Shown piece by piece: positions 1 to 46,798 of a stretch of DNA of 46,798 bases. This DNA comes from a virus: IMG/VR virus record IMGVR_UViG_3300005289_000007, positions 1 to 46,798 of that record; one strand, written 5' to 3'. A program made the position numbers and the translations under genes. How positions within the stretch are numbered: the stretch's first letter is position 1; each line of letters opens with the position of its first letter. Below the pieces are notes generated by a model. The model saw nothing but the letters and a program-made list of their open reading frames with translations, made no database searches and was not told where the DNA came from.

Positions 1-50
1 CTTCTTGATGAAGGCTCGTACATCTTCTGGAACATTATTAAGTGCCGCCA
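1..50. repeat. Contig-end direct repeat, copy 1
   Basis: These 50 bases are identical to 46749-46798. The portal reading frame passes through them without a break when the two ends are joined. This is therefore the overlap expected of a circularised assembly and not a biological terminal repeat. The true unit length is 46,748 bp. Confidence 0.95.
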
Positions 51-1431
51 GATCAGTAAGCAGCATGTACATGTTATCCATTTCGCTTGCACGAGACAGA
101 CTGTCCATACCGGTAATGATCTGTGGAACAATGCCATCACCTACGCCCTTGAAATCAATCTGATACAGAGTGACTGTAGCGGTAGGAGTTTGCCATGTAG
201 CAGCAAGGCGAGAGTAGATGCCGCCGTTACTCATTTCAAGTTCATTAGCGTCTCTGCGGATTTCCTCTGCGGTGACGCGTTCTGCATTACGAGTAAGCTG
301 ACTAAGCAAGAGGAATGCTCCTGCAATCTGCTTCTCGTATCGTTCGATCATGCTCTGAATAAACGAAGCATCATTGACCTTATTAAGCTGCGGCGTAGTG
401 ATATCGCCTTCTCGACCAGAGTGGTACGATCCGGGGAGACTACGATTAAGCTCTGCAATATCCAGCACTGATGCCGGGTTAACTAGGAACTTAGTGTCGG
501 CCATAATAGCAGACATATTCAGTAGCGAGGCTGTAAGCACATTGACTGCATGGAAAGCACCTGCGTACTCAGCCACGAGGCCACGACCGTAGTCTTCGCC
601 CTGCACTAAGTTCCACACAAGCGGTATCCAAGGAAGGGTATCCTTAGTCCACACTGCACCAATAAGCTGAAGCTTTACGTCATCGGCATCCTGCCGTACA
701 TGAAACTTACCATCATCTTCCAGCCGTATCTGTGTATAGACACAAACAGGCTTAGACTTCAGTCCGCTCTTAGTGTACTTATTGCGATGCTTATTCATAA
801 GCTGCTCTTGTACTTCAGGAGAGAAAGTTTCGAATGCCTTCTCATCCCTAGTCATCATTTCAATAACCTGACCAGAGATATCTCGTACAACTACATAGTC
901 CCGTAGCCCATAGCACTGTACTGGCTTATTAGGCGGATGGAACATAAGAGCATTACCCGTAGTTACCAGCAGCTTTGCAGCATGCACAGCGATAGGGCGG
1001 TATGCAACCATGTCCATGTATTCCATAGCCTGCTTCTCAGTAGAGAGCAACTGCTTATCGACTTCCTCTAGAGCAGCAGCAAGCTGTGCCTGAGCGTTAG
1101 CAGTATCGCCACTGGCTTCAGCAGCCATAGCTTCCGTAATCATCTGCTTAGTCTTGGTATCCACAACCAGACGGAAGAAGTTCCTCTGTCCGGGGAATAG
1201 AGTAGACACTACCTTGTTAGCCAGATTGTTTACAGCTTGTGCGCCGATACTATCTTTAGAGTTCTGTAGCTCTGCTGCCTTGTTCGTGCCAATAGGCGGG
1301 AACAGGTAGGGCAAAGTCCAACTAGCGTATTCCTCGCAGTTCGTGAGGATGCTCGTTCTACAGTTATCTAGTTCAGTCCAGCGGTGCTGTAGCTCGGTTT
1401 CTTTCTCAACAGTTAGCGAGTATGCAGCCAT
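1..1431 (-). CDS. Portal (head-tail connector), 5' part split by the contig junction
   Basis: T7 gp8-type portal: the dodecameric ring at the capsid vertex through which DNA is packaged and ejected. Translation starts at ATG 1431 (MAAYSLTVEK), 8 nt after an AGGA ribosome site. 477 codons lie here and the frame continues at 46748, giving about 537 aa, essentially the length of T7 gp8 (536 aa). Family signs include an early SWTLPYLFPP-like stretch, the phrase NNLANKVVSTLFPGQRNFFR, and a C-terminal region rich in Ala, Gln and Met. It follows small virion-type genes and precedes the scaffold and capsid genes, as in T7-like phages. Confidence 0.95.
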   Translation of the reverse strand, partial: MAAYSLTVEKETELQHRWTELDNCRTSILTNCEEYASWTLPYLFPPIGTNKAAELQNSKDSIGAQAVNNLANKVVSTLFPGQRNFFRLVVDTKTKQMITEAMAAEASGDTANAQAQLAAALEEVDKQLLSTEKQAMEYMDMVAYRPIAVHAAKLLVTTGNALMFHPPNKPVQCYGLRDYVVVRDISGQVIEMMTRDEKAFETFSPEVQEQLMNKHRNKYTKSGLKSKPVCVYTQIRLEDDGKFHVRQDADDVKLQLIGAVWTKDTLPWIPLVWNLVQGEDYGRGLVAEYAGAFHAVNVLTASLLNMSAIMADTKFLVNPASVLDIAELNRSLPGSYHSGREGDITTPQLNKVNDASFIQSMIERYEKQIAGAFLLLSQLTRNAERVTAEEIRRDANELEMSNGGIYSRLAATWQTPTATVTLYQIDFKGVGDGIVPQIITGMDSLSRASEMDNMYMLLTDLAALNNVPEDVRAFIKK

Positions 1432-1432
1432 G

Positions 1433-1633
1433 TTATAGTCCTAGTCCGGGAAGTCCCGTCTTGCGCTTCTCGTCATCAGGCGTCTGCCTAATCACGGGAG
1501 CATTAGTATCTGTATTAGCTAGCTTAACTACAGGAGCGCTTTCACGCTGAACAGTGCTAGCTGTCTGTGCTGCTCCACCGAGAGGGGCTTCATCACCACC
1601 GCCAAGCAGGCCGCTAAGAAATTTCTTGCACAT
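1433..1633 (-). CDS. Small MC-start virion-type protein (66 aa)
   Basis: A 66-aa protein starting MCKKFLSGLLGGG, with a short hydrophobic Gly/Leu segment followed by a polar, basic tail. Its stop lies one base before the portal ATG. Small proteins at this position in T7-like phages (gp6.7, gp7.3) are minor virion or tail-assembly factors. The MC start and position fit that role, but the sequence alone does not prove it. The next gene upstream also begins MC and has a similar Gly/Ala/Leu-rich N-terminus, so the two could be related. Confidence 0.7.
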   Translation of the reverse strand: MCKKFLSGLLGGGDEAPLGGAAQTASTVQRESAPVVKLANTDTNAPVIRQTPDDEKRKTGLPGLGL

Positions 1634-1641
1634 AATATCTC

Positions 1642-1920
1642 CTACAGTGCTAGAGTGCTACGACCCAAACCACCAAGAGCAGTACCAGCAGCCCGAGTAA
1701 CGGGTGTACGTACAATGTCTGATTTAGTAGGATCGGTATTTTCAAGTTCGTCTGCACCAGTACCAACACGTACAGTAGCTCCCGGCGCACGACCTGTAGG
1801 AGCAGGGGCAGCGGGCAATGTAGGTTCAGGTGGTTTAGCTGCACCAGCAACGCCAAGGGCGGCACTACCGACAGAGCCAGCTAGACCAAGTAGGCCGAGC
1901 ATAGTCAATGGTTCGCACAT
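1642..1920 (-). CDS. Small Ala/Gly/Pro-rich virion-type protein (92 aa)
   Basis: A 92-aa protein starting MCEPLTMLGLLGLAG. A hydrophobic Gly/Ala segment (residues 5-27) is followed by a Pro/Ala-rich linker and a polar tail. Its start codon shares TAATG with the stop of the acetyltransferase, so the two are probably translationally coupled. Position and composition resemble T7 gp7.3-like tail-associated proteins. A role in the virion is an inference from context. Confidence 0.7.
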   Translation of the reverse strand: MCEPLTMLGLLGLAGSVGSAALGVAGAAKPPEPTLPAAPAPTGRAPGATVRVGTGADELENTDPTKSDIVRTPVTRAAGTALGGLGRSTLAL

Positions 1921-2366
1921 TACTTAAGCCTTTTCATAAGCGAAACGCCTTTGGGAATAAACCCTAGCTTTTCGTACATGCGCGCAGTCTGTTCCTCATG
2001 GACACCAGAAGATACACCTACACCTAGAACTGTAGCACCAAGTGCCGTAGCCCGTTCCTCGAATTTGTGCACTAAGCGTATAGCCGTAAACCCACCACGA
2101 TAAGGAGGATACACGAACAGCACTTGCTCACTAGCATCGATCTGTCTAGAGTACCAAGTCTGAGATAAAGCACCAAGCATTACGCCCTTGTTATCATTAT
2201 CGATAACTCCGAACATAATACCGCTAGTGATTAGCTTCTCTAGATTAGGTCCAACAAAGGATGCATCATCTTCTGTGTAATTGTACTCCGGGCTTTCCTC
2301 TCGGAAGTACCGCAGCATGTCAAGTATTTCAGGTATGTCGTCTACAGTTACTGGCCGGACAATCAT
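1920..2366 (-). CDS. GNAT-family N-acetyltransferase
   Basis: A 148-aa protein with a GNAT fold: the N-terminal strand IVRPVTVDDIPEILDML, a central strand GVIDNDNKGVMLGAL, the acetyl-CoA-binding region around YPPYRGGFTAIRLV (about residues 86-99) and the C-terminal ARMYEKLGFIPKG typical of the family. It would transfer acetyl from acetyl-CoA to an unknown amine on a small molecule or protein. GNAT genes are common beside the portal in T7-like phages. The start overlaps the preceding stop as ATGA. The substrate cannot be read from the sequence. Confidence 0.85.
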   Translation of the reverse strand: MIVRPVTVDDIPEILDMLRYFREESPEYNYTEDDASFVGPNLEKLITSGIMFGVIDNDNKGVMLGALSQTWYSRQIDASEQVLFVYPPYRGGFTAIRLVHKFEERATALGATVLGVGVSSGVHEEQTARMYEKLGFIPKGVSLMKRLK

Positions 2367-2587
2367 CGCATAGATACCGTGCGTGTAACGTCAGCCTTAC
2401 CTGTAACAAATGTCTCTGTGTGCCCATGTGCTTCGATCCATTGGATCACTGCAAGCTGACCGGCGTTGAACATTATCTCGTCCATCGTGGTGATGTTGGG
2501 CTGAGGCTGCAATGGTCGAAACACCATCTGCAATCTCTCTAGAAAGTCTTTACTTATCGGGGGAATTGTAGCTGAGATTTGTGCCAT
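2363..2587 (-). CDS. Hypothetical protein (74 aa)
   Basis: A 74-aa protein, start MAQISATIPPISKDFLERL, with a GAGGAAAC ribosome site 1-2 codons upstream. It overlaps the preceding small gene by 38 bases and ends in an ATGA overlap with the GNAT gene. No domain is recognised. The sequence looks soluble and partly helical (DEIMFNAGQLAVIQWIEAHG). It lies in the first module after the phage promoter at 2764, so it is probably expressed late. Confidence 0.7.
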   Translation of the reverse strand: MAQISATIPPISKDFLERLQMVFRPLQPQPNITTMDEIMFNAGQLAVIQWIEAHGHTETFVTGKADVTRTVSMR

Positions 2588-2741
2588 CAGTTTCCTCGAA
2601 AATGTTAGGGTTGACTATTAGTTCGTAAAGATCAGCCCCGCGCAAGAACTCAGTTAAGGTTCTAGGCAAGGGCTGATCATTGGCTACGAAATTAATAGCT
2701 AACTTGACTTTATCCTCATCGGACAAGTCTGCGTAAGCCAT
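2550..2741 (-). CDS. Hypothetical acidic protein (63 aa)
   Basis: A 63-aa acidic protein, start MAYADLSDEDKVKLAIN, and the first gene after the RNA polymerase and the phage-type promoter at 2764-2775. GGAG precedes the ATG at a good distance. No family is recognised. The composition suggests a small helical soluble protein. Overlap with the next gene and shared orientation place it in the late operon. Confidence 0.7.
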   Translation of the reverse strand: MAYADLSDEDKVKLAINFVANDQPLPRTLTEFLRGADLYELIVNPNIFEETDGTNLSYNSPDK

Positions 2742-2763
2742 CGTATTTCTCCAAATCGTTATT

Positions 2764-2775
2764 CCACTTATGAAG
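2764..2775 (-). promoter_or_regulatory. Phage-type promoter, downstream of the RNAP gene
   Basis: Minus strand CTTCATAAGTGG, one of six intergenic copies. It lies in the 41-base gap between the RNAP stop and the next start codon. The 19-base string CTTCATAAGTGGAATAACG is identical to the copy ahead of the capsid gene. Here the motif is also a perfect inverted repeat (CCACTT ATG AAGTGG), the only copy with full symmetry. Likely start of the late transcript. Confidence 0.8.
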
Positions 2776-2782
2776 TGGTCAA

Positions 2783-5224
2783 CTATCCGAAGAAGTAGAG
2801 GGACTTTCTAACATCTTCAATAACTAGGCTTCCCTTTGGAGGGACGGGTGGCAGTACTCCACCCATAGCTTCCTGCTGTTTGCGGAAGTCTTCAAGAGGA
2901 TCATTCTTAGTATACATCTGTATGAATGCCTCTCGGAGTACCCTGTGTAACAGAGTAGTGTCGGCAGCATATGTGCCGTAGTCGTCATGGATCAAAGCCA
3001 TGTCAAGGATACCATACTTCTTGGCTAGGCGTACCGTAGCTCTAAGATGATTGCTATCCATGCTGTGGATGAAGTTAGGTGCAATACCCTGTCGCTGTTT
3101 AGCTCCTGCGATCTTGTCAGTGTAATCACCAACACGTATCTGGAACCTACCAGCCAACTGAGTGTCAACCTGTACAGTCTCTACATGCCTACTATGCTGT
3201 ACGGCAATGAAACCATCTGGAGTAGACCAGACAATCGGCTTCTGTATCTTAGTCATAGCCGATGCGCACTGCTGTAGCCAATCCATAGCTACTCGTGCTG
3301 CCACGACAACCTCACCAATAGCCTCCCATAGCAAAGGCTGCAAAGCGCATGCTGCTCGGAAGGTCTGTGTGAAGAACTTCTTATCTGTATCCATTACATC
3401 CATGTAGATGTAGTCTGTACAGGATTGGTTAGTAGCACCATATGGTAGGGTCATGACAGGACGCTTAGACATAGTTCTAGGCATCACTCCCTCCTTGCCG
3501 TAGGTCTGTAGATACCTAGCCCAATCAAGCATCCACGGCTTCTCTGGCTGCGCATATACCTTATTGCTGGCTACCTTGGCAACCAGTGTATAGATGTCGC
3601 TAGGCTTAGCTGATGGCACTAGGTTCGTCGCAGCACCACCAATAGGATCACGAAGCATAGCACTAAAGTTCTGTAATCCGTTACAGGAGCCATCAAGGCC
3701 TACAGGAAGATAACTAACAAAGTCATCTGCTTTATATCCTAACTCTTTCAACTGGTGAAGCTTGGCATACTCAATAAGGAATGCTAGGAATTGGTAGGGC
3801 TTGTCTGCGTCGGCCCATACGGCTCGATTGGATATCGGGTCAAGACCTGCGCTAACAAATTCTGCATGTCTTTGATCGACCCACGCCACACGAGTTGGGT
3901 AATCTTCTTTGTCGAAACCGTAACGATTAGCTCCATGGACTTTGAGCCAGAACTCTCCGTGCGGTCCAAGAGGTTTACCATTAGCAAATCGTAGAAGTCC
4001 TTTTGCGATGTCCGGACCTTGCGGGCTGAAACCAGAAGTCGCTGTATATAGCCTGCCTCGAAAGTCAGCGTACCACACGTACCAGAAGCGAGCATATTGA
4101 CTGTACTCATTTGCCATTCGAATGACCCGAGTGACTTGAAACGACTTGCTAACACGTTCTTTCTCCTTAGTGTGGACCTCCGCTGCTGCGCGCTTCCACT
4201 CCTGAAACTGTATCAATTCTGCTTCGGTGAATTCCTCTTTGTTCTTGTCTGCTAGAGCGAACTCTGATGGCACCAGCTTCTCACTGCCCGGCATACCAAT
4301 GCCAAGGTTCTGTGCCCATACTGTCTTGACGATCTGTAGTACATCACCATTAACTTCCCACGGCGTATGCTGTGCGATGTTAAGGGTGTCCATGATTAAA
4401 CTTAGGTTGGCTTTCTTGAGCAGACGCTTCTGTAGGTGCCCACTACATTTAACCATAGGCGTTGATTGCCTGAGTTGGGGCGTATAGTAACCACCTTGAT
4501 CGAGTTCAGACCAATCGTCGGGTTCAATAATACAGGGGGCACGGTCCGGGAATAGTAGCTGTGCTGCGTCTTCATGTGAGTTTATCCACGCCTGTGCTGT
4601 CTCAGTAGGCTTAAGATACACCTGCTGCTTCTTACCAGCCTTGACGTGCACCTTCTCCAACAAGTCAGAATACTGTAGTACAAGGTCCAGCATACGGCAA
4701 CCGACATCAGCACGTTCCGTCTGTGACCATGCGGGCCAATCATCCCCTTGCTCATTTGCACTATGAGTAAGAACACGATGCATATATCGATAATCTTTAG
4801 TGCCCTTGCGTTTAAAGTCTTGTATGATCGTGTCGTAATACTTTGAATGCATTTCCTGAAAACGGCTAAAGCGGCACTCATCCTCAATCAACCTCCCGAT
4901 ACGAATAGCCACGTCAATCAACTGCTGCTTCTCATTCATAAACGAATTGAATACAGTGCGTAGTGTAATGTACACAGCCTTATCTGCATCAGTGCGGAGT
5001 AGCAGTGCCTTAGCACGACCATGCTGAGTAGCACCTGCCTTGGTCATCATAGAGATAAAGGCATCGATCAAGTGCTGCATGTACTCAGACATCAGGCGGC
5101 GGGAGTAGTCGAGGTCTGAACCTCTGCCATCCTTCTCCGCTCGCCTCTGTCCCTTTAGATAAGTCTCAGCACCACGCGCTAGCATCTTCTGTTCAAGTTC
5201 CAACTGCGCCTCGATAGTGCTCAT
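2783..5224 (-). CDS. T7-type single-subunit DNA-directed RNA polymerase
   Basis: An 813-aa enzyme (T7 gp1 is 883) that transcribes phage genes from its own promoters. The catalytic motifs are visible: DGSCNG with Asp511 (T7 Asp537), KRPVMTLPYG with Lys587 and Tyr595 (T7 Lys631/Tyr639), APNFIHSMDSNHLR, and HDDYGT with the second metal-binding Asp747 (T7 Asp812, where T7 has HDSFGT). The expected promoter-specificity loop lies near residues 670-710. ATG 5224 follows an AAGGGA ribosome site within the end of the endonuclease gene. It sits after the DNA metabolism genes, as in phiKMV-like phages, so it probably depends on read-through from early host-polymerase promoters. Confidence 0.97.
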   Translation of the reverse strand: MSTIEAQLELEQKMLARGAETYLKGQRRAEKDGRGSDLDYSRRLMSEYMQHLIDAFISMMTKAGATQHGRAKALLLRTDADKAVYITLRTVFNSFMNEKQQLIDVAIRIGRLIEDECRFSRFQEMHSKYYDTIIQDFKRKGTKDYRYMHRVLTHSANEQGDDWPAWSQTERADVGCRMLDLVLQYSDLLEKVHVKAGKKQQVYLKPTETAQAWINSHEDAAQLLFPDRAPCIIEPDDWSELDQGGYYTPQLRQSTPMVKCSGHLQKRLLKKANLSLIMDTLNIAQHTPWEVNGDVLQIVKTVWAQNLGIGMPGSEKLVPSEFALADKNKEEFTEAELIQFQEWKRAAAEVHTKEKERVSKSFQVTRVIRMANEYSQYARFWYVWYADFRGRLYTATSGFSPQGPDIAKGLLRFANGKPLGPHGEFWLKVHGANRYGFDKEDYPTRVAWVDQRHAEFVSAGLDPISNRAVWADADKPYQFLAFLIEYAKLHQLKELGYKADDFVSYLPVGLDGSCNGLQNFSAMLRDPIGGAATNLVPSAKPSDIYTLVAKVASNKVYAQPEKPWMLDWARYLQTYGKEGVMPRTMSKRPVMTLPYGATNQSCTDYIYMDVMDTDKKFFTQTFRAACALQPLLWEAIGEVVVAARVAMDWLQQCASAMTKIQKPIVWSTPDGFIAVQHSRHVETVQVDTQLAGRFQIRVGDYTDKIAGAKQRQGIAPNFIHSMDSNHLRATVRLAKKYGILDMALIHDDYGTYAADTTLLHRVLREAFIQMYTKNDPLEDFRKQQEAMGGVLPPVPPKGSLVIEDVRKSLYFFG

Positions 5225-5226
5225 GC

Positions 5227-5607
5227 TTATCCCTTCTTTGCTTTAGCTCTCACTTTACGAGCTTTAGTATTTCGCTTAATACGTTTCTGGTCTGGTGTAA
5301 GGTGGGTAGGGTAGATCAGTCCTGTTCTGTCCGTCTGATGGAAATCCCAATAGTCGGCAATCTTTCGAAGATAAGTCGAGAGAGTAAGCGAACGTCTTCC
5401 TCGTATGGCGATGGTCTTGGCCTTGCCCTCCATGCCGTTACAATTTCGGCATAGGACTCCTCTGATAGCTCCGGTATGGTGGTCATGGTCTAGTACTCCT
5501 GTCCGGACATTAAGTCCTATATCACAGAGTACACATTTAAAACCCTGCCGCTTCTCTAGTATTGCTTGCCTGACTAGCGCCACCTGTTCAAGCGTTATCT
5601 GCTTCAC
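5227..5607 (-). CDS. Endonuclease VII-like HNH nuclease
   Basis: Recombination endonuclease VII family, which resolves branched DNA (Holliday junctions, replication forks) before packaging. It shows a zinc-binding CVLC pair (Cys25, Cys28), the catalytic cluster DHDHH (residues 40-44) followed by TGAIRG, and the second zinc pair LCRNC (Cys53, Cys56). I chose GTG 5607 because it overlaps the upstream stop as GTGA, giving 126 aa. A TTG at 5646 would give 139 aa but overlaps the previous gene by 43 bases and lacks a clear ribosome site. Start confidence is moderate; family confidence is high. Confidence 0.9.
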   Translation of the reverse strand: MKQITLEQVALVRQAILEKRQGFKCVLCDIGLNVRTGVLDHDHHTGAIRGVLCRNCNGMEGKAKTIAIRGRRSLTLSTYLRKIADYWDFHQTDRTGLIYPTHLTPDQKRIKRNTKARKVRAKAKKG

Positions 5608-5819
5608 AGGGCGCGGGCCGACTTCATGATCCAACGTAGTTCCCAAGGACCAATGCTACGACCTACCTGACGCTTAACCCACTTACGTAGTTCCCGCTTA
5701 ACACGGCGCTTGTCTACATCACCCTTAAAGGTCATGCGAGCATAGGCTGGTGAACTCTCACCGTTCTCGTCCATATCGATATAAGGCACCATAATCTGGC
5801 AACCAGTAGTGTATCTCAT
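5604..5819 (-). CDS. Hypothetical basic protein (71 aa)
   Basis: A 71-aa protein, start MRYTTGCQIM, with a strongly basic second half (KRRVKRELRKWVKRQVGR). It is joined to the exonuclease by an ATGA overlap and to endonuclease VII by a GTGA overlap, so it belongs to the DNA-processing operon. Nucleic-acid binding is plausible from its charge and neighbours but no family is recognised. Confidence 0.7.
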   Translation of the reverse strand: MRYTTGCQIMVPYIDMDENGESSPAYARMTFKGDVDKRRVKRELRKWVKRQVGRSIGPWELRWIMKSARAL

Positions 5820-6865
5820 TTAAGTACCTCCTGCCACCATCGGGCTACATCAAGAGCATCATCTTTGTTCCGGCGCATCCAATGCAACTGTGCTTCAGAT
5901 ACGAATACCTTCTGCCAGCTTACCGGCTCTCCGGTTTGCCAGTGCTTGAAACCACGGCGCTCGCCAACGCGCTGATAAAGTCCTTTGATTGTGTAGTATG
6001 CTTGTTTGTTACTGTGTATGAGTTCGAGAATTGTTTGAGCAATAACGGGTCCGCATAAGCCGTCCGGTCGCTCAAGAAGCGTAGCCTTTGCTTTATCGAA
6101 CTGTTTTGCATTGGCTGGAATTCTTCCTTCAACAATCTCTTTAGCCTTAGATATTGTTTGAGTTGGCTTGATCTCATTTAACACAATCCCCGGTATGACT
6201 GGAAGTCCCTGAGTGTTATCGGCGGTATCTCCTGTGAGCATCTGTGCCCAAAAGAACTTCTGACCAAAGCCTTTGATGATTTTAGTCCCATTTCTATCGT
6301 ACAGATAAGTACTGCCGAATTCTTCCGCATCAACGATAGTTCCAGTATCCCAATCGACGTGCAAGCCGGGCACTGAATTGAGGTCTTTGTCTTTCGTAGC
6401 GATAATGCTGAGGTGTCGCTCGCCTCTAGCAATAGCGGCGTACTGCATGCTGGACATTCCGTCATCAGCCTCGCAGTTCTGATGCATGGTACAAGGGAAG
6501 TTTCCATTCATCCACTCCCTGAGTATATTGAGGTATCGAGGTTTAGGCTTGTCAACTCGGTTACCTTGGTATTCCTTTTGGATAGCCTGCTCATAACGAC
6601 CCCCTTTATTAGAGGTACTCGGAGTGAGATGCAGGTACACACTGGTAGCTGCCGCCAAGGACTTGATAGTCGCAACGAATACCTCCGTGTTGTGCTTCAT
6701 GTCATCGAAGGTCTTGGTATCAGTACCATCGGCCTTCTCTGCTGACATCATGTACGCTAGGAAGTCTGCATCAATGTGCACAGTCCTTCCTTGTACGGGT
6801 TCCGGGATATCGATGGACTGACTATCAGCAGCCAGCCCATCTAGGTCAATACCGTTTACAATCAT
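5816..6865 (-). CDS. 5'-3' exonuclease (FEN/PIN-like, T7 gp6-type)
   Basis: A 349-aa 5'-3' exonuclease of the FEN family, expected to remove RNA primers and degrade host DNA. Metal-ligand motifs appear in the usual order: HIDADFLAY, CEADDGMS, IIATKDKDLNSVPG, and MLTGDTADNTQGLP, followed by a helix-hairpin-helix-like region. It starts at ATG 6865 in an ATGA overlap with the small upstream gene. Placement after the ssDNA-binding protein and DNA polymerase fits a replication operon. Confidence 0.92.
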   Translation of the reverse strand: MIVNGIDLDGLAADSQSIDIPEPVQGRTVHIDADFLAYMMSAEKADGTDTKTFDDMKHNTEVFVATIKSLAAATSVYLHLTPSTSNKGGRYEQAIQKEYQGNRVDKPKPRYLNILREWMNGNFPCTMHQNCEADDGMSSMQYAAIARGERHLSIIATKDKDLNSVPGLHVDWDTGTIVDAEEFGSTYLYDRNGTKIIKGFGQKFFWAQMLTGDTADNTQGLPVIPGIVLNEIKPTQTISKAKEIVEGRIPANAKQFDKAKATLLERPDGLCGPVIAQTILELIHSNKQAYYTIKGLYQRVGERRGFKHWQTGEPVSWQKVFVSEAQLHWMRRNKDDALDVARWWQEVLK

Positions 6866-7053
6866 TCTCTAACGTACAACCGGTCTAGTTGACTGAGGTC
6901 AAGGTACTCTCCTACCGCTATCTTTCGGTAGTATGCAGAAGGAACCGGCCACACTTCTCCAGTCTCTGCGCTGATACGCCATTGATCTCCGGTAGTATCT
7001 TCTACCAGAACCCAAGGCCCATACGCGTGAAGTATCTTCTTAATAGAAGTCAT
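6862..7053 (-). CDS. Hypothetical protein (63 aa)
   Basis: A 63-aa protein, start MTSIKKILHAYGPWVLVED, predicted to be mostly beta (WVLVEDTTGDQWRISAETGEVWPV). It is coupled on both sides: TAATG with the ssDNA-binding protein gene and ATGA with the exonuclease gene. No known family is recognised. Context suggests an accessory replication role. Confidence 0.7.
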   Translation of the reverse strand: MTSIKKILHAYGPWVLVEDTTGDQWRISAETGEVWPVPSAYYRKIAVGEYLDLSQLDRLYVRE

Positions 7054-7925
7054 TAGCCAAGACCCAATTCTGCCAGAGCATCGAACTGTGCTGCATCGTC
7101 AGTCTTTACATCATCCGCTGGCAGGTCTTCTGCCTTAGACTGTTCAGACTTCATGATCTCATCTACTGCCAAGTCTTTCTCGGTAGTAGCACCAAGCATC
7201 AACTGCAACTTAGAGCCGGGATAGTCTGAAGCAGCAAGGATAGTTTCCTGAAGCCAGTTCTTACTAACCTGTTCAACCTTATCACCATTCTTAACTTCAC
7301 GAGTACCATCAATGTACAGGCTATCCCAAGTCTCCTTAGTAGGATTATCCCAAAGGAAAATCTTAAGTGGGTTCATATGCTCTGGTACGTTAACATTCTT
7401 AACTTCACCAGTGATAGCATCTTCAACCTTGGGAGGTTCTATAAGCCAACCATTGTCATCCTGAATATTAGCATATACCTTCTTTACACCATTAACTTCA
7501 CTCTCGTTATGAACGATGTTAAAGATGTATGCATTACCAAGGCAACGTGCAATGTGAGTAATAGGCCGACCATAGATAAGCTTATTAACTAGCTTCTTAT
7601 AACTAGCTTTCTCACTGAACTTCTTAGCTACAGTAACAGTGATATACTCAGCTACTTTCTTCTTCTCACCATTAACTTCAATCTCCTTAATGTTCTTAGT
7701 AGGAGACAGTAGTTCAAAGGTTACTCGTACCTTCTCTGCATCTGGCTTAGCCTTACCCTGATAGGGCTTCTGCTTCTGTTTACCGAGTTCAATGTACTCG
7801 ATCATCCGGCCTACAGTCTTACCTGCTACCGGAGGTGTATATTCATAGTCTCCACCCTCGGTGGTAACTGTCTGATCTTCGTTCGCTTCTGCTACCTTGA
7901 TCAGGTCTTCAATGGACTGGCTCAT
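7053..7925 (-). CDS. Putative single-stranded DNA-binding protein
   Basis: A 290-aa protein resembling the ssDNA-binding proteins found next to DNA polymerase in phiKMV-like podoviruses. It has a beta-rich core (about residues 25-215) and an acidic, flexible C-terminus ending in DALAELGLG. Acidic tails of phage SSBs contact the polymerase and helicase. The octapeptide DALAELGL also starts the protein encoded at 20246-20725. It is the first gene after the phage promoter at 8016-8027, so it can be expressed independently of the polymerase gene upstream. Assignment rests on context and tail, not on a catalytic motif. Confidence 0.75.
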   Translation of the reverse strand: MSQSIEDLIKVAEANEDQTVTTEGGDYEYTPPVAGKTVGRMIEYIELGKQKQKPYQGKAKPDAEKVRVTFELLSPTKNIKEIEVNGEKKKVAEYITVTVAKKFSEKASYKKLVNKLIYGRPITHIARCLGNAYIFNIVHNESEVNGVKKVYANIQDDNGWLIEPPKVEDAITGEVKNVNVPEHMNPLKIFLWDNPTKETWDSLYIDGTREVKNGDKVEQVSKNWLQETILAASDYPGSKLQLMLGATTEKDLAVDEIMKSEQSKAEDLPADDVKTDDAAQFDALAELGLG

Positions 7926-8015
7926 GTATATTCCTTTCTTTAGGATATCTACTGTTATAATACGTATACTACGTGAATTGCAAAACTGATACCAGATTTC
8001 GGCTCAGCTTTATTT

Positions 8016-8027
8016 CCACTTATGAAG
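8016..8027 (-). promoter_or_regulatory. Phage-type promoter, upstream of the ssDNA-binding protein gene
   Basis: Minus strand CTTCATAAGTGG in the 105-base gap between the DNA polymerase stop and the SSB start. Downstream, at the same spacing as in the copy at 26542, lies the shared string CTGGTATCAGTTT, so these two promoter regions share an extended 48-base architecture. A weak sigma70-like pair (TTGCAA, 18 bases, TATAAC) follows nearer the gene. Confidence 0.8.
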
Positions 8028-8030
8028 TAG

Positions 8031-10331
8031 TTAAGCTGCCTCTTTCATCGGCTCATGCCAATGCTTAAGCTCATGCATGTTATCCCCTACCTCTACTTCT
8101 ACTGGGAAGGGTACATCAATGTTCATGCTATAACGGTTATTGTAGAAGGTAGGTATACTTTCCATGATCCGCTTGATGTCTTTAGCAACAATGTCCAAGA
8201 CATCCTTGTGGCAGTCAATCCACACACAGTCATGAACGGTATTAACAAGAAACGCTTTCCCGCCGTAGAAATCGGTGGATACAAAATGTCTCCACAATAG
8301 TCCCAAGACAGCTTGCACGAACTCACCACCGGTACCTTGAACTGGATAGTTCTTGAGTTCCGTGGGCATGAAGCTATCTTTAATGCCGCGCTTAAGTAGG
8401 TAGCTAGGAGCGTCATACGAGCGGAATACATACCTTGTACCAGTAGGGCCAATGTAGTGCCCACGTCTATAAACATTCCAATCTCCATTATCATTGGCTA
8501 GCCGTATTGGCATAGCCGTCTTATGTACGCTACTCTCCACGTCTGCATTGAACTTGACTACGCCGGGGTATTCCTTTTCCTCAGCCTCGATCATCTGCTT
8601 CACAGTATCAATATGCATGTCGGTTTCGTATGCAATCTTGGCTGCACCTGCACCATAGGCTCTCTGGAAGCTGAACACCTTGCATAGACCACGTTCCTCA
8701 CTGCCCGCTTTATAATCAGGATGATCTTCATTCTTGCACCAATCCAGTGCCTTCTCGTAAGTCATGCCAGATGCACTATGCTTAAGTGCAACCCGCTTGC
8801 AGTGGAAGTCGATCTTATTACGCAAGTCATTACACAGGTTCACGTCCTTGGACAACACTCCCTGTACCACCACCTCAAGCTGACTGTAGTCTGCCTCAAG
8901 CATCTTACCGTCTTTACCAAAGCGACTGACAAACATCTTCTTGACGTGTGACTTCTTCTTGGTCGGCACGTTCTGTAGATTAGGATTGTTGCTGCTTAGT
9001 CGGCTGGTGATAGTATTGGTGTGGTTAAGGTTGTGGTGGATCACATGATCCTTAGTCTGAATACAAGTCATCATACCAGAGGCTACGCCATTCTTATCGA
9101 ACTTAACGTAGTACGTACCTATCTCCTTATCGAGTGCCTGCTTAGCAGACATAGCTTTAAGGAAGCCAATGTCTCGTAGAGATAGTTCTTCAATGACTTC
9201 GGCTGCGGTAGAGTATATGCAACGCCCGGCACCATCAGTCTGCTTTCCCTGCCATGCAGGTAGAGGCTCTGTAACTCCGGGGAACTCGTAGAAGAAATCT
9301 TGGTACTTCTGTTTGAGTTCGCCGGGTACTTCCACCTGCTTAGTTTTGTATGCGCCTTTGTTGGCACCACTCTTGTTAACCGCATAACCAATCTTGCTCT
9401 CTACTAGCTTTCCATTTTCGCTAGACGGTTCAATCGGAGTGCATCTACCGTCTTTGAGCACGAACTGTGTTTGCTTGGCTTTGAGACGGGCAAGCTGCCC
9501 TGTAGCCTCATCGATGTATGTTGTACGGTACTCGTACTTAACAGTACCACCAAAGATGATGCAGGACTTGTGCGTACCTGATCCCCAGTTAAACTCAAAG
9601 GGAAGTCCTTCCGGTAGATAACCGTCAAGTTCCTTCTCCTTGGCCTTTAAATCTGCCTGCAAGACCTTGAGGCGGCTTCCCGCTTCTTGGACGTCCACCT
9701 TCAGGCCACGGAACTCCATGTCCGTTGTACACAGTAGCCCGTCCATCCGATCCTGTACCATTTTCAACTGGCCCTGTTCCAGTACCTTCTTGATCTGGCC
9801 TAGGAAGATCAGTTCCGTGTTCCCGATGTCCCCGCTGTTCCGAGCCTCGTCCTCGCTGCCCACTAAGTAGTCTACAAGTAGCTGCTCTTGGATTTCGCTC
9901 GTCCTCTTCCCGAGTTCCCATAGTATCTTTACCTCATCTATCTTCTTGCGACCACCATAACCCTCGATGATCTGGTCCATACTAACCATCTGCTTCTCGG
10001 GCACCTGTCCATTGATCAAGTACTCCGCATACTGACAGCACCATATCTTACCGCCCCGTTTAAAGAATGCGATAAGGTCCGGGTTACCTGATGCCATTTC
10101 CCAGATCAAGTCGAACTTAATGTTTAGTCCAACCAGTAGATCAACATCTGTAGGTATTCGTATATAGGTGCTGCGATCATTAGTAGGATGATAAGTCCAA
10201 CTACATTGGCTATCACCCTGTTTCTTCCAGCCTCGTGCAACTACCCAATTCCTTTCATCAAATGGAGAAGCAAACCGTTTGAAGCTCGTAATGTTCTCTG
10301 TTTCAAGATCGAATACGAGATACTTACCCAT
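8031..10331 (-). CDS. Family A DNA polymerase with 3'-5' exonuclease domain
   Basis: A 766-aa replicative polymerase. The exonuclease motif I is FDLETE (Asp8, Glu10) and motif II is GLNIKFDLIWEM. Polymerase motif A is EADYSQLE (Asp481), motif B is KVFSFQRAYG (Lys551) and motif C is VHDCVW (His700, Asp701). Motif C has Cys where most family A enzymes have Glu (HDE), which is worth noting. The length is close to T7 gp5 (704 aa). It overlaps the nucleotidyltransferase gene by one base. No obvious dedicated thioredoxin partner gene is seen nearby. Confidence 0.96.
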   Translation of the reverse strand: MGKYLVFDLETENITSFKRFASPFDERNWVVARGWKKQGDSQCSWTYHPTNDRSTYIRIPTDVDLLVGLNIKFDLIWEMASGNPDLIAFFKRGGKIWCCQYAEYLINGQVPEKQMVSMDQIIEGYGGRKKIDEVKILWELGKRTSEIQEQLLVDYLVGSEDEARNSGDIGNTELIFLGQIKKVLEQGQLKMVQDRMDGLLCTTDMEFRGLKVDVQEAGSRLKVLQADLKAKEKELDGYLPEGLPFEFNWGSGTHKSCIIFGGTVKYEYRTTYIDEATGQLARLKAKQTQFVLKDGRCTPIEPSSENGKLVESKIGYAVNKSGANKGAYKTKQVEVPGELKQKYQDFFYEFPGVTEPLPAWQGKQTDGAGRCIYSTAAEVIEELSLRDIGFLKAMSAKQALDKEIGTYYVKFDKNGVASGMMTCIQTKDHVIHHNLNHTNTITSRLSSNNPNLQNVPTKKKSHVKKMFVSRFGKDGKMLEADYSQLEVVVQGVLSKDVNLCNDLRNKIDFHCKRVALKHSASGMTYEKALDWCKNEDHPDYKAGSEERGLCKVFSFQRAYGAGAAKIAYETDMHIDTVKQMIEAEEKEYPGVVKFNADVESSVHKTAMPIRLANDNGDWNVYRRGHYIGPTGTRYVFRSYDAPSYLLKRGIKDSFMPTELKNYPVQGTGGEFVQAVLGLLWRHFVSTDFYGGKAFLVNTVHDCVWIDCHKDVLDIVAKDIKRIMESIPTFYNNRYSMNIDVPFPVEVEVGDNMHELKHWHEPMKEAA

Positions 10332-10912
10332 TAGAAGCTCTCAGTAGGAAGCTCATGTGGGTTAAGCCTAAGAGGCCACTCGTAACCTTTACGCCAGAGC
10401 TTAATATACTGCTTCATACTTGCTTCGTATCCCCAATCTTCCCGGAGAAGAGTAATATGGTTCTCCTTGTAGTCCTTGCGGAAATGTTCAGAGATATAAG
10501 TCTTATCCTTATCGACACCTGCTTGGCAGATGCCAAAGTTAAACCTACCTGTCACAGTCTCTGCGTCAGTTTCTACGCTCTCTCGAAGGTTGATCACATT
10601 GATAATGGTGCCTTCTGGCAGACCGTACCTAATACAAGCGTCATCATACATGCGGTACTCTGCTTGACCATTAATAGCCTGATGCACATACTCTGCACTG
10701 TCATCGCCATGCCACTGTATTTCTGTAGTGGCCCATGACCGCTGGTCGATCAAGTGCATGTACTCTGTATGCTTAGTTAGATACGGAATATAGAAATCAA
10801 TATCTCGGTGTGGCTTTCCACAGATAGCGTCTCGGATAAACCCTCCACAGATACTGGCGAAAGGATGATCCTTAATAATAGCCTGAGCTATCTTCAATCG
10901 TTCCACTGTCAT
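10331..10912 (-). CDS. Nucleotidyltransferase-fold protein
   Basis: A 193-aa protein with the polymerase-beta-like nucleotidyltransferase signature: CGGFIRD (Gly23, Gly24) followed by PHRDIDFYI with the DxD metal pair Asp37/Asp39, and a later INVIN strand that could carry the third element. It resembles the head domain of CCA-adding and poly(A) polymerases but lacks their RNA-binding domains. Such genes are found beside DNA polymerase in several T7-like phages; their substrate is unknown. Its start codon follows the ligase stop directly. Confidence 0.75.
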   Translation of the reverse strand: MTVERLKIAQAIIKDHPFASICGGFIRDAICGKPHRDIDFYIPYLTKHTEYMHLIDQRSWATTEIQWHGDDSAEYVHQAINGQAEYRMYDDACIRYGLPEGTIINVINLRESVETDAETVTGRFNFGICQAGVDKDKTYISEHFRKDYKENHITLLREDWGYEASMKQYIKLWRKGYEWPLRLNPHELPTESF

Positions 10913-11805
10913 TAGCTTGGTTCCTTCTTATCCAGTCGCCAACGTAGGAATGTAGGCTGCCGTAGTGCTTCATACGTCTCGTCTCGCATGTACCGTACCT
11001 CAGCAATCCTGCCTATGTACTTGGACTTGCTACGCCAGATGGCGATCCGTTCGGCATGCGTCAAACACCCCGGTCCGACGCCAATATGCGCCATCCTAGG
11101 CGTTCCATTGTGCAGCCGGGTAAACTCTACCTCGATACGCCCGACCATTCCCAAGGGCTTCCCTGCCTTGCTGACAGCCTCTTCGAAGCCGACGACCTTC
11201 AGGTCAATCGCGGGGACCGGCTTCAGCCGCTGAGTGCCCCAACAACGCTTGCCGGGTTCAAAGCACTTAGTTAGTCGATGCAGTACTGCACCTTCTGCAT
11301 TAGGCTTAAGCTTCATCAACTGATCGAAGCTCTCTAGTGCCTCTGCCTCAGTGTATACTACGTGCTGAGGAATAAGCTGAATAGGAAGATCGTCCCTATG
11401 GCGGCCAAGGTAAGTAGCCAGCTTGTCGAGTAGCCCATTTACTGCCTCTCTGCGTGTTTCGTAGTGCAGAGTGGGCACTGCCCGGATGTCTGCATCGAAC
11501 ACATACAGTTTAAGGTCATCATTTCTTTTGTCTTTGCGCACTGCCCCTGATATATCCTTGAACGGCTTACCTTGGATGTACAGTTCTCCGATAATACTCC
11601 CGCCATCTTGCAGGAGCAGTAGTGCGTGGGGAAGAATGTGCGGAATACTTGTAATTCGCTCTCCTTGCCTAGTGAGAGCCACGACCTCAGTGCCTCTACG
11701 AATAATCCTAGTAGGGACGCCATCTAGTTTCTCCTGAAAGCCTGCTGGACCATACATCATAGTCCAGTTGAATTCCTTTAGTAGCTCAATGGTTTCATTG
11801 GCCAT
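10912..11805 (-). CDS. ATP-dependent DNA ligase
   Basis: A 297-aa ligase that seals nicks left after primer removal. The adenylation motif is EKLDGVPTR with the active Lys26; later motifs include EGAVLHR (motif IV) and LKVVGFEEA leading into an OB-fold domain with RIEVEFTR. It is shorter than T7 gp1.3 (359 aa) but contains both the adenylation and OB domains. It is adjacent to DNA polymerase and the exonuclease in the same operon. Confidence 0.94.
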   Translation of the reverse strand: MANETIELLKEFNWTMMYGPAGFQEKLDGVPTRIIRRGTEVVALTRQGERITSIPHILPHALLLLQDGGSIIGELYIQGKPFKDISGAVRKDKRNDDLKLYVFDADIRAVPTLHYETRREAVNGLLDKLATYLGRHRDDLPIQLIPQHVVYTEAEALESFDQLMKLKPNAEGAVLHRLTKCFEPGKRCWGTQRLKPVPAIDLKVVGFEEAVSKAGKPLGMVGRIEVEFTRLHNGTPRMAHIGVGPGCLTHAERIAIWRSKSKYIGRIAEVRYMRDETYEALRQPTFLRWRLDKKEPS

Positions 11806-12353
11806 TAATAGGTACTCCCTAGTATCCTATAGATAGTTGCATCGGATACTGCAAATGCCGCAGCAATCTTAATTCCACTGGCTCCTGCTTCCCGCATACG
11901 TTTTACTTGCTTGATCTGCAATGGACTAAGGCATCGTGATCCTTTAGGACGGCGGCCACTCAACTGAGTTGGTGTGTTAGTAGACGCTTTAGGTTCTACT
12001 GCACTAACCGTACCTGGCGGGGGATTGAATGCTGTAAAATTAATGTCGGGATTTTTCTCAATCAAAGTCTGCAACTGGAACAAGGCATCCACAATTTCAT
12101 GCTGAATATGCGGCAGCCCGCTTTCCCCGTCTCGACTAAGATCGCCATGCTTCATACGCTCTCGCCTATGTCTAGCTTCAGCGCTCTTGTATCGAGCCAT
12201 ATCCACAGCCTTCCACCCACCCCGAGAGCCATACTTAGCCTTACCATATTCCATGCAAGCGCACACTGCCTCAAGGGCAAGGGCAAGGTCTTCTTCCATC
12301 ATAAGCGGATCGCCCTTGCCTGCATCACGCTTCTGGTTTTGATCACCGGACAT
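11805..12353 (-). CDS. dNTP pyrophosphohydrolase-like domain fused to resolvase-type HTH
   Basis: A 182-aa two-domain protein. Residues 8-100 match the DUF5664 or dATP/dGTP diphosphohydrolase N-terminal family: KRDAGKGDP, YGKAKYGSRGGW, RYKSAEARHRRE and ESGLPHIQHEIVDAL. Residues 131-182 are a DNA-binding helix-turn-helix of the Hin/resolvase type: GRRPKGSR, SPLQIKQVKRMREAG, then SDATIYRIL. A Pro/Thr-rich linker joins them. The gene overlaps the HD-domain gene by 11 bases. Putting a nucleotide-hydrolase-like domain on a DNA-binding tail is unusual. Activity is inferred from family only. Confidence 0.8.
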   Translation of the reverse strand: MSGDQNQKRDAGKGDPLMMEEDLALALEAVCACMEYGKAKYGSRGGWKAVDMARYKSAEARHRRERMKHGDLSRDGESGLPHIQHEIVDALFQLQTLIEKNPDINFTAFNPPPGTVSAVEPKASTNTPTQLSGRRPKGSRCLSPLQIKQVKRMREAGASGIKIAAAFAVSDATIYRILGSTY

Positions 12354-12954
12354 TCAAAGTCACCTGTTTAGTTCCTGCGGGCACAAGCACCTGCCGCATA
12401 GTAGGTGTAAAGTCAATGGGCGCACGAGTAGGGAACAGCCAATTGAATTCATTAGCCAGATCGAAACGGATATCCTGCCAGTAAGTCTCAGCAAAATACC
12501 ACGGACCCATATCAGGTATACCTTTACGGTCATCGCCCATACCTAGATTGCGGATGTAGTCAAAGCCAGCATCCCGCTCATTAATATAGATGCTCTTATC
12601 CCAAGGATCAAGCTCTGAAAGCTCTCCTTTAGACACACCCATATGCTCTGCAATAAATACCATAGCCGCATGTTCTGCCTGCTTATAGTCTTCGCACTCT
12701 GCCTTGACTGGGGAAGCTACATCATTGAACCATGCCTCTGCCCAATCATGCACAAGCGCAGCCCGTCGCAGATGCTTAGGCACCGTGTACACTAGGTTAC
12801 GAGTATGCTGCCCTACTGAGTAAGGATGCTTGACATGTCCGGTATAACGATTGATCTGTGAGATACTATGAATGAATACCTTGGGAATAATATCCTCTGG
12901 CTTCGGATTAAACGGATCGACCAAGCGCCCGTCACTAGTTCTAATCGCGCCCAC
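12343..12954 (-). CDS. HD-domain nucleotidase (YfbR/dNTPase-like)
   Basis: A 203-aa HD phosphohydrolase. The metal-site residues are visible: SVGQHT (His50), LVHDWAEAWFND with the HD pair His69/Asp70 and Glu73, followed by VASPVK, which matches the YfbR-type deoxynucleotidase pattern (HD..EA..D.P.P.K). Start is GTG 12954, supported by AAGGAGA 5 bases upstream. It lies directly before the nucleotide-hydrolase-HTH fusion, so the two likely act together on the deoxynucleotide pool. It could cleave dNTPs or dNMPs; sequence alone does not choose. Confidence 0.85.
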   Translation of the reverse strand: MGAIRTSDGRLVDPFNPKPEDIIPKVFIHSISQINRYTGHVKHPYSVGQHTRNLVYTVPKHLRRAALVHDWAEAWFNDVASPVKAECEDYKQAEHAAMVFIAEHMGVSKGELSELDPWDKSIYINERDAGFDYIRNLGMGDDRKGIPDMGPWYFAETYWQDIRFDLANEFNWLFPTRAPIDFTPTMRQVLVPAGTKQVTLNVR

Positions 12955-13138
12955 TGCGCTCTCCTTCTACTTTACAGCGATACTGATACCGCCCTTCGTG
13001 TGTAGGGAAGTCAGTAAAGGATTTCTGTGCCATATGCTGCATACACACCCGCATGCTCGGTTCTAATGTTTCCCTAATGGTCGTAACCTCGCCAGTGCTA
13101 TTATGCACCAGCAAGGTTACTAAGATAACTTTAATCAA
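12941..13138 (-). CDS. Small exported or membrane-anchored protein (65 aa)
   Basis: A 65-aa protein, start MIKVILVTLLVHNSTGEV: a short hydrophobic N-terminal segment, then a polar domain with two cysteines (RVCMQHMA and YRCKVEG). This plan (hydrophobic strand, an Ala/Met-Cys helix, a terminal Cys) is common among small uncharacterised phage proteins and recurs at 23071-23244. The start is a TTG without a clear ribosome site, so the N-terminus is uncertain. It overlaps the HD-domain gene by 14 bases. Confidence 0.6.
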   Translation of the reverse strand: MIKVILVTLLVHNSTGEVTTIRETLEPSMRVCMQHMAQKSFTDFPTHEGRYQYRCKVEGERSGRD

Positions 13139-13155
13139 GACAGTCCCAATTTATT

Positions 13156-14877
13156 TTAGGCTCGCCACTTATATCCGCGTTGAGTAATGATTGCTCTTTT
13201 ACCATTGGCGTAGGTGAGAATATGACTGCACGACCAACTACTTGGTCCTTTGTTATATCCCATGTCAAGCTTCGCAAGTACACCGGCTGTGTATATCCCG
13301 TCGACAATTCCAGCCGAGTGCGTGTGTCCTGTATTAGCACGTCGACCAATTTGTCGATACGCTTTCGGGTTCCCTCTGGCCCCGTTAGGCCCAAGGTGAC
13401 CGTGAAGTCCAAACTCAATTCCGTGCAAGACGAGGCTGTCATCTTCTTGGATGAAGGTGACAAAGTCCTCGATACTGGTATGGAACCATTCGTCCCATTC
13501 TTGCAAGGCCCATTTGTATATGTCATACTTAGGCTCTCCTTGTTTAATGGCCTTATGCAATCGTGCATTGGCCCGGTGCCAGAACTCTAGGTTAGGTGCA
13601 TCCGGGAAGCCTGTGCCCTCAGTGAGCCACTTCTTGAATGCCTCGTCATGATTAGACCTGATACTGTAGATAGTGGCGTCAGGTAGACGCTGCTTCAGGC
13701 TAAGTAGGAAGTCGTAACTGAATAGGAAGCCACTCTCCACCTTCTCCTTCTGCTCCCAATACATGGTAGCGAGGAAGAACGGATCGCGCTTGTTATGGTG
13801 GTTACGTCCCTCGAAGTCCAACAGATCATGTACTACCACTGCTTCAGGATCAAGTACCTTGAGCATGTCCATAGCACCCTGCATTTGGATATCGTCTGTC
13901 TTCTCGACATGGATATCACCAAGGTTAATGATGGGTTTGCCGAACTCCTTGGCATCGGCTACCCAACCGGGCCCGTACACCTTATCCAGTTCATAGAAGA
14001 TACCCTGATCGTCTGCATTGATCTGGCGTACCCACCAGTCGCCCTTATCGTCTAGTTCTACGTACAGTGCGCCATAGACGTGGTGATAGCTTGCTACCTG
14101 TCCTGTACGGCGCTGGATGTAGTTCCGAAGTGTCACTGCCCCCGTTGAGTACAGGTGCTTTGCATCCTGTCCTTTCATAGTAGCTAGTGCTTGCATTTGT
14201 AGCTTGGTATGCGGAATGATGGCACTGTGCGGGCCTGTATAGTTCGCAAGGCCATTCAATGGGTACACGGCGGTAGGCAGGATGTCCAGTTCTCCGCAGA
14301 ACACAAGACTGTCTGCAACCTTCACCTGCTCGTCCGCAATATACGGAACAATACGCTCGTCGTACCATATGTCATCAGTCTCCAAGGACTTCTTCTTAGT
14401 TACACCACCAAGGTTATTCCATGCATTTTTATTATAAGTAATTCGGGATACACCTAGCTGTGCATCGTTGTGGTCACAGAATGTCTGTAAAGACTTCCAG
14501 AAACCTTCATGCAGCATAGTGTTGTTCTGTGCACAAGTAAATACAAAGCGCTTGCCCTCTAGCCGGGGCCGGAACTCGTCATCCGACTTCAGCTTGCCAC
14601 CATAGAGCGGCTTGGTTTCGAGCGGGAGAGCTTCGGGGTCAGCCAGAGTAGCCCGCACCGCCACAGAAACCGGGTCAGCAGAGGCGCTAGCAAGTTTCAG
14701 GCTGAGTTGCCTAGACTTCGGCTTCTTGCCCTGCAACTGGCCCCATAGCCTTCGGAATTGCTGGTCGGAAAATTTTAGGCCTTGCGAACGGAGATAGGAA
14801 GATATTCCTTTCTCGGTCGGCTTTACCGTCTTAACTCGGTCGCATGCTCGTTCAATGTCAGTAATGCTGACGGTCAT
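13156..14877 (-). CDS. Calcineurin-like metallophosphoesterase
   Basis: A 573-aa protein. The C-terminal half has the metallophosphoesterase metal-binding series: LGDIHVEK, VVHDLLDFEG, IRSNHDEAF, then GIEFGLHGHLG and RANTGHTHSAG. The N-terminal third (about 1-130) begins with a small helical domain (ITDIERACDRVKTVKPTEKGISSYLRSQ, cited in part) and a basic linker. Such phosphoesterases occur in several podoviruses with unknown substrates, possibly DNA or nucleotides. Start ATG 14877 overlaps the preceding stop as ATGA. It lies between helicase and nucleotide-pool genes. Confidence 0.85.
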   Translation of the reverse strand: MTVSITDIERACDRVKTVKPTEKGISSYLRSQGLKFSDQQFRRLWGQLQGKKPKSRQLSLKLASASADPVSVAVRATLADPEALPLETKPLYGGKLKSDDEFRPRLEGKRFVFTCAQNNTMLHEGFWKSLQTFCDHNDAQLGVSRITYNKNAWNNLGGVTKKKSLETDDIWYDERIVPYIADEQVKVADSLVFCGELDILPTAVYPLNGLANYTGPHSAIIPHTKLQMQALATMKGQDAKHLYSTGAVTLRNYIQRRTGQVASYHHVYGALYVELDDKGDWWVRQINADDQGIFYELDKVYGPGWVADAKEFGKPIINLGDIHVEKTDDIQMQGAMDMLKVLDPEAVVVHDLLDFEGRNHHNKRDPFFLATMYWEQKEKVESGFLFSYDFLLSLKQRLPDATIYSIRSNHDEAFKKWLTEGTGFPDAPNLEFWHRANARLHKAIKQGEPKYDIYKWALQEWDEWFHTSIEDFVTFIQEDDSLVLHGIEFGLHGHLGPNGARGNPKAYRQIGRRANTGHTHSAGIVDGIYTAGVLAKLDMGYNKGPSSWSCSHILTYANGKRAIITQRGYKWRA

Positions 14878-15083
14878 TTCAGTTTCACCCTTACAATGTA
14901 GTGACAATTACGCTCTTTAGCAAATCGTTGGAATTGTCCTTTAGGCATTACTTTAGTACGCTCCCATCTGGAATTATTGTTATGCCAGAATACATGCTCG
15001 CCCGGTGCGTCGTGTTGGTGCCTATCATCAGATACAAGCACCATATAGTATCCTTTAGACCACAGGCTATCCAGCAACGTCAT
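14874..15083 (-). CDS. Hypothetical protein (69 aa)
   Basis: A 69-aa protein, start MTLLDSLWSKGYYMVLVSDD, containing HQHDAPGEHVFWHNNNSRWERT and a basic C-terminus. It overlaps the helicase end by 17 bases and is ATGA-coupled to the phosphoesterase. No family is recognised. The His-rich middle could bind metal, but this is only a suggestion. Confidence 0.65.
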   Translation of the reverse strand: MTLLDSLWSKGYYMVLVSDDRHQHDAPGEHVFWHNNNSRWERTKVMPKGQFQRFAKERNCHYIVRVKLK

Positions 15084-16317
15084 TGTACCTGCTCCTTGTC
15101 ATATCAAAGTGCACTTCTGCTCTAGGATCACCCGGAGCATCTGGTCTGCGTAGCTTATTCTTAACGACACCAATGTACCTACTATTAGCTAGCACTGGTT
15201 CGTTACTGGCACCGATCATGATTTGGAAGTCACAAGCTCCCTGTTTACCGGTCTTGCTATCTTTGAGCATCCCGAGTGTAGGAAATTGTAAGCCGTCGCC
15301 GTCATTACTGATTTGGGAAGTAGCGAGCCCAATACAATCATACTTAACGGAACGCTCTCTAGCCCATTGATACATGGCTTCCAATTGTAGATCGTTTCTT
15401 GCTTCACTGCCAAATCCTTTGATGTTATCGATCATATCGTACACAATAACTCCCGGATTGTTATCCTCAATAAGTCGCTCGACCTGACCATTGTTCATGC
15501 CGTGGATGTCAATGATCCTGATCTTATTAAGCCTACCGCCAATAGCCTCTATGTAAGCAGGAACCAATGTCTTCGCATTGCTGCGCTCCATCAGTTCTTT
15601 CATGCTCAAGTTAAGTGCTGCTTGATACAGGCGCGGTATGATCCGTCTTCCGGGGCCTTCATTATTGAGCCATAGTACGTTGCGTTCGGCGGGCAATTGC
15701 GGAGCCAGATACGTAATCTCCGACGCAATAAAGCTAGTCTTTCCCTTGTCAGGTCTACCTGCAACGATACCGAAATCACCCGGCCTGAGCCGTCGCATGC
15801 TCGCTTTGAGACAAGAAAGTCTCCAACTGACACCGGTGTCGTCAAATTCATCCTGTAGAAGCTCTTCAATGGGCGTGTCAATGTAACCTGTAGACTTACT
15901 TCCTGTCCTCTTGCGGAAACGATCTTGTGCATCCGTAATCTCGGTCCACGCATCCTCTAAGTCTCCTTCAGTGTGCTTGTGCACCAGATTACCCATACGG
16001 GTCATGAGTTCCTGCTCGGCCATCCAATTGGTCATATTCCTACGCTGATCTTCATCAGCATCTGGCATGACATTACGGAAGATACCGGCATACTCATTGA
16101 ACTGCTCTTGCTTCATGGCGGCATGCCAGCGCTTGAACTGAGGAACGAATGTGATCCAGTCGATCTTATGGTGCGTTGGGTAAGCCTTGAAGTACTTATC
16201 GAAGTCGTCGGCTATGGCTACTGTCTTAGCATCCATAGTCTCACGAGGCATCATTTCGTATAGTGCGAGGAAGTCTTTCCTATTCTTAAGGAGCCTCAAC
16301 AGTACTATGTCGATCAA
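15067..16317 (-). CDS. DnaB/gp4-like replicative helicase
   Basis: A 416-aa hexameric helicase of the RecA-fold DnaB/T7 gp4 group. Residues about 1-145 resemble the helical DnaB N-terminal domain. Walker A is GRPDKGKTS (187-195, Lys193); Walker B is GVIVYDMID (Asp294); further motifs include LATSQIS and the arginine-containing VKNKLRR. Start is TTG 16317, supported by AAGGAG eight bases upstream. It overlaps the primase gene by 32 bases. Primase and helicase are separate here, as in phiKMV-like phages, unlike the fused T7 gp4. Confidence 0.93.
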   Translation of the reverse strand: MIDIVLLRLLKNRKDFLALYEMMPRETMDAKTVAIADDFDKYFKAYPTHHKIDWITFVPQFKRWHAAMKQEQFNEYAGIFRNVMPDADEDQRRNMTNWMAEQELMTRMGNLVHKHTEGDLEDAWTEITDAQDRFRKRTGSKSTGYIDTPIEELLQDEFDDTGVSWRLSCLKASMRRLRPGDFGIVAGRPDKGKTSFIASEITYLAPQLPAERNVLWLNNEGPGRRIIPRLYQAALNLSMKELMERSNAKTLVPAYIEAIGGRLNKIRIIDIHGMNNGQVERLIEDNNPGVIVYDMIDNIKGFGSEARNDLQLEAMYQWARERSVKYDCIGLATSQISNDGDGLQFPTLGMLKDSKTGKQGACDFQIMIGASNEPVLANSRYIGVVKNKLRRPDAPGDPRAEVHFDMTRSRYNDVAG

Positions 16318-17212
16318 GTAAGATACTCCTTATTTGATTGTCCGAATAAAGCTTTGGGTCTTTATCCGATTTGATTAGTGTAACCTTATGTCCCTGCATA
16401 CTCAGGGAATGCGCCAAGCGGCGGGTCGCTTTTCTACCGGCCTTGTCGGGGTCCATCCATAGACCGAAGCGTAAACTAGTAGCTTCAGTCCTGTACCACT
16501 CCACTTGCTGAACTTCTTTACCTGCTCGTAGTTTCGTAAGTAGCTCTGCAATACGTTCCACGTTGACCGCTGTACCGAGTAGGGAACATGATGCGACATG
16601 ACGTCCAACGCGAATTGTCGAGAGTACGTCTTCTGTGAGCACAATATCGAAAAGATCATGCGTTCCCGCAGCTTTAGCGGAAGGAAGCGTAGTGCGGTTA
16701 TCAGAAAAATAGATTGCACGTTCAGGCTCCTTATGTTTAAGTATGTACTTAGGCTTCTGGTGCTTGTCCACGGACCTCGCTAGAAAACCTAATAAGGGGC
16801 CCGATGGATTTGAATGGATTGTATTTGAATACTTCAAAATTGGGATGACAACCCGGTTCAAGCTTTCTGACCACTGGATTGAGTAAGCTGTCCATAACGA
16901 TGCGGTCAAACCTGCGCCCAACAACCATTCCATCGCGCTTGGCTTTGTCGATACCTCCTTCAAATCCGTGGGCAATGATACGTGCTTCGACAGCAGCAAA
17001 GTCTGCGTGGACAATCTGATCTGCTCCAACTCTGCGAGCGTCCTCATGCCATGCGGCGAGAACCTTAGCGGCTGTTGCGGATCGCACCGGAAGCACCATG
17101 CTCGGTATCCTGTTGCATCGTGCGAGACTATGCAGCTTTTGTCCGGACCGCAGCACTCTACTTTCCGTCTTTGGCCGTAGGGTAGACTTTTCGCTAGGCG
17201 CAACCAATCCAT
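16286..17212 (-). CDS. DNA primase (zinc-binding and TOPRIM domains)
   Basis: A 308-aa primase. The N-terminus has a zinc-ribbon-like Cys/His cluster (Cys20, Cys21, Cys27, His31, Cys40, Cys43). The TOPRIM domain shows the acidic residue in VLTEDVLS and the DxD in LWMDPDKAGRK. It makes RNA primers for lagging-strand synthesis with the adjacent helicase. ATG 17212 is supported by AAGGAG ten bases upstream, and an in-frame stop lies three codons before it, so the start cannot be further upstream. The first 464 bases are shared, in another frame, with the kinase-like ORF. Confidence 0.93.
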   Translation of the reverse strand: MDWLRLAKSLPYGQRRKVECCGPDKSCIVSHDATGYRAWCFRCDPQQPLRFSPHGMRTLAELEQIRLSTQTLLLSKHVSLPTDLKEVSTKPSAMEWLLGAGLTASLWTAYSIQWSESLNRVVIPILKYSNTIHSNPSGPLLGFLARSVDKHQKPKYILKHKEPERAIYFSDNRTTLPSAKAAGTHDLFDIVLTEDVLSTIRVGRHVASCSLLGTAVNVERIAELLTKLRAGKEVQQVEWYRTEATSLRFGLWMDPDKAGRKATRRLAHSLSMQGHKVTLIKSDKDPKLYSDNQIRSILLDRHSTVEAP

Positions 17213-18020
17213 GCTTCTCTAGCTCCTTCTTGTGTCCTTTATCCAAGAACTTAAGTGCTTCTTGCTGCCAAGGATGTAGTTTAGCGCCAACAATACTAGC
17301 GAACTCTTTGAACTTAACATCCTCGTACAGCTTATTTATCTGCCCGGCATCCCACTTAACAACATGATCGTAGATAGCTCGACCATACGGCTTTTCTTGC
17401 ATCAGCGTGGTTGAACGCTCAGCGGGGGTATCAACCTGCCTAACAGTAATATCTACTCGCCCACCGGCAGCAGTATACCGCTCTAATAGCTTAGGCACAT
17501 TCACCGCAGTACTAGTGTAAGGATCAGTGAGAACCTTAACTGCCCGGTTATCTGGCCTATGCATATAGTTACCTGCATGCATATCTGTGAAGTTTCCTAG
17601 ATGATTAAGCAAGCAATGTAGCCAAGGACCATCCGAAATGTGCCCTTGCTCGACCAGCCAATTTGCACGTCGCTTTCCATCCCATAAATCACCAACACCC
17701 GGTACAAGTCGCTCTACCTCAGCAATAACAATAGTACCAGCATTCTTCATTGCAAATACACGCATCAGATGCGGGCTCTGGTGACTGTACTCAAGGCAAT
17801 GCATAGCATACGCAATCCAACCATCAGTCAGAACATTGCATACTTTAAACACGGTATCCTTGTTGTAAGGATTTTCCACAACACAACCATAAGACCCATT
17901 ACCCAGTACAGTGTACCCAAACTCATTTGAGAGGTGCTCCCGGATACTATAAATGTCTTGAAGTCGGGAACTCTTGGCAGCTACCGCCAATCTGTTCATG
18001 TACTGCAATGAAGAAGCCAT
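16749..18020 (-). CDS. Protein kinase-like protein whose 3' third overlaps the primase gene
   Basis: A 423-aa ORF. Residues 1-170 show a protein-kinase pattern: glycine loop LGNGSYGCVV (39-48), a candidate ATP-contacting lysine in TVFKV (Lys59), the catalytic-loop pattern DxxxxN as DMHAGN (Asp146, Asn151) and an Asp in LTDPY (166). T7 gp0.7 is an early Ser/Thr kinase, giving a functional precedent but not clear homology. From residue about 270 the frame continues for 153 codons inside the primase gene. This may be true overprinting, or the protein may end earlier in related phages. Kinase activity is an inference. Confidence 0.7.
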   Translation of the reverse strand: MASSLQYMNRLAVAAKSSRLQDIYSIREHLSNEFGYTVLGNGSYGCVVENPYNKDTVFKVCNVLTDGWIAYAMHCLEYSHQSPHLMRVFAMKNAGTIVIAEVERLVPGVGDLWDGKRRANWLVEQGHISDGPWLHCLLNHLGNFTDMHAGNYMHRPDNRAVKVLTDPYTSTAVNVPKLLERYTAAGGRVDITVRQVDTPAERSTTLMQEKPYGRAIYDHVVKWDAGQINKLYEDVKFKEFASIVGAKLHPWQQEALKFLDKGHKKELEKHGLVAPSEKSTLRPKTESRVLRSGQKLHSLARCNRIPSMVLPVRSATAAKVLAAWHEDARRVGADQIVHADFAAVEARIIAHGFEGGIDKAKRDGMVVGRRFDRIVMDSLLNPVVRKLEPGCHPNFEVFKYNPFKSIGPLIRFSSEVRGQAPEA

Positions 18021-18027
18021 AGTTCAC

Positions 18028-18234
18028 CTATTGATTAGGAACTCCGCAACCTCTGCGCTCCAGTTCCTCATTACGGGCCAAGTTATCGAATACTTGCTGA
18101 TCGGTCATTAGCTCGATCTGCTTGGGTGTATAGCGTACTACTCTATCGTTAGGGCCACAAGCCTCAACGGGCACTCCAACGCTCAAGCAACCGCTTACGA
18201 GCATCAGTAGTGCGCATACTTTCAATACGTGCAC
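18028..18234 (-). CDS. Rz1-like outer-membrane spanin lipoprotein
   Basis: A 68-aa lipoprotein starting at GTG 18234, which is nine bases after AAGGAGG. The lipobox MLVSGC ends a short signal sequence, so Cys would be lipidated and the protein anchored in the outer membrane. It begins inside the Rz-like gene in another frame (71-base overlap), the classic nested Rz/Rz1 arrangement. Spanins fuse inner and outer membranes in the last step of lysis of Gram-negative hosts. Confidence 0.85.
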   Translation of the reverse strand: MHVLKVCALLMLVSGCLSVGVPVEACGPNDRVVRYTPKQIELMTDQQVFDNLARNEELERRGCGVPNQ

Positions 18235-18415
18235 GTTCAAGAGCCTCCTTCTGCATCCGAGACAGCCCTGCTTGTATCTGCTTGGCCTTCTCTGCGTTCG
18301 CTCCGGACTTCTTTAGTGTAAGGACAATCCCGCCTATCGAGGCAAGGACAGTCAACCCAACTAGAGCATACATTACCCACTTGTTTAATCCAACGGCCTG
18401 TAATACTGTCAACAT
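18164..18415 (-). CDS. Rz-like inner-membrane spanin
   Basis: An 83-aa protein starting at ATG 18415, eight bases after GGGAAG. It has one N-terminal transmembrane segment (VMYALVGLTVLASIGGIVLTL) and a charged helical periplasmic domain rich in Lys, Arg, Glu and Gln, likely coiled coil. With the nested Rz1 lipoprotein it forms a two-component spanin. It is shorter than lambda Rz (153 aa), but layout and topology agree. A TTG six bases upstream is an alternative start. Confidence 0.83.
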   Translation of the reverse strand: MLTVLQAVGLNKWVMYALVGLTVLASIGGIVLTLKKSGANAEKAKQIQAGLSRMQKEALERARIESMRTTDARKRLLERWSAR

Positions 18416-18430
18416 GATCAAATCTTCCCT

Positions 18431-18553
18431 TTACATAATCCATGACAGTAGCCACAAGATAAACAACGTAGCTGCAATAGTGCAACCTACTGTCACAATG
18501 ACAACCTTAAAGAACACTCGACCTAGTACTTCTAGTACCCAATCGTTACCCAT
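18431..18553 (-). CDS. 40-aa single-span membrane peptide (candidate holin)
   Basis: A 40-aa peptide starting at ATG 18553, which overlaps the preceding stop as TAATG. Residues 14-39 form one hydrophobic span (FFKVVIVTVGCTIAATLFI and onward) with a small polar, acidic N-terminus. It sits between the 72-aa gene and the Rz gene. Size and location suggest a pinholin or other holin-related function in the lysis cassette. It is too short for routine gene calling. Confidence 0.7.
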   Translation of the reverse strand: MGNDWVLEVLGRVFFKVVIVTVGCTIAATLFILWLLSWIM

Positions 18554-18771
18554 TAATGTAGTTCCTTGTGGAAATTCCGGTTGAAGTCCAAGGCGGCGAG
18601 ATACGGGCTTTTACCAAACCCGGCCACACCATCTTGCAGATTGTCGCCGTGAAGCCAGCAATATTGGTTGCCGTCGATGCTTAGCTTCGCACCAAAGATG
18701 ATGACCAAATTCATTTCGGCGGTTTCTATGATACGTCCTTCATCGACGCCTGATACATAATCGTGCTCCAT
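18553..18771 (-). CDS. Conserved-type small phage protein (72 aa) in the lysis cassette
   Basis: A 72-aa protein with the pattern NQYCWLHGDNLQDGVAGFG followed by SPYLAALDF. I recognise this G..C...G.nLQ.GvaGFG.tP..A..dF pattern from many small uncharacterised phage and prophage proteins. The ATG at 18771 shares TAATG with the stop of the 25-aa peptide, and its own stop shares TAATG with the 40-aa peptide. Function is unknown; its place in the lysis cassette does not prove a lysis role. Confidence 0.75.
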   Translation of the reverse strand: MEHDYVSGVDEGRIIETAEMNLVIIFGAKLSIDGNQYCWLHGDNLQDGVAGFGKSPYLAALDFNRNFHKELH

Positions 18772-18848
18772 TACATCATACCTTTCACTAGCAAGTACGA
18801 ATACGCACCTACTACTAGTAATAGACCAAATACGCCCATAACTTGCAT
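18771..18848 (-). CDS. 25-aa membrane micropeptide
   Basis: A 25-aa ORF, MQVMGVFGLLLVVGAYSYLLVKGMM, which is almost entirely one transmembrane span ending in a Lys. Its ATG overlaps the endolysin stop as TAATG and its stop overlaps the next ATG as TAATG. Exact coupling on both sides argues for real translation. It could regulate holin or endolysin function. It is well below usual gene-calling limits. Confidence 0.6.
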   Translation of the reverse strand: MQVMGVFGLLLVVGAYSYLLVKGMM

Positions 18849-19669
18849 TAGCTTCGTGCCCACTTATAGAGTGCAATACTAACGAAAGCCAATGCAATAA
18901 TACCAACTACACCACCAGCAATCCACGGACCATATGTCCCAATGAGGCTGATCGTATCGGTAACGGGTTGTACCTGTTCCAGCACAGTCTGCGTATTACC
19001 GGTTCCTTCGACCACGGCAGCCGCACCAGTAGCGCAGGTAGCACCAATACCAGTACCAACGGCGACCTTCTTTGTAAGACTAGTGGTCTTTGGTTCCACA
19101 TAAGGATCATCCTCTGCCGTAGTTCCCGGAATGTCTATACGCAGTGTCTTAGCCTCAAGTAGGATAGCTTCTACCTTCTCGGGCTTGATAAGCGCTTTGT
19201 TAAGTGCGTCACCAATGTAGTATGACTGTCCGCGCTTGAGCCAACGATGCGCACCTTTAACCGGTGCAAGAACTGGAAATGACGCCCATTCCTTAGCAAT
19301 ATTGAGCGCAAATCCAACGTCATTTAGCGTACCGTTAATCCAACGGATGTATCCACGACGCTTGAGCAAGTGATACGCAAGGCGATCCTGTAGGTCCGCA
19401 GAGAATACTTCTCGCCCTGTAAGCTTAAGCTCTTTCTTCAGCCCAATAAGCGTAGCTCGCATGAACTGGTAACGACCGCATGCACTAGAGCCATACGCCT
19501 TAGTCCATGCAGGACCAGCAGCAATGACTTCATCCAGCGTCATCTGCGTAGGTTTACGCTTCAGCTTCCACTGGTTATTACCATAGATAGTGTCGTAGCC
19601 TTGCGGGGCCTCGATCTTACCAAAGTTATCCAGCAAGTAAGCTGCTGGTGCAGGCACTGTACGATCCAT
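18848..19669 (-). CDS. Endolysin, lambda R-like lysozyme fold with C-terminal membrane segment
   Basis: A 273-aa cell-wall hydrolase. The N-terminal 170 residues follow the lambda R-like lysozyme pattern: candidate catalytic Glu20 in GKIEAPQGYDTIYG, then SACGRYQFM (62-70), QDRLAYHLLKRRGY, an INGTL segment and IAKEWASFPV, which matches lambda R's WASLP region. The C-terminus has a Gly/Ala-rich segment and a transmembrane span (WIAGGVVGIIALAFVSIALY). Strong ribosome site AGGAGG precedes ATG 19669. A membrane-tethered endolysin at its C-terminus is unusual; it may need release or act while anchored. Confidence 0.85.
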   Translation of the reverse strand: MDRTVPAPAAYLLDNFGKIEAPQGYDTIYGNNQWKLKRKPTQMTLDEVIAAGPAWTKAYGSSACGRYQFMRATLIGLKKELKLTGREVFSADLQDRLAYHLLKRRGYIRWINGTLNDVGFALNIAKEWASFPVLAPVKGAHRWLKRGQSYYIGDALNKALIKPEKVEAILLEAKTLRIDIPGTTAEDDPYVEPKTTSLTKKVAVGTGIGATCATGAAAVVEGTGNTQTVLEQVQPVTDTISLIGTYGPWIAGGVVGIIALAFVSIALYKWARS

Positions 19670-19678
19670 ACGGACCTC

Positions 19679-20110
19679 CTATAGTTCAGTAAGAGCCGTG
19701 TATTGGTTCTTACAGTATGCTTTAATGAATTTATCGATGTTATCTGGAACTGTCTTGTACGTATCCATGTACCTATTAAGGCCATCCACATAGGCATTAA
19801 GAATAATTACATGTTTGGCACTAGACCCCGTAATACCAAATAGTTCGAACCATGCTGTAGCAAGGTAGATATTTGGTGGTCGGGTAGTGTATGTAACTGC
19901 TACAGTCCACAGCGCTAGTACCCAATCGGATACATCTTGGTATTTAGTATTAACAATAGGAGAATAGACACTCATATGAGTACCCGAAGTATACAGGGCA
20001 TGTTCCCTATTCCACCCAATAGTCGTATAAAGATTACGATCTTTCATGTCAGCCAAGAGCAATTGTGCACCATGGCCGAACGTCTCGATATCCTTATTCG
20101 TAATGCGCAT
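19679..20110 (-). CDS. Hypothetical protein (143 aa)
   Basis: A 143-aa protein, start MRITNKDIETFGHGAQLLLADM, preceded by AGGAGA. It is mixed alpha/beta with aromatic-rich patches (WVLALWTVAVTYTTRPPNIYLATAWFELFG). No family is recognised. It lies between a branched stem-loop region and the endolysin, eight bases before the endolysin ribosome site, so it is probably co-transcribed with lysis genes. Confidence 0.75.
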   Translation of the reverse strand: MRITNKDIETFGHGAQLLLADMKDRNLYTTIGWNREHALYTSGTHMSVYSPIVNTKYQDVSDWVLALWTVAVTYTTRPPNIYLATAWFELFGITGSSAKHVIILNAYVDGLNRYMDTYKTVPDNIDKFIKAYCKNQYTALTEL

Positions 20111-20140
20111 TCTACTCTCCTATTGTTAATTTCGACGCAA

Positions 20141-20235
20141 ACCGATAGCCCAATCAAGGACTATCGGTACGGTATGTTCGTGGCGCTAGGATGCCGTTGC
20201 CCTAGTCATTAAGGTAAGCGCTCTTACCACCACGA
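20141..20235 (-). ncRNA. Branched stem-loop element between genes
   Basis: The 135-base gap folds into a closed junction: TCGTGG (78-83 of 20100s) pairs with CCACGA (20230-20235), enclosing hairpins CTAGG/CCTAG (20186-20205) and GGTAAG/CTTACC (20213-20228). Beside it is a perfect 8-bp hairpin ACCGATAG/CTATCGGT (20141-20168). Such dense pairing in a short gap suggests an RNA processing or stability element, like T7 RNase III sites but more branched. Strand is taken from the direction of transcription. Confidence 0.55.
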
Positions 20236-20245
20236 GTATTAGTAA

Positions 20246-20725
20246 TTACTTACCAGCCTTGTCATCCACGCGGAAGACCTTCATGCCGACAAAGGCACCA
20301 TCAACGACAGTGCTGTACGACTTGAAGCGACGTCCTTCAGCCTTATACGTGCTATTAGCCTGCGTGGTAGCAGACTGCACAGAACGCTTAAGGGCATCCG
20401 GGTCAACGCCTTCCTGAAGCGTAAGGACCATGGAGTGATACTTGTAGGTAACACCATCTTCCTTGAGTACCGGTGCTTCGATCTTATCGAACGGGTACTT
20501 GCTTTCGCGCTTACCAAAGGCAGGGTTGCCCTTGCGAGTGCTTTCCGGCAGATCATCGGCTTCCGCAACGACAATCTCACCAACATTAACTTCCACGCGC
20601 GGGGCGCGGGTCTTGGCTTCAGCAGTGACTTCAGCAGCAACAGCAGCCGTATCGACAGTAGAAGCTTCAGTCTCAGTAGCTTCACCTTCGAGGTTCAGGC
20701 CGAGTTCTGCGAGTGCATCAGACAT
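20246..20725 (-). CDS. Acidic-N-terminus protein sharing an SSB tail motif (159 aa)
   Basis: A 159-aa protein starting at ATG 20725 with GGAGA five bases upstream. It begins MSDALAELGLN, nearly repeating the C-terminal DALAELGLG of the ssDNA-binding protein. An Ala/Glu/Thr-rich acidic stretch follows, then a basic domain (about 75-159) with KGNPAFGKRESKYPFDKI and FKSYSTVVDGAFVGMKVFRVD. It has its own phage promoter and a 290-base leader, which suggests high expression. A role in DNA binding or replication is possible but no family is recognised. Confidence 0.75.
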   Translation of the reverse strand: MSDALAELGLNLEGEATETEASTVDTAAVAAEVTAEAKTRAPRVEVNVGEIVVAEADDLPESTRKGNPAFGKRESKYPFDKIEAPVLKEDGVTYKYHSMVLTLQEGVDPDALKRSVQSATTQANSTYKAEGRRFKSYSTVVDGAFVGMKVFRVDDKAGK

Positions 20726-21011
20726 ATTGTTCTCCGTGTTATGTTTCATGGTCATGCATATGCAGCATCACGTATAGCTGCTGTCCTTTGATTACGACCC
20801 ACTATCGGGCTGCCGATTTATCTTTCGGTCCCTGTAGATTGCGGTACTAGGTCAATATCATTTTCTATCAGTACTATCTTGCAAGGCCCATTAAGGGCAT
20901 AAATTGGCTCTGGCATTCTCTATCTACGTAGCCAGTAATTAAGATCGTGGCATCATCTTCCACGCACCAGAAATCTAAAAGGAACTGTAGCAATGGTCTT
21001 AGCTATGTTCC
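20726..21011 (-). promoter_or_regulatory. Structured 5' leader of the 20246-20725 gene
   Basis: About 290 bases without a convincing gene separate the phage promoter at 21013 from ATG 20725. Immediately downstream of the promoter is a terminator-like hairpin: GGAAC-TAGC paired with GCTA-GTTCC (20981-21011) followed on the minus strand by TTTT (20977-20980). Further hairpins are CGTGG/CCACG (20946-20964 area), GCCC/GGGC (20884-20897 area) and GCAGC/GCTGC just upstream of the gene. This could be an attenuator, a protective 5' structure, or a small RNA. Confidence 0.5.
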
Positions 21012-21012
21012 T

Positions 21013-21024
21013 CCACTTATGAAG
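21013..21024 (-). promoter_or_regulatory. Phage-type promoter, upstream of the 20246-20725 gene
   Basis: Minus strand CTTCATAAGTGG, one of the six intergenic copies, followed by AGGA where three other copies have AATA, AAAT or AAGA. It lies 26 bases after the stop of the 82-aa gene. The start of transcription would fall in or next to the hairpin at 20981-21011. Confidence 0.78.
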
Positions 21025-21050
21025 GTGTACTCTAGGATAGTATTCCTAGA

Positions 21051-21299
21051 TCACACTCCCGCAAGCTCGGCCAGCTTCGCCTTGGCAATCGCGGCAGCAT
21101 TGATGTTGCCACGGATACGCAGGCGCTTCTGAGCGTTTTCGTCAAGCTGCTGGTGCAACTTGTCGTCTAGCTCCACCGATGCGCTCACAGCCGCCTCTCC
21201 GTCCGCAATAAGCTGATCCAGCTTGGCAATGGCGGACGTGAAGTGGTTAAGAACCTTGGCAGGGCTAAATTCTGGATTACGATTAGGAACGAATTTCAT
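21051..21299 (-). CDS. Hypothetical helical protein (82 aa)
   Basis: An 82-aa, largely helical protein (start MKFVPNRNPEFSPAKVLNH) with many Ala, Glu, Lys and Gln, likely a coiled coil over residues 20-75. It is joined to the preceding 148-aa gene by an ATGA overlap. No family is recognised. Confidence 0.72.
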   Translation of the reverse strand: MKFVPNRNPEFSPAKVLNHFTSAIAKLDQLIADGEAAVSASVELDDKLHQQLDENAQKRLRIRGNINAAAIAKAKLAELAGV

Positions 21300-21742
21300 G
21301 CAGTCTTCTCCTTACATATGTAATATTTGTTGGTAGTAGGATCGTAGGTCCACGCATCAAGTGTCAATGCGTACTCCTTGGTTGTCTCTTTGAAGTATCC
21401 CATGACCTTATCAGGTACAGTGGCTCGGATACCGTGCAGATACGCTTTACGTGCACCTTCTCCCGGTACTTGTGGATCAAGGAATAATACAGTATCCTCA
21501 GTACGAAACCACGCGAAACAGTCTGAGTAGAACTTGCTGTTCACAATGAAGCTGCGCTCAGTCTGCCCATTATACATACCGAATAGAGGCTTACAGCCAA
21601 TACCCTTTTCTGCACAGAACTGCATAAGCGCATGCTCTTTGATAATATCATTACCTACTGAGAAGATAATGTATTCCTCGAAACTGGTTGGCCCGAGTGC
21701 CCTGTACTGCCTAGTCTCTACGACTTTCTGTTCTACATTCAT
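21296..21742 (-). CDS. Hypothetical protein (148 aa)
   Basis: A 148-aa alpha/beta protein. I chose ATG 21742 (MNVEQKVVETRQ) because it overlaps the preceding 46-aa gene as ATGA; an earlier in-frame start is six codons upstream. It contains GPTSFEEYIIFSVGNDIIKEH and a C-terminal beta segment WTYDPTTNKYYICKE. No domain is recognised. Confidence 0.72.
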   Translation of the reverse strand: MNVEQKVVETRQYRALGPTSFEEYIIFSVGNDIIKEHALMQFCAEKGIGCKPLFGMYNGQTERSFIVNSKFYSDCFAWFRTEDTVLFLDPQVPGEGARKAYLHGIRATVPDKVMGYFKETTKEYALTLDAWTYDPTTNKYYICKEKTA

Positions 21743-21879
21743 ACTGTGATGTAATCCCATTTCTTTCGAGGCGGCGTAGGCCGATTAGCCTGTGCTGCTC
21801 GATACTTGAAAGAGCCAGTGTTAGTATTAATAAGCCACTGGCTGTACAGTTTGTTAGGAACTTTGATTGTCTTAGGCAA
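21739..21879 (-). CDS. Small basic protein with TTG start (46 aa)
   Basis: A 46-aa ORF starting at TTG 21879, nine bases after a full AAGGAGG ribosome site. It overlaps the stop of the DUF6197-like gene and ends in an ATGA overlap with the next gene, so it fits exactly between its neighbours. The sequence is basic (KTIKVPNKLYSQWLINTNTG, then PTPPRKKWDYITV). The non-ATG start and small size hide it from simple gene calls. Function unknown. Confidence 0.72.
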   Translation of the reverse strand: MPKTIKVPNKLYSQWLINTNTGSFKYRAAQANRPTPPRKKWDYITV

Positions 21880-22156
21880 GGTCAATGGCCTCCTTGAATA
21901 CAGCGATTACTTTTCCTTTGGTAGTCCGAGGATCATCATTAAAGGTTACAATGCCTATACCCGAACAATGCTTCTTAATGACTTCCTTCAGGATATCCCG
22001 AGCCAGTAATTCTGCCATGCCGTATGGACCTGCTGCTGCCTGCAACGCACCCGCTGCACAGTAACAATCCGTATCGGGATCATACATTGCACCCTTCGTC
22101 CAGCCCTTTTTAATAAGCCTAAGTGCTTCCGTTAGTACCTCTTTAGGAGTTGGCAT
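21872..22156 (-). CDS. DUF6197-like small protein (94 aa)
   Basis: A 94-aa protein starting at ATG 22156 (MPTPKEVLTEALRLIKKG), 8 bases after AAGGG. The pattern GWTKGAMYDPDTDCYCAAGALQAAAG matches my recollection of the DUF6197 family, which has a Cys-Ala-x-Gly-Ala-Leu core and is frequent in actinophages and other phages. Function of the family is unknown. The start lies inside the end of the preceding gene. Confidence 0.7.
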   Translation of the reverse strand: MPTPKEVLTEALRLIKKGWTKGAMYDPDTDCYCAAGALQAAAGPYGMAELLARDILKEVIKKHCSGIGIVTFNDDPRTTKGKVIAVFKEAIDLA

Positions 22157-22388
22157 TTGCATAACCCTTCTGTGCACGGCGCTGCCGACGACGATCTGCA
22201 CCCGGCTTCGGGATGGCGTATGCATCCACAATGCCCTTGCGAAGCTGATAAAGCTCTTCCTTAGCGTCTTTATCGCCTTCCAGCTTACGCTTATGCAATG
22301 CTGCCCTATCAATACGCAGTCCACTGCAAAATTGCACAGTGTCGTATGCAGCGCCAATGCGAATTACAGTACCGTTATGCTTAGCCAT
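22143..22388 (-). CDS. Hypothetical basic protein (81 aa)
   Basis: An 81-aa protein, start MAKHNGTVIRIGAAYDTVQF, preceded by GGAGAG. The C-terminal third is very basic (PGADRRRQRRAQKGYANANS), which suggests nucleic-acid binding. It overlaps genes on both sides. No family is recognised. Confidence 0.72.
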   Translation of the reverse strand: MAKHNGTVIRIGAAYDTVQFCSGLRIDRAALHKRKLEGDKDAKEELYQLRKGIVDAYAIPKPGADRRRQRRAQKGYANANS

Positions 22389-22527
22389 GGAACTCTCCGT
22401 TGTTGGCCTTTAGTCTACGTTTCCAATAGCTTGCGTTATGTCCTTGCATAAGCTGCTTAACTATTGACACTCGCTGCTCTGTAGATAAAGAGAGCAGAAT
22501 TAGTTCATCCAGATAATCTACAGTCAT
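22381..22527 (-). CDS. Hypothetical small protein (48 aa)
   Basis: A 48-aa protein starting at ATG 22527 (MTVDYLDELILLSLSTEQR), in an ATGA overlap with the stop of the exported SACT-motif gene. It is helical with a basic end (YWKRRLKANNGEF). It overlaps the next gene by eight bases. Function unknown. Confidence 0.65.
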   Translation of the reverse strand: MTVDYLDELILLSLSTEQRVSIVKQLMQGHNASYWKRRLKANNGEFHG

Positions 22528-23066
22528 TTGCCCTCGAACTTGACTCTGTACCATGCAGGGCATGTAGGAAATATCTTGCTAGCCTCTTCATACCGCATTA
22601 GCAAAAAGTCGCTAGGCTCTGCGCCCATAGATACAGATGGCACATTCTTGCCTGTAAGAAACTCTTGTACACCTTCAGGCATGCGCTCTGCAAACTCTGA
22701 ATACCATAGTTCAGTAGTAACTGCTATAGTAAGTGGATCGCGCAATATCCGGCCTTCTTGTATAGCAAATGGCACATGAAAGCCGAATACTGCATTCTCT
22801 GTGATGCAAAGGTCAAGATTGTAATCTTTACGCAAATACAATGTACAAGCCGATAGGCATGGCCCGTCGATAATAACAAGCATGTGCATTTCAGACCATC
22901 CGGAGGCTCTTGCTTTAAACTCTGAAAGCTTGCCGCCATTGTCCTCTACGATACGCACTGCATACCTAGCGGGCTTCTCCATAGGCACTGGTGCATCGGC
23001 CCTAGCCTCACAACCAAGCATGCAACTAATACCGACACCGGCAAGCACTGCTGCTAACTTGTACAT
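22524..23066 (-). CDS. Exported ClpP/crotonase-fold-like protein with SACT motif
   Basis: A 180-aa protein with an N-terminal export signal ending near MLGCEARADA (possible lipobox at Cys19 or signal peptidase site after Ala). The core IIDGPCLSACTLYL (about 65-78) followed by LCITENAVFGFHVPF matches predicted periplasmic proteins (COG3904-like, ClpP/crotonase fold) that I recall as frequent in Rhizobiales. Ser72 would be at the nucleophile position; paired cysteines 70, 74 and 87 fit a periplasmic location. A phage-encoded exported hydrolase-like protein in the early region could act on the host envelope. Enzyme activity is unproven. Confidence 0.7.
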   Translation of the reverse strand: MYKLAAVLAGVGISCMLGCEARADAPVPMEKPARYAVRIVEDNGGKLSEFKARASGWSEMHMLVIIDGPCLSACTLYLRKDYNLDLCITENAVFGFHVPFAIQEGRILRDPLTIAVTTELWYSEFAERMPEGVQEFLTGKNVPSVSMGAEPSDFLLMRYEEASKIFPTCPAWYRVKFEGK

Positions 23067-23070
23067 TGTA

Positions 23071-23244
23071 TTACCTCACTTGTATTGGAGTACATACAAC
23101 TATAACCCGCGCTGTATCAACGGTATTAGTTTGCTCAATAATGGCATACTTCGCCTGTAAACACGCAGCTTCATTTAGAAATTCCTGTGATCCTGAGGTG
23201 GTGCTACTGATGTACAACGTCATCCATATTAGTACATATGTCAT
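23071..23244 (-). CDS. Small exported or membrane-anchored protein (57 aa)
   Basis: A 57-aa protein starting at ATG 23244 (MTYVLIWMTLYISST), two bases after the previous stop. A hydrophobic N-terminus is followed by EFLNEAACLQAKYAI and a terminal VVCTPIQVR: the same plan (hydrophobic strand, Ala-Cys helix, terminal Cys) as the 65-aa protein at 12941-13138. Start could also be 23262. Function unknown. Confidence 0.65.
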   Translation of the reverse strand: MTYVLIWMTLYISSTTSGSQEFLNEAACLQAKYAIIEQTNTVDTARVIVVCTPIQVR

Positions 23245-23245
23245 A

Positions 23246-23515
23246 TCACGTTCCCATAACATACCGATACGTGCCTTGATTAGCACGATGGCAATACAGT
23301 GCATAGTTCTCAGCTTGCTTTATAAGCCGCTCTGTCCAACCTTTAGCAGGATCCGCAGTATCTCGAAACACCGCCTTCACCTTATCGTCAGAAGTGCCTA
23401 CATGCATACGCATTACTTTCCACTCAATCTCATGCGCAGGCACCAAAGCGTCTAGCTTGTACCGCTTACCGTCAAGAGTGAAGCTCTTAGGCTGTTGTGT
23501 ATATGGACTGCGCAT
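23246..23515 (-). CDS. Hypothetical protein (89 aa)
   Basis: An 89-aa soluble protein, start MRSPYTQQPKSFTLDGKRYK, one base after the stop of the membrane protein gene with GGGAG upstream. Mixed charge, helical C-terminal half (GWTERLIKQAENYALYCHRA). No family recognised. Confidence 0.7.
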   Translation of the reverse strand: MRSPYTQQPKSFTLDGKRYKLDALVPAHEIEWKVMRMHVGTSDDKVKAVFRDTADPAKGWTERLIKQAENYALYCHRANQGTYRYVMGT

Positions 23516-23516
23516 A

Positions 23517-23852
23517 TCAAGCTCCCTTAGCTCTGCTAAACTTACCGCGATAGTTCTCTGGTCCGTAATAGACCCATGTGAGCTTAATCAGACCATACTT
23601 ACAGCGCCTGAACTTGAGTTTCTTGCATCCAATGGTGCCACGTAATACATACAGCATGATAGTCATGAACACGCCTGCAAATGCACTCGCCACAATACCA
23701 CTGAATGTACCGTGGAACATAGTAAACATAAGCAGTGTGAACAGTATATCCACAATAGTGCTGTACCCAAGAAACTTAAGCAAGTCCATACGTGCAAGCG
23801 TCATCAGTAGTGCAAGCACGATGATAAATCCAGAGAGGATCATGGCACCCAT
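23517..23852 (-). CDS. Multi-span membrane protein (111 aa)
   Basis: A 111-aa protein with three predicted transmembrane segments: about residues 4-20 (ILSGFIIVLALLMTL), 30-46 (TIVDILFTLLMFTMF) and 52-72 (GIVASAFAGVFMTIMLYVL), then a basic cytoplasmic tail (KKLKFRRCKYGLIK). AAGGAG lies nine bases before the ATG. An early membrane protein could act in superinfection exclusion or envelope modification; this is inference only. Confidence 0.72.
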   Translation of the reverse strand: MGAMILSGFIIVLALLMTLARMDLLKFLGYSTIVDILFTLLMFTMFHGTFSGIVASAFAGVFMTIMLYVLRGTIGCKKLKFRRCKYGLIKLTWVYYGPENYRGKFSRAKGA

Positions 23853-23868
23853 AGCAATAGCTCCTTAT

Positions 23869-23929
23869 TAGTGGCGCTGCACCTCACCTTAGGCAGTCAT
23901 TAAGGCGACACCGAGGCTCGCCACCACTA
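23869..23929 (-). ncRNA. Imperfect long hairpin between genes
   Basis: In the 81-base gap, GTGGCG (23871-23876) pairs with CGCCAC (23919-23924), enclosing CCTC/GAGG (23882-23885 with 23913-23916) and CCTTA/TAAGG (23887-23891 with 23901-23905). The outer TAGTG can pair alternatively with CACTA at 23925-23929. The form resembles RNase III processing hairpins in T7 early transcripts. Confidence 0.5.
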
Positions 23930-23933
23930 TGTA

Positions 23934-24185
23934 TTACAGGCTTTCTACGAAGTCCTTAGTATCCTTAAGTCCGGGCACTGCCAAGTTATCTTTCGCAGCA
24001 AGTTCCCGTACAAGCTTTATGGCGCTAATCCTGCAATTATACTTAATCAAGTCATTGATAATAGCTACCCATGTGCGGTTAATAAGCAAAGAGTACATAG
24101 CGCCATTAGTTCCATAGTAGTGGAATGTGATCTCTTCGTTAGGATCGATGGGCTGAAAGGGTGCAGCAGGACCAATATGTCGCAT
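23934..24185 (-). CDS. Hypothetical protein (83 aa)
   Basis: An 83-aa protein, start MRHIGPAAPFQPIDPNEEIT, with AAGGAA nine bases upstream. It is flanked on both sides by stem-loop gaps, so it may be processed as a single-gene message. Mixed alpha/beta; no family recognised. Confidence 0.7.
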   Translation of the reverse strand: MRHIGPAAPFQPIDPNEEITFHYYGTNGAMYSLLINRTWVAIINDLIKYNCRISAIKLVRELAAKDNLAVPGLKDTKDFVESL

Positions 24186-24215
24186 AGGATTTAATTCCTT
24201 CTATTGAAAGCAGGC

Positions 24216-24301
24216 CAGAAACAGGGCCAGAAGACGACTTTATTCGCTCATGCTACCCGAACACTCAGGAAGCGCCAAATAAGCCCTAGACCCTGTTTCT
24301 G
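24216..24301 (-). ncRNA. Stem-loop with 11-bp perfect closing stem
   Basis: CAGAAACAGGG (24216-24226) pairs perfectly with CCCTGTTTCTG (24291-24301). The 64-base interior contains a further partly paired arm (CGCT with AGCG, and CTT/ATT with AAT/AAG). It fills most of the 141-base gap between two genes. Likely an RNA processing or stability element; a terminator is unlikely because no T-run follows. Confidence 0.55.
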
Positions 24302-24326
24302 ATGGATTGGCGGCCTATTGAGCCGC

Positions 24327-24827
24327 TTAGTTCGGCAGAGCGGTCAGGATCGTGGCCTTATGCGCCTTCAGGGCACCAATCAGGGCACTATGATCCTGCT
24401 TAGTCTCCTTCTGATCCTTTTCCAGTTTCTTGATCTGCTGGTCAATGTACGTATCCATGATCAGAGGCTGATAAGGAACGCCCTCATTAGCCTTGAACTT
24501 CCAGAACGGCTTTTCCATAGCATCACCAAGACGCTGAGGCTTAGTAGAGACATAGCACATAGCCTTGCCTTCATACTTCAGCTTGCCGAACGTCTCAAAC
24601 CAGAGAATGAGACTGTTCTTGCGTGTCATGTCTGGCATGGCAGCAAGGAAGTTGTTCACGATACCAATCTGGCCGTGCTTACCGACATGCGCCAGTACAC
24701 TACAAGCCAGAGTATGCGCATCATGCTGAAGCATATTAGCAGCAGCAGCAAGAGTATTAGTAGCTGCCGTGATCGCCTTGGTAGACGTAAGCAGCGTAAC
24801 AGTGTTGGTCTTAGGGCTCTTAGCCAT
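24327..24827 (-). CDS. Hypothetical protein (166 aa)
   Basis: A 166-aa protein starting at ATG 24827 (MAKSPKTNTVTLLTSTKAI) after GGAGA. It is Ala/Thr-rich and helical, with ANMLQHDAHTLACSVLAHVG and a C-terminal charged helix (QQIKKLEKDQKETKQ) that may be a coiled coil. It resembles in outline small phage proteins of unknown function that process into helical bundles. No enzymatic motif is seen. Confidence 0.72.
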   Translation of the reverse strand: MAKSPKTNTVTLLTSTKAITAATNTLAAAANMLQHDAHTLACSVLAHVGKHGQIGIVNNFLAAMPDMTRKNSLILWFETFGKLKYEGKAMCYVSTKPQRLGDAMEKPFWKFKANEGVPYQPLIMDTYIDQQIKKLEKDQKETKQDHSALIGALKAHKATILTALPN

Positions 24828-24845
24828 TATAGTCTCCATGCGTAT

Positions 24846-24883
24846 CTAGCATTAGTGCTAGTGAAAGGGCACCGTAATGCCCT
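24846..24883 (-). terminator. Two tandem hairpins between genes (weak terminator or processing site)
   Basis: AGGGCA/TGCCCT (24866-24883) and CTAGCA/TGCTAG (24846-24861) form adjacent six-bp hairpins in a 66-base gap. On the minus strand the first is followed by only TTT, so termination would be weak. Processing or mRNA protection is equally likely. Confidence 0.45.
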
Positions 24884-24893
24884 AACATTAGAA

Positions 24894-25178
24894 CTAGTCC
24901 GCGCAGAGGAAATCAGCCATACGCGTAGCTAACTTATTCAATTTAACTCTCCTAGTAGCATCCATACTCCGACGCATAGCAGCGGCTGTAAGTGCAGCGT
25001 CTTCATTGTCATCCGTGTAGTACGCAGTAGCTTCCTGACGTACAGGATTATTCCTGTACTCCGGATACGTAATACGCCACTCACCGTCTACACGAGTAGC
25101 AGCCATATTGTTGAGACTGATACGCTGCCTAGCCTCATTGACAGTCATATTGTTCACGTTCACTTGCGTACCCTCCAT
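24894..25178 (-). CDS. Hypothetical basic protein (94 aa)
   Basis: A 94-aa protein, start MEGTQVNVNNMTVNEARQRI. It has a short beta segment (WRITYPEY) and a basic helical C-terminus (RRSMDATRRVKLNKLATRMAD). The ATG lies inside the end of the small membrane protein gene. It is among the first early genes transcribed. No family recognised. Confidence 0.7.
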   Translation of the reverse strand: MEGTQVNVNNMTVNEARQRISLNNMAATRVDGEWRITYPEYRNNPVRQEATAYYTDDNEDAALTAAAMRRSMDATRRVKLNKLATRMADFLCAD

Positions 25179-25330
25179 GCTGCACTACTGCTAAACAGTG
25201 CCTTGTAGGCGATAAAGCTAAGCAATGCCCACTTGCCAATGAGATAAGCCGTCATAGCGATAGCCAATCCCGGGCACACAAAGCATGCCAGTACAAAGAC
25301 AACCCAAAATACAGTATGTGTGTTGATCAT
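25160..25330 (-). CDS. Small two-span membrane protein, first early gene (56 aa)
   Basis: A 56-aa ORF starting at ATG 25330 with AAGGA nine bases upstream. Two hydrophobic segments: VFWVVFVLACFVCPGLAIAM and YLIGKWALLSFIAYKALF, then a basic tail (WRVRK). It overlaps the next gene by 19 bases. It is probably the first protein made after the structured leader, in the place where T7-like phages encode host-takeover factors. Too short for routine prediction. Confidence 0.65.
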   Translation of the reverse strand: MINTHTVFWVVFVLACFVCPGLAIAMTAYLIGKWALLSFIAYKALFSSSAAWRVRK

Positions 25331-25345
25331 AGTCTTGATCCTTAT

Positions 25346-25459
25346 CTAGTGATTAATAAGAGGCTAGAAGTAATCGAAACTTCCTACGTAGTTGCACACT
25401 ACGCTGACATTAGTGCATTCATGCCATGCGCTACCAAGTAGCCTCTAACTAATCACTAG
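25346..25459 (-). ncRNA. Cloverleaf-like element closed by a 21-bp stem
   Basis: CTAGTGATTA...AGAGGCTA (25346-25366) pairs with 25439-25459 at 19 of 21 positions. Inside are three hairpins: GAAGT/ACTTC with a 7-base loop (25367-25383), CGTAGT/ACTACG (25387-25403) and an 8-bp arm TAGTGCAT/ATGCGCTA (25411-25433). On the minus strand the first arm reads GAAGT TTCGATT ACTTC, a textbook tRNA T-arm, followed directly by the 7-base strand TAGCCTC that pairs with GAGGCTA as an acceptor stem would. There is no D-arm, so it is not a normal tRNA gene. Confidence 0.6.
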
Positions 25460-25466
25460 CAGGTAC

Positions 25467-26036
25467 GTTATTCCGGCCGAACCCGGACGATAACAACCTC
25501 TGCTAGTCCCGCTTCTAATGCTGTAGCTCTGTCCTATTATTGGCGCTACATACACCGCTTGTCAGTCAGGTGATACTTAAGATACTAGCTGTAAGAGCAA
25601 GTGGCGATCTAGATAAGACTGCGATCGATCCGTGCGTTACGTAGTAAGGTAGGCTGGCCTTTCAAGAGCGCATTAACAGGACATACGCCCTGTCACCTAC
25701 CTAAGCTAGTGGCCTAGGTATTCTTTACTGATTTGCTGTTAGTGCCGCGTCTGTGGCTTCCCACCCGTCTGATGTTATCAGCATGCTGCGCACTAACTCA
25801 GGTCCAAGGCTAATCAATCGCCCTGCCTGTTATTAAGCCTTTTGGTAACTAACCGAGGTAGCTTATCATCCTGTTTTCACCGGCCTTATCAACAGAGTGT
25901 AAATCTGTATCCAAGTCAGTGTTACCACGACTTACCTTTGTGGGTTCTATCCACTAGCTTGCGCTTTCAGGGAGGAAACTCCCTACTGGCTGACCGTTCA
26001 ACGGGAGGCACGAAGCTGTCCCTAGGTCCATCTGGC
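25467..26036 (-). ncRNA. Dense array of nested stem-loops (candidate large structured RNA)
   Basis: No convincing gene is present. Stems found by eye: GTTATTCCGG with CCGGA..ATAAC (25467-25494); GCTAGT/ACTAGC (25502/25584) enclosing TGTAGC/GCTACA; AGGTAGG/CCTACCT (25647/25696) enclosing ACAGG/CCTGT; GTTAGTGC/GCACTAAC (25738/25790) enclosing GTGG-CTTC-CCAC and CTGAT-GTT-ATCAG; AAGGCTAAT with ATTAAGCCTT (25806/25832); ACAGA/TCTGT, AAGTC/GACTT and GTGG/CCAC (25892-25954); AGCTT/AAGCT (25956/26013) enclosing AGGGAG-GAAA-CTCCCT and CCGTTCAACGG. A sigma70-like promoter at 26063-26090 would start a minus-strand transcript just upstream. Strand remains uncertain. Confidence 0.55.
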
Positions 26037-26062
26037 TAACTCGTCGTCAGCGCCATATCCAC

Positions 26063-26090
26063 AACATAAACCAATCCAATATGTAGTCAA
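26063..26090 (-). promoter_or_regulatory. Candidate sigma70 promoter ahead of the structured region
   Basis: Minus strand -35 TTGACT (26085-26090), a 16-base spacer and -10 TATGTT (26063-26068). The -35 matches five of six consensus bases and the -10 four. Transcription would begin near 26056 and run into the stem-loop array and then the early genes. Confidence 0.5.
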
Positions 26091-26129
26091 CTGCTATTTT
26101 GCATTCCGGCCAACTATTTTATAACTGTA

Positions 26130-26520
26130 TGATATCATTGGTATTTATCTGTAGATAGAGCCAAGCCATAGACCGATACCAATGAGCCATAATAGCCTAC
26201 TCATTATAATACACATACAATTAGGAATATAATCATATAGATATCCATACCTATTATTTATGCAGTTCTATCTGTATCTATCCAGTGGCTACCAGTCTTA
26301 TATCTCTGTAGTCATACTGTATCTATCTAGTATGTACTCTCAGTCTTATCTCAGGTTCTATCTCAGTGTATAACTTAGAGGTATCTCAGTCTTATCTATC
26401 GGCTATCATTATCAGTGTATTATCTTCGTATTCATATCATTGGTATGCAGTATCTATCTATTACTATCTATTCCCTACTGTATACTATCAGCCTGCATAT
26501 CTTCGGCGAAACTGATACCA
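26130..26520. repeat. AT-rich TATC-repeat region
   Basis: About 390 bases of degenerate repeats on the plus strand built from TATCTATC, TGTATCTATC and CAGTCTTATCT. CAGTCTTA occurs at 26293, 26341 and 26387, spaced 46-48 bases. No ORF of interest is seen. AT-rich, iteron-like DNA next to the early promoters could be a replication origin or part of the terminal repeat. It separates the two sigma70-like promoters. Confidence 0.55.
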
Positions 26521-26541
26521 GAACATAGATGCTGCTTTCTT

Positions 26542-26553
26542 CCACTTATGAAG
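26542..26553 (-). promoter_or_regulatory. Phage-type promoter in the early leader region
   Basis: Minus strand CTTCATAAGTGG followed by AAGAAAGC and, 18 bases after the motif's GGAA, by CTGGTATCAGTTT at the same spacing as the copy at 8016. It lies far (1.2 kb) from the first gene. In T7, phage promoters near the left end also serve replication initiation. Confidence 0.75.
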
Positions 26554-26794
26554 GAAGGACATATTAGGAATACATTCATATAAACACAGTGATTGTACCA
26601 GATCACATATAATGAATGATACAGATATCCAGACGAACGATTGTCTATTTACAACTCAGTTATAACCAGATATGAATACAGATAAGCAAATCGTAGTGCT
26701 ATGGTCGGCCTACTAAATTGAGTAAGCAGCAGGGCCTACGGGGGACTTGGGCCGCAGCGTGGTGTTAGATACCCGCACGAAAAATTGTATCATT

Positions 26795-26823
26795 TTTATA
26801 GACCTGACCTACAGACGAGTTAA
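26795..26823 (-). promoter_or_regulatory. Candidate sigma70 early promoter
   Basis: Minus strand -35 TTAACT (26818-26823), 17-base spacer, -10 TATAAA (26795-26800). An extended -10 form TGATACAAT lies just downstream (26785-26793). Two similar TGGTACAAT strings occur at 26592-26600 and 26942-26950. A cluster of host promoters here would fit the early start of a T7-like genome. The stretch 26560-26790 otherwise holds nothing I can name. Confidence 0.45.
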
Positions 26824-26841
26824 TACGGACACAATCCGCCA

Positions 26842-26864
26842 TAGGAACGCATTCCTAGTAGGAA
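26842..26864. repeat. Alternating inverted repeat TAGGAA / TTCCTA / TAGGAA
   Basis: TAGGAA (26842-26847), TTCCTA (26852-26857) and TAGGAA (26859-26864) allow two mutually exclusive hairpins. The element lies 20 bases upstream of the sigma70-like promoter at 26795-26823, so it could be an operator or the end signal of the late operon. The GC-rich DNA from 26865 to 27036 shows no convincing gene; a 91-codon TTG-start frame there has no supporting ribosome site. Confidence 0.4.
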
Positions 26865-27036
26865 TAAATGCCGCCTAAATCGAGCCACCGCTGTTTGCCA
26901 CAGGGAAGCCCACCAGCCCCACGACAGCGCGGGCATGCTAGATTGTACCAGTCGACCCGCCAAATCGCTCTGACGGGCCGCTCTGGCCGGAATAACGTGG
27001 ATTTATCGGCAACTTGCCGAGGTTGATGGCCTTTTG

Positions 27037-27180
27037 CTAGGCCGGATCGTATGGATTGGCCGGGAAAGGCACGGTCCCCGGCTTGGGCCAAGGCATAGTC
27101 AAGGGATTGCGTACTGTTTTCTGTACCCAACCTTCCTGACTAGTCTCCTTGTAGCCCAATCTCGGTTCTCTAGTAGCCAT
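27037..27180 (-). CDS. Small Pro-rich protein after the last late gene (47 aa)
   Basis: A 47-aa ORF, start MATREPRLGYKETSQEGWVQ, ending in a Pro-rich tail (PWPKPGTVPFPANPYDPA). It starts six bases after the stop of the previous late gene, but no strong ribosome site is visible. Composition is protein-like. It would be the last gene of the late operon. A GC-rich hairpin GCCGGG/CCCGGC lies within it. Confidence 0.5.
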   Translation of the reverse strand: MATREPRLGYKETSQEGWVQKTVRNPLTMPWPKPGTVPFPANPYDPA

Positions 27181-27186
27181 AATAGC

Positions 27187-27603
27187 TTAGTGACGACCCA
27201 GCGGATCGTAAAGCTGTACACCATTGACAGTTTCAGTGAGCGTAGGAGCAGTAAGCTCGTCATACTCAACGATAATGTCCACAGATGCACTGTTCCAAGC
27301 CGTAACAGCTTCAATAAAGAGGCTCTTAGCGGTCTGGACAATAGGTGCCTGCACAGTAGCTTCAGTACGATAGAGGCCATTGGCTGCAATAGCCTGTGCC
27401 GTCACGTACTGAGTACCAGCACCAGCAGAACCAACGCGGATACCACCAGTAACAGCGTTAGCAGTGCGGTTCCAGAACATGAAACGCTTGACGTCTGCAC
27501 CACCGGGGAGCTTAACTTCCCGATTAGCCGTAACGCCCTTAAGAACGATACGACGAGCAACCGGCGTAGCGCTGTATTCGAATGCAGTTTGCGTAGTACG
27601 CAT
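27187..27603 (-). CDS. Probable virion-associated beta protein (138 aa)
   Basis: A 138-aa protein preceded by AGGAGA, start MRTTQTAFEYSATPVARRIV. It is predicted all-beta, rich in Ala, Thr, Val and Gly (ANREVKLPGGADVKRFMFWN and SVDIIVEYDELT). Together with the next gene upstream it looks like a capsid decoration or minor virion protein. Location after the terminase genes differs from usual decoration genes, so function stays open. Confidence 0.7.
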   Translation of the reverse strand: MRTTQTAFEYSATPVARRIVLKGVTANREVKLPGGADVKRFMFWNRTANAVTGGIRVGSAGAGTQYVTAQAIAANGLYRTEATVQAPIVQTAKSLFIEAVTAWNSASVDIIVEYDELTAPTLTETVNGVQLYDPLGRH

Positions 27604-27615
27604 GTAAGTCTCCTA

Positions 27616-28014
27616 TTAGGAAAGGGCGATAGCGGTAATTACACCACCAGCGACCGTAAATGTGACAGTAGTAACGAAGGTGCCCGTAGGCGTAACTCCG
27701 GTCAGTGTCTGTGCAGAGGTAATCAGTGCAGCCGTAGCCGGTAGATTGACATCTTCCAGAGCACCAGCAGCAACGTCAACAGTAGCACCGGCAACAGTCT
27801 TAGTACCAGCGCTATTCTTAACTGCCACAGTAGCGCCAGTAGCAACTAGCGTAGTCGTACCCGAGTTCAGCAGTGGTGCCAACTGGCTCACTATCTCTGC
27901 TCGGGCCTTCGGGGAATTCTGTAGGTAAGTAGCAATCTCTCGTGCCATATTGCGGATTTTGTCCACAAAACCACGATAGGGCTTACCAGCAGAAGGAAAT
28001 ACAAGATTAGACAT
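27616..28014 (-). CDS. Possible head-fibre or decoration protein (132 aa)
   Basis: A 132-aa protein. Residues 1-48 are a polar helical region (MSNLVFPSAGKPYRGFVDKI and onward); the rest is a low-charge Ala/Thr/Val/Gly beta region with repeating AGTKTVAGATVDVAAGAL-like turns. This layout, a helical base and a beta shaft, is seen in phage head fibres and decoration proteins. Assignment is an inference from composition. Confidence 0.65.
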   Translation of the reverse strand: MSNLVFPSAGKPYRGFVDKIRNMAREIATYLQNSPKARAEIVSQLAPLLNSGTTTLVATGATVAVKNSAGTKTVAGATVDVAAGALEDVNLPATAALITSAQTLTGVTPTGTFVTTVTFTVAGGVITAIALS

Positions 28015-28016
28015 GT

Positions 28017-28367
28017 CTATTTAGTATCCTTTACTTCGGTAACAGGAGCAGAGCTAACCCGCTGACGCGGTACTCTGCCTGCGGCGGTATCTGCAAGGAA
28101 CTTCCGGCTAGTAGCAACAGCCTTAGTATCTTTGGCCTGACGCTTCTGGATATGCGCAATAGCAACCGCTAGGGTCGCCAGAAGCAGATCGTGCTTGTCG
28201 GTATTCCCGCGTACCTTTCCAGCGGCCTCAAGAACTTCCTTCTTGATAGCGCTGGTAAAACCCCACTGATCCCGAGGCCATTTAACTAGCACTGGATTAG
28301 CGGAGACGTCCCGCATGAGCTTCTGTACAACAGTAAGTTCCTTAACGGGTTGAATTTGTTCAGTCAT
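28017..28367 (-). CDS. Hypothetical basic helical protein (116 aa)
   Basis: A 116-aa basic, helical protein, start MTEQIQPVKELTVVQKLMRD. It contains AIKKEVLEAAGKVRGNTDKH and a Lys/Arg/Thr-rich C-terminal tail. It lies 10 bases downstream of the large terminase gene. No family recognised. Confidence 0.7.
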   Translation of the reverse strand: MTEQIQPVKELTVVQKLMRDVSANPVLVKWPRDQWGFTSAIKKEVLEAAGKVRGNTDKHDLLLATLAVAIAHIQKRQAKDTKAVATSRKFLADTAAGRVPRQRVSSAPVTEVKDTK

Positions 28368-28377
28368 GCGTATCTCC

Positions 28378-30177
28378 TTATCGGCCTAAATGGCCTACTT
28401 TGCCCAACCCGAACCTATTAACTGGGGCCTTAGAACCAAGTCTGTTCAATGGCTGGCCTGTACCTAGTGGGTCTTTGGTCATCTTTCTGTAGGCTTCCTG
28501 CCTAGCAGCAGCCCTAGCTTTCTCATCGTCATGCACTAATAGCTCGACCCAATGCCGGACTGATCCAGCAATAGCGTCTAGCCTATCGTCATGCAGCAGA
28601 GCGCCCTTCTCTTTGGTAATACGAGACAACTGCCAGATGAAACTGTATGTATCTCGTGTACCTGTAGGATACTTCTGGCAGCGTTGCCAATCCTCGAAGA
28701 TCAGGTCTTCATGCACCACGAACTTACCAGCACCGATAACCGGCTCTAGTATGTCGATAATGCGTAGTTCCTTCTGCCCACTCTCCCATACGTCTTCAAT
28801 AGCGCATGAGTGCTTAGGCAGTAGCTTAGGACGCCAGACATTAGCCAAGGCACCATTACCGTAGTTCTGCTCGATATCGATCTGTTGTGGCTTCCACTTC
28901 ACGGCTATGTTAGTAAGCCAGTCAGTTTGCTCATCTGTAAGGCCACCGGGGATACCGCCGACATCTAGAAGGTACACTCTACCGGCCAAGAAGCCAGTAA
29001 TAGCGTAAGCCATTTCGTCACCATTAGAGCCGCCACCACTAGGGTCCACATACATATGCGTACCAATAAGCGGAGCAAAGTCATCGGCATCCTGTACTCG
29101 GTACAGTTTGTCCTTAACAGGGTGTCCACCCGGCATAGTGATAACATGCTGCTCTGTACGTACAAAGCTCAAGGTCATAGGAGCAGTCTTCTGTTCCCGA
29201 TCAAATGCGATAACTCGCAACTGACTAGTCTTCAGAGGGAACCTATCCATATCACTGAGCTTAGTGCTAAGCATGTGCTGTAGCTGGAAGTAGCTAGCGC
29301 CTTGGTCGATCTCTTTCTTAGTAAGGTCATCCTCACCAAGTAGAACCGGATCCAGCGGCTTGCCGCGCTCCCCGGTCGGACCGCCTCCCGTTCGGAGGGA
29401 AGGATCAGCCTTCAGCCGAAGCCTCACAATGGGGGCTAGGAAGCCCTCATAGTCCTTTTCTTCCTCGACCGTGGGATATCTACCCGGCCAAATCCGAACC
29501 GCTACACCACGCCCCGGAAGACCGTTATACACGCTATCCACGGACTGCGGGGTTCCGAGCCAGACGATATCGCCCTTGGAGCAGATAGACGTGAAGTCCA
29601 GTGTAAGATGCTTGATACGCATCTGCTGTACCTTGGTCTGGCTGTTCTTGGCACTCTCGATATCATCCGCAATAAGCAAGTCTGCGCGCTTACCCTGCAT
29701 GTTCGACGTGATGCCGATACAGGTAATAGAGGCTGACTTCTCAGGACCTTTGAGTGTATAGTGGATATCAAAGCCTGTAACTGAAGCTCTATCGCCTGCT
29801 GACCGATCTGGTCTAAGGCACTCTAGTTCAGGCATGTTATTAATGATCTGAATGATCCAGTTGGCAATTTCAGTAGCCATATCCGAGCCTGCCGATATAA
29901 TCAGCACACGCGTACTAGGATCATGGATAATCTTCCACACTGCATAGCAGGCGGTAATCGTAGTCTTAGCTTCACCTCGCTGAGCCTGCACCATACGGTA
30001 CTGTGGCCCATACGCTACCCATTCACCGATATCCTGCTGAATTTCAGTACAAGTAAAGCCCATGACATCCTCGATAACATCCACGAGGAACTTATCGAAG
30101 GTATCATAGTATTCCTGTAGAAGTCGAAGGTCATTCCACCGTAGGGCGGCTTGCTTCTCGTCTTCTCTCTCGGCCAT
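28378..30177 (-). CDS. Terminase large subunit
   Basis: A 599-aa packaging motor (T7 gp19 is 586). ATPase motifs: Walker A-like QAQRGEAKTT (64-73) and Walker B ADLLIADDIE; the nuclease domain carries MYVDPSGGG and the downstream acidic residues DIEQNYGNG and DDRLDAIAG. I chose ATG 30177 (MAERED), which follows AAGGAGG by five bases, over an earlier in-frame start. It cuts concatemers and pumps DNA through the portal with the small subunit encoded upstream. Confidence 0.95.
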   Translation of the reverse strand: MAEREDEKQAALRWNDLRLLQEYYDTFDKFLVDVIEDVMGFTCTEIQQDIGEWVAYGPQYRMVQAQRGEAKTTITACYAVWKIIHDPSTRVLIISAGSDMATEIANWIIQIINNMPELECLRPDRSAGDRASVTGFDIHYTLKGPEKSASITCIGITSNMQGKRADLLIADDIESAKNSQTKVQQMRIKHLTLDFTSICSKGDIVWLGTPQSVDSVYNGLPGRGVAVRIWPGRYPTVEEEKDYEGFLAPIVRLRLKADPSLRTGGGPTGERGKPLDPVLLGEDDLTKKEIDQGASYFQLQHMLSTKLSDMDRFPLKTSQLRVIAFDREQKTAPMTLSFVRTEQHVITMPGGHPVKDKLYRVQDADDFAPLIGTHMYVDPSGGGSNGDEMAYAITGFLAGRVYLLDVGGIPGGLTDEQTDWLTNIAVKWKPQQIDIEQNYGNGALANVWRPKLLPKHSCAIEDVWESGQKELRIIDILEPVIGAGKFVVHEDLIFEDWQRCQKYPTGTRDTYSFIWQLSRITKEKGALLHDDRLDAIAGSVRHWVELLVHDDEKARAAARQEAYRKMTKDPLGTGQPLNRLGSKAPVNRFGLGKVGHLGR

Positions 30178-30209
30178 GTAGACCTCCTTAGTCATGCTAT
30201 TAATAAAGC

Positions 30210-30242
30210 AGTGCATACACCATTTAAGGCCTAGTATGCACT
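30210..30242 (-). terminator. 9-bp hairpin between terminase genes
   Basis: AGTGCATAC (30210-30218) pairs perfectly with GTATGCACT (30234-30242) across a 15-base loop. On the minus strand the stem is followed by GCTTTATTAATA, a weak T-rich tail. It could be a partial terminator or an RNA processing site separating the terminase messages. Confidence 0.5.
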
Positions 30243-30256
30243 ACTCTATAAGAGCA

Positions 30257-30610
30257 CTAAGCCGTTTCGTCATACTCTGTCATAGACACAATATTACCCA
30301 CGGACTTTCGTTTCTTCTTGTTCGCCAGTGCCTGTTCCAGACCTGTAAGACCCTGACTATCTGCCGGGGCACATGTTACATTATTGTCTGCTAGGAACTT
30401 AGTCATAACACTCATAAGCGGCGCTGACAGTGTAGGCGGCTCAATCGGAGCTATAACCTTATCTTCGTCAGGTAACTGTTCGAATGCACCCATTTGTACG
30501 TCGAACATGTCCTGTGCCCTGTCAATCTGATCGATAGCACGGGACATTACCTTTGCCACTTTAGCGTGGAGTGCGCCTAGTTCGTCTTCGGTTGCTGCGT
30601 TCTTGGACAC
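30257..30610 (-). CDS. Terminase small subunit
   Basis: A 117-aa protein in the position of T7 gp18, directly before the large terminase gene and after the holin. I chose GTG 30610, seven bases after AAGGA; a TTG lies one codon upstream. The N-terminal half is helical (ELGALHAKVAKVMSRAIDQI) and the C-terminus basic then acidic. It recognises concatemeric DNA for packaging. Assignment rests on position, size and helical character. Confidence 0.8.
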   Translation of the reverse strand: MSKNAATEDELGALHAKVAKVMSRAIDQIDRAQDMFDVQMGAFEQLPDEDKVIAPIEPPTLSAPLMSVMTKFLADNNVTCAPADSQGLTGLEQALANKKKRKSVGNIVSMTEYDETA

Positions 30611-30806
30611 CAAACCATCCTTTAATTGTTCTAATAGCTCTAGGCGTATCGGCCAATAGGCGAATTACCAGTAGAACTAGACCACCAATACTGAGGATCA
30701 TGTCGGTATTAGCATACAGCAGGGTGAACAATGCGATAGTATAGGACATCATCGCATCAAGCCACTCATTCATTTCCTGCTCCTTGTAGTCATATGTAAT
30801 AGACAT
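30561..30806 (-). CDS. Class II-type holin
   Basis: An 81-aa protein in the position of T7 gp17.5: after the tail genes and before the small terminase, which it overlaps by 50 bases. Two transmembrane segments (about 21-32 extending, YTIALFTLLYANTDMIL, and SIGGLVLLVIRLLA) and a strongly basic C-terminus (RSNRRRTRRTPR) match holins that set lysis time. The main lysis genes are 11 kb away, so the holin is physically separated from the endolysin. Confidence 0.78.
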   Translation of the reverse strand: MSITYDYKEQEMNEWLDAMMSYTIALFTLLYANTDMILSIGGLVLLVIRLLADTPRAIRTIKGWFGVQERSNRRRTRRTPR

Positions 30807-30813
30807 AGTTCAC

Positions 30814-31554
30814 CTATGTATCTTTCGCGTACTCATGCAGTACGATAGCGCCTTGGCGACTAGCACCGCCTGCAACAGCAGCGGCCTGAGATACACCATT
30901 TGCACCACCACCGCCACCTGTACCATAACCGTAGTTAAAGCCATTAGCGCTAGCACCAGCTATTGTAGTAATAGTGCCTGCCTGTGGCGATCCGACACCA
31001 GTTTCCACTGAGTTACCACCACCACCGCCAAGGGCGAGAGGCTGTAGCTTTAGGCCAGAACCACCAGCACCGCCTCTGATAAGGTGGTCACCAATAGTAC
31101 CAACACCACCTGCACCGCCTCCCTGTAGGCCATTGGTTGCACTGGCTGTACCAGCACCACCTATACCACCACCATCCGCAGCAGCATACGTGCCGAATGA
31201 GCTAGGCGAACCTGCTACACCAACAGCGCCTGCGGCACCAGCAGCGGCACTTCCACCTACTGTCATAGTGACAGGGAAGGTCATTGCAGAGAAGTCTTTG
31301 AATACTCGTGCGTAGCCACCGGCACCACCGCCCCCTCCTGCTGAAGCTTGTCCAGCAGCAGTAAGGGCAGCACCACTACCAGAGGCACCTGCTCCATATA
31401 CCTCAGCGATAACCGCATTAGCGGCTGCATTAGGTACAGTAGTTCCAGCAGGGCCGTAGGTGCCCGAAGCTTCTACATACACAGTACGAATGTACCGGTA
31501 TCCGGGCTTAACGGGCAGAGGGCCTAACATTTCTTTTTGTACAACTGTAGGCAT
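30814..31554 (-). CDS. Glycine-rich tail adhesin-like protein (246 aa)
   Basis: A 246-aa protein with a beta N-terminus (VKPGYRYIRTVYVEASGTYG) and at least five Gly clusters (GGGGGAGGYAR, GGGIGGAG, GGGAGGVG, GGGGGNSVE, GGGGGANG). This spacing of glycine runs resembles the polyglycine-II layered domain of T4-like gp38 adhesins, which tip tail fibres and bind receptors. GGAGG precedes the ATG and the gene follows the tailspike directly. It may cap or decorate the spike and set host range. The fold is inferred from composition. Confidence 0.75.
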   Translation of the reverse strand: MPTVVQKEMLGPLPVKPGYRYIRTVYVEASGTYGPAGTTVPNAAANAVIAEVYGAGASGSGAALTAAGQASAGGGGGAGGYARVFKDFSAMTFPVTMTVGGSAAAGAAGAVGVAGSPSSFGTYAAADGGGIGGAGTASATNGLQGGGAGGVGTIGDHLIRGGAGGSGLKLQPLALGGGGGNSVETGVGSPQAGTITTIAGASANGFNYGYGTGGGGGANGVSQAAAVAGGASRQGAIVLHEYAKDT

Positions 31555-31555
31555 A

Positions 31556-33808
31556 TTAGACCTCCGAGAATGTAGCTAGAGTAGGATCGACATTCTGTGA
31601 CGTACAGTAGACTTCCAATCGGGAACCTGCTGCCGGTAGAGTGCCAATAAGAGTTGTACTGTCAGGACCACGAACATTGACAAGTCCAGCACCACCCGCT
31701 GAGCGGACTAGCTTAACCTGTTTACCAAAGTAGTTGCCCTTACCAGTAACGACTATAGCGACAGTAGACGATACAGTTCCAGTAATACGAACAGTCTCAG
31801 TTCTAGCATCGATAGCGATCGTACCAACAGGATTGATGATCGTCTGCACTGGCGAGATACTGCTATCTACACCATTATTAGTACCAAGAGACAATCCAAC
31901 ATCGATGTTATTAAGACCAATGATGGCCGTGTTAGCACCGTTGAAATCATTACCATCAATGGTATAGTACCTATGTGATCCACTTCCTGTAGGGGAGTGG
32001 ATCGTAATAGCCGATACTCCGGTTTGACCACTTTGAGCCAAGAACCTGTTATCTAGTATCTGTACATACTCCATGCGCAGTAGCGGATCAGCGCTATTAG
32101 CATAGAATGACATGTGAGGCTTGCCATTACCATTAGAGTAGAATGTTGTATCAGATACAACCACACCACTAGAATGGATAAAGCGCATGCCCTCGCCACC
32201 ACCTGAAGGATGGATAACTGCACTGTCGCAGAAGCCACTGTGGAATTTGAAATGATCCACATTTTCCGCGTAAAGGTTATACAGTCCCGAACCCTGCGGA
32301 CGACATCCGACAAGTCTAGGAGTTACCGTATTCTTCAAATACAATCCAGCGCGATCACCAGTAAACTGGCAGTCGTACCATCTATTATCTGAACTCTGCG
32401 CAGGAGTATCTCCTTCTAGATGCTGCCCATCGAGCAGGCAATTGAAGATGTACAGGTTATCATGAATATGCGCAACGGCATTCTTCTGATAAAGCCCGTA
32501 CTGGAAACCACCAATACGCATGTTCTTAAAGCGATGCGTGAATACATTCTCTGCATTAATAGCCTTGGATAGTGGATACGCAACATTGTTTCCAATAATA
32601 CGCATACCTTCCATAGCACCATCAGTGCTTACGCCAGTACCAGTGATCTTAATGATGTCACCATTATAGGCCGCAGTCCACTGAACTCCCAAACCAACTG
32701 TAACACCAGTAGTGTACCAACCAGTAGCAGGGTTCTTGTTAACTGTAGCGCTAATAATGCCGCGACCAAAAGGAATGTCGGCCCTAGCACCTGAGTTCAT
32801 AGCAGCGTTCATGTCCTGCAATCCCTGCGTAATATCAGGGTTGCCGCCAGAGCGATAACTGTCTACATCAGCGTGACCAAGATAATTCGTAAACACGACC
32901 TCATCCCAGATAGCACTGAATAGGCGATTGTAGTTAGCCACCTTTGGATCAGTAACTGCACCATTAGCCAAAGCCGTAGTGTCAACCTGACCCGGTACTA
33001 GGATACTCGATGCCAAAGAGGACTGGCCTCCAAAGCGTATCTCAATATTAGGTGCAAGGGCTACCGTAGGGGCAGGCGGAGCTACAGCGAACACAATCTC
33101 AGTAGCAGCACCAGTACCAGAAATAGAGAAAGTCTCTTGCTGCTGGTAGACACCACTAATGTACGGGTCCACAACTTCCATAGCCGCAGAGCGACCAAGC
33201 GGGAAGTGTGTAGTAACGCCATCACCAACGAACTGTAGTTTGTCGGGAGTGACTTCCTCTATAGCAGTATTGACTGCATCAAGGACATCTTCAGCATGCT
33301 CTGCACTTGCAGCAGCGGCAGCAGCACTAGCGGCGGCAGCAGCAGCGTCTTCAGCAGTTTGCGAGATATCTACACCACCGAGTAGAATACGGTCCGCAGA
33401 CAAAGTACCGATACCAGTAACATCGTTACCTTGTGCATCGATATCTAGTGCGAACTTATCAAACCGTCCGTCGAATAACTCATGAATAAGTCGGAGAGAC
33501 TGTAGCTGCGATGCATTAAGATTTTCATCTGTAACATTAGCACCGTCTTCCCAATCTACATCTAGTGTAGTTTTATTCTCTGTACGGGTAAACACGACCG
33601 GAGTATCTGCAACGATCAACGCACCGTCTAGGATCATAAATCCAGCGACTGAGAAGTCGATTGTGCGGTAAACAGGATTTCCATCACCGTCTACTTCGTC
33701 TCCTACACGAGCCGTAACTTCGCTCTCCTGACCGTAGCCAAGGGCAAAACTGACCGCGAACATGTTATTGGCACCGGTCGCAATCATGGTAACTTGGGAT
33801 AGTGCCAT
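31556..33808 (-). CDS. Tail fibre/tailspike with T7 gp17-like N-terminus and beta-helix
   Basis: A 750-aa receptor-binding protein. Residues about 1-145 resemble the T7 gp17 virion-attachment domain (LNASQLQSLRLIHELFDGRF). An Ala-rich coiled coil (AAAAAASAAAAAASAEHAED) follows, then a second gp17-like domain and a right-handed beta-helix (about 380-650: NNVAYPLSKAINAEN, RFKNMRIGGFQYGLY, DNRWYDCQFTGDRAGLYLKN). Such helices often cleave capsular or O-antigen polysaccharide. ATG 33808 follows AAGGAGAG; a GTG at 33832 lies inside the promoter and is rejected. Confidence 0.88.
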   Translation of the reverse strand: MALSQVTMIATGANNMFAVSFALGYGQESEVTARVGDEVDGDGNPVYRTIDFSVAGFMILDGALIVADTPVVFTRTENKTTLDVDWEDGANVTDENLNASQLQSLRLIHELFDGRFDKFALDIDAQGNDVTGIGTLSADRILLGGVDISQTAEDAAAAAASAAAAAASAEHAEDVLDAVNTAIEEVTPDKLQFVGDGVTTHFPLGRSAAMEVVDPYISGVYQQQETFSISGTGAATEIVFAVAPPAPTVALAPNIEIRFGGQSSLASSILVPGQVDTTALANGAVTDPKVANYNRLFSAIWDEVVFTNYLGHADVDSYRSGGNPDITQGLQDMNAAMNSGARADIPFGRGIISATVNKNPATGWYTTGVTVGLGVQWTAAYNGDIIKITGTGVSTDGAMEGMRIIGNNVAYPLSKAINAENVFTHRFKNMRIGGFQYGLYQKNAVAHIHDNLYIFNCLLDGQHLEGDTPAQSSDNRWYDCQFTGDRAGLYLKNTVTPRLVGCRPQGSGLYNLYAENVDHFKFHSGFCDSAVIHPSGGGEGMRFIHSSGVVVSDTTFYSNGNGKPHMSFYANSADPLLRMEYVQILDNRFLAQSGQTGVSAITIHSPTGSGSHRYYTIDGNDFNGANTAIIGLNNIDVGLSLGTNNGVDSSISPVQTIINPVGTIAIDARTETVRITGTVSSTVAIVVTGKGNYFGKQVKLVRSAGGAGLVNVRGPDSTTLIGTLPAAGSRLEVYCTSQNVDPTLATFSEV

Positions 33809-33828
33809 AAGGCTCTCCTTCAATTTCT

Positions 33829-33840
33829 CCACTTATGAAG
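33829..33840 (-). promoter_or_regulatory. Phage-type promoter, upstream of the tailspike gene
   Basis: Minus strand CTTCATAAGTGG in the 64-base gap between the large internal virion protein gene and the tailspike. Transcription would start only about 20 bases before the start codon, with the ribosome site immediately downstream. It allows tailspike, adhesin, holin and terminase genes to be expressed apart from the ejectosome genes. Confidence 0.8.
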
Positions 33841-33872
33841 GCGGCAGTATCAGTACCACCGCCTCCAAGTTA

Positions 33873-36800
33873 TCAGTTTAGAAGCAATCCAGAGAGGCCC
33901 TCGAACATAGGTTCGCTCTCATTTGCCTTATCCAAGGCTGCTTCCGGGGCATTAAATGCCTCAGCTTCTTTCTTACGCGCCCTGCGTTTACGTTCTAGAT
34001 CAGCAGGGCTATCCTTCAGGGCATTGAACATGAGCGTAAAGCCCACAGCGTTGCCAATGATAGGCAGTGCCTGCAAGTTCCTGATATCGCCATTGCTCGC
34101 CTCGACAAAGGGATTGATGACATTCAGGGCAGACATAGGGGCCTGTAACAGACGGTCTAGCGTCCCAAGGGCAGCAGGTACACTAAGCACCGAGTTGCCT
34201 CCGTAGGAACCGTATCCGTTGAGCTTATAACCATCCATGCCAAGCATGCCCGCCAGCGGATCAATCCACATGGGTATCCAACCAGTCATGTTCGACAGGC
34301 CGAATGCTTGCTTAGCCACATTAACAGGATCGAGGTTATCCGTCCTGCCATTAATGGTCTGCTTGATCGTGTACGCTGCACCAGCCGTAACCAGTCCGTA
34401 CATGAACGTAGCCATAGCTTCTCCATCTGCCATACGCGCATTGCGTAGGGTCTGCTTCTCCATGGCGAGCATAGGGAAGGACTTCAGATGCCAGAATAGA
34501 CTTGCTACTCCGTCACGATGGAATATCATGCTACTCTCACCAGCCATTGCTTTCTGTACTAGCTGGTTGACATTACGGTTCATTGTAAGTGCAAAGTTCT
34601 CTGCGTCTTCAGGTGTCCACTTGTCTAGGTTAAGCTTAGTGACATTGCCATCAGCATCAAAGGATACTGTACCGTTATTGATATAGTCCTTAACAGACTT
34701 CATCAAGGCAGGATCAAAGCCTATATCTCTAAGACGATCAGGTGACATACTACCATCACGCAATCCTTTAACAACCTTGTCTACACCTGTAGTTACAGCG
34801 ATACGCTGCTGTATCTTGCGCACTGCATAGAAGCCGGAAGTATAGCCTTGCAGGCGTTGGCCTTTATTCAACCAGTTGTCGAAGGTACGCATGTACTCGC
34901 TAGTACCACCAGAGAGCTTCTCGTATTCAAAGGTTAAGTCGTCACGGAACATCTTTTCCTCAGGGATGAAGATATTCATGTGCTTTAGCTCTTGTACTAG
35001 AGGACTATCCTGCTTCTTCAAGCTATCCATGACTTCTCGGCCAGCAATACGACTGAACTCTTTCCAGCCTACAGCAGCAATGGTAGGACCAAGCTCTGCA
35101 AGCTGAGTAAGACCAAGCTGATTGAGCAAGCTCAAGTTAGTGATCTTACGCATACGGCTGTATGTAGGTGAGATACCTCCGGCGATAGGCTGCCCAAGGA
35201 AGTATGAGAACATATCGTCAATGTCCTGTGCAGTCAGATGCTTATTGTTATCTAGGAAGTCATCGACCTTACTACCACTGGGGATAGCAGGACCATTAGC
35301 TTCCTGTTCCTTCAGGATGACTTCTCTAATCTCGTCAAGGTCTGCTCGACTGTAGATACCCTTGCGGGCTAGAGCAGCAGCACCTGCACTCTTACGAGCG
35401 CGTTGGGCTACGATCTTATTGATGTCAGTATCCACAAGGTCCATAAGCTTAATACCATTAGAGGCAGTAAAGCGCATGTCTGCATCGAGCCTGTGCTTAG
35501 TATGCCCTGCTCGACCTGCTTCCTCCTTAGTACCAGTGATCTTGTCAATGACACGAGTAATCTCAGCGGGAGTAGCGCCGTTGCGCTGTAGGATATCTTC
35601 CAGTGCCTGCCTACCATCATTGTCCTTAAGGATACCAACAAGGTTCATAGAGATACCTTCGTTAGTAGTAAGGGCACGAGTAACAACAGCATCAGCCCAA
35701 ATCTCTGCGTCCTTTGGGGACATAGCGGGATGCAGGTTCTGGTAGGCTTCCTTGATAGCAGTAACGATAGCCTTCTTGCCAGCAGCACCAGTACCGAACT
35801 TACCTGAGTTGATAAGCTGCTGCATCTTAGAGCCTACCCACTTCTGTGGGAAGTATCCAGACTTTGGAGTAAGAGTATCATAGCCCTTAACCTGACCTTC
35901 ACCCGGCCTGCCTGCACTAATCTCGATCTCTCTCTTGAAAGTATTGTCGATAGCATCAGCAGCACGAGATACAGCAGGATCAGGAACAGTGCTCTTGTAA
36001 CCGTAGTTACGGGCATTGAGTTCCTCGATGATCTGAGCATTGAAGTCCTGACGCATCTTAGTGTCAGTGATCTTACGCCAGATACCTTTAGCACCAGTAG
36101 CACCATGCACTCGACCAGCAAACTCGTCAAAGGCATCGTGGTAAGGTAAGAAGTCTCCTAGCATAGTCTTCTGGTAGTGATCCATCAAAGCTGCACCAGA
36201 TCTATTGTTCCTGACGATACCTGAAGCATTTTCCAGCATATCGTAGGCGAACATCTGCGCTACCGCAGAGCCGCTGCGCATGAACTTAGCGAAGTCTGTA
36301 GCCAATGGAGTAGCCTGCACGAAGTCATTAAAGCGACGAGCAGCTTTACCTAGACCGGCATTAACCTGATCTAGCTTAGACGTATTGTCAAACCATTCTC
36401 GCTCAACACCAATCTGCGTATTACGCTGACGTGCATTAGTGATAATGTCCTGTACACGAGTAGAGCGGATAGAAGCTAGGCCGGGACCAGTGTTAGTGGT
36501 CTGCCTAGCACCGACTGTAGAGCGTCCTTCAATAGGAGCATCTTCAGGTACAGCATCCGACAACAGTTCCTCTGTAGCCTTCTCAGTTTCCTCAAGCTTA
36601 ATGGCCTGTGGCGATCTAGGCGCACTCTCTGCGGCCTTGGGTGCCGGGGCGGCTGCATCCTCTAGCTCAGCCTGCCGCATGGCCTCCGAGCGGTATGGAT
36701 CAGTGTGCGTGTGAACTTCCTTGCGGATATCCTCGTGCGCCCTAGGAGCGCCCTCGTGGAGCGTTTCTCCGAACTCGTCTAGGGTCTTTAGCCTAGCATC

Positions 36801-37523
36801 GTTCGCCGCGCTCTCAGGGGCCAGCCTGCCCGCAGGACCACCAAGCGCACCGCCTATCGTTCCAAAGGCCGCGCCACCAAGGCCAGCCAGAGGGACCGAA
36901 GTCCAGTCTTCATTAGGATTGGATAGGTATGCAGTCTCCTGTACACCCATACCTGTAAGGGCACCGGCAGCCGCTCCTGACATAAGCCGACCGATCTTAG
37001 TAGCATTGAGCCCGATCTTTGCTGTAGCGGATAGTCCACCAGTAAGCAGAGTAATAGGAGCATCAACATCTATAAGTCCAGCCAAGGCAATTGCAGTAAA
37101 CGTACTTACAGGGCTTACATTAAAGCGCCTGCCGATCTTCTCTTGCTGTGACTTATTGTAGTGAAAGTCATCAAGCATTAACTGTGCTTCTACACCATTC
37201 TTAGTCTGTAGATATCGCCAAGTCTGATCTGGAGGTATATCCTTACCGTTGCTCTTAAGCCACTCATCTGCACCACCAGTCTTCCACTGAGGGTCTTCAG
37301 GGCCTGACTTGTCAATACGATCCATGTCGTAGAACAACTGTACAGCAGCATTATCGCCGCTCTTGAAAGCAGAGCCTACTGTCTCGAAGAAGCCCGTATC
37401 CAGTGCTTCCTTGTTCAGTGCTGCTTCCGATAAATCCTTATCTCCTTGCGATACCTGAAAAGGTGTAGCAGCAGAGATAGTGCTTTCTTCACGTACCCAT
37501 CCGGGAATTTGCTTTTCAGCCAT
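33873..37523 (-). CDS. Internal virion protein, gp16-like (1216 aa)
   Basis: The largest protein, in the position of T7 gp16, part of the internal core ejected ahead of DNA to form the trans-envelope channel. Start ATG 37523 (MAEKQIPGWVREES) follows GGAGAG. The N-terminal part has Gly/Ala-rich hydrophobic stretches (MSGAAAGALTGMG and GLGGAAFGTIGGALGGPAG) able to insert into membranes; the rest is mostly helical and charged. No lysozyme or transglycosylase motif is seen here; that activity appears to be in the neighbouring 1101-aa protein. Confidence 0.85.
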   Translation of the reverse strand: MAEKQIPGWVREESTISAATPFQVSQGDKDLSEAALNKEALDTGFFETVGSAFKSGDNAAVQLFYDMDRIDKSGPEDPQWKTGGADEWLKSNGKDIPPDQTWRYLQTKNGVEAQLMLDDFHYNKSQQEKIGRRFNVSPVSTFTAIALAGLIDVDAPITLLTGGLSATAKIGLNATKIGRLMSGAAAGALTGMGVQETAYLSNPNEDWTSVPLAGLGGAAFGTIGGALGGPAGRLAPESAANDARLKTLDEFGETLHEGAPRAHEDIRKEVHTHTDPYRSEAMRQAELEDAAAPAPKAAESAPRSPQAIKLEETEKATEELLSDAVPEDAPIEGRSTVGARQTTNTGPGLASIRSTRVQDIITNARQRNTQIGVEREWFDNTSKLDQVNAGLGKAARRFNDFVQATPLATDFAKFMRSGSAVAQMFAYDMLENASGIVRNNRSGAALMDHYQKTMLGDFLPYHDAFDEFAGRVHGATGAKGIWRKITDTKMRQDFNAQIIEELNARNYGYKSTVPDPAVSRAADAIDNTFKREIEISAGRPGEGQVKGYDTLTPKSGYFPQKWVGSKMQQLINSGKFGTGAAGKKAIVTAIKEAYQNLHPAMSPKDAEIWADAVVTRALTTNEGISMNLVGILKDNDGRQALEDILQRNGATPAEITRVIDKITGTKEEAGRAGHTKHRLDADMRFTASNGIKLMDLVDTDINKIVAQRARKSAGAAALARKGIYSRADLDEIREVILKEQEANGPAIPSGSKVDDFLDNNKHLTAQDIDDMFSYFLGQPIAGGISPTYSRMRKITNLSLLNQLGLTQLAELGPTIAAVGWKEFSRIAGREVMDSLKKQDSPLVQELKHMNIFIPEEKMFRDDLTFEYEKLSGGTSEYMRTFDNWLNKGQRLQGYTSGFYAVRKIQQRIAVTTGVDKVVKGLRDGSMSPDRLRDIGFDPALMKSVKDYINNGTVSFDADGNVTKLNLDKWTPEDAENFALTMNRNVNQLVQKAMAGESSMIFHRDGVASLFWHLKSFPMLAMEKQTLRNARMADGEAMATFMYGLVTAGAAYTIKQTINGRTDNLDPVNVAKQAFGLSNMTGWIPMWIDPLAGMLGMDGYKLNGYGSYGGNSVLSVPAALGTLDRLLQAPMSALNVINPFVEASNGDIRNLQALPIIGNAVGFTLMFNALKDSPADLERKRRARKKEAEAFNAPEAALDKANESEPMFEGLSGLLLN

Positions 37524-37541
37524 GCTTCTCTCCAAAGAGTT

Positions 37542-37563
37542 GGCCCGGCTATTACACCGGGCC
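37542..37563 (-). terminator. GC-rich hairpin between internal virion protein genes
   Basis: GGCCCGG (37542-37548) pairs perfectly with CCGGGCC (37557-37563) with an 8-base loop. It fills the 46-base gap. There is no T-run directly after it on the minus strand, so it may be a processing or stability hairpin. Confidence 0.5.
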
Positions 37564-37569
37564 TGTAAG

Positions 37570-40500
37570 TTATTTAGGAGCAGTAAGCCCCATCAAGTCG
37601 TTAAAGTTGTTGTTGTCTCTAATCTTATTAGTAGTGTCGACAACACCTTCTGTAACTGCGCGACTGACACCAGCACCGATAGGAGATTGCTTCTTCAAGC
37701 TTTCCTTCCACCAGTCTCCGACATCCTTAGCGCGTATATGTATAGGCTTACCAATCAGTTCTGTACGGCTCTCGTCCTTCCAGAGTTGAGCTTCCAGCAT
37801 ACCACTAGTAGAATTGTACTCGATATTGTACATAGGCTTCTGCAAGGTAACATCTACATATCCCTTGGTAAACAAACCAAAACCAGTAAAGATGTTATCT
37901 CGTGCAGTCTTATCCAACCAACTCTGAGTACGACCTTCTAGCATGTTCGGGAAGAAGTCTTCACCAAACGTAGTCATGTATGCATCAAGAGCCTTCTGAG
38001 GTTCCTGCTGACCCTGTAGTTCAAGGCCCATGACCTGATCAAGCCGCTGGTTCGACACAGACTTACCTAGGAGGATATTCCCATTCACTGCCACAGCGTC
38101 CTTAGAGAAGTCCTCTATGGCCATCTTAATGTGCGCAGCAGGGTCTACCTGTGGGTTCTGTATGTGATAGGCATTGGCCCTATCTATGATATCCTGACGA
38201 TAGAAGTCGCGCTTGTTATTAACCTGCTTACGATCATTGTCAGTGAATATCTTGCCAGTCCACACGTTAGGCTTCATAAGTTCATCGAGTGACTTCTCAA
38301 CACCTGCACCGACCTGCTGACTGAACTTGTCATTCATAGCTATCCGTGCATCGGGCTTAAAGTCTTTCTGGCTAATGCGCAGAGAGGCTTTATGCAAAGC
38401 TTCCTCGATATTCATACGACCTGCGTACATAGTCTTGGCAGTATTGAGCAGCACACGTACATCAGGATCAGTTACCATTTCAGCCATGTAAGCCGGGCCA
38501 ACATTAGGATTGTTATCCATCTGTAGCCAGAAGTCAAATGCCTTAGTAGCATCTTCTGAAACCTTACCCGTACCGTCTAGAATGCTACCTTTCAGCGCAC
38601 CCTCGATCTGCTGCCCGAACTCTGTATCCACTACGCCCTGCTTAGCTAGCTTCTCATAGATAGTCTTATTGAGAGTAGCTTCAGCCTGTTCGGGCTTGAC
38701 ACCCTTGTCAACTGCTAGCTGCGCATTCTGTAGTTCCTTAGACTTCAGTTCTCGGATACCGTATTCCTGAGCAGTGACTTCACGCTCATGTCCATTCTCA
38801 TCGACAATGGTAACAGTACCCTTGATAGACTTAAGGCCAGCAGTGCTCTTGAGTGCACTCTCAACCTGAGCCTTAACCTTATCTTCCTTCTCTCGCTTCT
38901 TCTGAGCAGTCTCTAGCTCAGTACGCATCTTGGCCTGACGACTAGCATCCCGCTGCCACATATCAGTGATCCAGCCCTGCACAGTCTTACCATCAATGTC
39001 GTATACCTGACCAAGCATTTCAGCAGCCTTAGCCGCCTCTTCTGCCGTGTATTCAGGTTCCTCATCCATGAGGCGTTTAATACCAGCAAGGTCTGAGGCA
39101 AGTTGAGGATTAAGGGCCTTGTCGTCTTCAGTCTGCTTATGGTACTCTGTGAGAGTTTCATTAGCCAGACTATGCGCCCACTGCTCGTCCTGCTTGAACT
39201 GTTCCTGTAAGTGCTTAACACCAGTCAGGACTTCGTTGACATCCTTGAACTCACCGTTCTTTACGCTAGACTTGAAGTCCTCAATGACGCGCTCTTGATC
39301 CACATTGAATGTATCCTGAGACTTCTTGGTCATCTGAGACTTAGCAGTCTGCACAGCATTCAGCATCTGAGGCGTAGCGCCTAGCGAGCGCAGATAGCCC
39401 TCACCACCAATGTCATTGAGTACCTGATCGTTGCCTTCCTCCAATGCACGAATAACGGCATCAGTAGCAGCAGCGGCCTTGTCTTCAGGACGTAGGTTAG
39501 CAGCATCGAGCGTCTGCCTAAGCTGACTAGTTCCAGTGGTATGCTTTAGAGCAACACCCGCCTCAGCAGCCACGGCACCCGGAGCAGCATCAGGCTGTAC
39601 CATGATGTCATTAGGATTGTACTCCCGTTCCATCTGGTGATTGGTAGGAGCGTAGTTACGCCCTTCAATCTTAATCTGCTCACCGAAGTAATCCGTATTA
39701 GCTTCAGGTGAACTGGACGGCTCTGCAAGAGGCTCTCGACCGATGAACTGGTCTAGGCCACGCGCCTTACCAGCGAACCTATGGTTGCCAATAGTGACCT
39801 CATTCTTAGATGCCTGTCCAGCCCACCAGCTAGGGACAAGGTGCGATTGCGATCCCTGTCTCTTAAGTAGCTCCATACCCTTGGGACTAAAGTAATGCGT
39901 AGCACCATTAGTCATGTCAGCTACGTGCCCTGCCATAACGGCATCGTACACCTTAGCTGCTCTCAGGTAAGCCTTACTATCCTTAGACCAGTTGCGTATA
40001 GCAGGAATACCTCCCGGTCCTTCATTCCATGCAGAGAACTGCTTAGGGGCCAGAGAGACTGCTTTAATAGAGTTACCGCCGTAGCCACCATCAATAGCCC
40101 TGTTTTTCAGGACTTGGGCTACAGCAGCCATGCCTACCTCACCCTCACCGCCTGCCTCTCCGAGTATGGTGCGTATGCCAACATCGCGATCTTCATCACT
40201 GTACTGTATAGCAGGCGACACCACACCCGGAGACACGCGGAGAGTGCCTCCCGGCATGACACGAGAGGCATCCTCATTCACGCCTGCACTTGAGTACAAG
40301 GCGTCGGAGAGTGCGTTAATGTTCTTGGTCTTGTTTAGTTCATTGTGCGCTTCGAACTGCTTAGCTGCCAACTGAGGACCGAAGTTCTCAAAGGCTGCTG
40401 CGTACAGCTTGCGCACAGCGGGATCAGCAGGAAGGTTCTCTAGAGCCTGTGCCCGCTTGTCCATAAGGTATTTGTTGTAATCTTTAGGGTCCATTTCCCT

Positions 40501-40875
40501 AGTAGTCTCATCGATATTCAGAAGCTCGTTCTGATACCATTGACTGGCTTGATCGATAGAGCTAAGGGTTTCGTATCCCTGCTTAGTATACTTATCTCCG
40601 GATCGAAGCATTTCTGCCTCAGTCATGCCGGTCATGTAATTGAGCTTTCCCTGAGCTACTGCCTCATCCTTCTTGGTAGCTACTACACCAGCAAGTGCTT
40701 TCTGTACACTACCAAGAGCAGCAAAGCCACTCATAGCCTCTTGGAAAACTGCGTCTCCTGCGCCCTGTCCGGGGCTTCTAATTCCGCCTAAAGCGAAAGA
40801 GCGGTCAGGCGTCTGACCCGCTGCCTTTTGAGCTAGTGGGTCTTGGACAACCTGCCGCCTGCCTTCGTCAGCCAT
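37570..40875 (-). CDS. Internal virion protein with SleB-type cell-wall hydrolase domain (1101 aa)
   Basis: An ejectosome protein in the position of T7 gp15. Residues about 229-345 match the SleB/CwlJ Hydrolase_2 family: IRTILGEAGGEGEVGMAAVAQVLKNRA with likely catalytic Glu240, then KQFSAWNEGP and NGATHYFSPKG. This domain would open peptidoglycan during DNA entry. The rest is long and helical. In T7 the muralytic domain is a transglycosylase at the start of gp16; here it has a different fold and lies in the gp15-position protein. Confidence 0.88.
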   Translation of the reverse strand: MADEGRRQVVQDPLAQKAAGQTPDRSFALGGIRSPGQGAGDAVFQEAMSGFAALGSVQKALAGVVATKKDEAVAQGKLNYMTGMTEAEMLRSGDKYTKQGYETLSSIDQASQWYQNELLNIDETTREMDPKDYNKYLMDKRAQALENLPADPAVRKLYAAAFENFGPQLAAKQFEAHNELNKTKNINALSDALYSSAGVNEDASRVMPGGTLRVSPGVVSPAIQYSDEDRDVGIRTILGEAGGEGEVGMAAVAQVLKNRAIDGGYGGNSIKAVSLAPKQFSAWNEGPGGIPAIRNWSKDSKAYLRAAKVYDAVMAGHVADMTNGATHYFSPKGMELLKRQGSQSHLVPSWWAGQASKNEVTIGNHRFAGKARGLDQFIGREPLAEPSSSPEANTDYFGEQIKIEGRNYAPTNHQMEREYNPNDIMVQPDAAPGAVAAEAGVALKHTTGTSQLRQTLDAANLRPEDKAAAATDAVIRALEEGNDQVLNDIGGEGYLRSLGATPQMLNAVQTAKSQMTKKSQDTFNVDQERVIEDFKSSVKNGEFKDVNEVLTGVKHLQEQFKQDEQWAHSLANETLTEYHKQTEDDKALNPQLASDLAGIKRLMDEEPEYTAEEAAKAAEMLGQVYDIDGKTVQGWITDMWQRDASRQAKMRTELETAQKKREKEDKVKAQVESALKSTAGLKSIKGTVTIVDENGHEREVTAQEYGIRELKSKELQNAQLAVDKGVKPEQAEATLNKTIYEKLAKQGVVDTEFGQQIEGALKGSILDGTGKVSEDATKAFDFWLQMDNNPNVGPAYMAEMVTDPDVRVLLNTAKTMYAGRMNIEEALHKASLRISQKDFKPDARIAMNDKFSQQVGAGVEKSLDELMKPNVWTGKIFTDNDRKQVNNKRDFYRQDIIDRANAYHIQNPQVDPAAHIKMAIEDFSKDAVAVNGNILLGKSVSNQRLDQVMGLELQGQQEPQKALDAYMTTFGEDFFPNMLEGRTQSWLDKTARDNIFTGFGLFTKGYVDVTLQKPMYNIEYNSTSGMLEAQLWKDESRTELIGKPIHIRAKDVGDWWKESLKKQSPIGAGVSRAVTEGVVDTTNKIRDNNNFNDLMGLTAPK

Positions 40876-40883
40876 AATGTCTC

Positions 40884-41474
40884 CTACAATCTATAGCTAA
40901 TACCGTTTTGCACCCAAGGGTCTGTACTTCCTGTAGAAGCGGGACCGGTATTGCGTACAGTCGATTTCGATTTCATGCTTGTAAACATGTCTCCAAGACT
41001 ATCAGAGTTGTTCCCTATGAAATCCAACGCGTAACTAAACGGATTAGGATTAGGGATATCTGTCATGTCAAGAGACATCTTGGTCTGAAGTGCTACTTGC
41101 TTTCGCTGGTTGTCGATACCAAGGTACTGCAAGTCGAGGTCACGAGCACGATCCCTATCTGCAACAGCCGCATTGCGACCTACATCAAATAGGATCATGT
41201 TGACTGATCTGCCTGTAGTACCTGTAGCAGCGGCCGCAACCTCAGCCGATGCTTTAGTAATGTACTCGGAGCGGCGAATGAGGAAAGCTTCCTCAGCGCT
41301 GCGCTCACGAGCCATGTTCTCATTGTCCGTCAGGGTGTTCTGGTTCTGCGCTCCTTGGAGCATGACCATAGTATTGTTATACTTCTGCCACCTGCGCTTG
41401 TTCTTGGCTTCTGCTGAAGCTACAAGATACGAGCCGATAGATTTAACACCGCCTAACGCAAGGTCCATCCACAT
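40884..41474 (-). CDS. Internal virion protein, gp14-like (196 aa)
   Basis: A 196-aa protein in the position of T7 gp14 (also 196 aa), the ejectosome part that forms the outer-membrane pore. The N-terminus MWMDLALGGVKSIGSYLVASAEAKNK is an amphipathic, partly hydrophobic helix; the middle is a long Ala/Arg/Glu-rich helix (RSEYITKASAEVAAAATGTT). Assignment rests on order, length and composition. Confidence 0.8.
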   Translation of the reverse strand: MWMDLALGGVKSIGSYLVASAEAKNKRRWQKYNNTMVMLQGAQNQNTLTDNENMARERSAEEAFLIRRSEYITKASAEVAAAATGTTGRSVNMILFDVGRNAAVADRDRARDLDLQYLGIDNQRKQVALQTKMSLDMTDIPNPNPFSYALDFIGNNSDSLGDMFTSMKSKSTVRNTGPASTGSTDPWVQNGISYRL

Positions 41475-41477
41475 AAC

Positions 41478-43931
41478 TTAACTTCCTGTCTTGAGACGTC
41501 TACCGCGTTTGTTGTACTGACCTATCCATTCAATGTCTAGAATAGTCATTGGATAGAAGCTGTCCGTGAAGTATTCCGTTTCCGCCTCATCATTCTTATG
41601 ACGAAATGGAAGATAGAACTTACCTGAATATATAGCAGGTACACCCACGACGTTATCAATATCCCCAACCACACGTCCTTGGAATTTAACAACCGTACCT
41701 TGATCCCATTTACTATAGGATCGTCCATTAATGTCACCTGTCTTATCTATAGAGGCGATAAAGCCGGTGATCCTGTGCACACCAGTGCCTACTGCGACGC
41801 CATCGGCATCTTTCACAATAGGTATAGTAGGCACGTATTGGCTCAGGTATTCGATACCGACTATGATATCGCCACCTTGCATATCTTCTTTCAGTGTCAC
41901 TACCCAAGCATTCAGATCATCGTCATACACAATAGTATCAATGATGGCAGCCATACCCGGATTAGGGCAGTCTGTACTTTGAACTACTCGTAGCTGCTGA
42001 TCGTTAAGCCAATCGAAGGGTAGCGTAAATGCTCTGTTACAATTCAATACATCGAAGCGAGCATCCAGAAAGATCGGGAACTCCATACCAAGACTGTCTT
42101 CCACGTCCATAGGCATACGGTACAGGATCAACTCGGACCCGTCCTGCACTACTAGATAGAATACGTCTCGATCGAAGAATGTGTACAGTATCTCATTAGA
42201 GAACAGCCACTTGCTCCATGCCGACTGCACCTTCTCAGTATCAGACCAGATGTACTGGTATGTGTAGAGATTGGTGCGATCCTCATCTGTACTGCACAGC
42301 AAGATATCATAGTTAGAAGCAGTAGACATCTGCGTAACAGTGCCCTTGATATACTTCTTTATATGCTGTGTAATAGGTCGAGTATCATTAATATCCGTAC
42401 CACCTTCTGTGTAGAACTCGCGTATACCAGAGAACCGACCATAGGCCATACTGAAGAATACGTTTCGTCCTGCCGGGGCTGGTCGGGCAACTAGGGAGGC
42501 TTCGAATGCTGTAGTCAACACCATGGCCGCGTTAGCTGGCGTAAGGGCGGTACGTCCAAAGATAATGAACTGCCCGCGTTCCGCAAAGATAACTAGGTCA
42601 CGATTATGCGGAATAGCATATCGCATCTTACTAGTCTGCACAGCGTTGGAACTAATATCGATAGGATCGCTATCTACTACTGCACTGACACTGCCCATCC
42701 AGAAATCATCTTGCTTATTCGTCCTAGACATAATGGTATTGCTACCTGCTAAGAACACAAGTCTGTTCTGCATAGTGCTGACGTCATTGATCGTGTTACC
42801 TACAAAGCTAGGATCAGGATTAGATACTCCTGTACCCACCTGCCGAGCTTTCCATACACCCCTGCGGAATAGGAAGTCATCAGTATCTGGCCGGTACTCT
42901 AGCACATGCGGCATAGTAGCCTGATTGAATTGATACGTAATACTAGGAGCTACGCACTCCTGCCAGTAGCCGGGATTACCAAAGCCAGCACCCATTGCTA
43001 CAGTACCTGCGGAACTCTCCACAATGAACTGTAGGAACAAGTCTTCCTCTGGATCGGTTTCAGTAGCCACTCGGGCCACGTATCCCTGCGGTGCCCAACG
43101 AGGCAAGTCACTAGTATCTGGAACAGTTTCAGTCATAGACTTCATGTTCACATTACCATTGTCATCGGATACGGAGAGCAGGAACACTGCACCAGAGTTT
43201 CTCTTGATATGGATAATGTCCTTAGACCTAGTGACAGTCCAGTTAGCGCCAGCTAGTGCGCCAGTACCGAAGTAATCTCCTGCCGTGTCTTCAACGAAGT
43301 TAGGCGGGAACGGGTCACTGTCAGGATGTACCAGCAACCAAGCCAGCACTTCAGCAATATACGTAGTAGTAATGTATTGGCTCTCGTCGGGTGCAGAACC
43401 GTCAGCTACTCGCATAGAGGCGATTTCTGTGCCATCCATGCTGATAGAGTAGCGGCGACCATAGGCACCACCAAGTATCTGAATAATGCCCTGTGGGCGC
43501 GATCCTGTACCTTTGTTCGTGTAGAAACTAGTCGTGGTATCCATAGCCACAGTACGCAACTGATTAGCTACAATGATCTCATTCTCATGAGTAGTAGCTG
43601 CAAAGGTGCCACTGGTAACTAGATACGCAGCAGCATCTGGCTCGATAGTAAGGTCTTGCAACTCACCGTTAGTATTGTGAATAAACAGACTGTTATCTCG
43701 AAAGGATGCTACGTACTTGTTTCCATTCTGAACTTCGAAATCGTACCAGTTACGTATGCTGGTAGAGGAACCGAGACTACCTACTAGATCAGTAGGCGGT
43801 CTACGGGTTAGTCCTGTAACAGGATCAGCGCTCATGTTTAACTGAGCAGTAGATTGTCCCGGCAGCCTATCTCTAGGGGGCTGCTGTGAGACACCCTGCA
43901 AGAGTGATCTTAAACTACCGTCTACTTTCAT
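41478..43931 (-). CDS. Tail tubular protein B (nozzle, gp12-like)
   Basis: An 817-aa protein equal in place and close in length to T7 gp12 (794 aa). The N-terminus has the family mark VSQQPPRDRLPGQ (about 14-26) followed by DPVTGLTRRPPTDLVG. It forms the nozzle of the short tail, to which the gp11-like gatekeeper and tailspikes attach. The gene begins directly at the stop of tail tubular A. Confidence 0.93.
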   Translation of the reverse strand: MKVDGSLRSLLQGVSQQPPRDRLPGQSTAQLNMSADPVTGLTRRPPTDLVGSLGSSTSIRNWYDFEVQNGNKYVASFRDNSLFIHNTNGELQDLTIEPDAAAYLVTSGTFAATTHENEIIVANQLRTVAMDTTTSFYTNKGTGSRPQGIIQILGGAYGRRYSISMDGTEIASMRVADGSAPDESQYITTTYIAEVLAWLLVHPDSDPFPPNFVEDTAGDYFGTGALAGANWTVTRSKDIIHIKRNSGAVFLLSVSDDNGNVNMKSMTETVPDTSDLPRWAPQGYVARVATETDPEEDLFLQFIVESSAGTVAMGAGFGNPGYWQECVAPSITYQFNQATMPHVLEYRPDTDDFLFRRGVWKARQVGTGVSNPDPSFVGNTINDVSTMQNRLVFLAGSNTIMSRTNKQDDFWMGSVSAVVDSDPIDISSNAVQTSKMRYAIPHNRDLVIFAERGQFIIFGRTALTPANAAMVLTTAFEASLVARPAPAGRNVFFSMAYGRFSGIREFYTEGGTDINDTRPITQHIKKYIKGTVTQMSTASNYDILLCSTDEDRTNLYTYQYIWSDTEKVQSAWSKWLFSNEILYTFFDRDVFYLVVQDGSELILYRMPMDVEDSLGMEFPIFLDARFDVLNCNRAFTLPFDWLNDQQLRVVQSTDCPNPGMAAIIDTIVYDDDLNAWVVTLKEDMQGGDIIVGIEYLSQYVPTIPIVKDADGVAVGTGVHRITGFIASIDKTGDINGRSYSKWDQGTVVKFQGRVVGDIDNVVGVPAIYSGKFYLPFRHKNDEAETEYFTDSFYPMTILDIEWIGQYNKRGRRLKTGS

Positions 43932-44555
43932 TTACCTGCCTCCCGGCCATATAGGGTTAGAAGGTGACAGCACCTGACCAATACGGTATCTCAACTGTGC
44001 CGCAGTGGGCGAGTTAAGTGCATTGATATTAGCTGTCTTTAATTCATCTGCCTTAAGCAAATGCCATGCCAAAGCAGTCTTCTCCTTGAGGCGATCCATC
44101 TTTAGCTGGTCACCGTCTTCAGAAGTAAACATGCTCTCTGCGGCTAGATGCTTCAGATACGTGCCAGCATTATGCGGGATATCCTCGATAGGCTGCTGCA
44201 CTACAACATTGACCAATAGCGAGCTACCAATCTTAAAGGTATGTGCAATAGTATCGTAGACCTTATTACCGCGTACTGCATACTGTGCCCTATTCATGAC
44301 AGGAGCAGAGTGGCACGATATAACTTGTAGGCTAAGAGTATTGTCCGGAACAATCACCTCGTCATCTGTATTGTGTGACAGGGTAACTGAGTTCTCGGTA
44401 TTGTACCACCAGCCTCGTCCTTGCACATCCCGGTCATTGCTTTCCAGAATAGCGACTGCTTGTAGAATGCTAGGATGCTGGCTCTCTAGGGTAACAGGAA
44501 CCTGTTCACCTACTGTAAACAGCATGTGTTTGACTATCTCTAGTTTAGTAACCAT
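43932..44555 (-). CDS. Tail tubular protein A (gatekeeper, gp11-like)
   Basis: A 207-aa protein matching T7 gp11 (196 aa): MVTKLEIVKHMLFTVGEQVP at the start, then ILESNDRDVQGRGWWYNTEN, a highly typical family segment. It sits between portal and nozzle and holds DNA in the tail. It follows the terminator-like hairpin after the capsid gene. Confidence 0.92.
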   Translation of the reverse strand: MVTKLEIVKHMLFTVGEQVPVTLESQHPSILQAVAILESNDRDVQGRGWWYNTENSVTLSHNTDDEVIVPDNTLSLQVISCHSAPVMNRAQYAVRGNKVYDTIAHTFKIGSSLLVNVVVQQPIEDIPHNAGTYLKHLAAESMFTSEDGDQLKMDRLKEKTALAWHLLKADELKTANINALNSPTAAQLRYRIGQVLSPSNPIWPGGR

Positions 44556-44567
44556 ACTATAGGCTCC

Positions 44568-44608
44568 AAAATCGCAAGTAAGGGGACCAGCGCGATGCCG
44601 ATCCCCTT
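44568..44608 (-). terminator. Terminator-like hairpin after the major capsid gene
   Basis: AAGGGGA (44580-44586) pairs with TCCCCTT (44602-44608) across a 15-base loop; a TTTT run follows on the minus strand at 44568-44571, eight bases after the stem. T7 has its T-phi terminator in the same place, between genes 10 and 11, which lowers tail gene expression relative to capsid. Confidence 0.65.
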
Positions 44609-44614
44609 GAACTA

Positions 44615-45604
44615 TTAAACAGTCTTGAAGACTGCGCCACAGACATCCGGGCGACCGATGGTAACACCGAAGGCCATCCAGCTATCAATGAACCACTGCT
44701 TCTCGATATCCGACCAGAAGATGTTAGACTGAAGCGGAATAGTTTCGCCAGCCATAAGACCATCCGGGTGGAAGATAACAGCCACAGCATTAGCCTGCGT
44801 ACCCGTAAGGTCGTAAGCGTTGCTGTTAGCAGCATTAGAGAGGAAGTGATCGACAACCGGAGCTTCAGGAATACGTGCCGACTTAACGATGCGAGCACCA
44901 TTAATAGTATCGACCTTACCCTTAGCGAAGTCACCGTTAGCGCCACTGAAGTCCTTGGACAGAAGCTTGTTGTTGTTCAACAGCGTCTGGTACTTGGTCG
45001 GGCGAACCATGACAATGATCTCTTCGGTAGGAATTTCTTCCTCTTCCATCTGAGTGATAATGTCAGTGATAGCCTGAGCCAGAATGTCCGGATCATCTTC
45101 ATCACCAGCAGCGGCAAGTGTAATAGACTTACCAGCACCAATGGACTGCTTCTGTGCCGACAGCGGGTCTGCGGGGTTACCGAGAACCGGGGCAGCAGCA
45201 AGCGAACCCTTGATGGCCATGATGATAAAGGCCTGATCGAAGAACTTACCAAGCTGAATGCCATGATCCTTAGCAAGCTTCGAGCGTACCTCAAAGTGCG
45301 TCTGGAACTCATTGAGCATAGAGCGGTTGTCACGAGCAAGGATAACCGTATCGACGGTCAGGCTGACCTTACCGAACGGGGTTTCCTCAGCAGGCGGACG
45401 AACACCGGGGATAAGCTTCTTAAGCGTAGTCTTACCCATGCGGTTATTAAAGATAGTATCCGTACCAAGTACCGGTCGGATATCTGCGTATTCACGCATA
45501 ATGCTATTGGCCGCGAACTGCGTCTGAACAATGCCCGCGTATTCCTCTAGCATCAGATCATCGGGCAAATCACTAAGATTTGGACCGGGGATAGGATATG
45601 CCAT
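44615..45604 (-). CDS. Major capsid protein
   Basis: A 329-aa HK97-fold capsid protein in the place of T7 gp10. It has the expected order: N-terminal arm, MREYADIRPVLGTDTIFNNR, the E-loop region with TTLKKLIPGVRPPAEETPFG, a long spine-helix part, and PTKYQTLLNNNKLLSKDFSG, which is a recognisable podoviral capsid segment. AGGAGA precedes the ATG. It has its own phage promoter 30 bases upstream, followed by the palindrome GCTATATATAGC (45616-45627). Confidence 0.93.
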   Translation of the reverse strand: MAYPIPGPNLSDLPDDLMLEEYAGIVQTQFAANSIMREYADIRPVLGTDTIFNNRMGKTTLKKLIPGVRPPAEETPFGKVSLTVDTVILARDNRSMLNEFQTHFEVRSKLAKDHGIQLGKFFDQAFIIMAIKGSLAAAPVLGNPADPLSAQKQSIGAGKSITLAAAGDEDDPDILAQAITDIITQMEEEEIPTEEIIVMVRPTKYQTLLNNNKLLSKDFSGANGDFAKGKVDTINGARIVKSARIPEAPVVDHFLSNAANSNAYDLTGTQANAVAVIFHPDGLMAGETIPLQSNIFWSDIEKQWFIDSWMAFGVTIGRPDVCGAVFKTV

Positions 45605-45633
45605 TAAATTCTCCTGCTATATATAGCGTTATT

Positions 45634-45645
45634 CCACTTATGAAG
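45634..45645 (-). promoter_or_regulatory. Phage-type promoter, upstream of the capsid gene
   Basis: Minus strand CTTCATAAGTGG, starting two bases after the scaffold stop. The 19-base string CTTCATAAGTGGAATAACG is identical to the copy after the RNAP gene. Placement directly ahead of the capsid gene mirrors the strong T7 phi10 promoter. A 12-base palindrome follows at 45616-45627. Confidence 0.82.
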
Positions 45646-45647
45646 GC

Positions 45648-46553
45648 TTAGATGCCCTGAGCCATACCGGCACGACGACGAGCGTCAATAGCCTGTAGTT
45701 CTGGAAGTTTAGCACCACGCTTGTGCGCAGCCATCTTCTCCTTAGCGTAATCCATACGGCTAAGAGGTTCTCCATAGATAGTGGGCTTGTTTCCACCAAC
45801 AGTCAGAGTACCCTGTCCAAGGCCACCGTTCTTTGGGTCACCCTCGTAGTCAGCCTTCAGTGCCGTCACTGCTGCCTTTGCGCTGAAACCACCTACATCG
45901 ATAGCCTTGCGGTACTCTGCAACTTTCTTTGCGTACACTGGATCGGCTTTCTCCCGAACCTGCGCCCAGTTCTTAACCTTGTCCCAGTTCTCCTTGCCGC
46001 CTACAATCTCGAAGGCAGCCTGTGTAGCAGCTTCCTGTACTGAGACATGCTCATTAAAGAACTGCGTAACACCGGCCTTAACCAGTGCAGTCTTGTCCTT
46101 ACCGATCTTGGCTTCCAGTGTAGGCCAATCAATATCAGAAAGGTTCTTAGTTTCGATAGACTTGGCGAAGATAGCGTTAGCCTCAATGGGCGATACGCCT
46201 GCTTCATTCATAAGATTGATAGCTGCCTGAGCATGCTCGTTCTCAACCTTAATGTATTCCTTCTGCCAGCCTTCTCGTTCCTTGGCCTTAGCATCCTCTG
46301 CGTCCTTCTGGATGCGAGCGGCTTCGGCAAGGGTTGCAGCCTCAGCAGCGGCCTTGTCAGCAGCTTCCTTGACCTTTGGGTCCACAACTACCGGATCGGG
46401 AGCCTTGACCTCTGGTGCCTTGTTTATGGGCGCTGGCGGCTGCTTGGATGCACCGGGAGGCGTGGCGACAACCGGGGCCTTGACCTCAATGGCTGGCCCC
46501 TTCTCTGGCTGTACTACTGCCACTACCTCTGATGCTTGTACTGTATCCGTCAT
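45648..46553 (-). CDS. Capsid assembly scaffold protein
   Basis: A 301-aa protein in the position of T7 gp9 (307 aa), between portal and capsid. The N-terminal 100 residues are Ala/Pro/Lys/Glu-rich and disordered, then a charged helical middle (AEAARIQKDAEDAKAKEREGWQ, cited as the start of a coiled coil) and a basic helical C-terminus (KEKMAAHKRGAKLPELQ) that would bind capsid. Scaffolds direct procapsid assembly and then leave. AGGAGA precedes ATG 46553. Confidence 0.88.
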   Translation of the reverse strand: MTDTVQASEVVAVVQPEKGPAIEVKAPVVATPPGASKQPPAPINKAPEVKAPDPVVVDPKVKEAADKAAAEAATLAEAARIQKDAEDAKAKEREGWQKEYIKVENEHAQAAINLMNEAGVSPIEANAIFAKSIETKNLSDIDWPTLEAKIGKDKTALVKAGVTQFFNEHVSVQEAATQAAFEIVGGKENWDKVKNWAQVREKADPVYAKKVAEYRKAIDVGGFSAKAAVTALKADYEGDPKNGGLGQGTLTVGGNKPTIYGEPLSRMDYAKEKMAAHKRGAKLPELQAIDARRRAGMAQGI

Positions 46554-46565
46554 GCTTGTCTCCTA

Positions 46566-46798
46566 TTACTGTTCTTTAACGGCTTGCTTGCCTGCCTCAG
46601 CTTGTACCTTGCCCTGATTTTCTTGGGCTAGTAAGTTCTGCTGTTGCTGCATAGCCTGTGCCTGCATAGCCTGCATTTCTGCTGCGGTCATAGTCCACGC
46701 TTGGTTATCTACCTGTCGGTTCTTAGCGCAGTAGGCAATGTACTCAGACTTCTTGATGAAGGCTCGTACATCTTCTGGAACATTATTAAGTGCCGCCA
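46566..46798 (-). CDS. Portal, 3' part (continuation across the contig junction)
   Basis: The final 60 codons of the portal lie at 46748-46566, ending in TAA at 46566-46568; 46749-46798 repeats bases 1-50. The tail is rich in Gln, Ala and Met (EMQAMQAQAMQQQQ), as in T7-like portals. Twelve bases separate it from the scaffold start, with the scaffold's ribosome site inside that gap. Confidence 0.93.
   Translation of the reverse strand, partial: AALNNVPEDVRAFIKKSEYIAYCAKNRQVDNQAWTMTAAEMQAMQAQAMQQQQNLLAQENQGKVQAEAGKQAVKEQ
46749..46798. repeat. Contig-end direct repeat, copy 2
   Basis: Identical to bases 1-50. It marks the circular overlap of the assembly. Confidence 0.95.

Follow-up and report, generated by a model that had tools for sequence, protein, structure and literature searches.

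The early leader of phage T7 is the closest precedent for the element described here. In the T7 record gene 0.3 starts at 925 and promoters A1-A3 lie at 498-750; RNase III site R0.3, which the record does not annotate, is located upstream of gene 0.3. In T7 RNase III sites an irregularity near the centre interrupts a duplex of about two helical turns. The T7 leader (498-924) folds best on the coding strand, the only one on which it beats its shuffles (z -3.69, compared with -0.55 for the antisense strand). It also holds a boxA-like sequence, CGCTCTTTAACA. As in T7, the phages considered here belong to the Autographiviridae and have a non-coding stretch running from the terminal repeat to the first early gene, with a stem close to that gene both in the window and in its relatives. 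However, the T7 leader measures ~430 nt from A1, whereas those found here are ~600-900 nt long, and their interrupted stem is longer and closes a branched domain in many members. Another phage early-leader RNA which acts through its structure is put of phage HK022, but put elements are short hairpin pairs, whereas the present block extends over several hundred nt.

GOLLD, ROOL, and OLE are large, multi-branched, non-coding RNAs, of which GOLLD and ROOL are known from phages or mobile elements (PMC12286853). The block resembles them in size and in its multi-branched fold, here a predicted one, but differs in matching none of their covariance models, in its genomic position, and in having no core shared between clades. 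The more distant cousin Alteromonas phage H4/4 (Foturvirus) has related core genes (PMC5658483) and likewise a direct terminal repeat, of 217 bp. Its first gene starts at 344, which leaves no room for a leader. Therefore the leader is a feature of a sub-clade, and the early leader class of this sub-clade is a class defined in this analysis.

The window, which is the whole stretch of DNA analysed, is the 46,798-base virus record IMGVR_UViG_3300005289_000007. It contains an Autographiviridae phage with every major gene on the minus strand, including those for a single-subunit RNA polymerase, DNA polymerase, terminase, and tail proteins. Based on terminase and DNA polymerase, the closest named phages have ~55-68% protein identity to the window. 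They comprise the Rhizobium phages Cuernavacavirus, Palo, Paso, X3_9, and Y48, Agrobacterium phages Atu_ph02/03 and Alfirin, Stappia phage SI01, Paracoccus phages, and a phage deposited under the name Nostoc phage NMeng1. The features of the window, in minus-strand order, are as follows.

26731-26798, minus strand: conserved genome-terminus motif, with a profile match in ~60 relatives
26060-26600, minus strand: AT-rich zone containing GATAGATA-type repeats; relatives have it at the same position
26063-26090, minus strand: promoter-like TTGACT-16-TATGTT, at chance level and not conserved in position in relatives
25346-26036, minus strand: putative structured non-coding early leader, no ORF of at least 40 aa, fold z -4.1, position shared with relatives
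25473-25883, minus strand: central multi-branched domain predicted from the single sequence, pair probability 0.80-0.91
25439-25459, minus strand: long closing stem, 5' arm CTAGTGATTAGTTAGAGGCTA, pair probability 0.99
25366-25433, minus strand: three hairpins within the long stem (25411-25433, 25386-25404, and 25366-25384; pair probabilities 0.69, 0.89, and 0.93)
25346-25366, minus strand: long closing stem, 3' arm TAGCCTCTTATTAATCACTAG, ending 16 nt short of the first gene's start codon
25160-25330, minus strand: first early gene, 56 aa, a hydrophobic membrane-like protein, with no PHROG match

The order of terminus motif, AT-rich zone, non-coding block, and first early gene (25330) recurs in almost every relative with a readable region, and a non-coding block is found at the same position in ~44 related phage genomes. 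The terminus motif is ~60 bp long, lies after the late genes, and is kept in ~60 related loci; it is probably the terminase recognition site. In Paso and Palo the terminal repeat predicted by PhageTerm starts at position 30 of this motif. By analogy, the genome end of the window, where its direct terminal repeat would begin, is placed near 26769. The AT-rich zone is purine-biased and is a candidate location of early promoters or of an origin. One leader carrier, Rhizobium phage RHph_Y48, has an integrase gene and annotated attL/attR sites (2962-4280 and 42877-42888). In GenBank records of the relatives the leader region is either empty or filled with scattered hypothetical ORFs.

Evidence that this region acts as RNA comes from the relatives. 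Three independent sets of leaders could be aligned well: Cuernavacavirus, the pair L053/L054, and Palo with L045. The alignment folds gave coding-strand z-scores of -16.2 for Cuernavacavirus, -11.8 for L053/L054, and -9.7 for Palo/L045; the antisense z-scores, in the same order, were -8.7, -5.7, and -4.6, so that the fold was about twofold stronger on the coding strand in all three sets (as elsewhere in this analysis, most z-scores come from tens of shuffles and several thresholds were set while exploring). Controls were made by shuffling columns within 150-column bins and identity patterns. Against this expectation, two-sided pairs were in excess in each set, with 36 found and 13.1 expected in Cuernavacavirus, 21 and 4.9 in L053/L054, and 17 and 8.6 in Palo/L045. 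In seven control alignments of early genes, terminase, and the terminus region from the same phages, coding-strand fold z-scores ranged from +0.5 to -6.3, and the excess of two-sided pairs was not significant (z 0.07 to 2.05). One of the leader stems is UCCUUCC/GGAAGGG in one phage, UCCAAUA/UAUUGGG in another, and UCCAGCU/GGCUGGA in a third. The compensatory changes are distributed along the leader and extend beyond the last stem. When structures were predicted from single sequences, 57% of double changes stayed paired, compared with 36% in slid controls, and in the best-aligned pairs pairing was kept at 39 of 43 double changes (L053/L054) and 32 of 39 (Palo/L045). Moreover, on four of five measures none of 500 shuffles reached the score of a well-conserved 130-nt domain of Cuernavacavirus.

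The strand had been left unsettled by the earlier note, and both the fold asymmetry and the base-pair content of the relatives now assign it to minus, the coding strand. Among helices chosen by a strand-neutral score, G.U pairs outnumber A.C pairs (226 and 179, p 0.022; shuffled, 646 and 668). Together, covariation, strand asymmetry, and G.U excess lead to the conclusion that the relatives carry a conserved structured RNA at this position, on the coding strand. Inverted repeats working at the DNA level, for instance in a replication origin or for packaging, would suit a block situated near the genome terminus and near an AT-rich zone of repeats. Hairpins in DNA should favour neither strand, and thus the coding-strand advantage in all three testable sets, with its G.U excess, makes this explanation very improbable.

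In the window itself, the block was confirmed to be gene-free, as had been claimed, with no minus-strand ORF of at least 40 aa and a longest open stretch of 38 codons. It was further said to be packed with pairing over nearly its whole length. Two runs against shuffles gave z-scores of -4.4 and -4.1 on the minus strand and -3.95 and -2.9 on the plus strand, and thus the block does beat shuffles; the extent of its pairing, by contrast, is unremarkable beside 730-nt pieces of the same phage genome, which on the coding strand have a mean z of -2.1 (sd 1.6). A whole-block z of about -4 is at the better end of the range of these pieces. Since they already average -2.1, single-sequence fold energy is weak evidence and was dropped as proof. 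Local 150-nt fold scores are strong only over 25351-25500. The central domain is predicted to be closed by two long-range helices, 25883-25876/25481-25473 and 25873-25844/25510-25484. The leader may start anywhere from ~26060 to 26036.

The strongest feature of the window block is the stem next to the first gene. In line with the three-hairpin junctions of the earlier note, its 21-nt arms (25346-25366 and 25439-25459) are 90% complementary and close three hairpins, one of which has a GAAA-containing loop when read on the plus strand. The 21 positions include one mismatch and one G.U pair. Of 3000 dinucleotide shuffles of the window leader, 2 yielded a stem this good; in the whole genome, only one stem with arms at least 25 nt apart ranks higher. 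An ordinary intergenic spacer with chance inverted repeats would account for a whole-block fold energy within the range of own-genome pieces. This is hardly credible given the rarity of the stem among shuffles and the presence of long stems in most related leaders (below), and for the relatives a chance spacer is already refuted by covariation with clean coding controls.

Long stems were sought in 44 leaders by scoring, over the 800 nt that precede the first gene, the best stem spanning at most 200 nt. In 36 of them a long stem scored above the 95% level of shuffles, and the mean stem score was 40.6 in leaders, 25.6 in shuffles, and 27.3 in 170 other genome pieces. In most of the relatives, 8-60 nt separate the end of the 3' arm from the start codon; the distance is greater in several others (L044, L048, L063, and L064), where the first gene was probably called too late. 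A set of 25 representative stems has a median length of 25 positions or bp, and in 20 of them a mismatch occurs 9-14 bp from the outer end, although central mismatches are produced in part by the stem-picking method itself. Only one of the 25 is followed by a T run, and therefore the long stems are not intrinsic terminators. No T run follows the window stem either, where ATAAGGATCAAG stands instead. The spacing of two mismatches, seen in several clades, is not clearly above its null, as 30% of multi-mismatch null stems show it too, and from a signature of RNase III it was demoted to a lead.

The window block gave no blastn similarity to any relative. Leader sequence diverges fast, so that blastn connects near relatives only, and IMG/VR searches with terminase or polymerase recovered no close relatives of the window block, nor did a search with the early gene at 24327-24839 find any relative. 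As no relative can be aligned with the window block, its assignment to the class is based on location and architecture: a non-coding block lies between the AT-rich zone and the first early gene, and a long interrupted stem lies within ~150 nt upstream of that gene. From this and from analogy with the covarying relatives, we infer that the window block is the same structured RNA as theirs. Even among the relatives a single fold could not be traced. A covariance model of one Cuernavacavirus domain, run over 44 sources, matched only within Cuernavacavirus, and a candidate cross-clade sequence motif, GGTAACACT, was dropped because it was not clearly above shuffles. The clades have position and style in common and no provable common fold. 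As the domain model does not cross genera, the element is best described as a positional class of structured early leaders and not as one proven RNA family.

The Rfam search proposed in the earlier note matched no family, including GOLLD, ROOL, and OLE. With the Rfam 15 covariance models there was no match at gathering score in the window or at 13 relative loci, and for 25300-26810 none came up even with E relaxed to 10. No description of the element came out of the literature searches. The suggestion of an undescribed structured RNA of T7-like phages has gained support from covariation in the relatives and from this absence of Rfam matches. T7-like phages are among the best-studied viruses, yet annotations are silent on the folded RNA of this sub-clade.

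A large ornate RNA in the manner of GOLLD, ROOL, or OLE, encoded at the early end and acting in trans, for example in host takeover or anti-defence, would match the size, the multi-branched predicted fold, and the rapid turnover of sequence under a kept structure. To our knowledge, the known ornate RNAs are recognisable across hosts; the lack of a cross-clade sequence core here, unlike in those RNAs, and of any Rfam match makes such an RNA quite unlikely. A broader proposal is that these leaders form an undescribed class of large early RNA, selected for form and position while its sequence is turned over almost entirely from genus to genus, which would be cut free and exert a trans effect on the host during the opening minutes of infection. 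This is put forward tentatively, at a probability well short of even. Under this proposal the members would be dozens of Autographiviridae of Alphaproteobacteria together with related metagenomic phages. The sub-clade spends ~1.5% of its genome, within the first DNA to enter the cell, on folded RNA. Cultured phages of the sub-clade infect Rhizobium, Agrobacterium, Paracoccus, and Stappia, and thus a role in takeover, mRNA processing, or defence evasion is directly testable.

The proteins encoded by the first gene fall in many unrelated clusters that differ between clades, while the leader persists. The leader is thus not tied to one gene; it would serve the early operon or act as a separate RNA, and a switch for a single gene is unlikely. 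Such service could be rendered in cis by a leader which is never released. Like HK022 put RNA, it would act on the transcribing polymerase, through antitermination or pausing, or it would protect or regulate early mRNA. A cis role agrees with the coding-strand structure, with the variable first gene, and with a block that keeps its place immediately upstream of the early operon in the examined relatives that have the terminus motif. Such a role is nevertheless judged less likely than release of the leader: the leader is far longer than known put elements, such a role does not require a long stem near the start codon, and a boxA-like sequence is absent from the leaders except in one phage. BoxA-type antitermination was dropped for this last reason. 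A promoter ahead of the block, also proposed in the earlier note, did not hold up. The sigma70-like site is present (minus strand, 26090-26063), but promoter-like sites here occur at the level of shuffled sequence, and over the 44 leaders the top promoter score was 14.65 sense, 14.82 antisense, and 14.48 shuffled. The promoter was dropped as being at chance level in both.

The favoured reading, to which we give about an even chance, is that of an early leader RNA whose final stem would be cut by an RNase III-type nuclease, releasing the leader from the early mRNA. Soon after the first DNA enters the cell, host RNA polymerase would make the block, on the minus strand, as the 5' leader of the early transcript. 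The leader would fold into several domains over roughly 600-700 nt, and a ~20-25 bp stem with a central mismatch, directly ahead of the first early gene, would close the last of them. This stem may then be cut, as at T7 R0.3, by RNase III or another nuclease specific for double strands, yielding a separate stable leader RNA and an early mRNA with a defined 5' end. Processing at the stem is favoured because the stem geometry resembles that of T7 RNase III sites, with its median of 25 bp and its mismatch at 9-14 in 20 of 25 stems, the spacing of mismatches being not clearly beyond its null; cutting by RNase III is a candidate step, by analogy only. For the window leader, transcription, cutting, and a role as released RNA are likewise inferred.

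Several further observations concern the same genomes. At 16749-18020 of the window (minus strand) there is a weak match to PHROG 15752, the T7-type protein kinase modulating RNase III and RNase E, which bears on the RNase III hypothesis. A second RNase III-like stem per genome was considered as support and dropped. In phage RHph_TM33 a perfect 24-bp stem at 3487-3588 closes a further hairpin and is followed by T6; owing to this T run it is a terminator and gives no support to RNase III cutting. This unusually long terminator is located downstream of the gene at 2935-3417, which is SSB-like by eye. The corresponding window stem, at 19949-20130 (minus strand), lies across an ORF start. With 20 perfect pairs it is the best stem of the genome among those with arms at least 25 nt apart, and it pairs the Shine-Dalgarno and start region of ORF 20110-19679 with sequence ~140 nt inside the ORF, which suggests possible translational control of that ORF.
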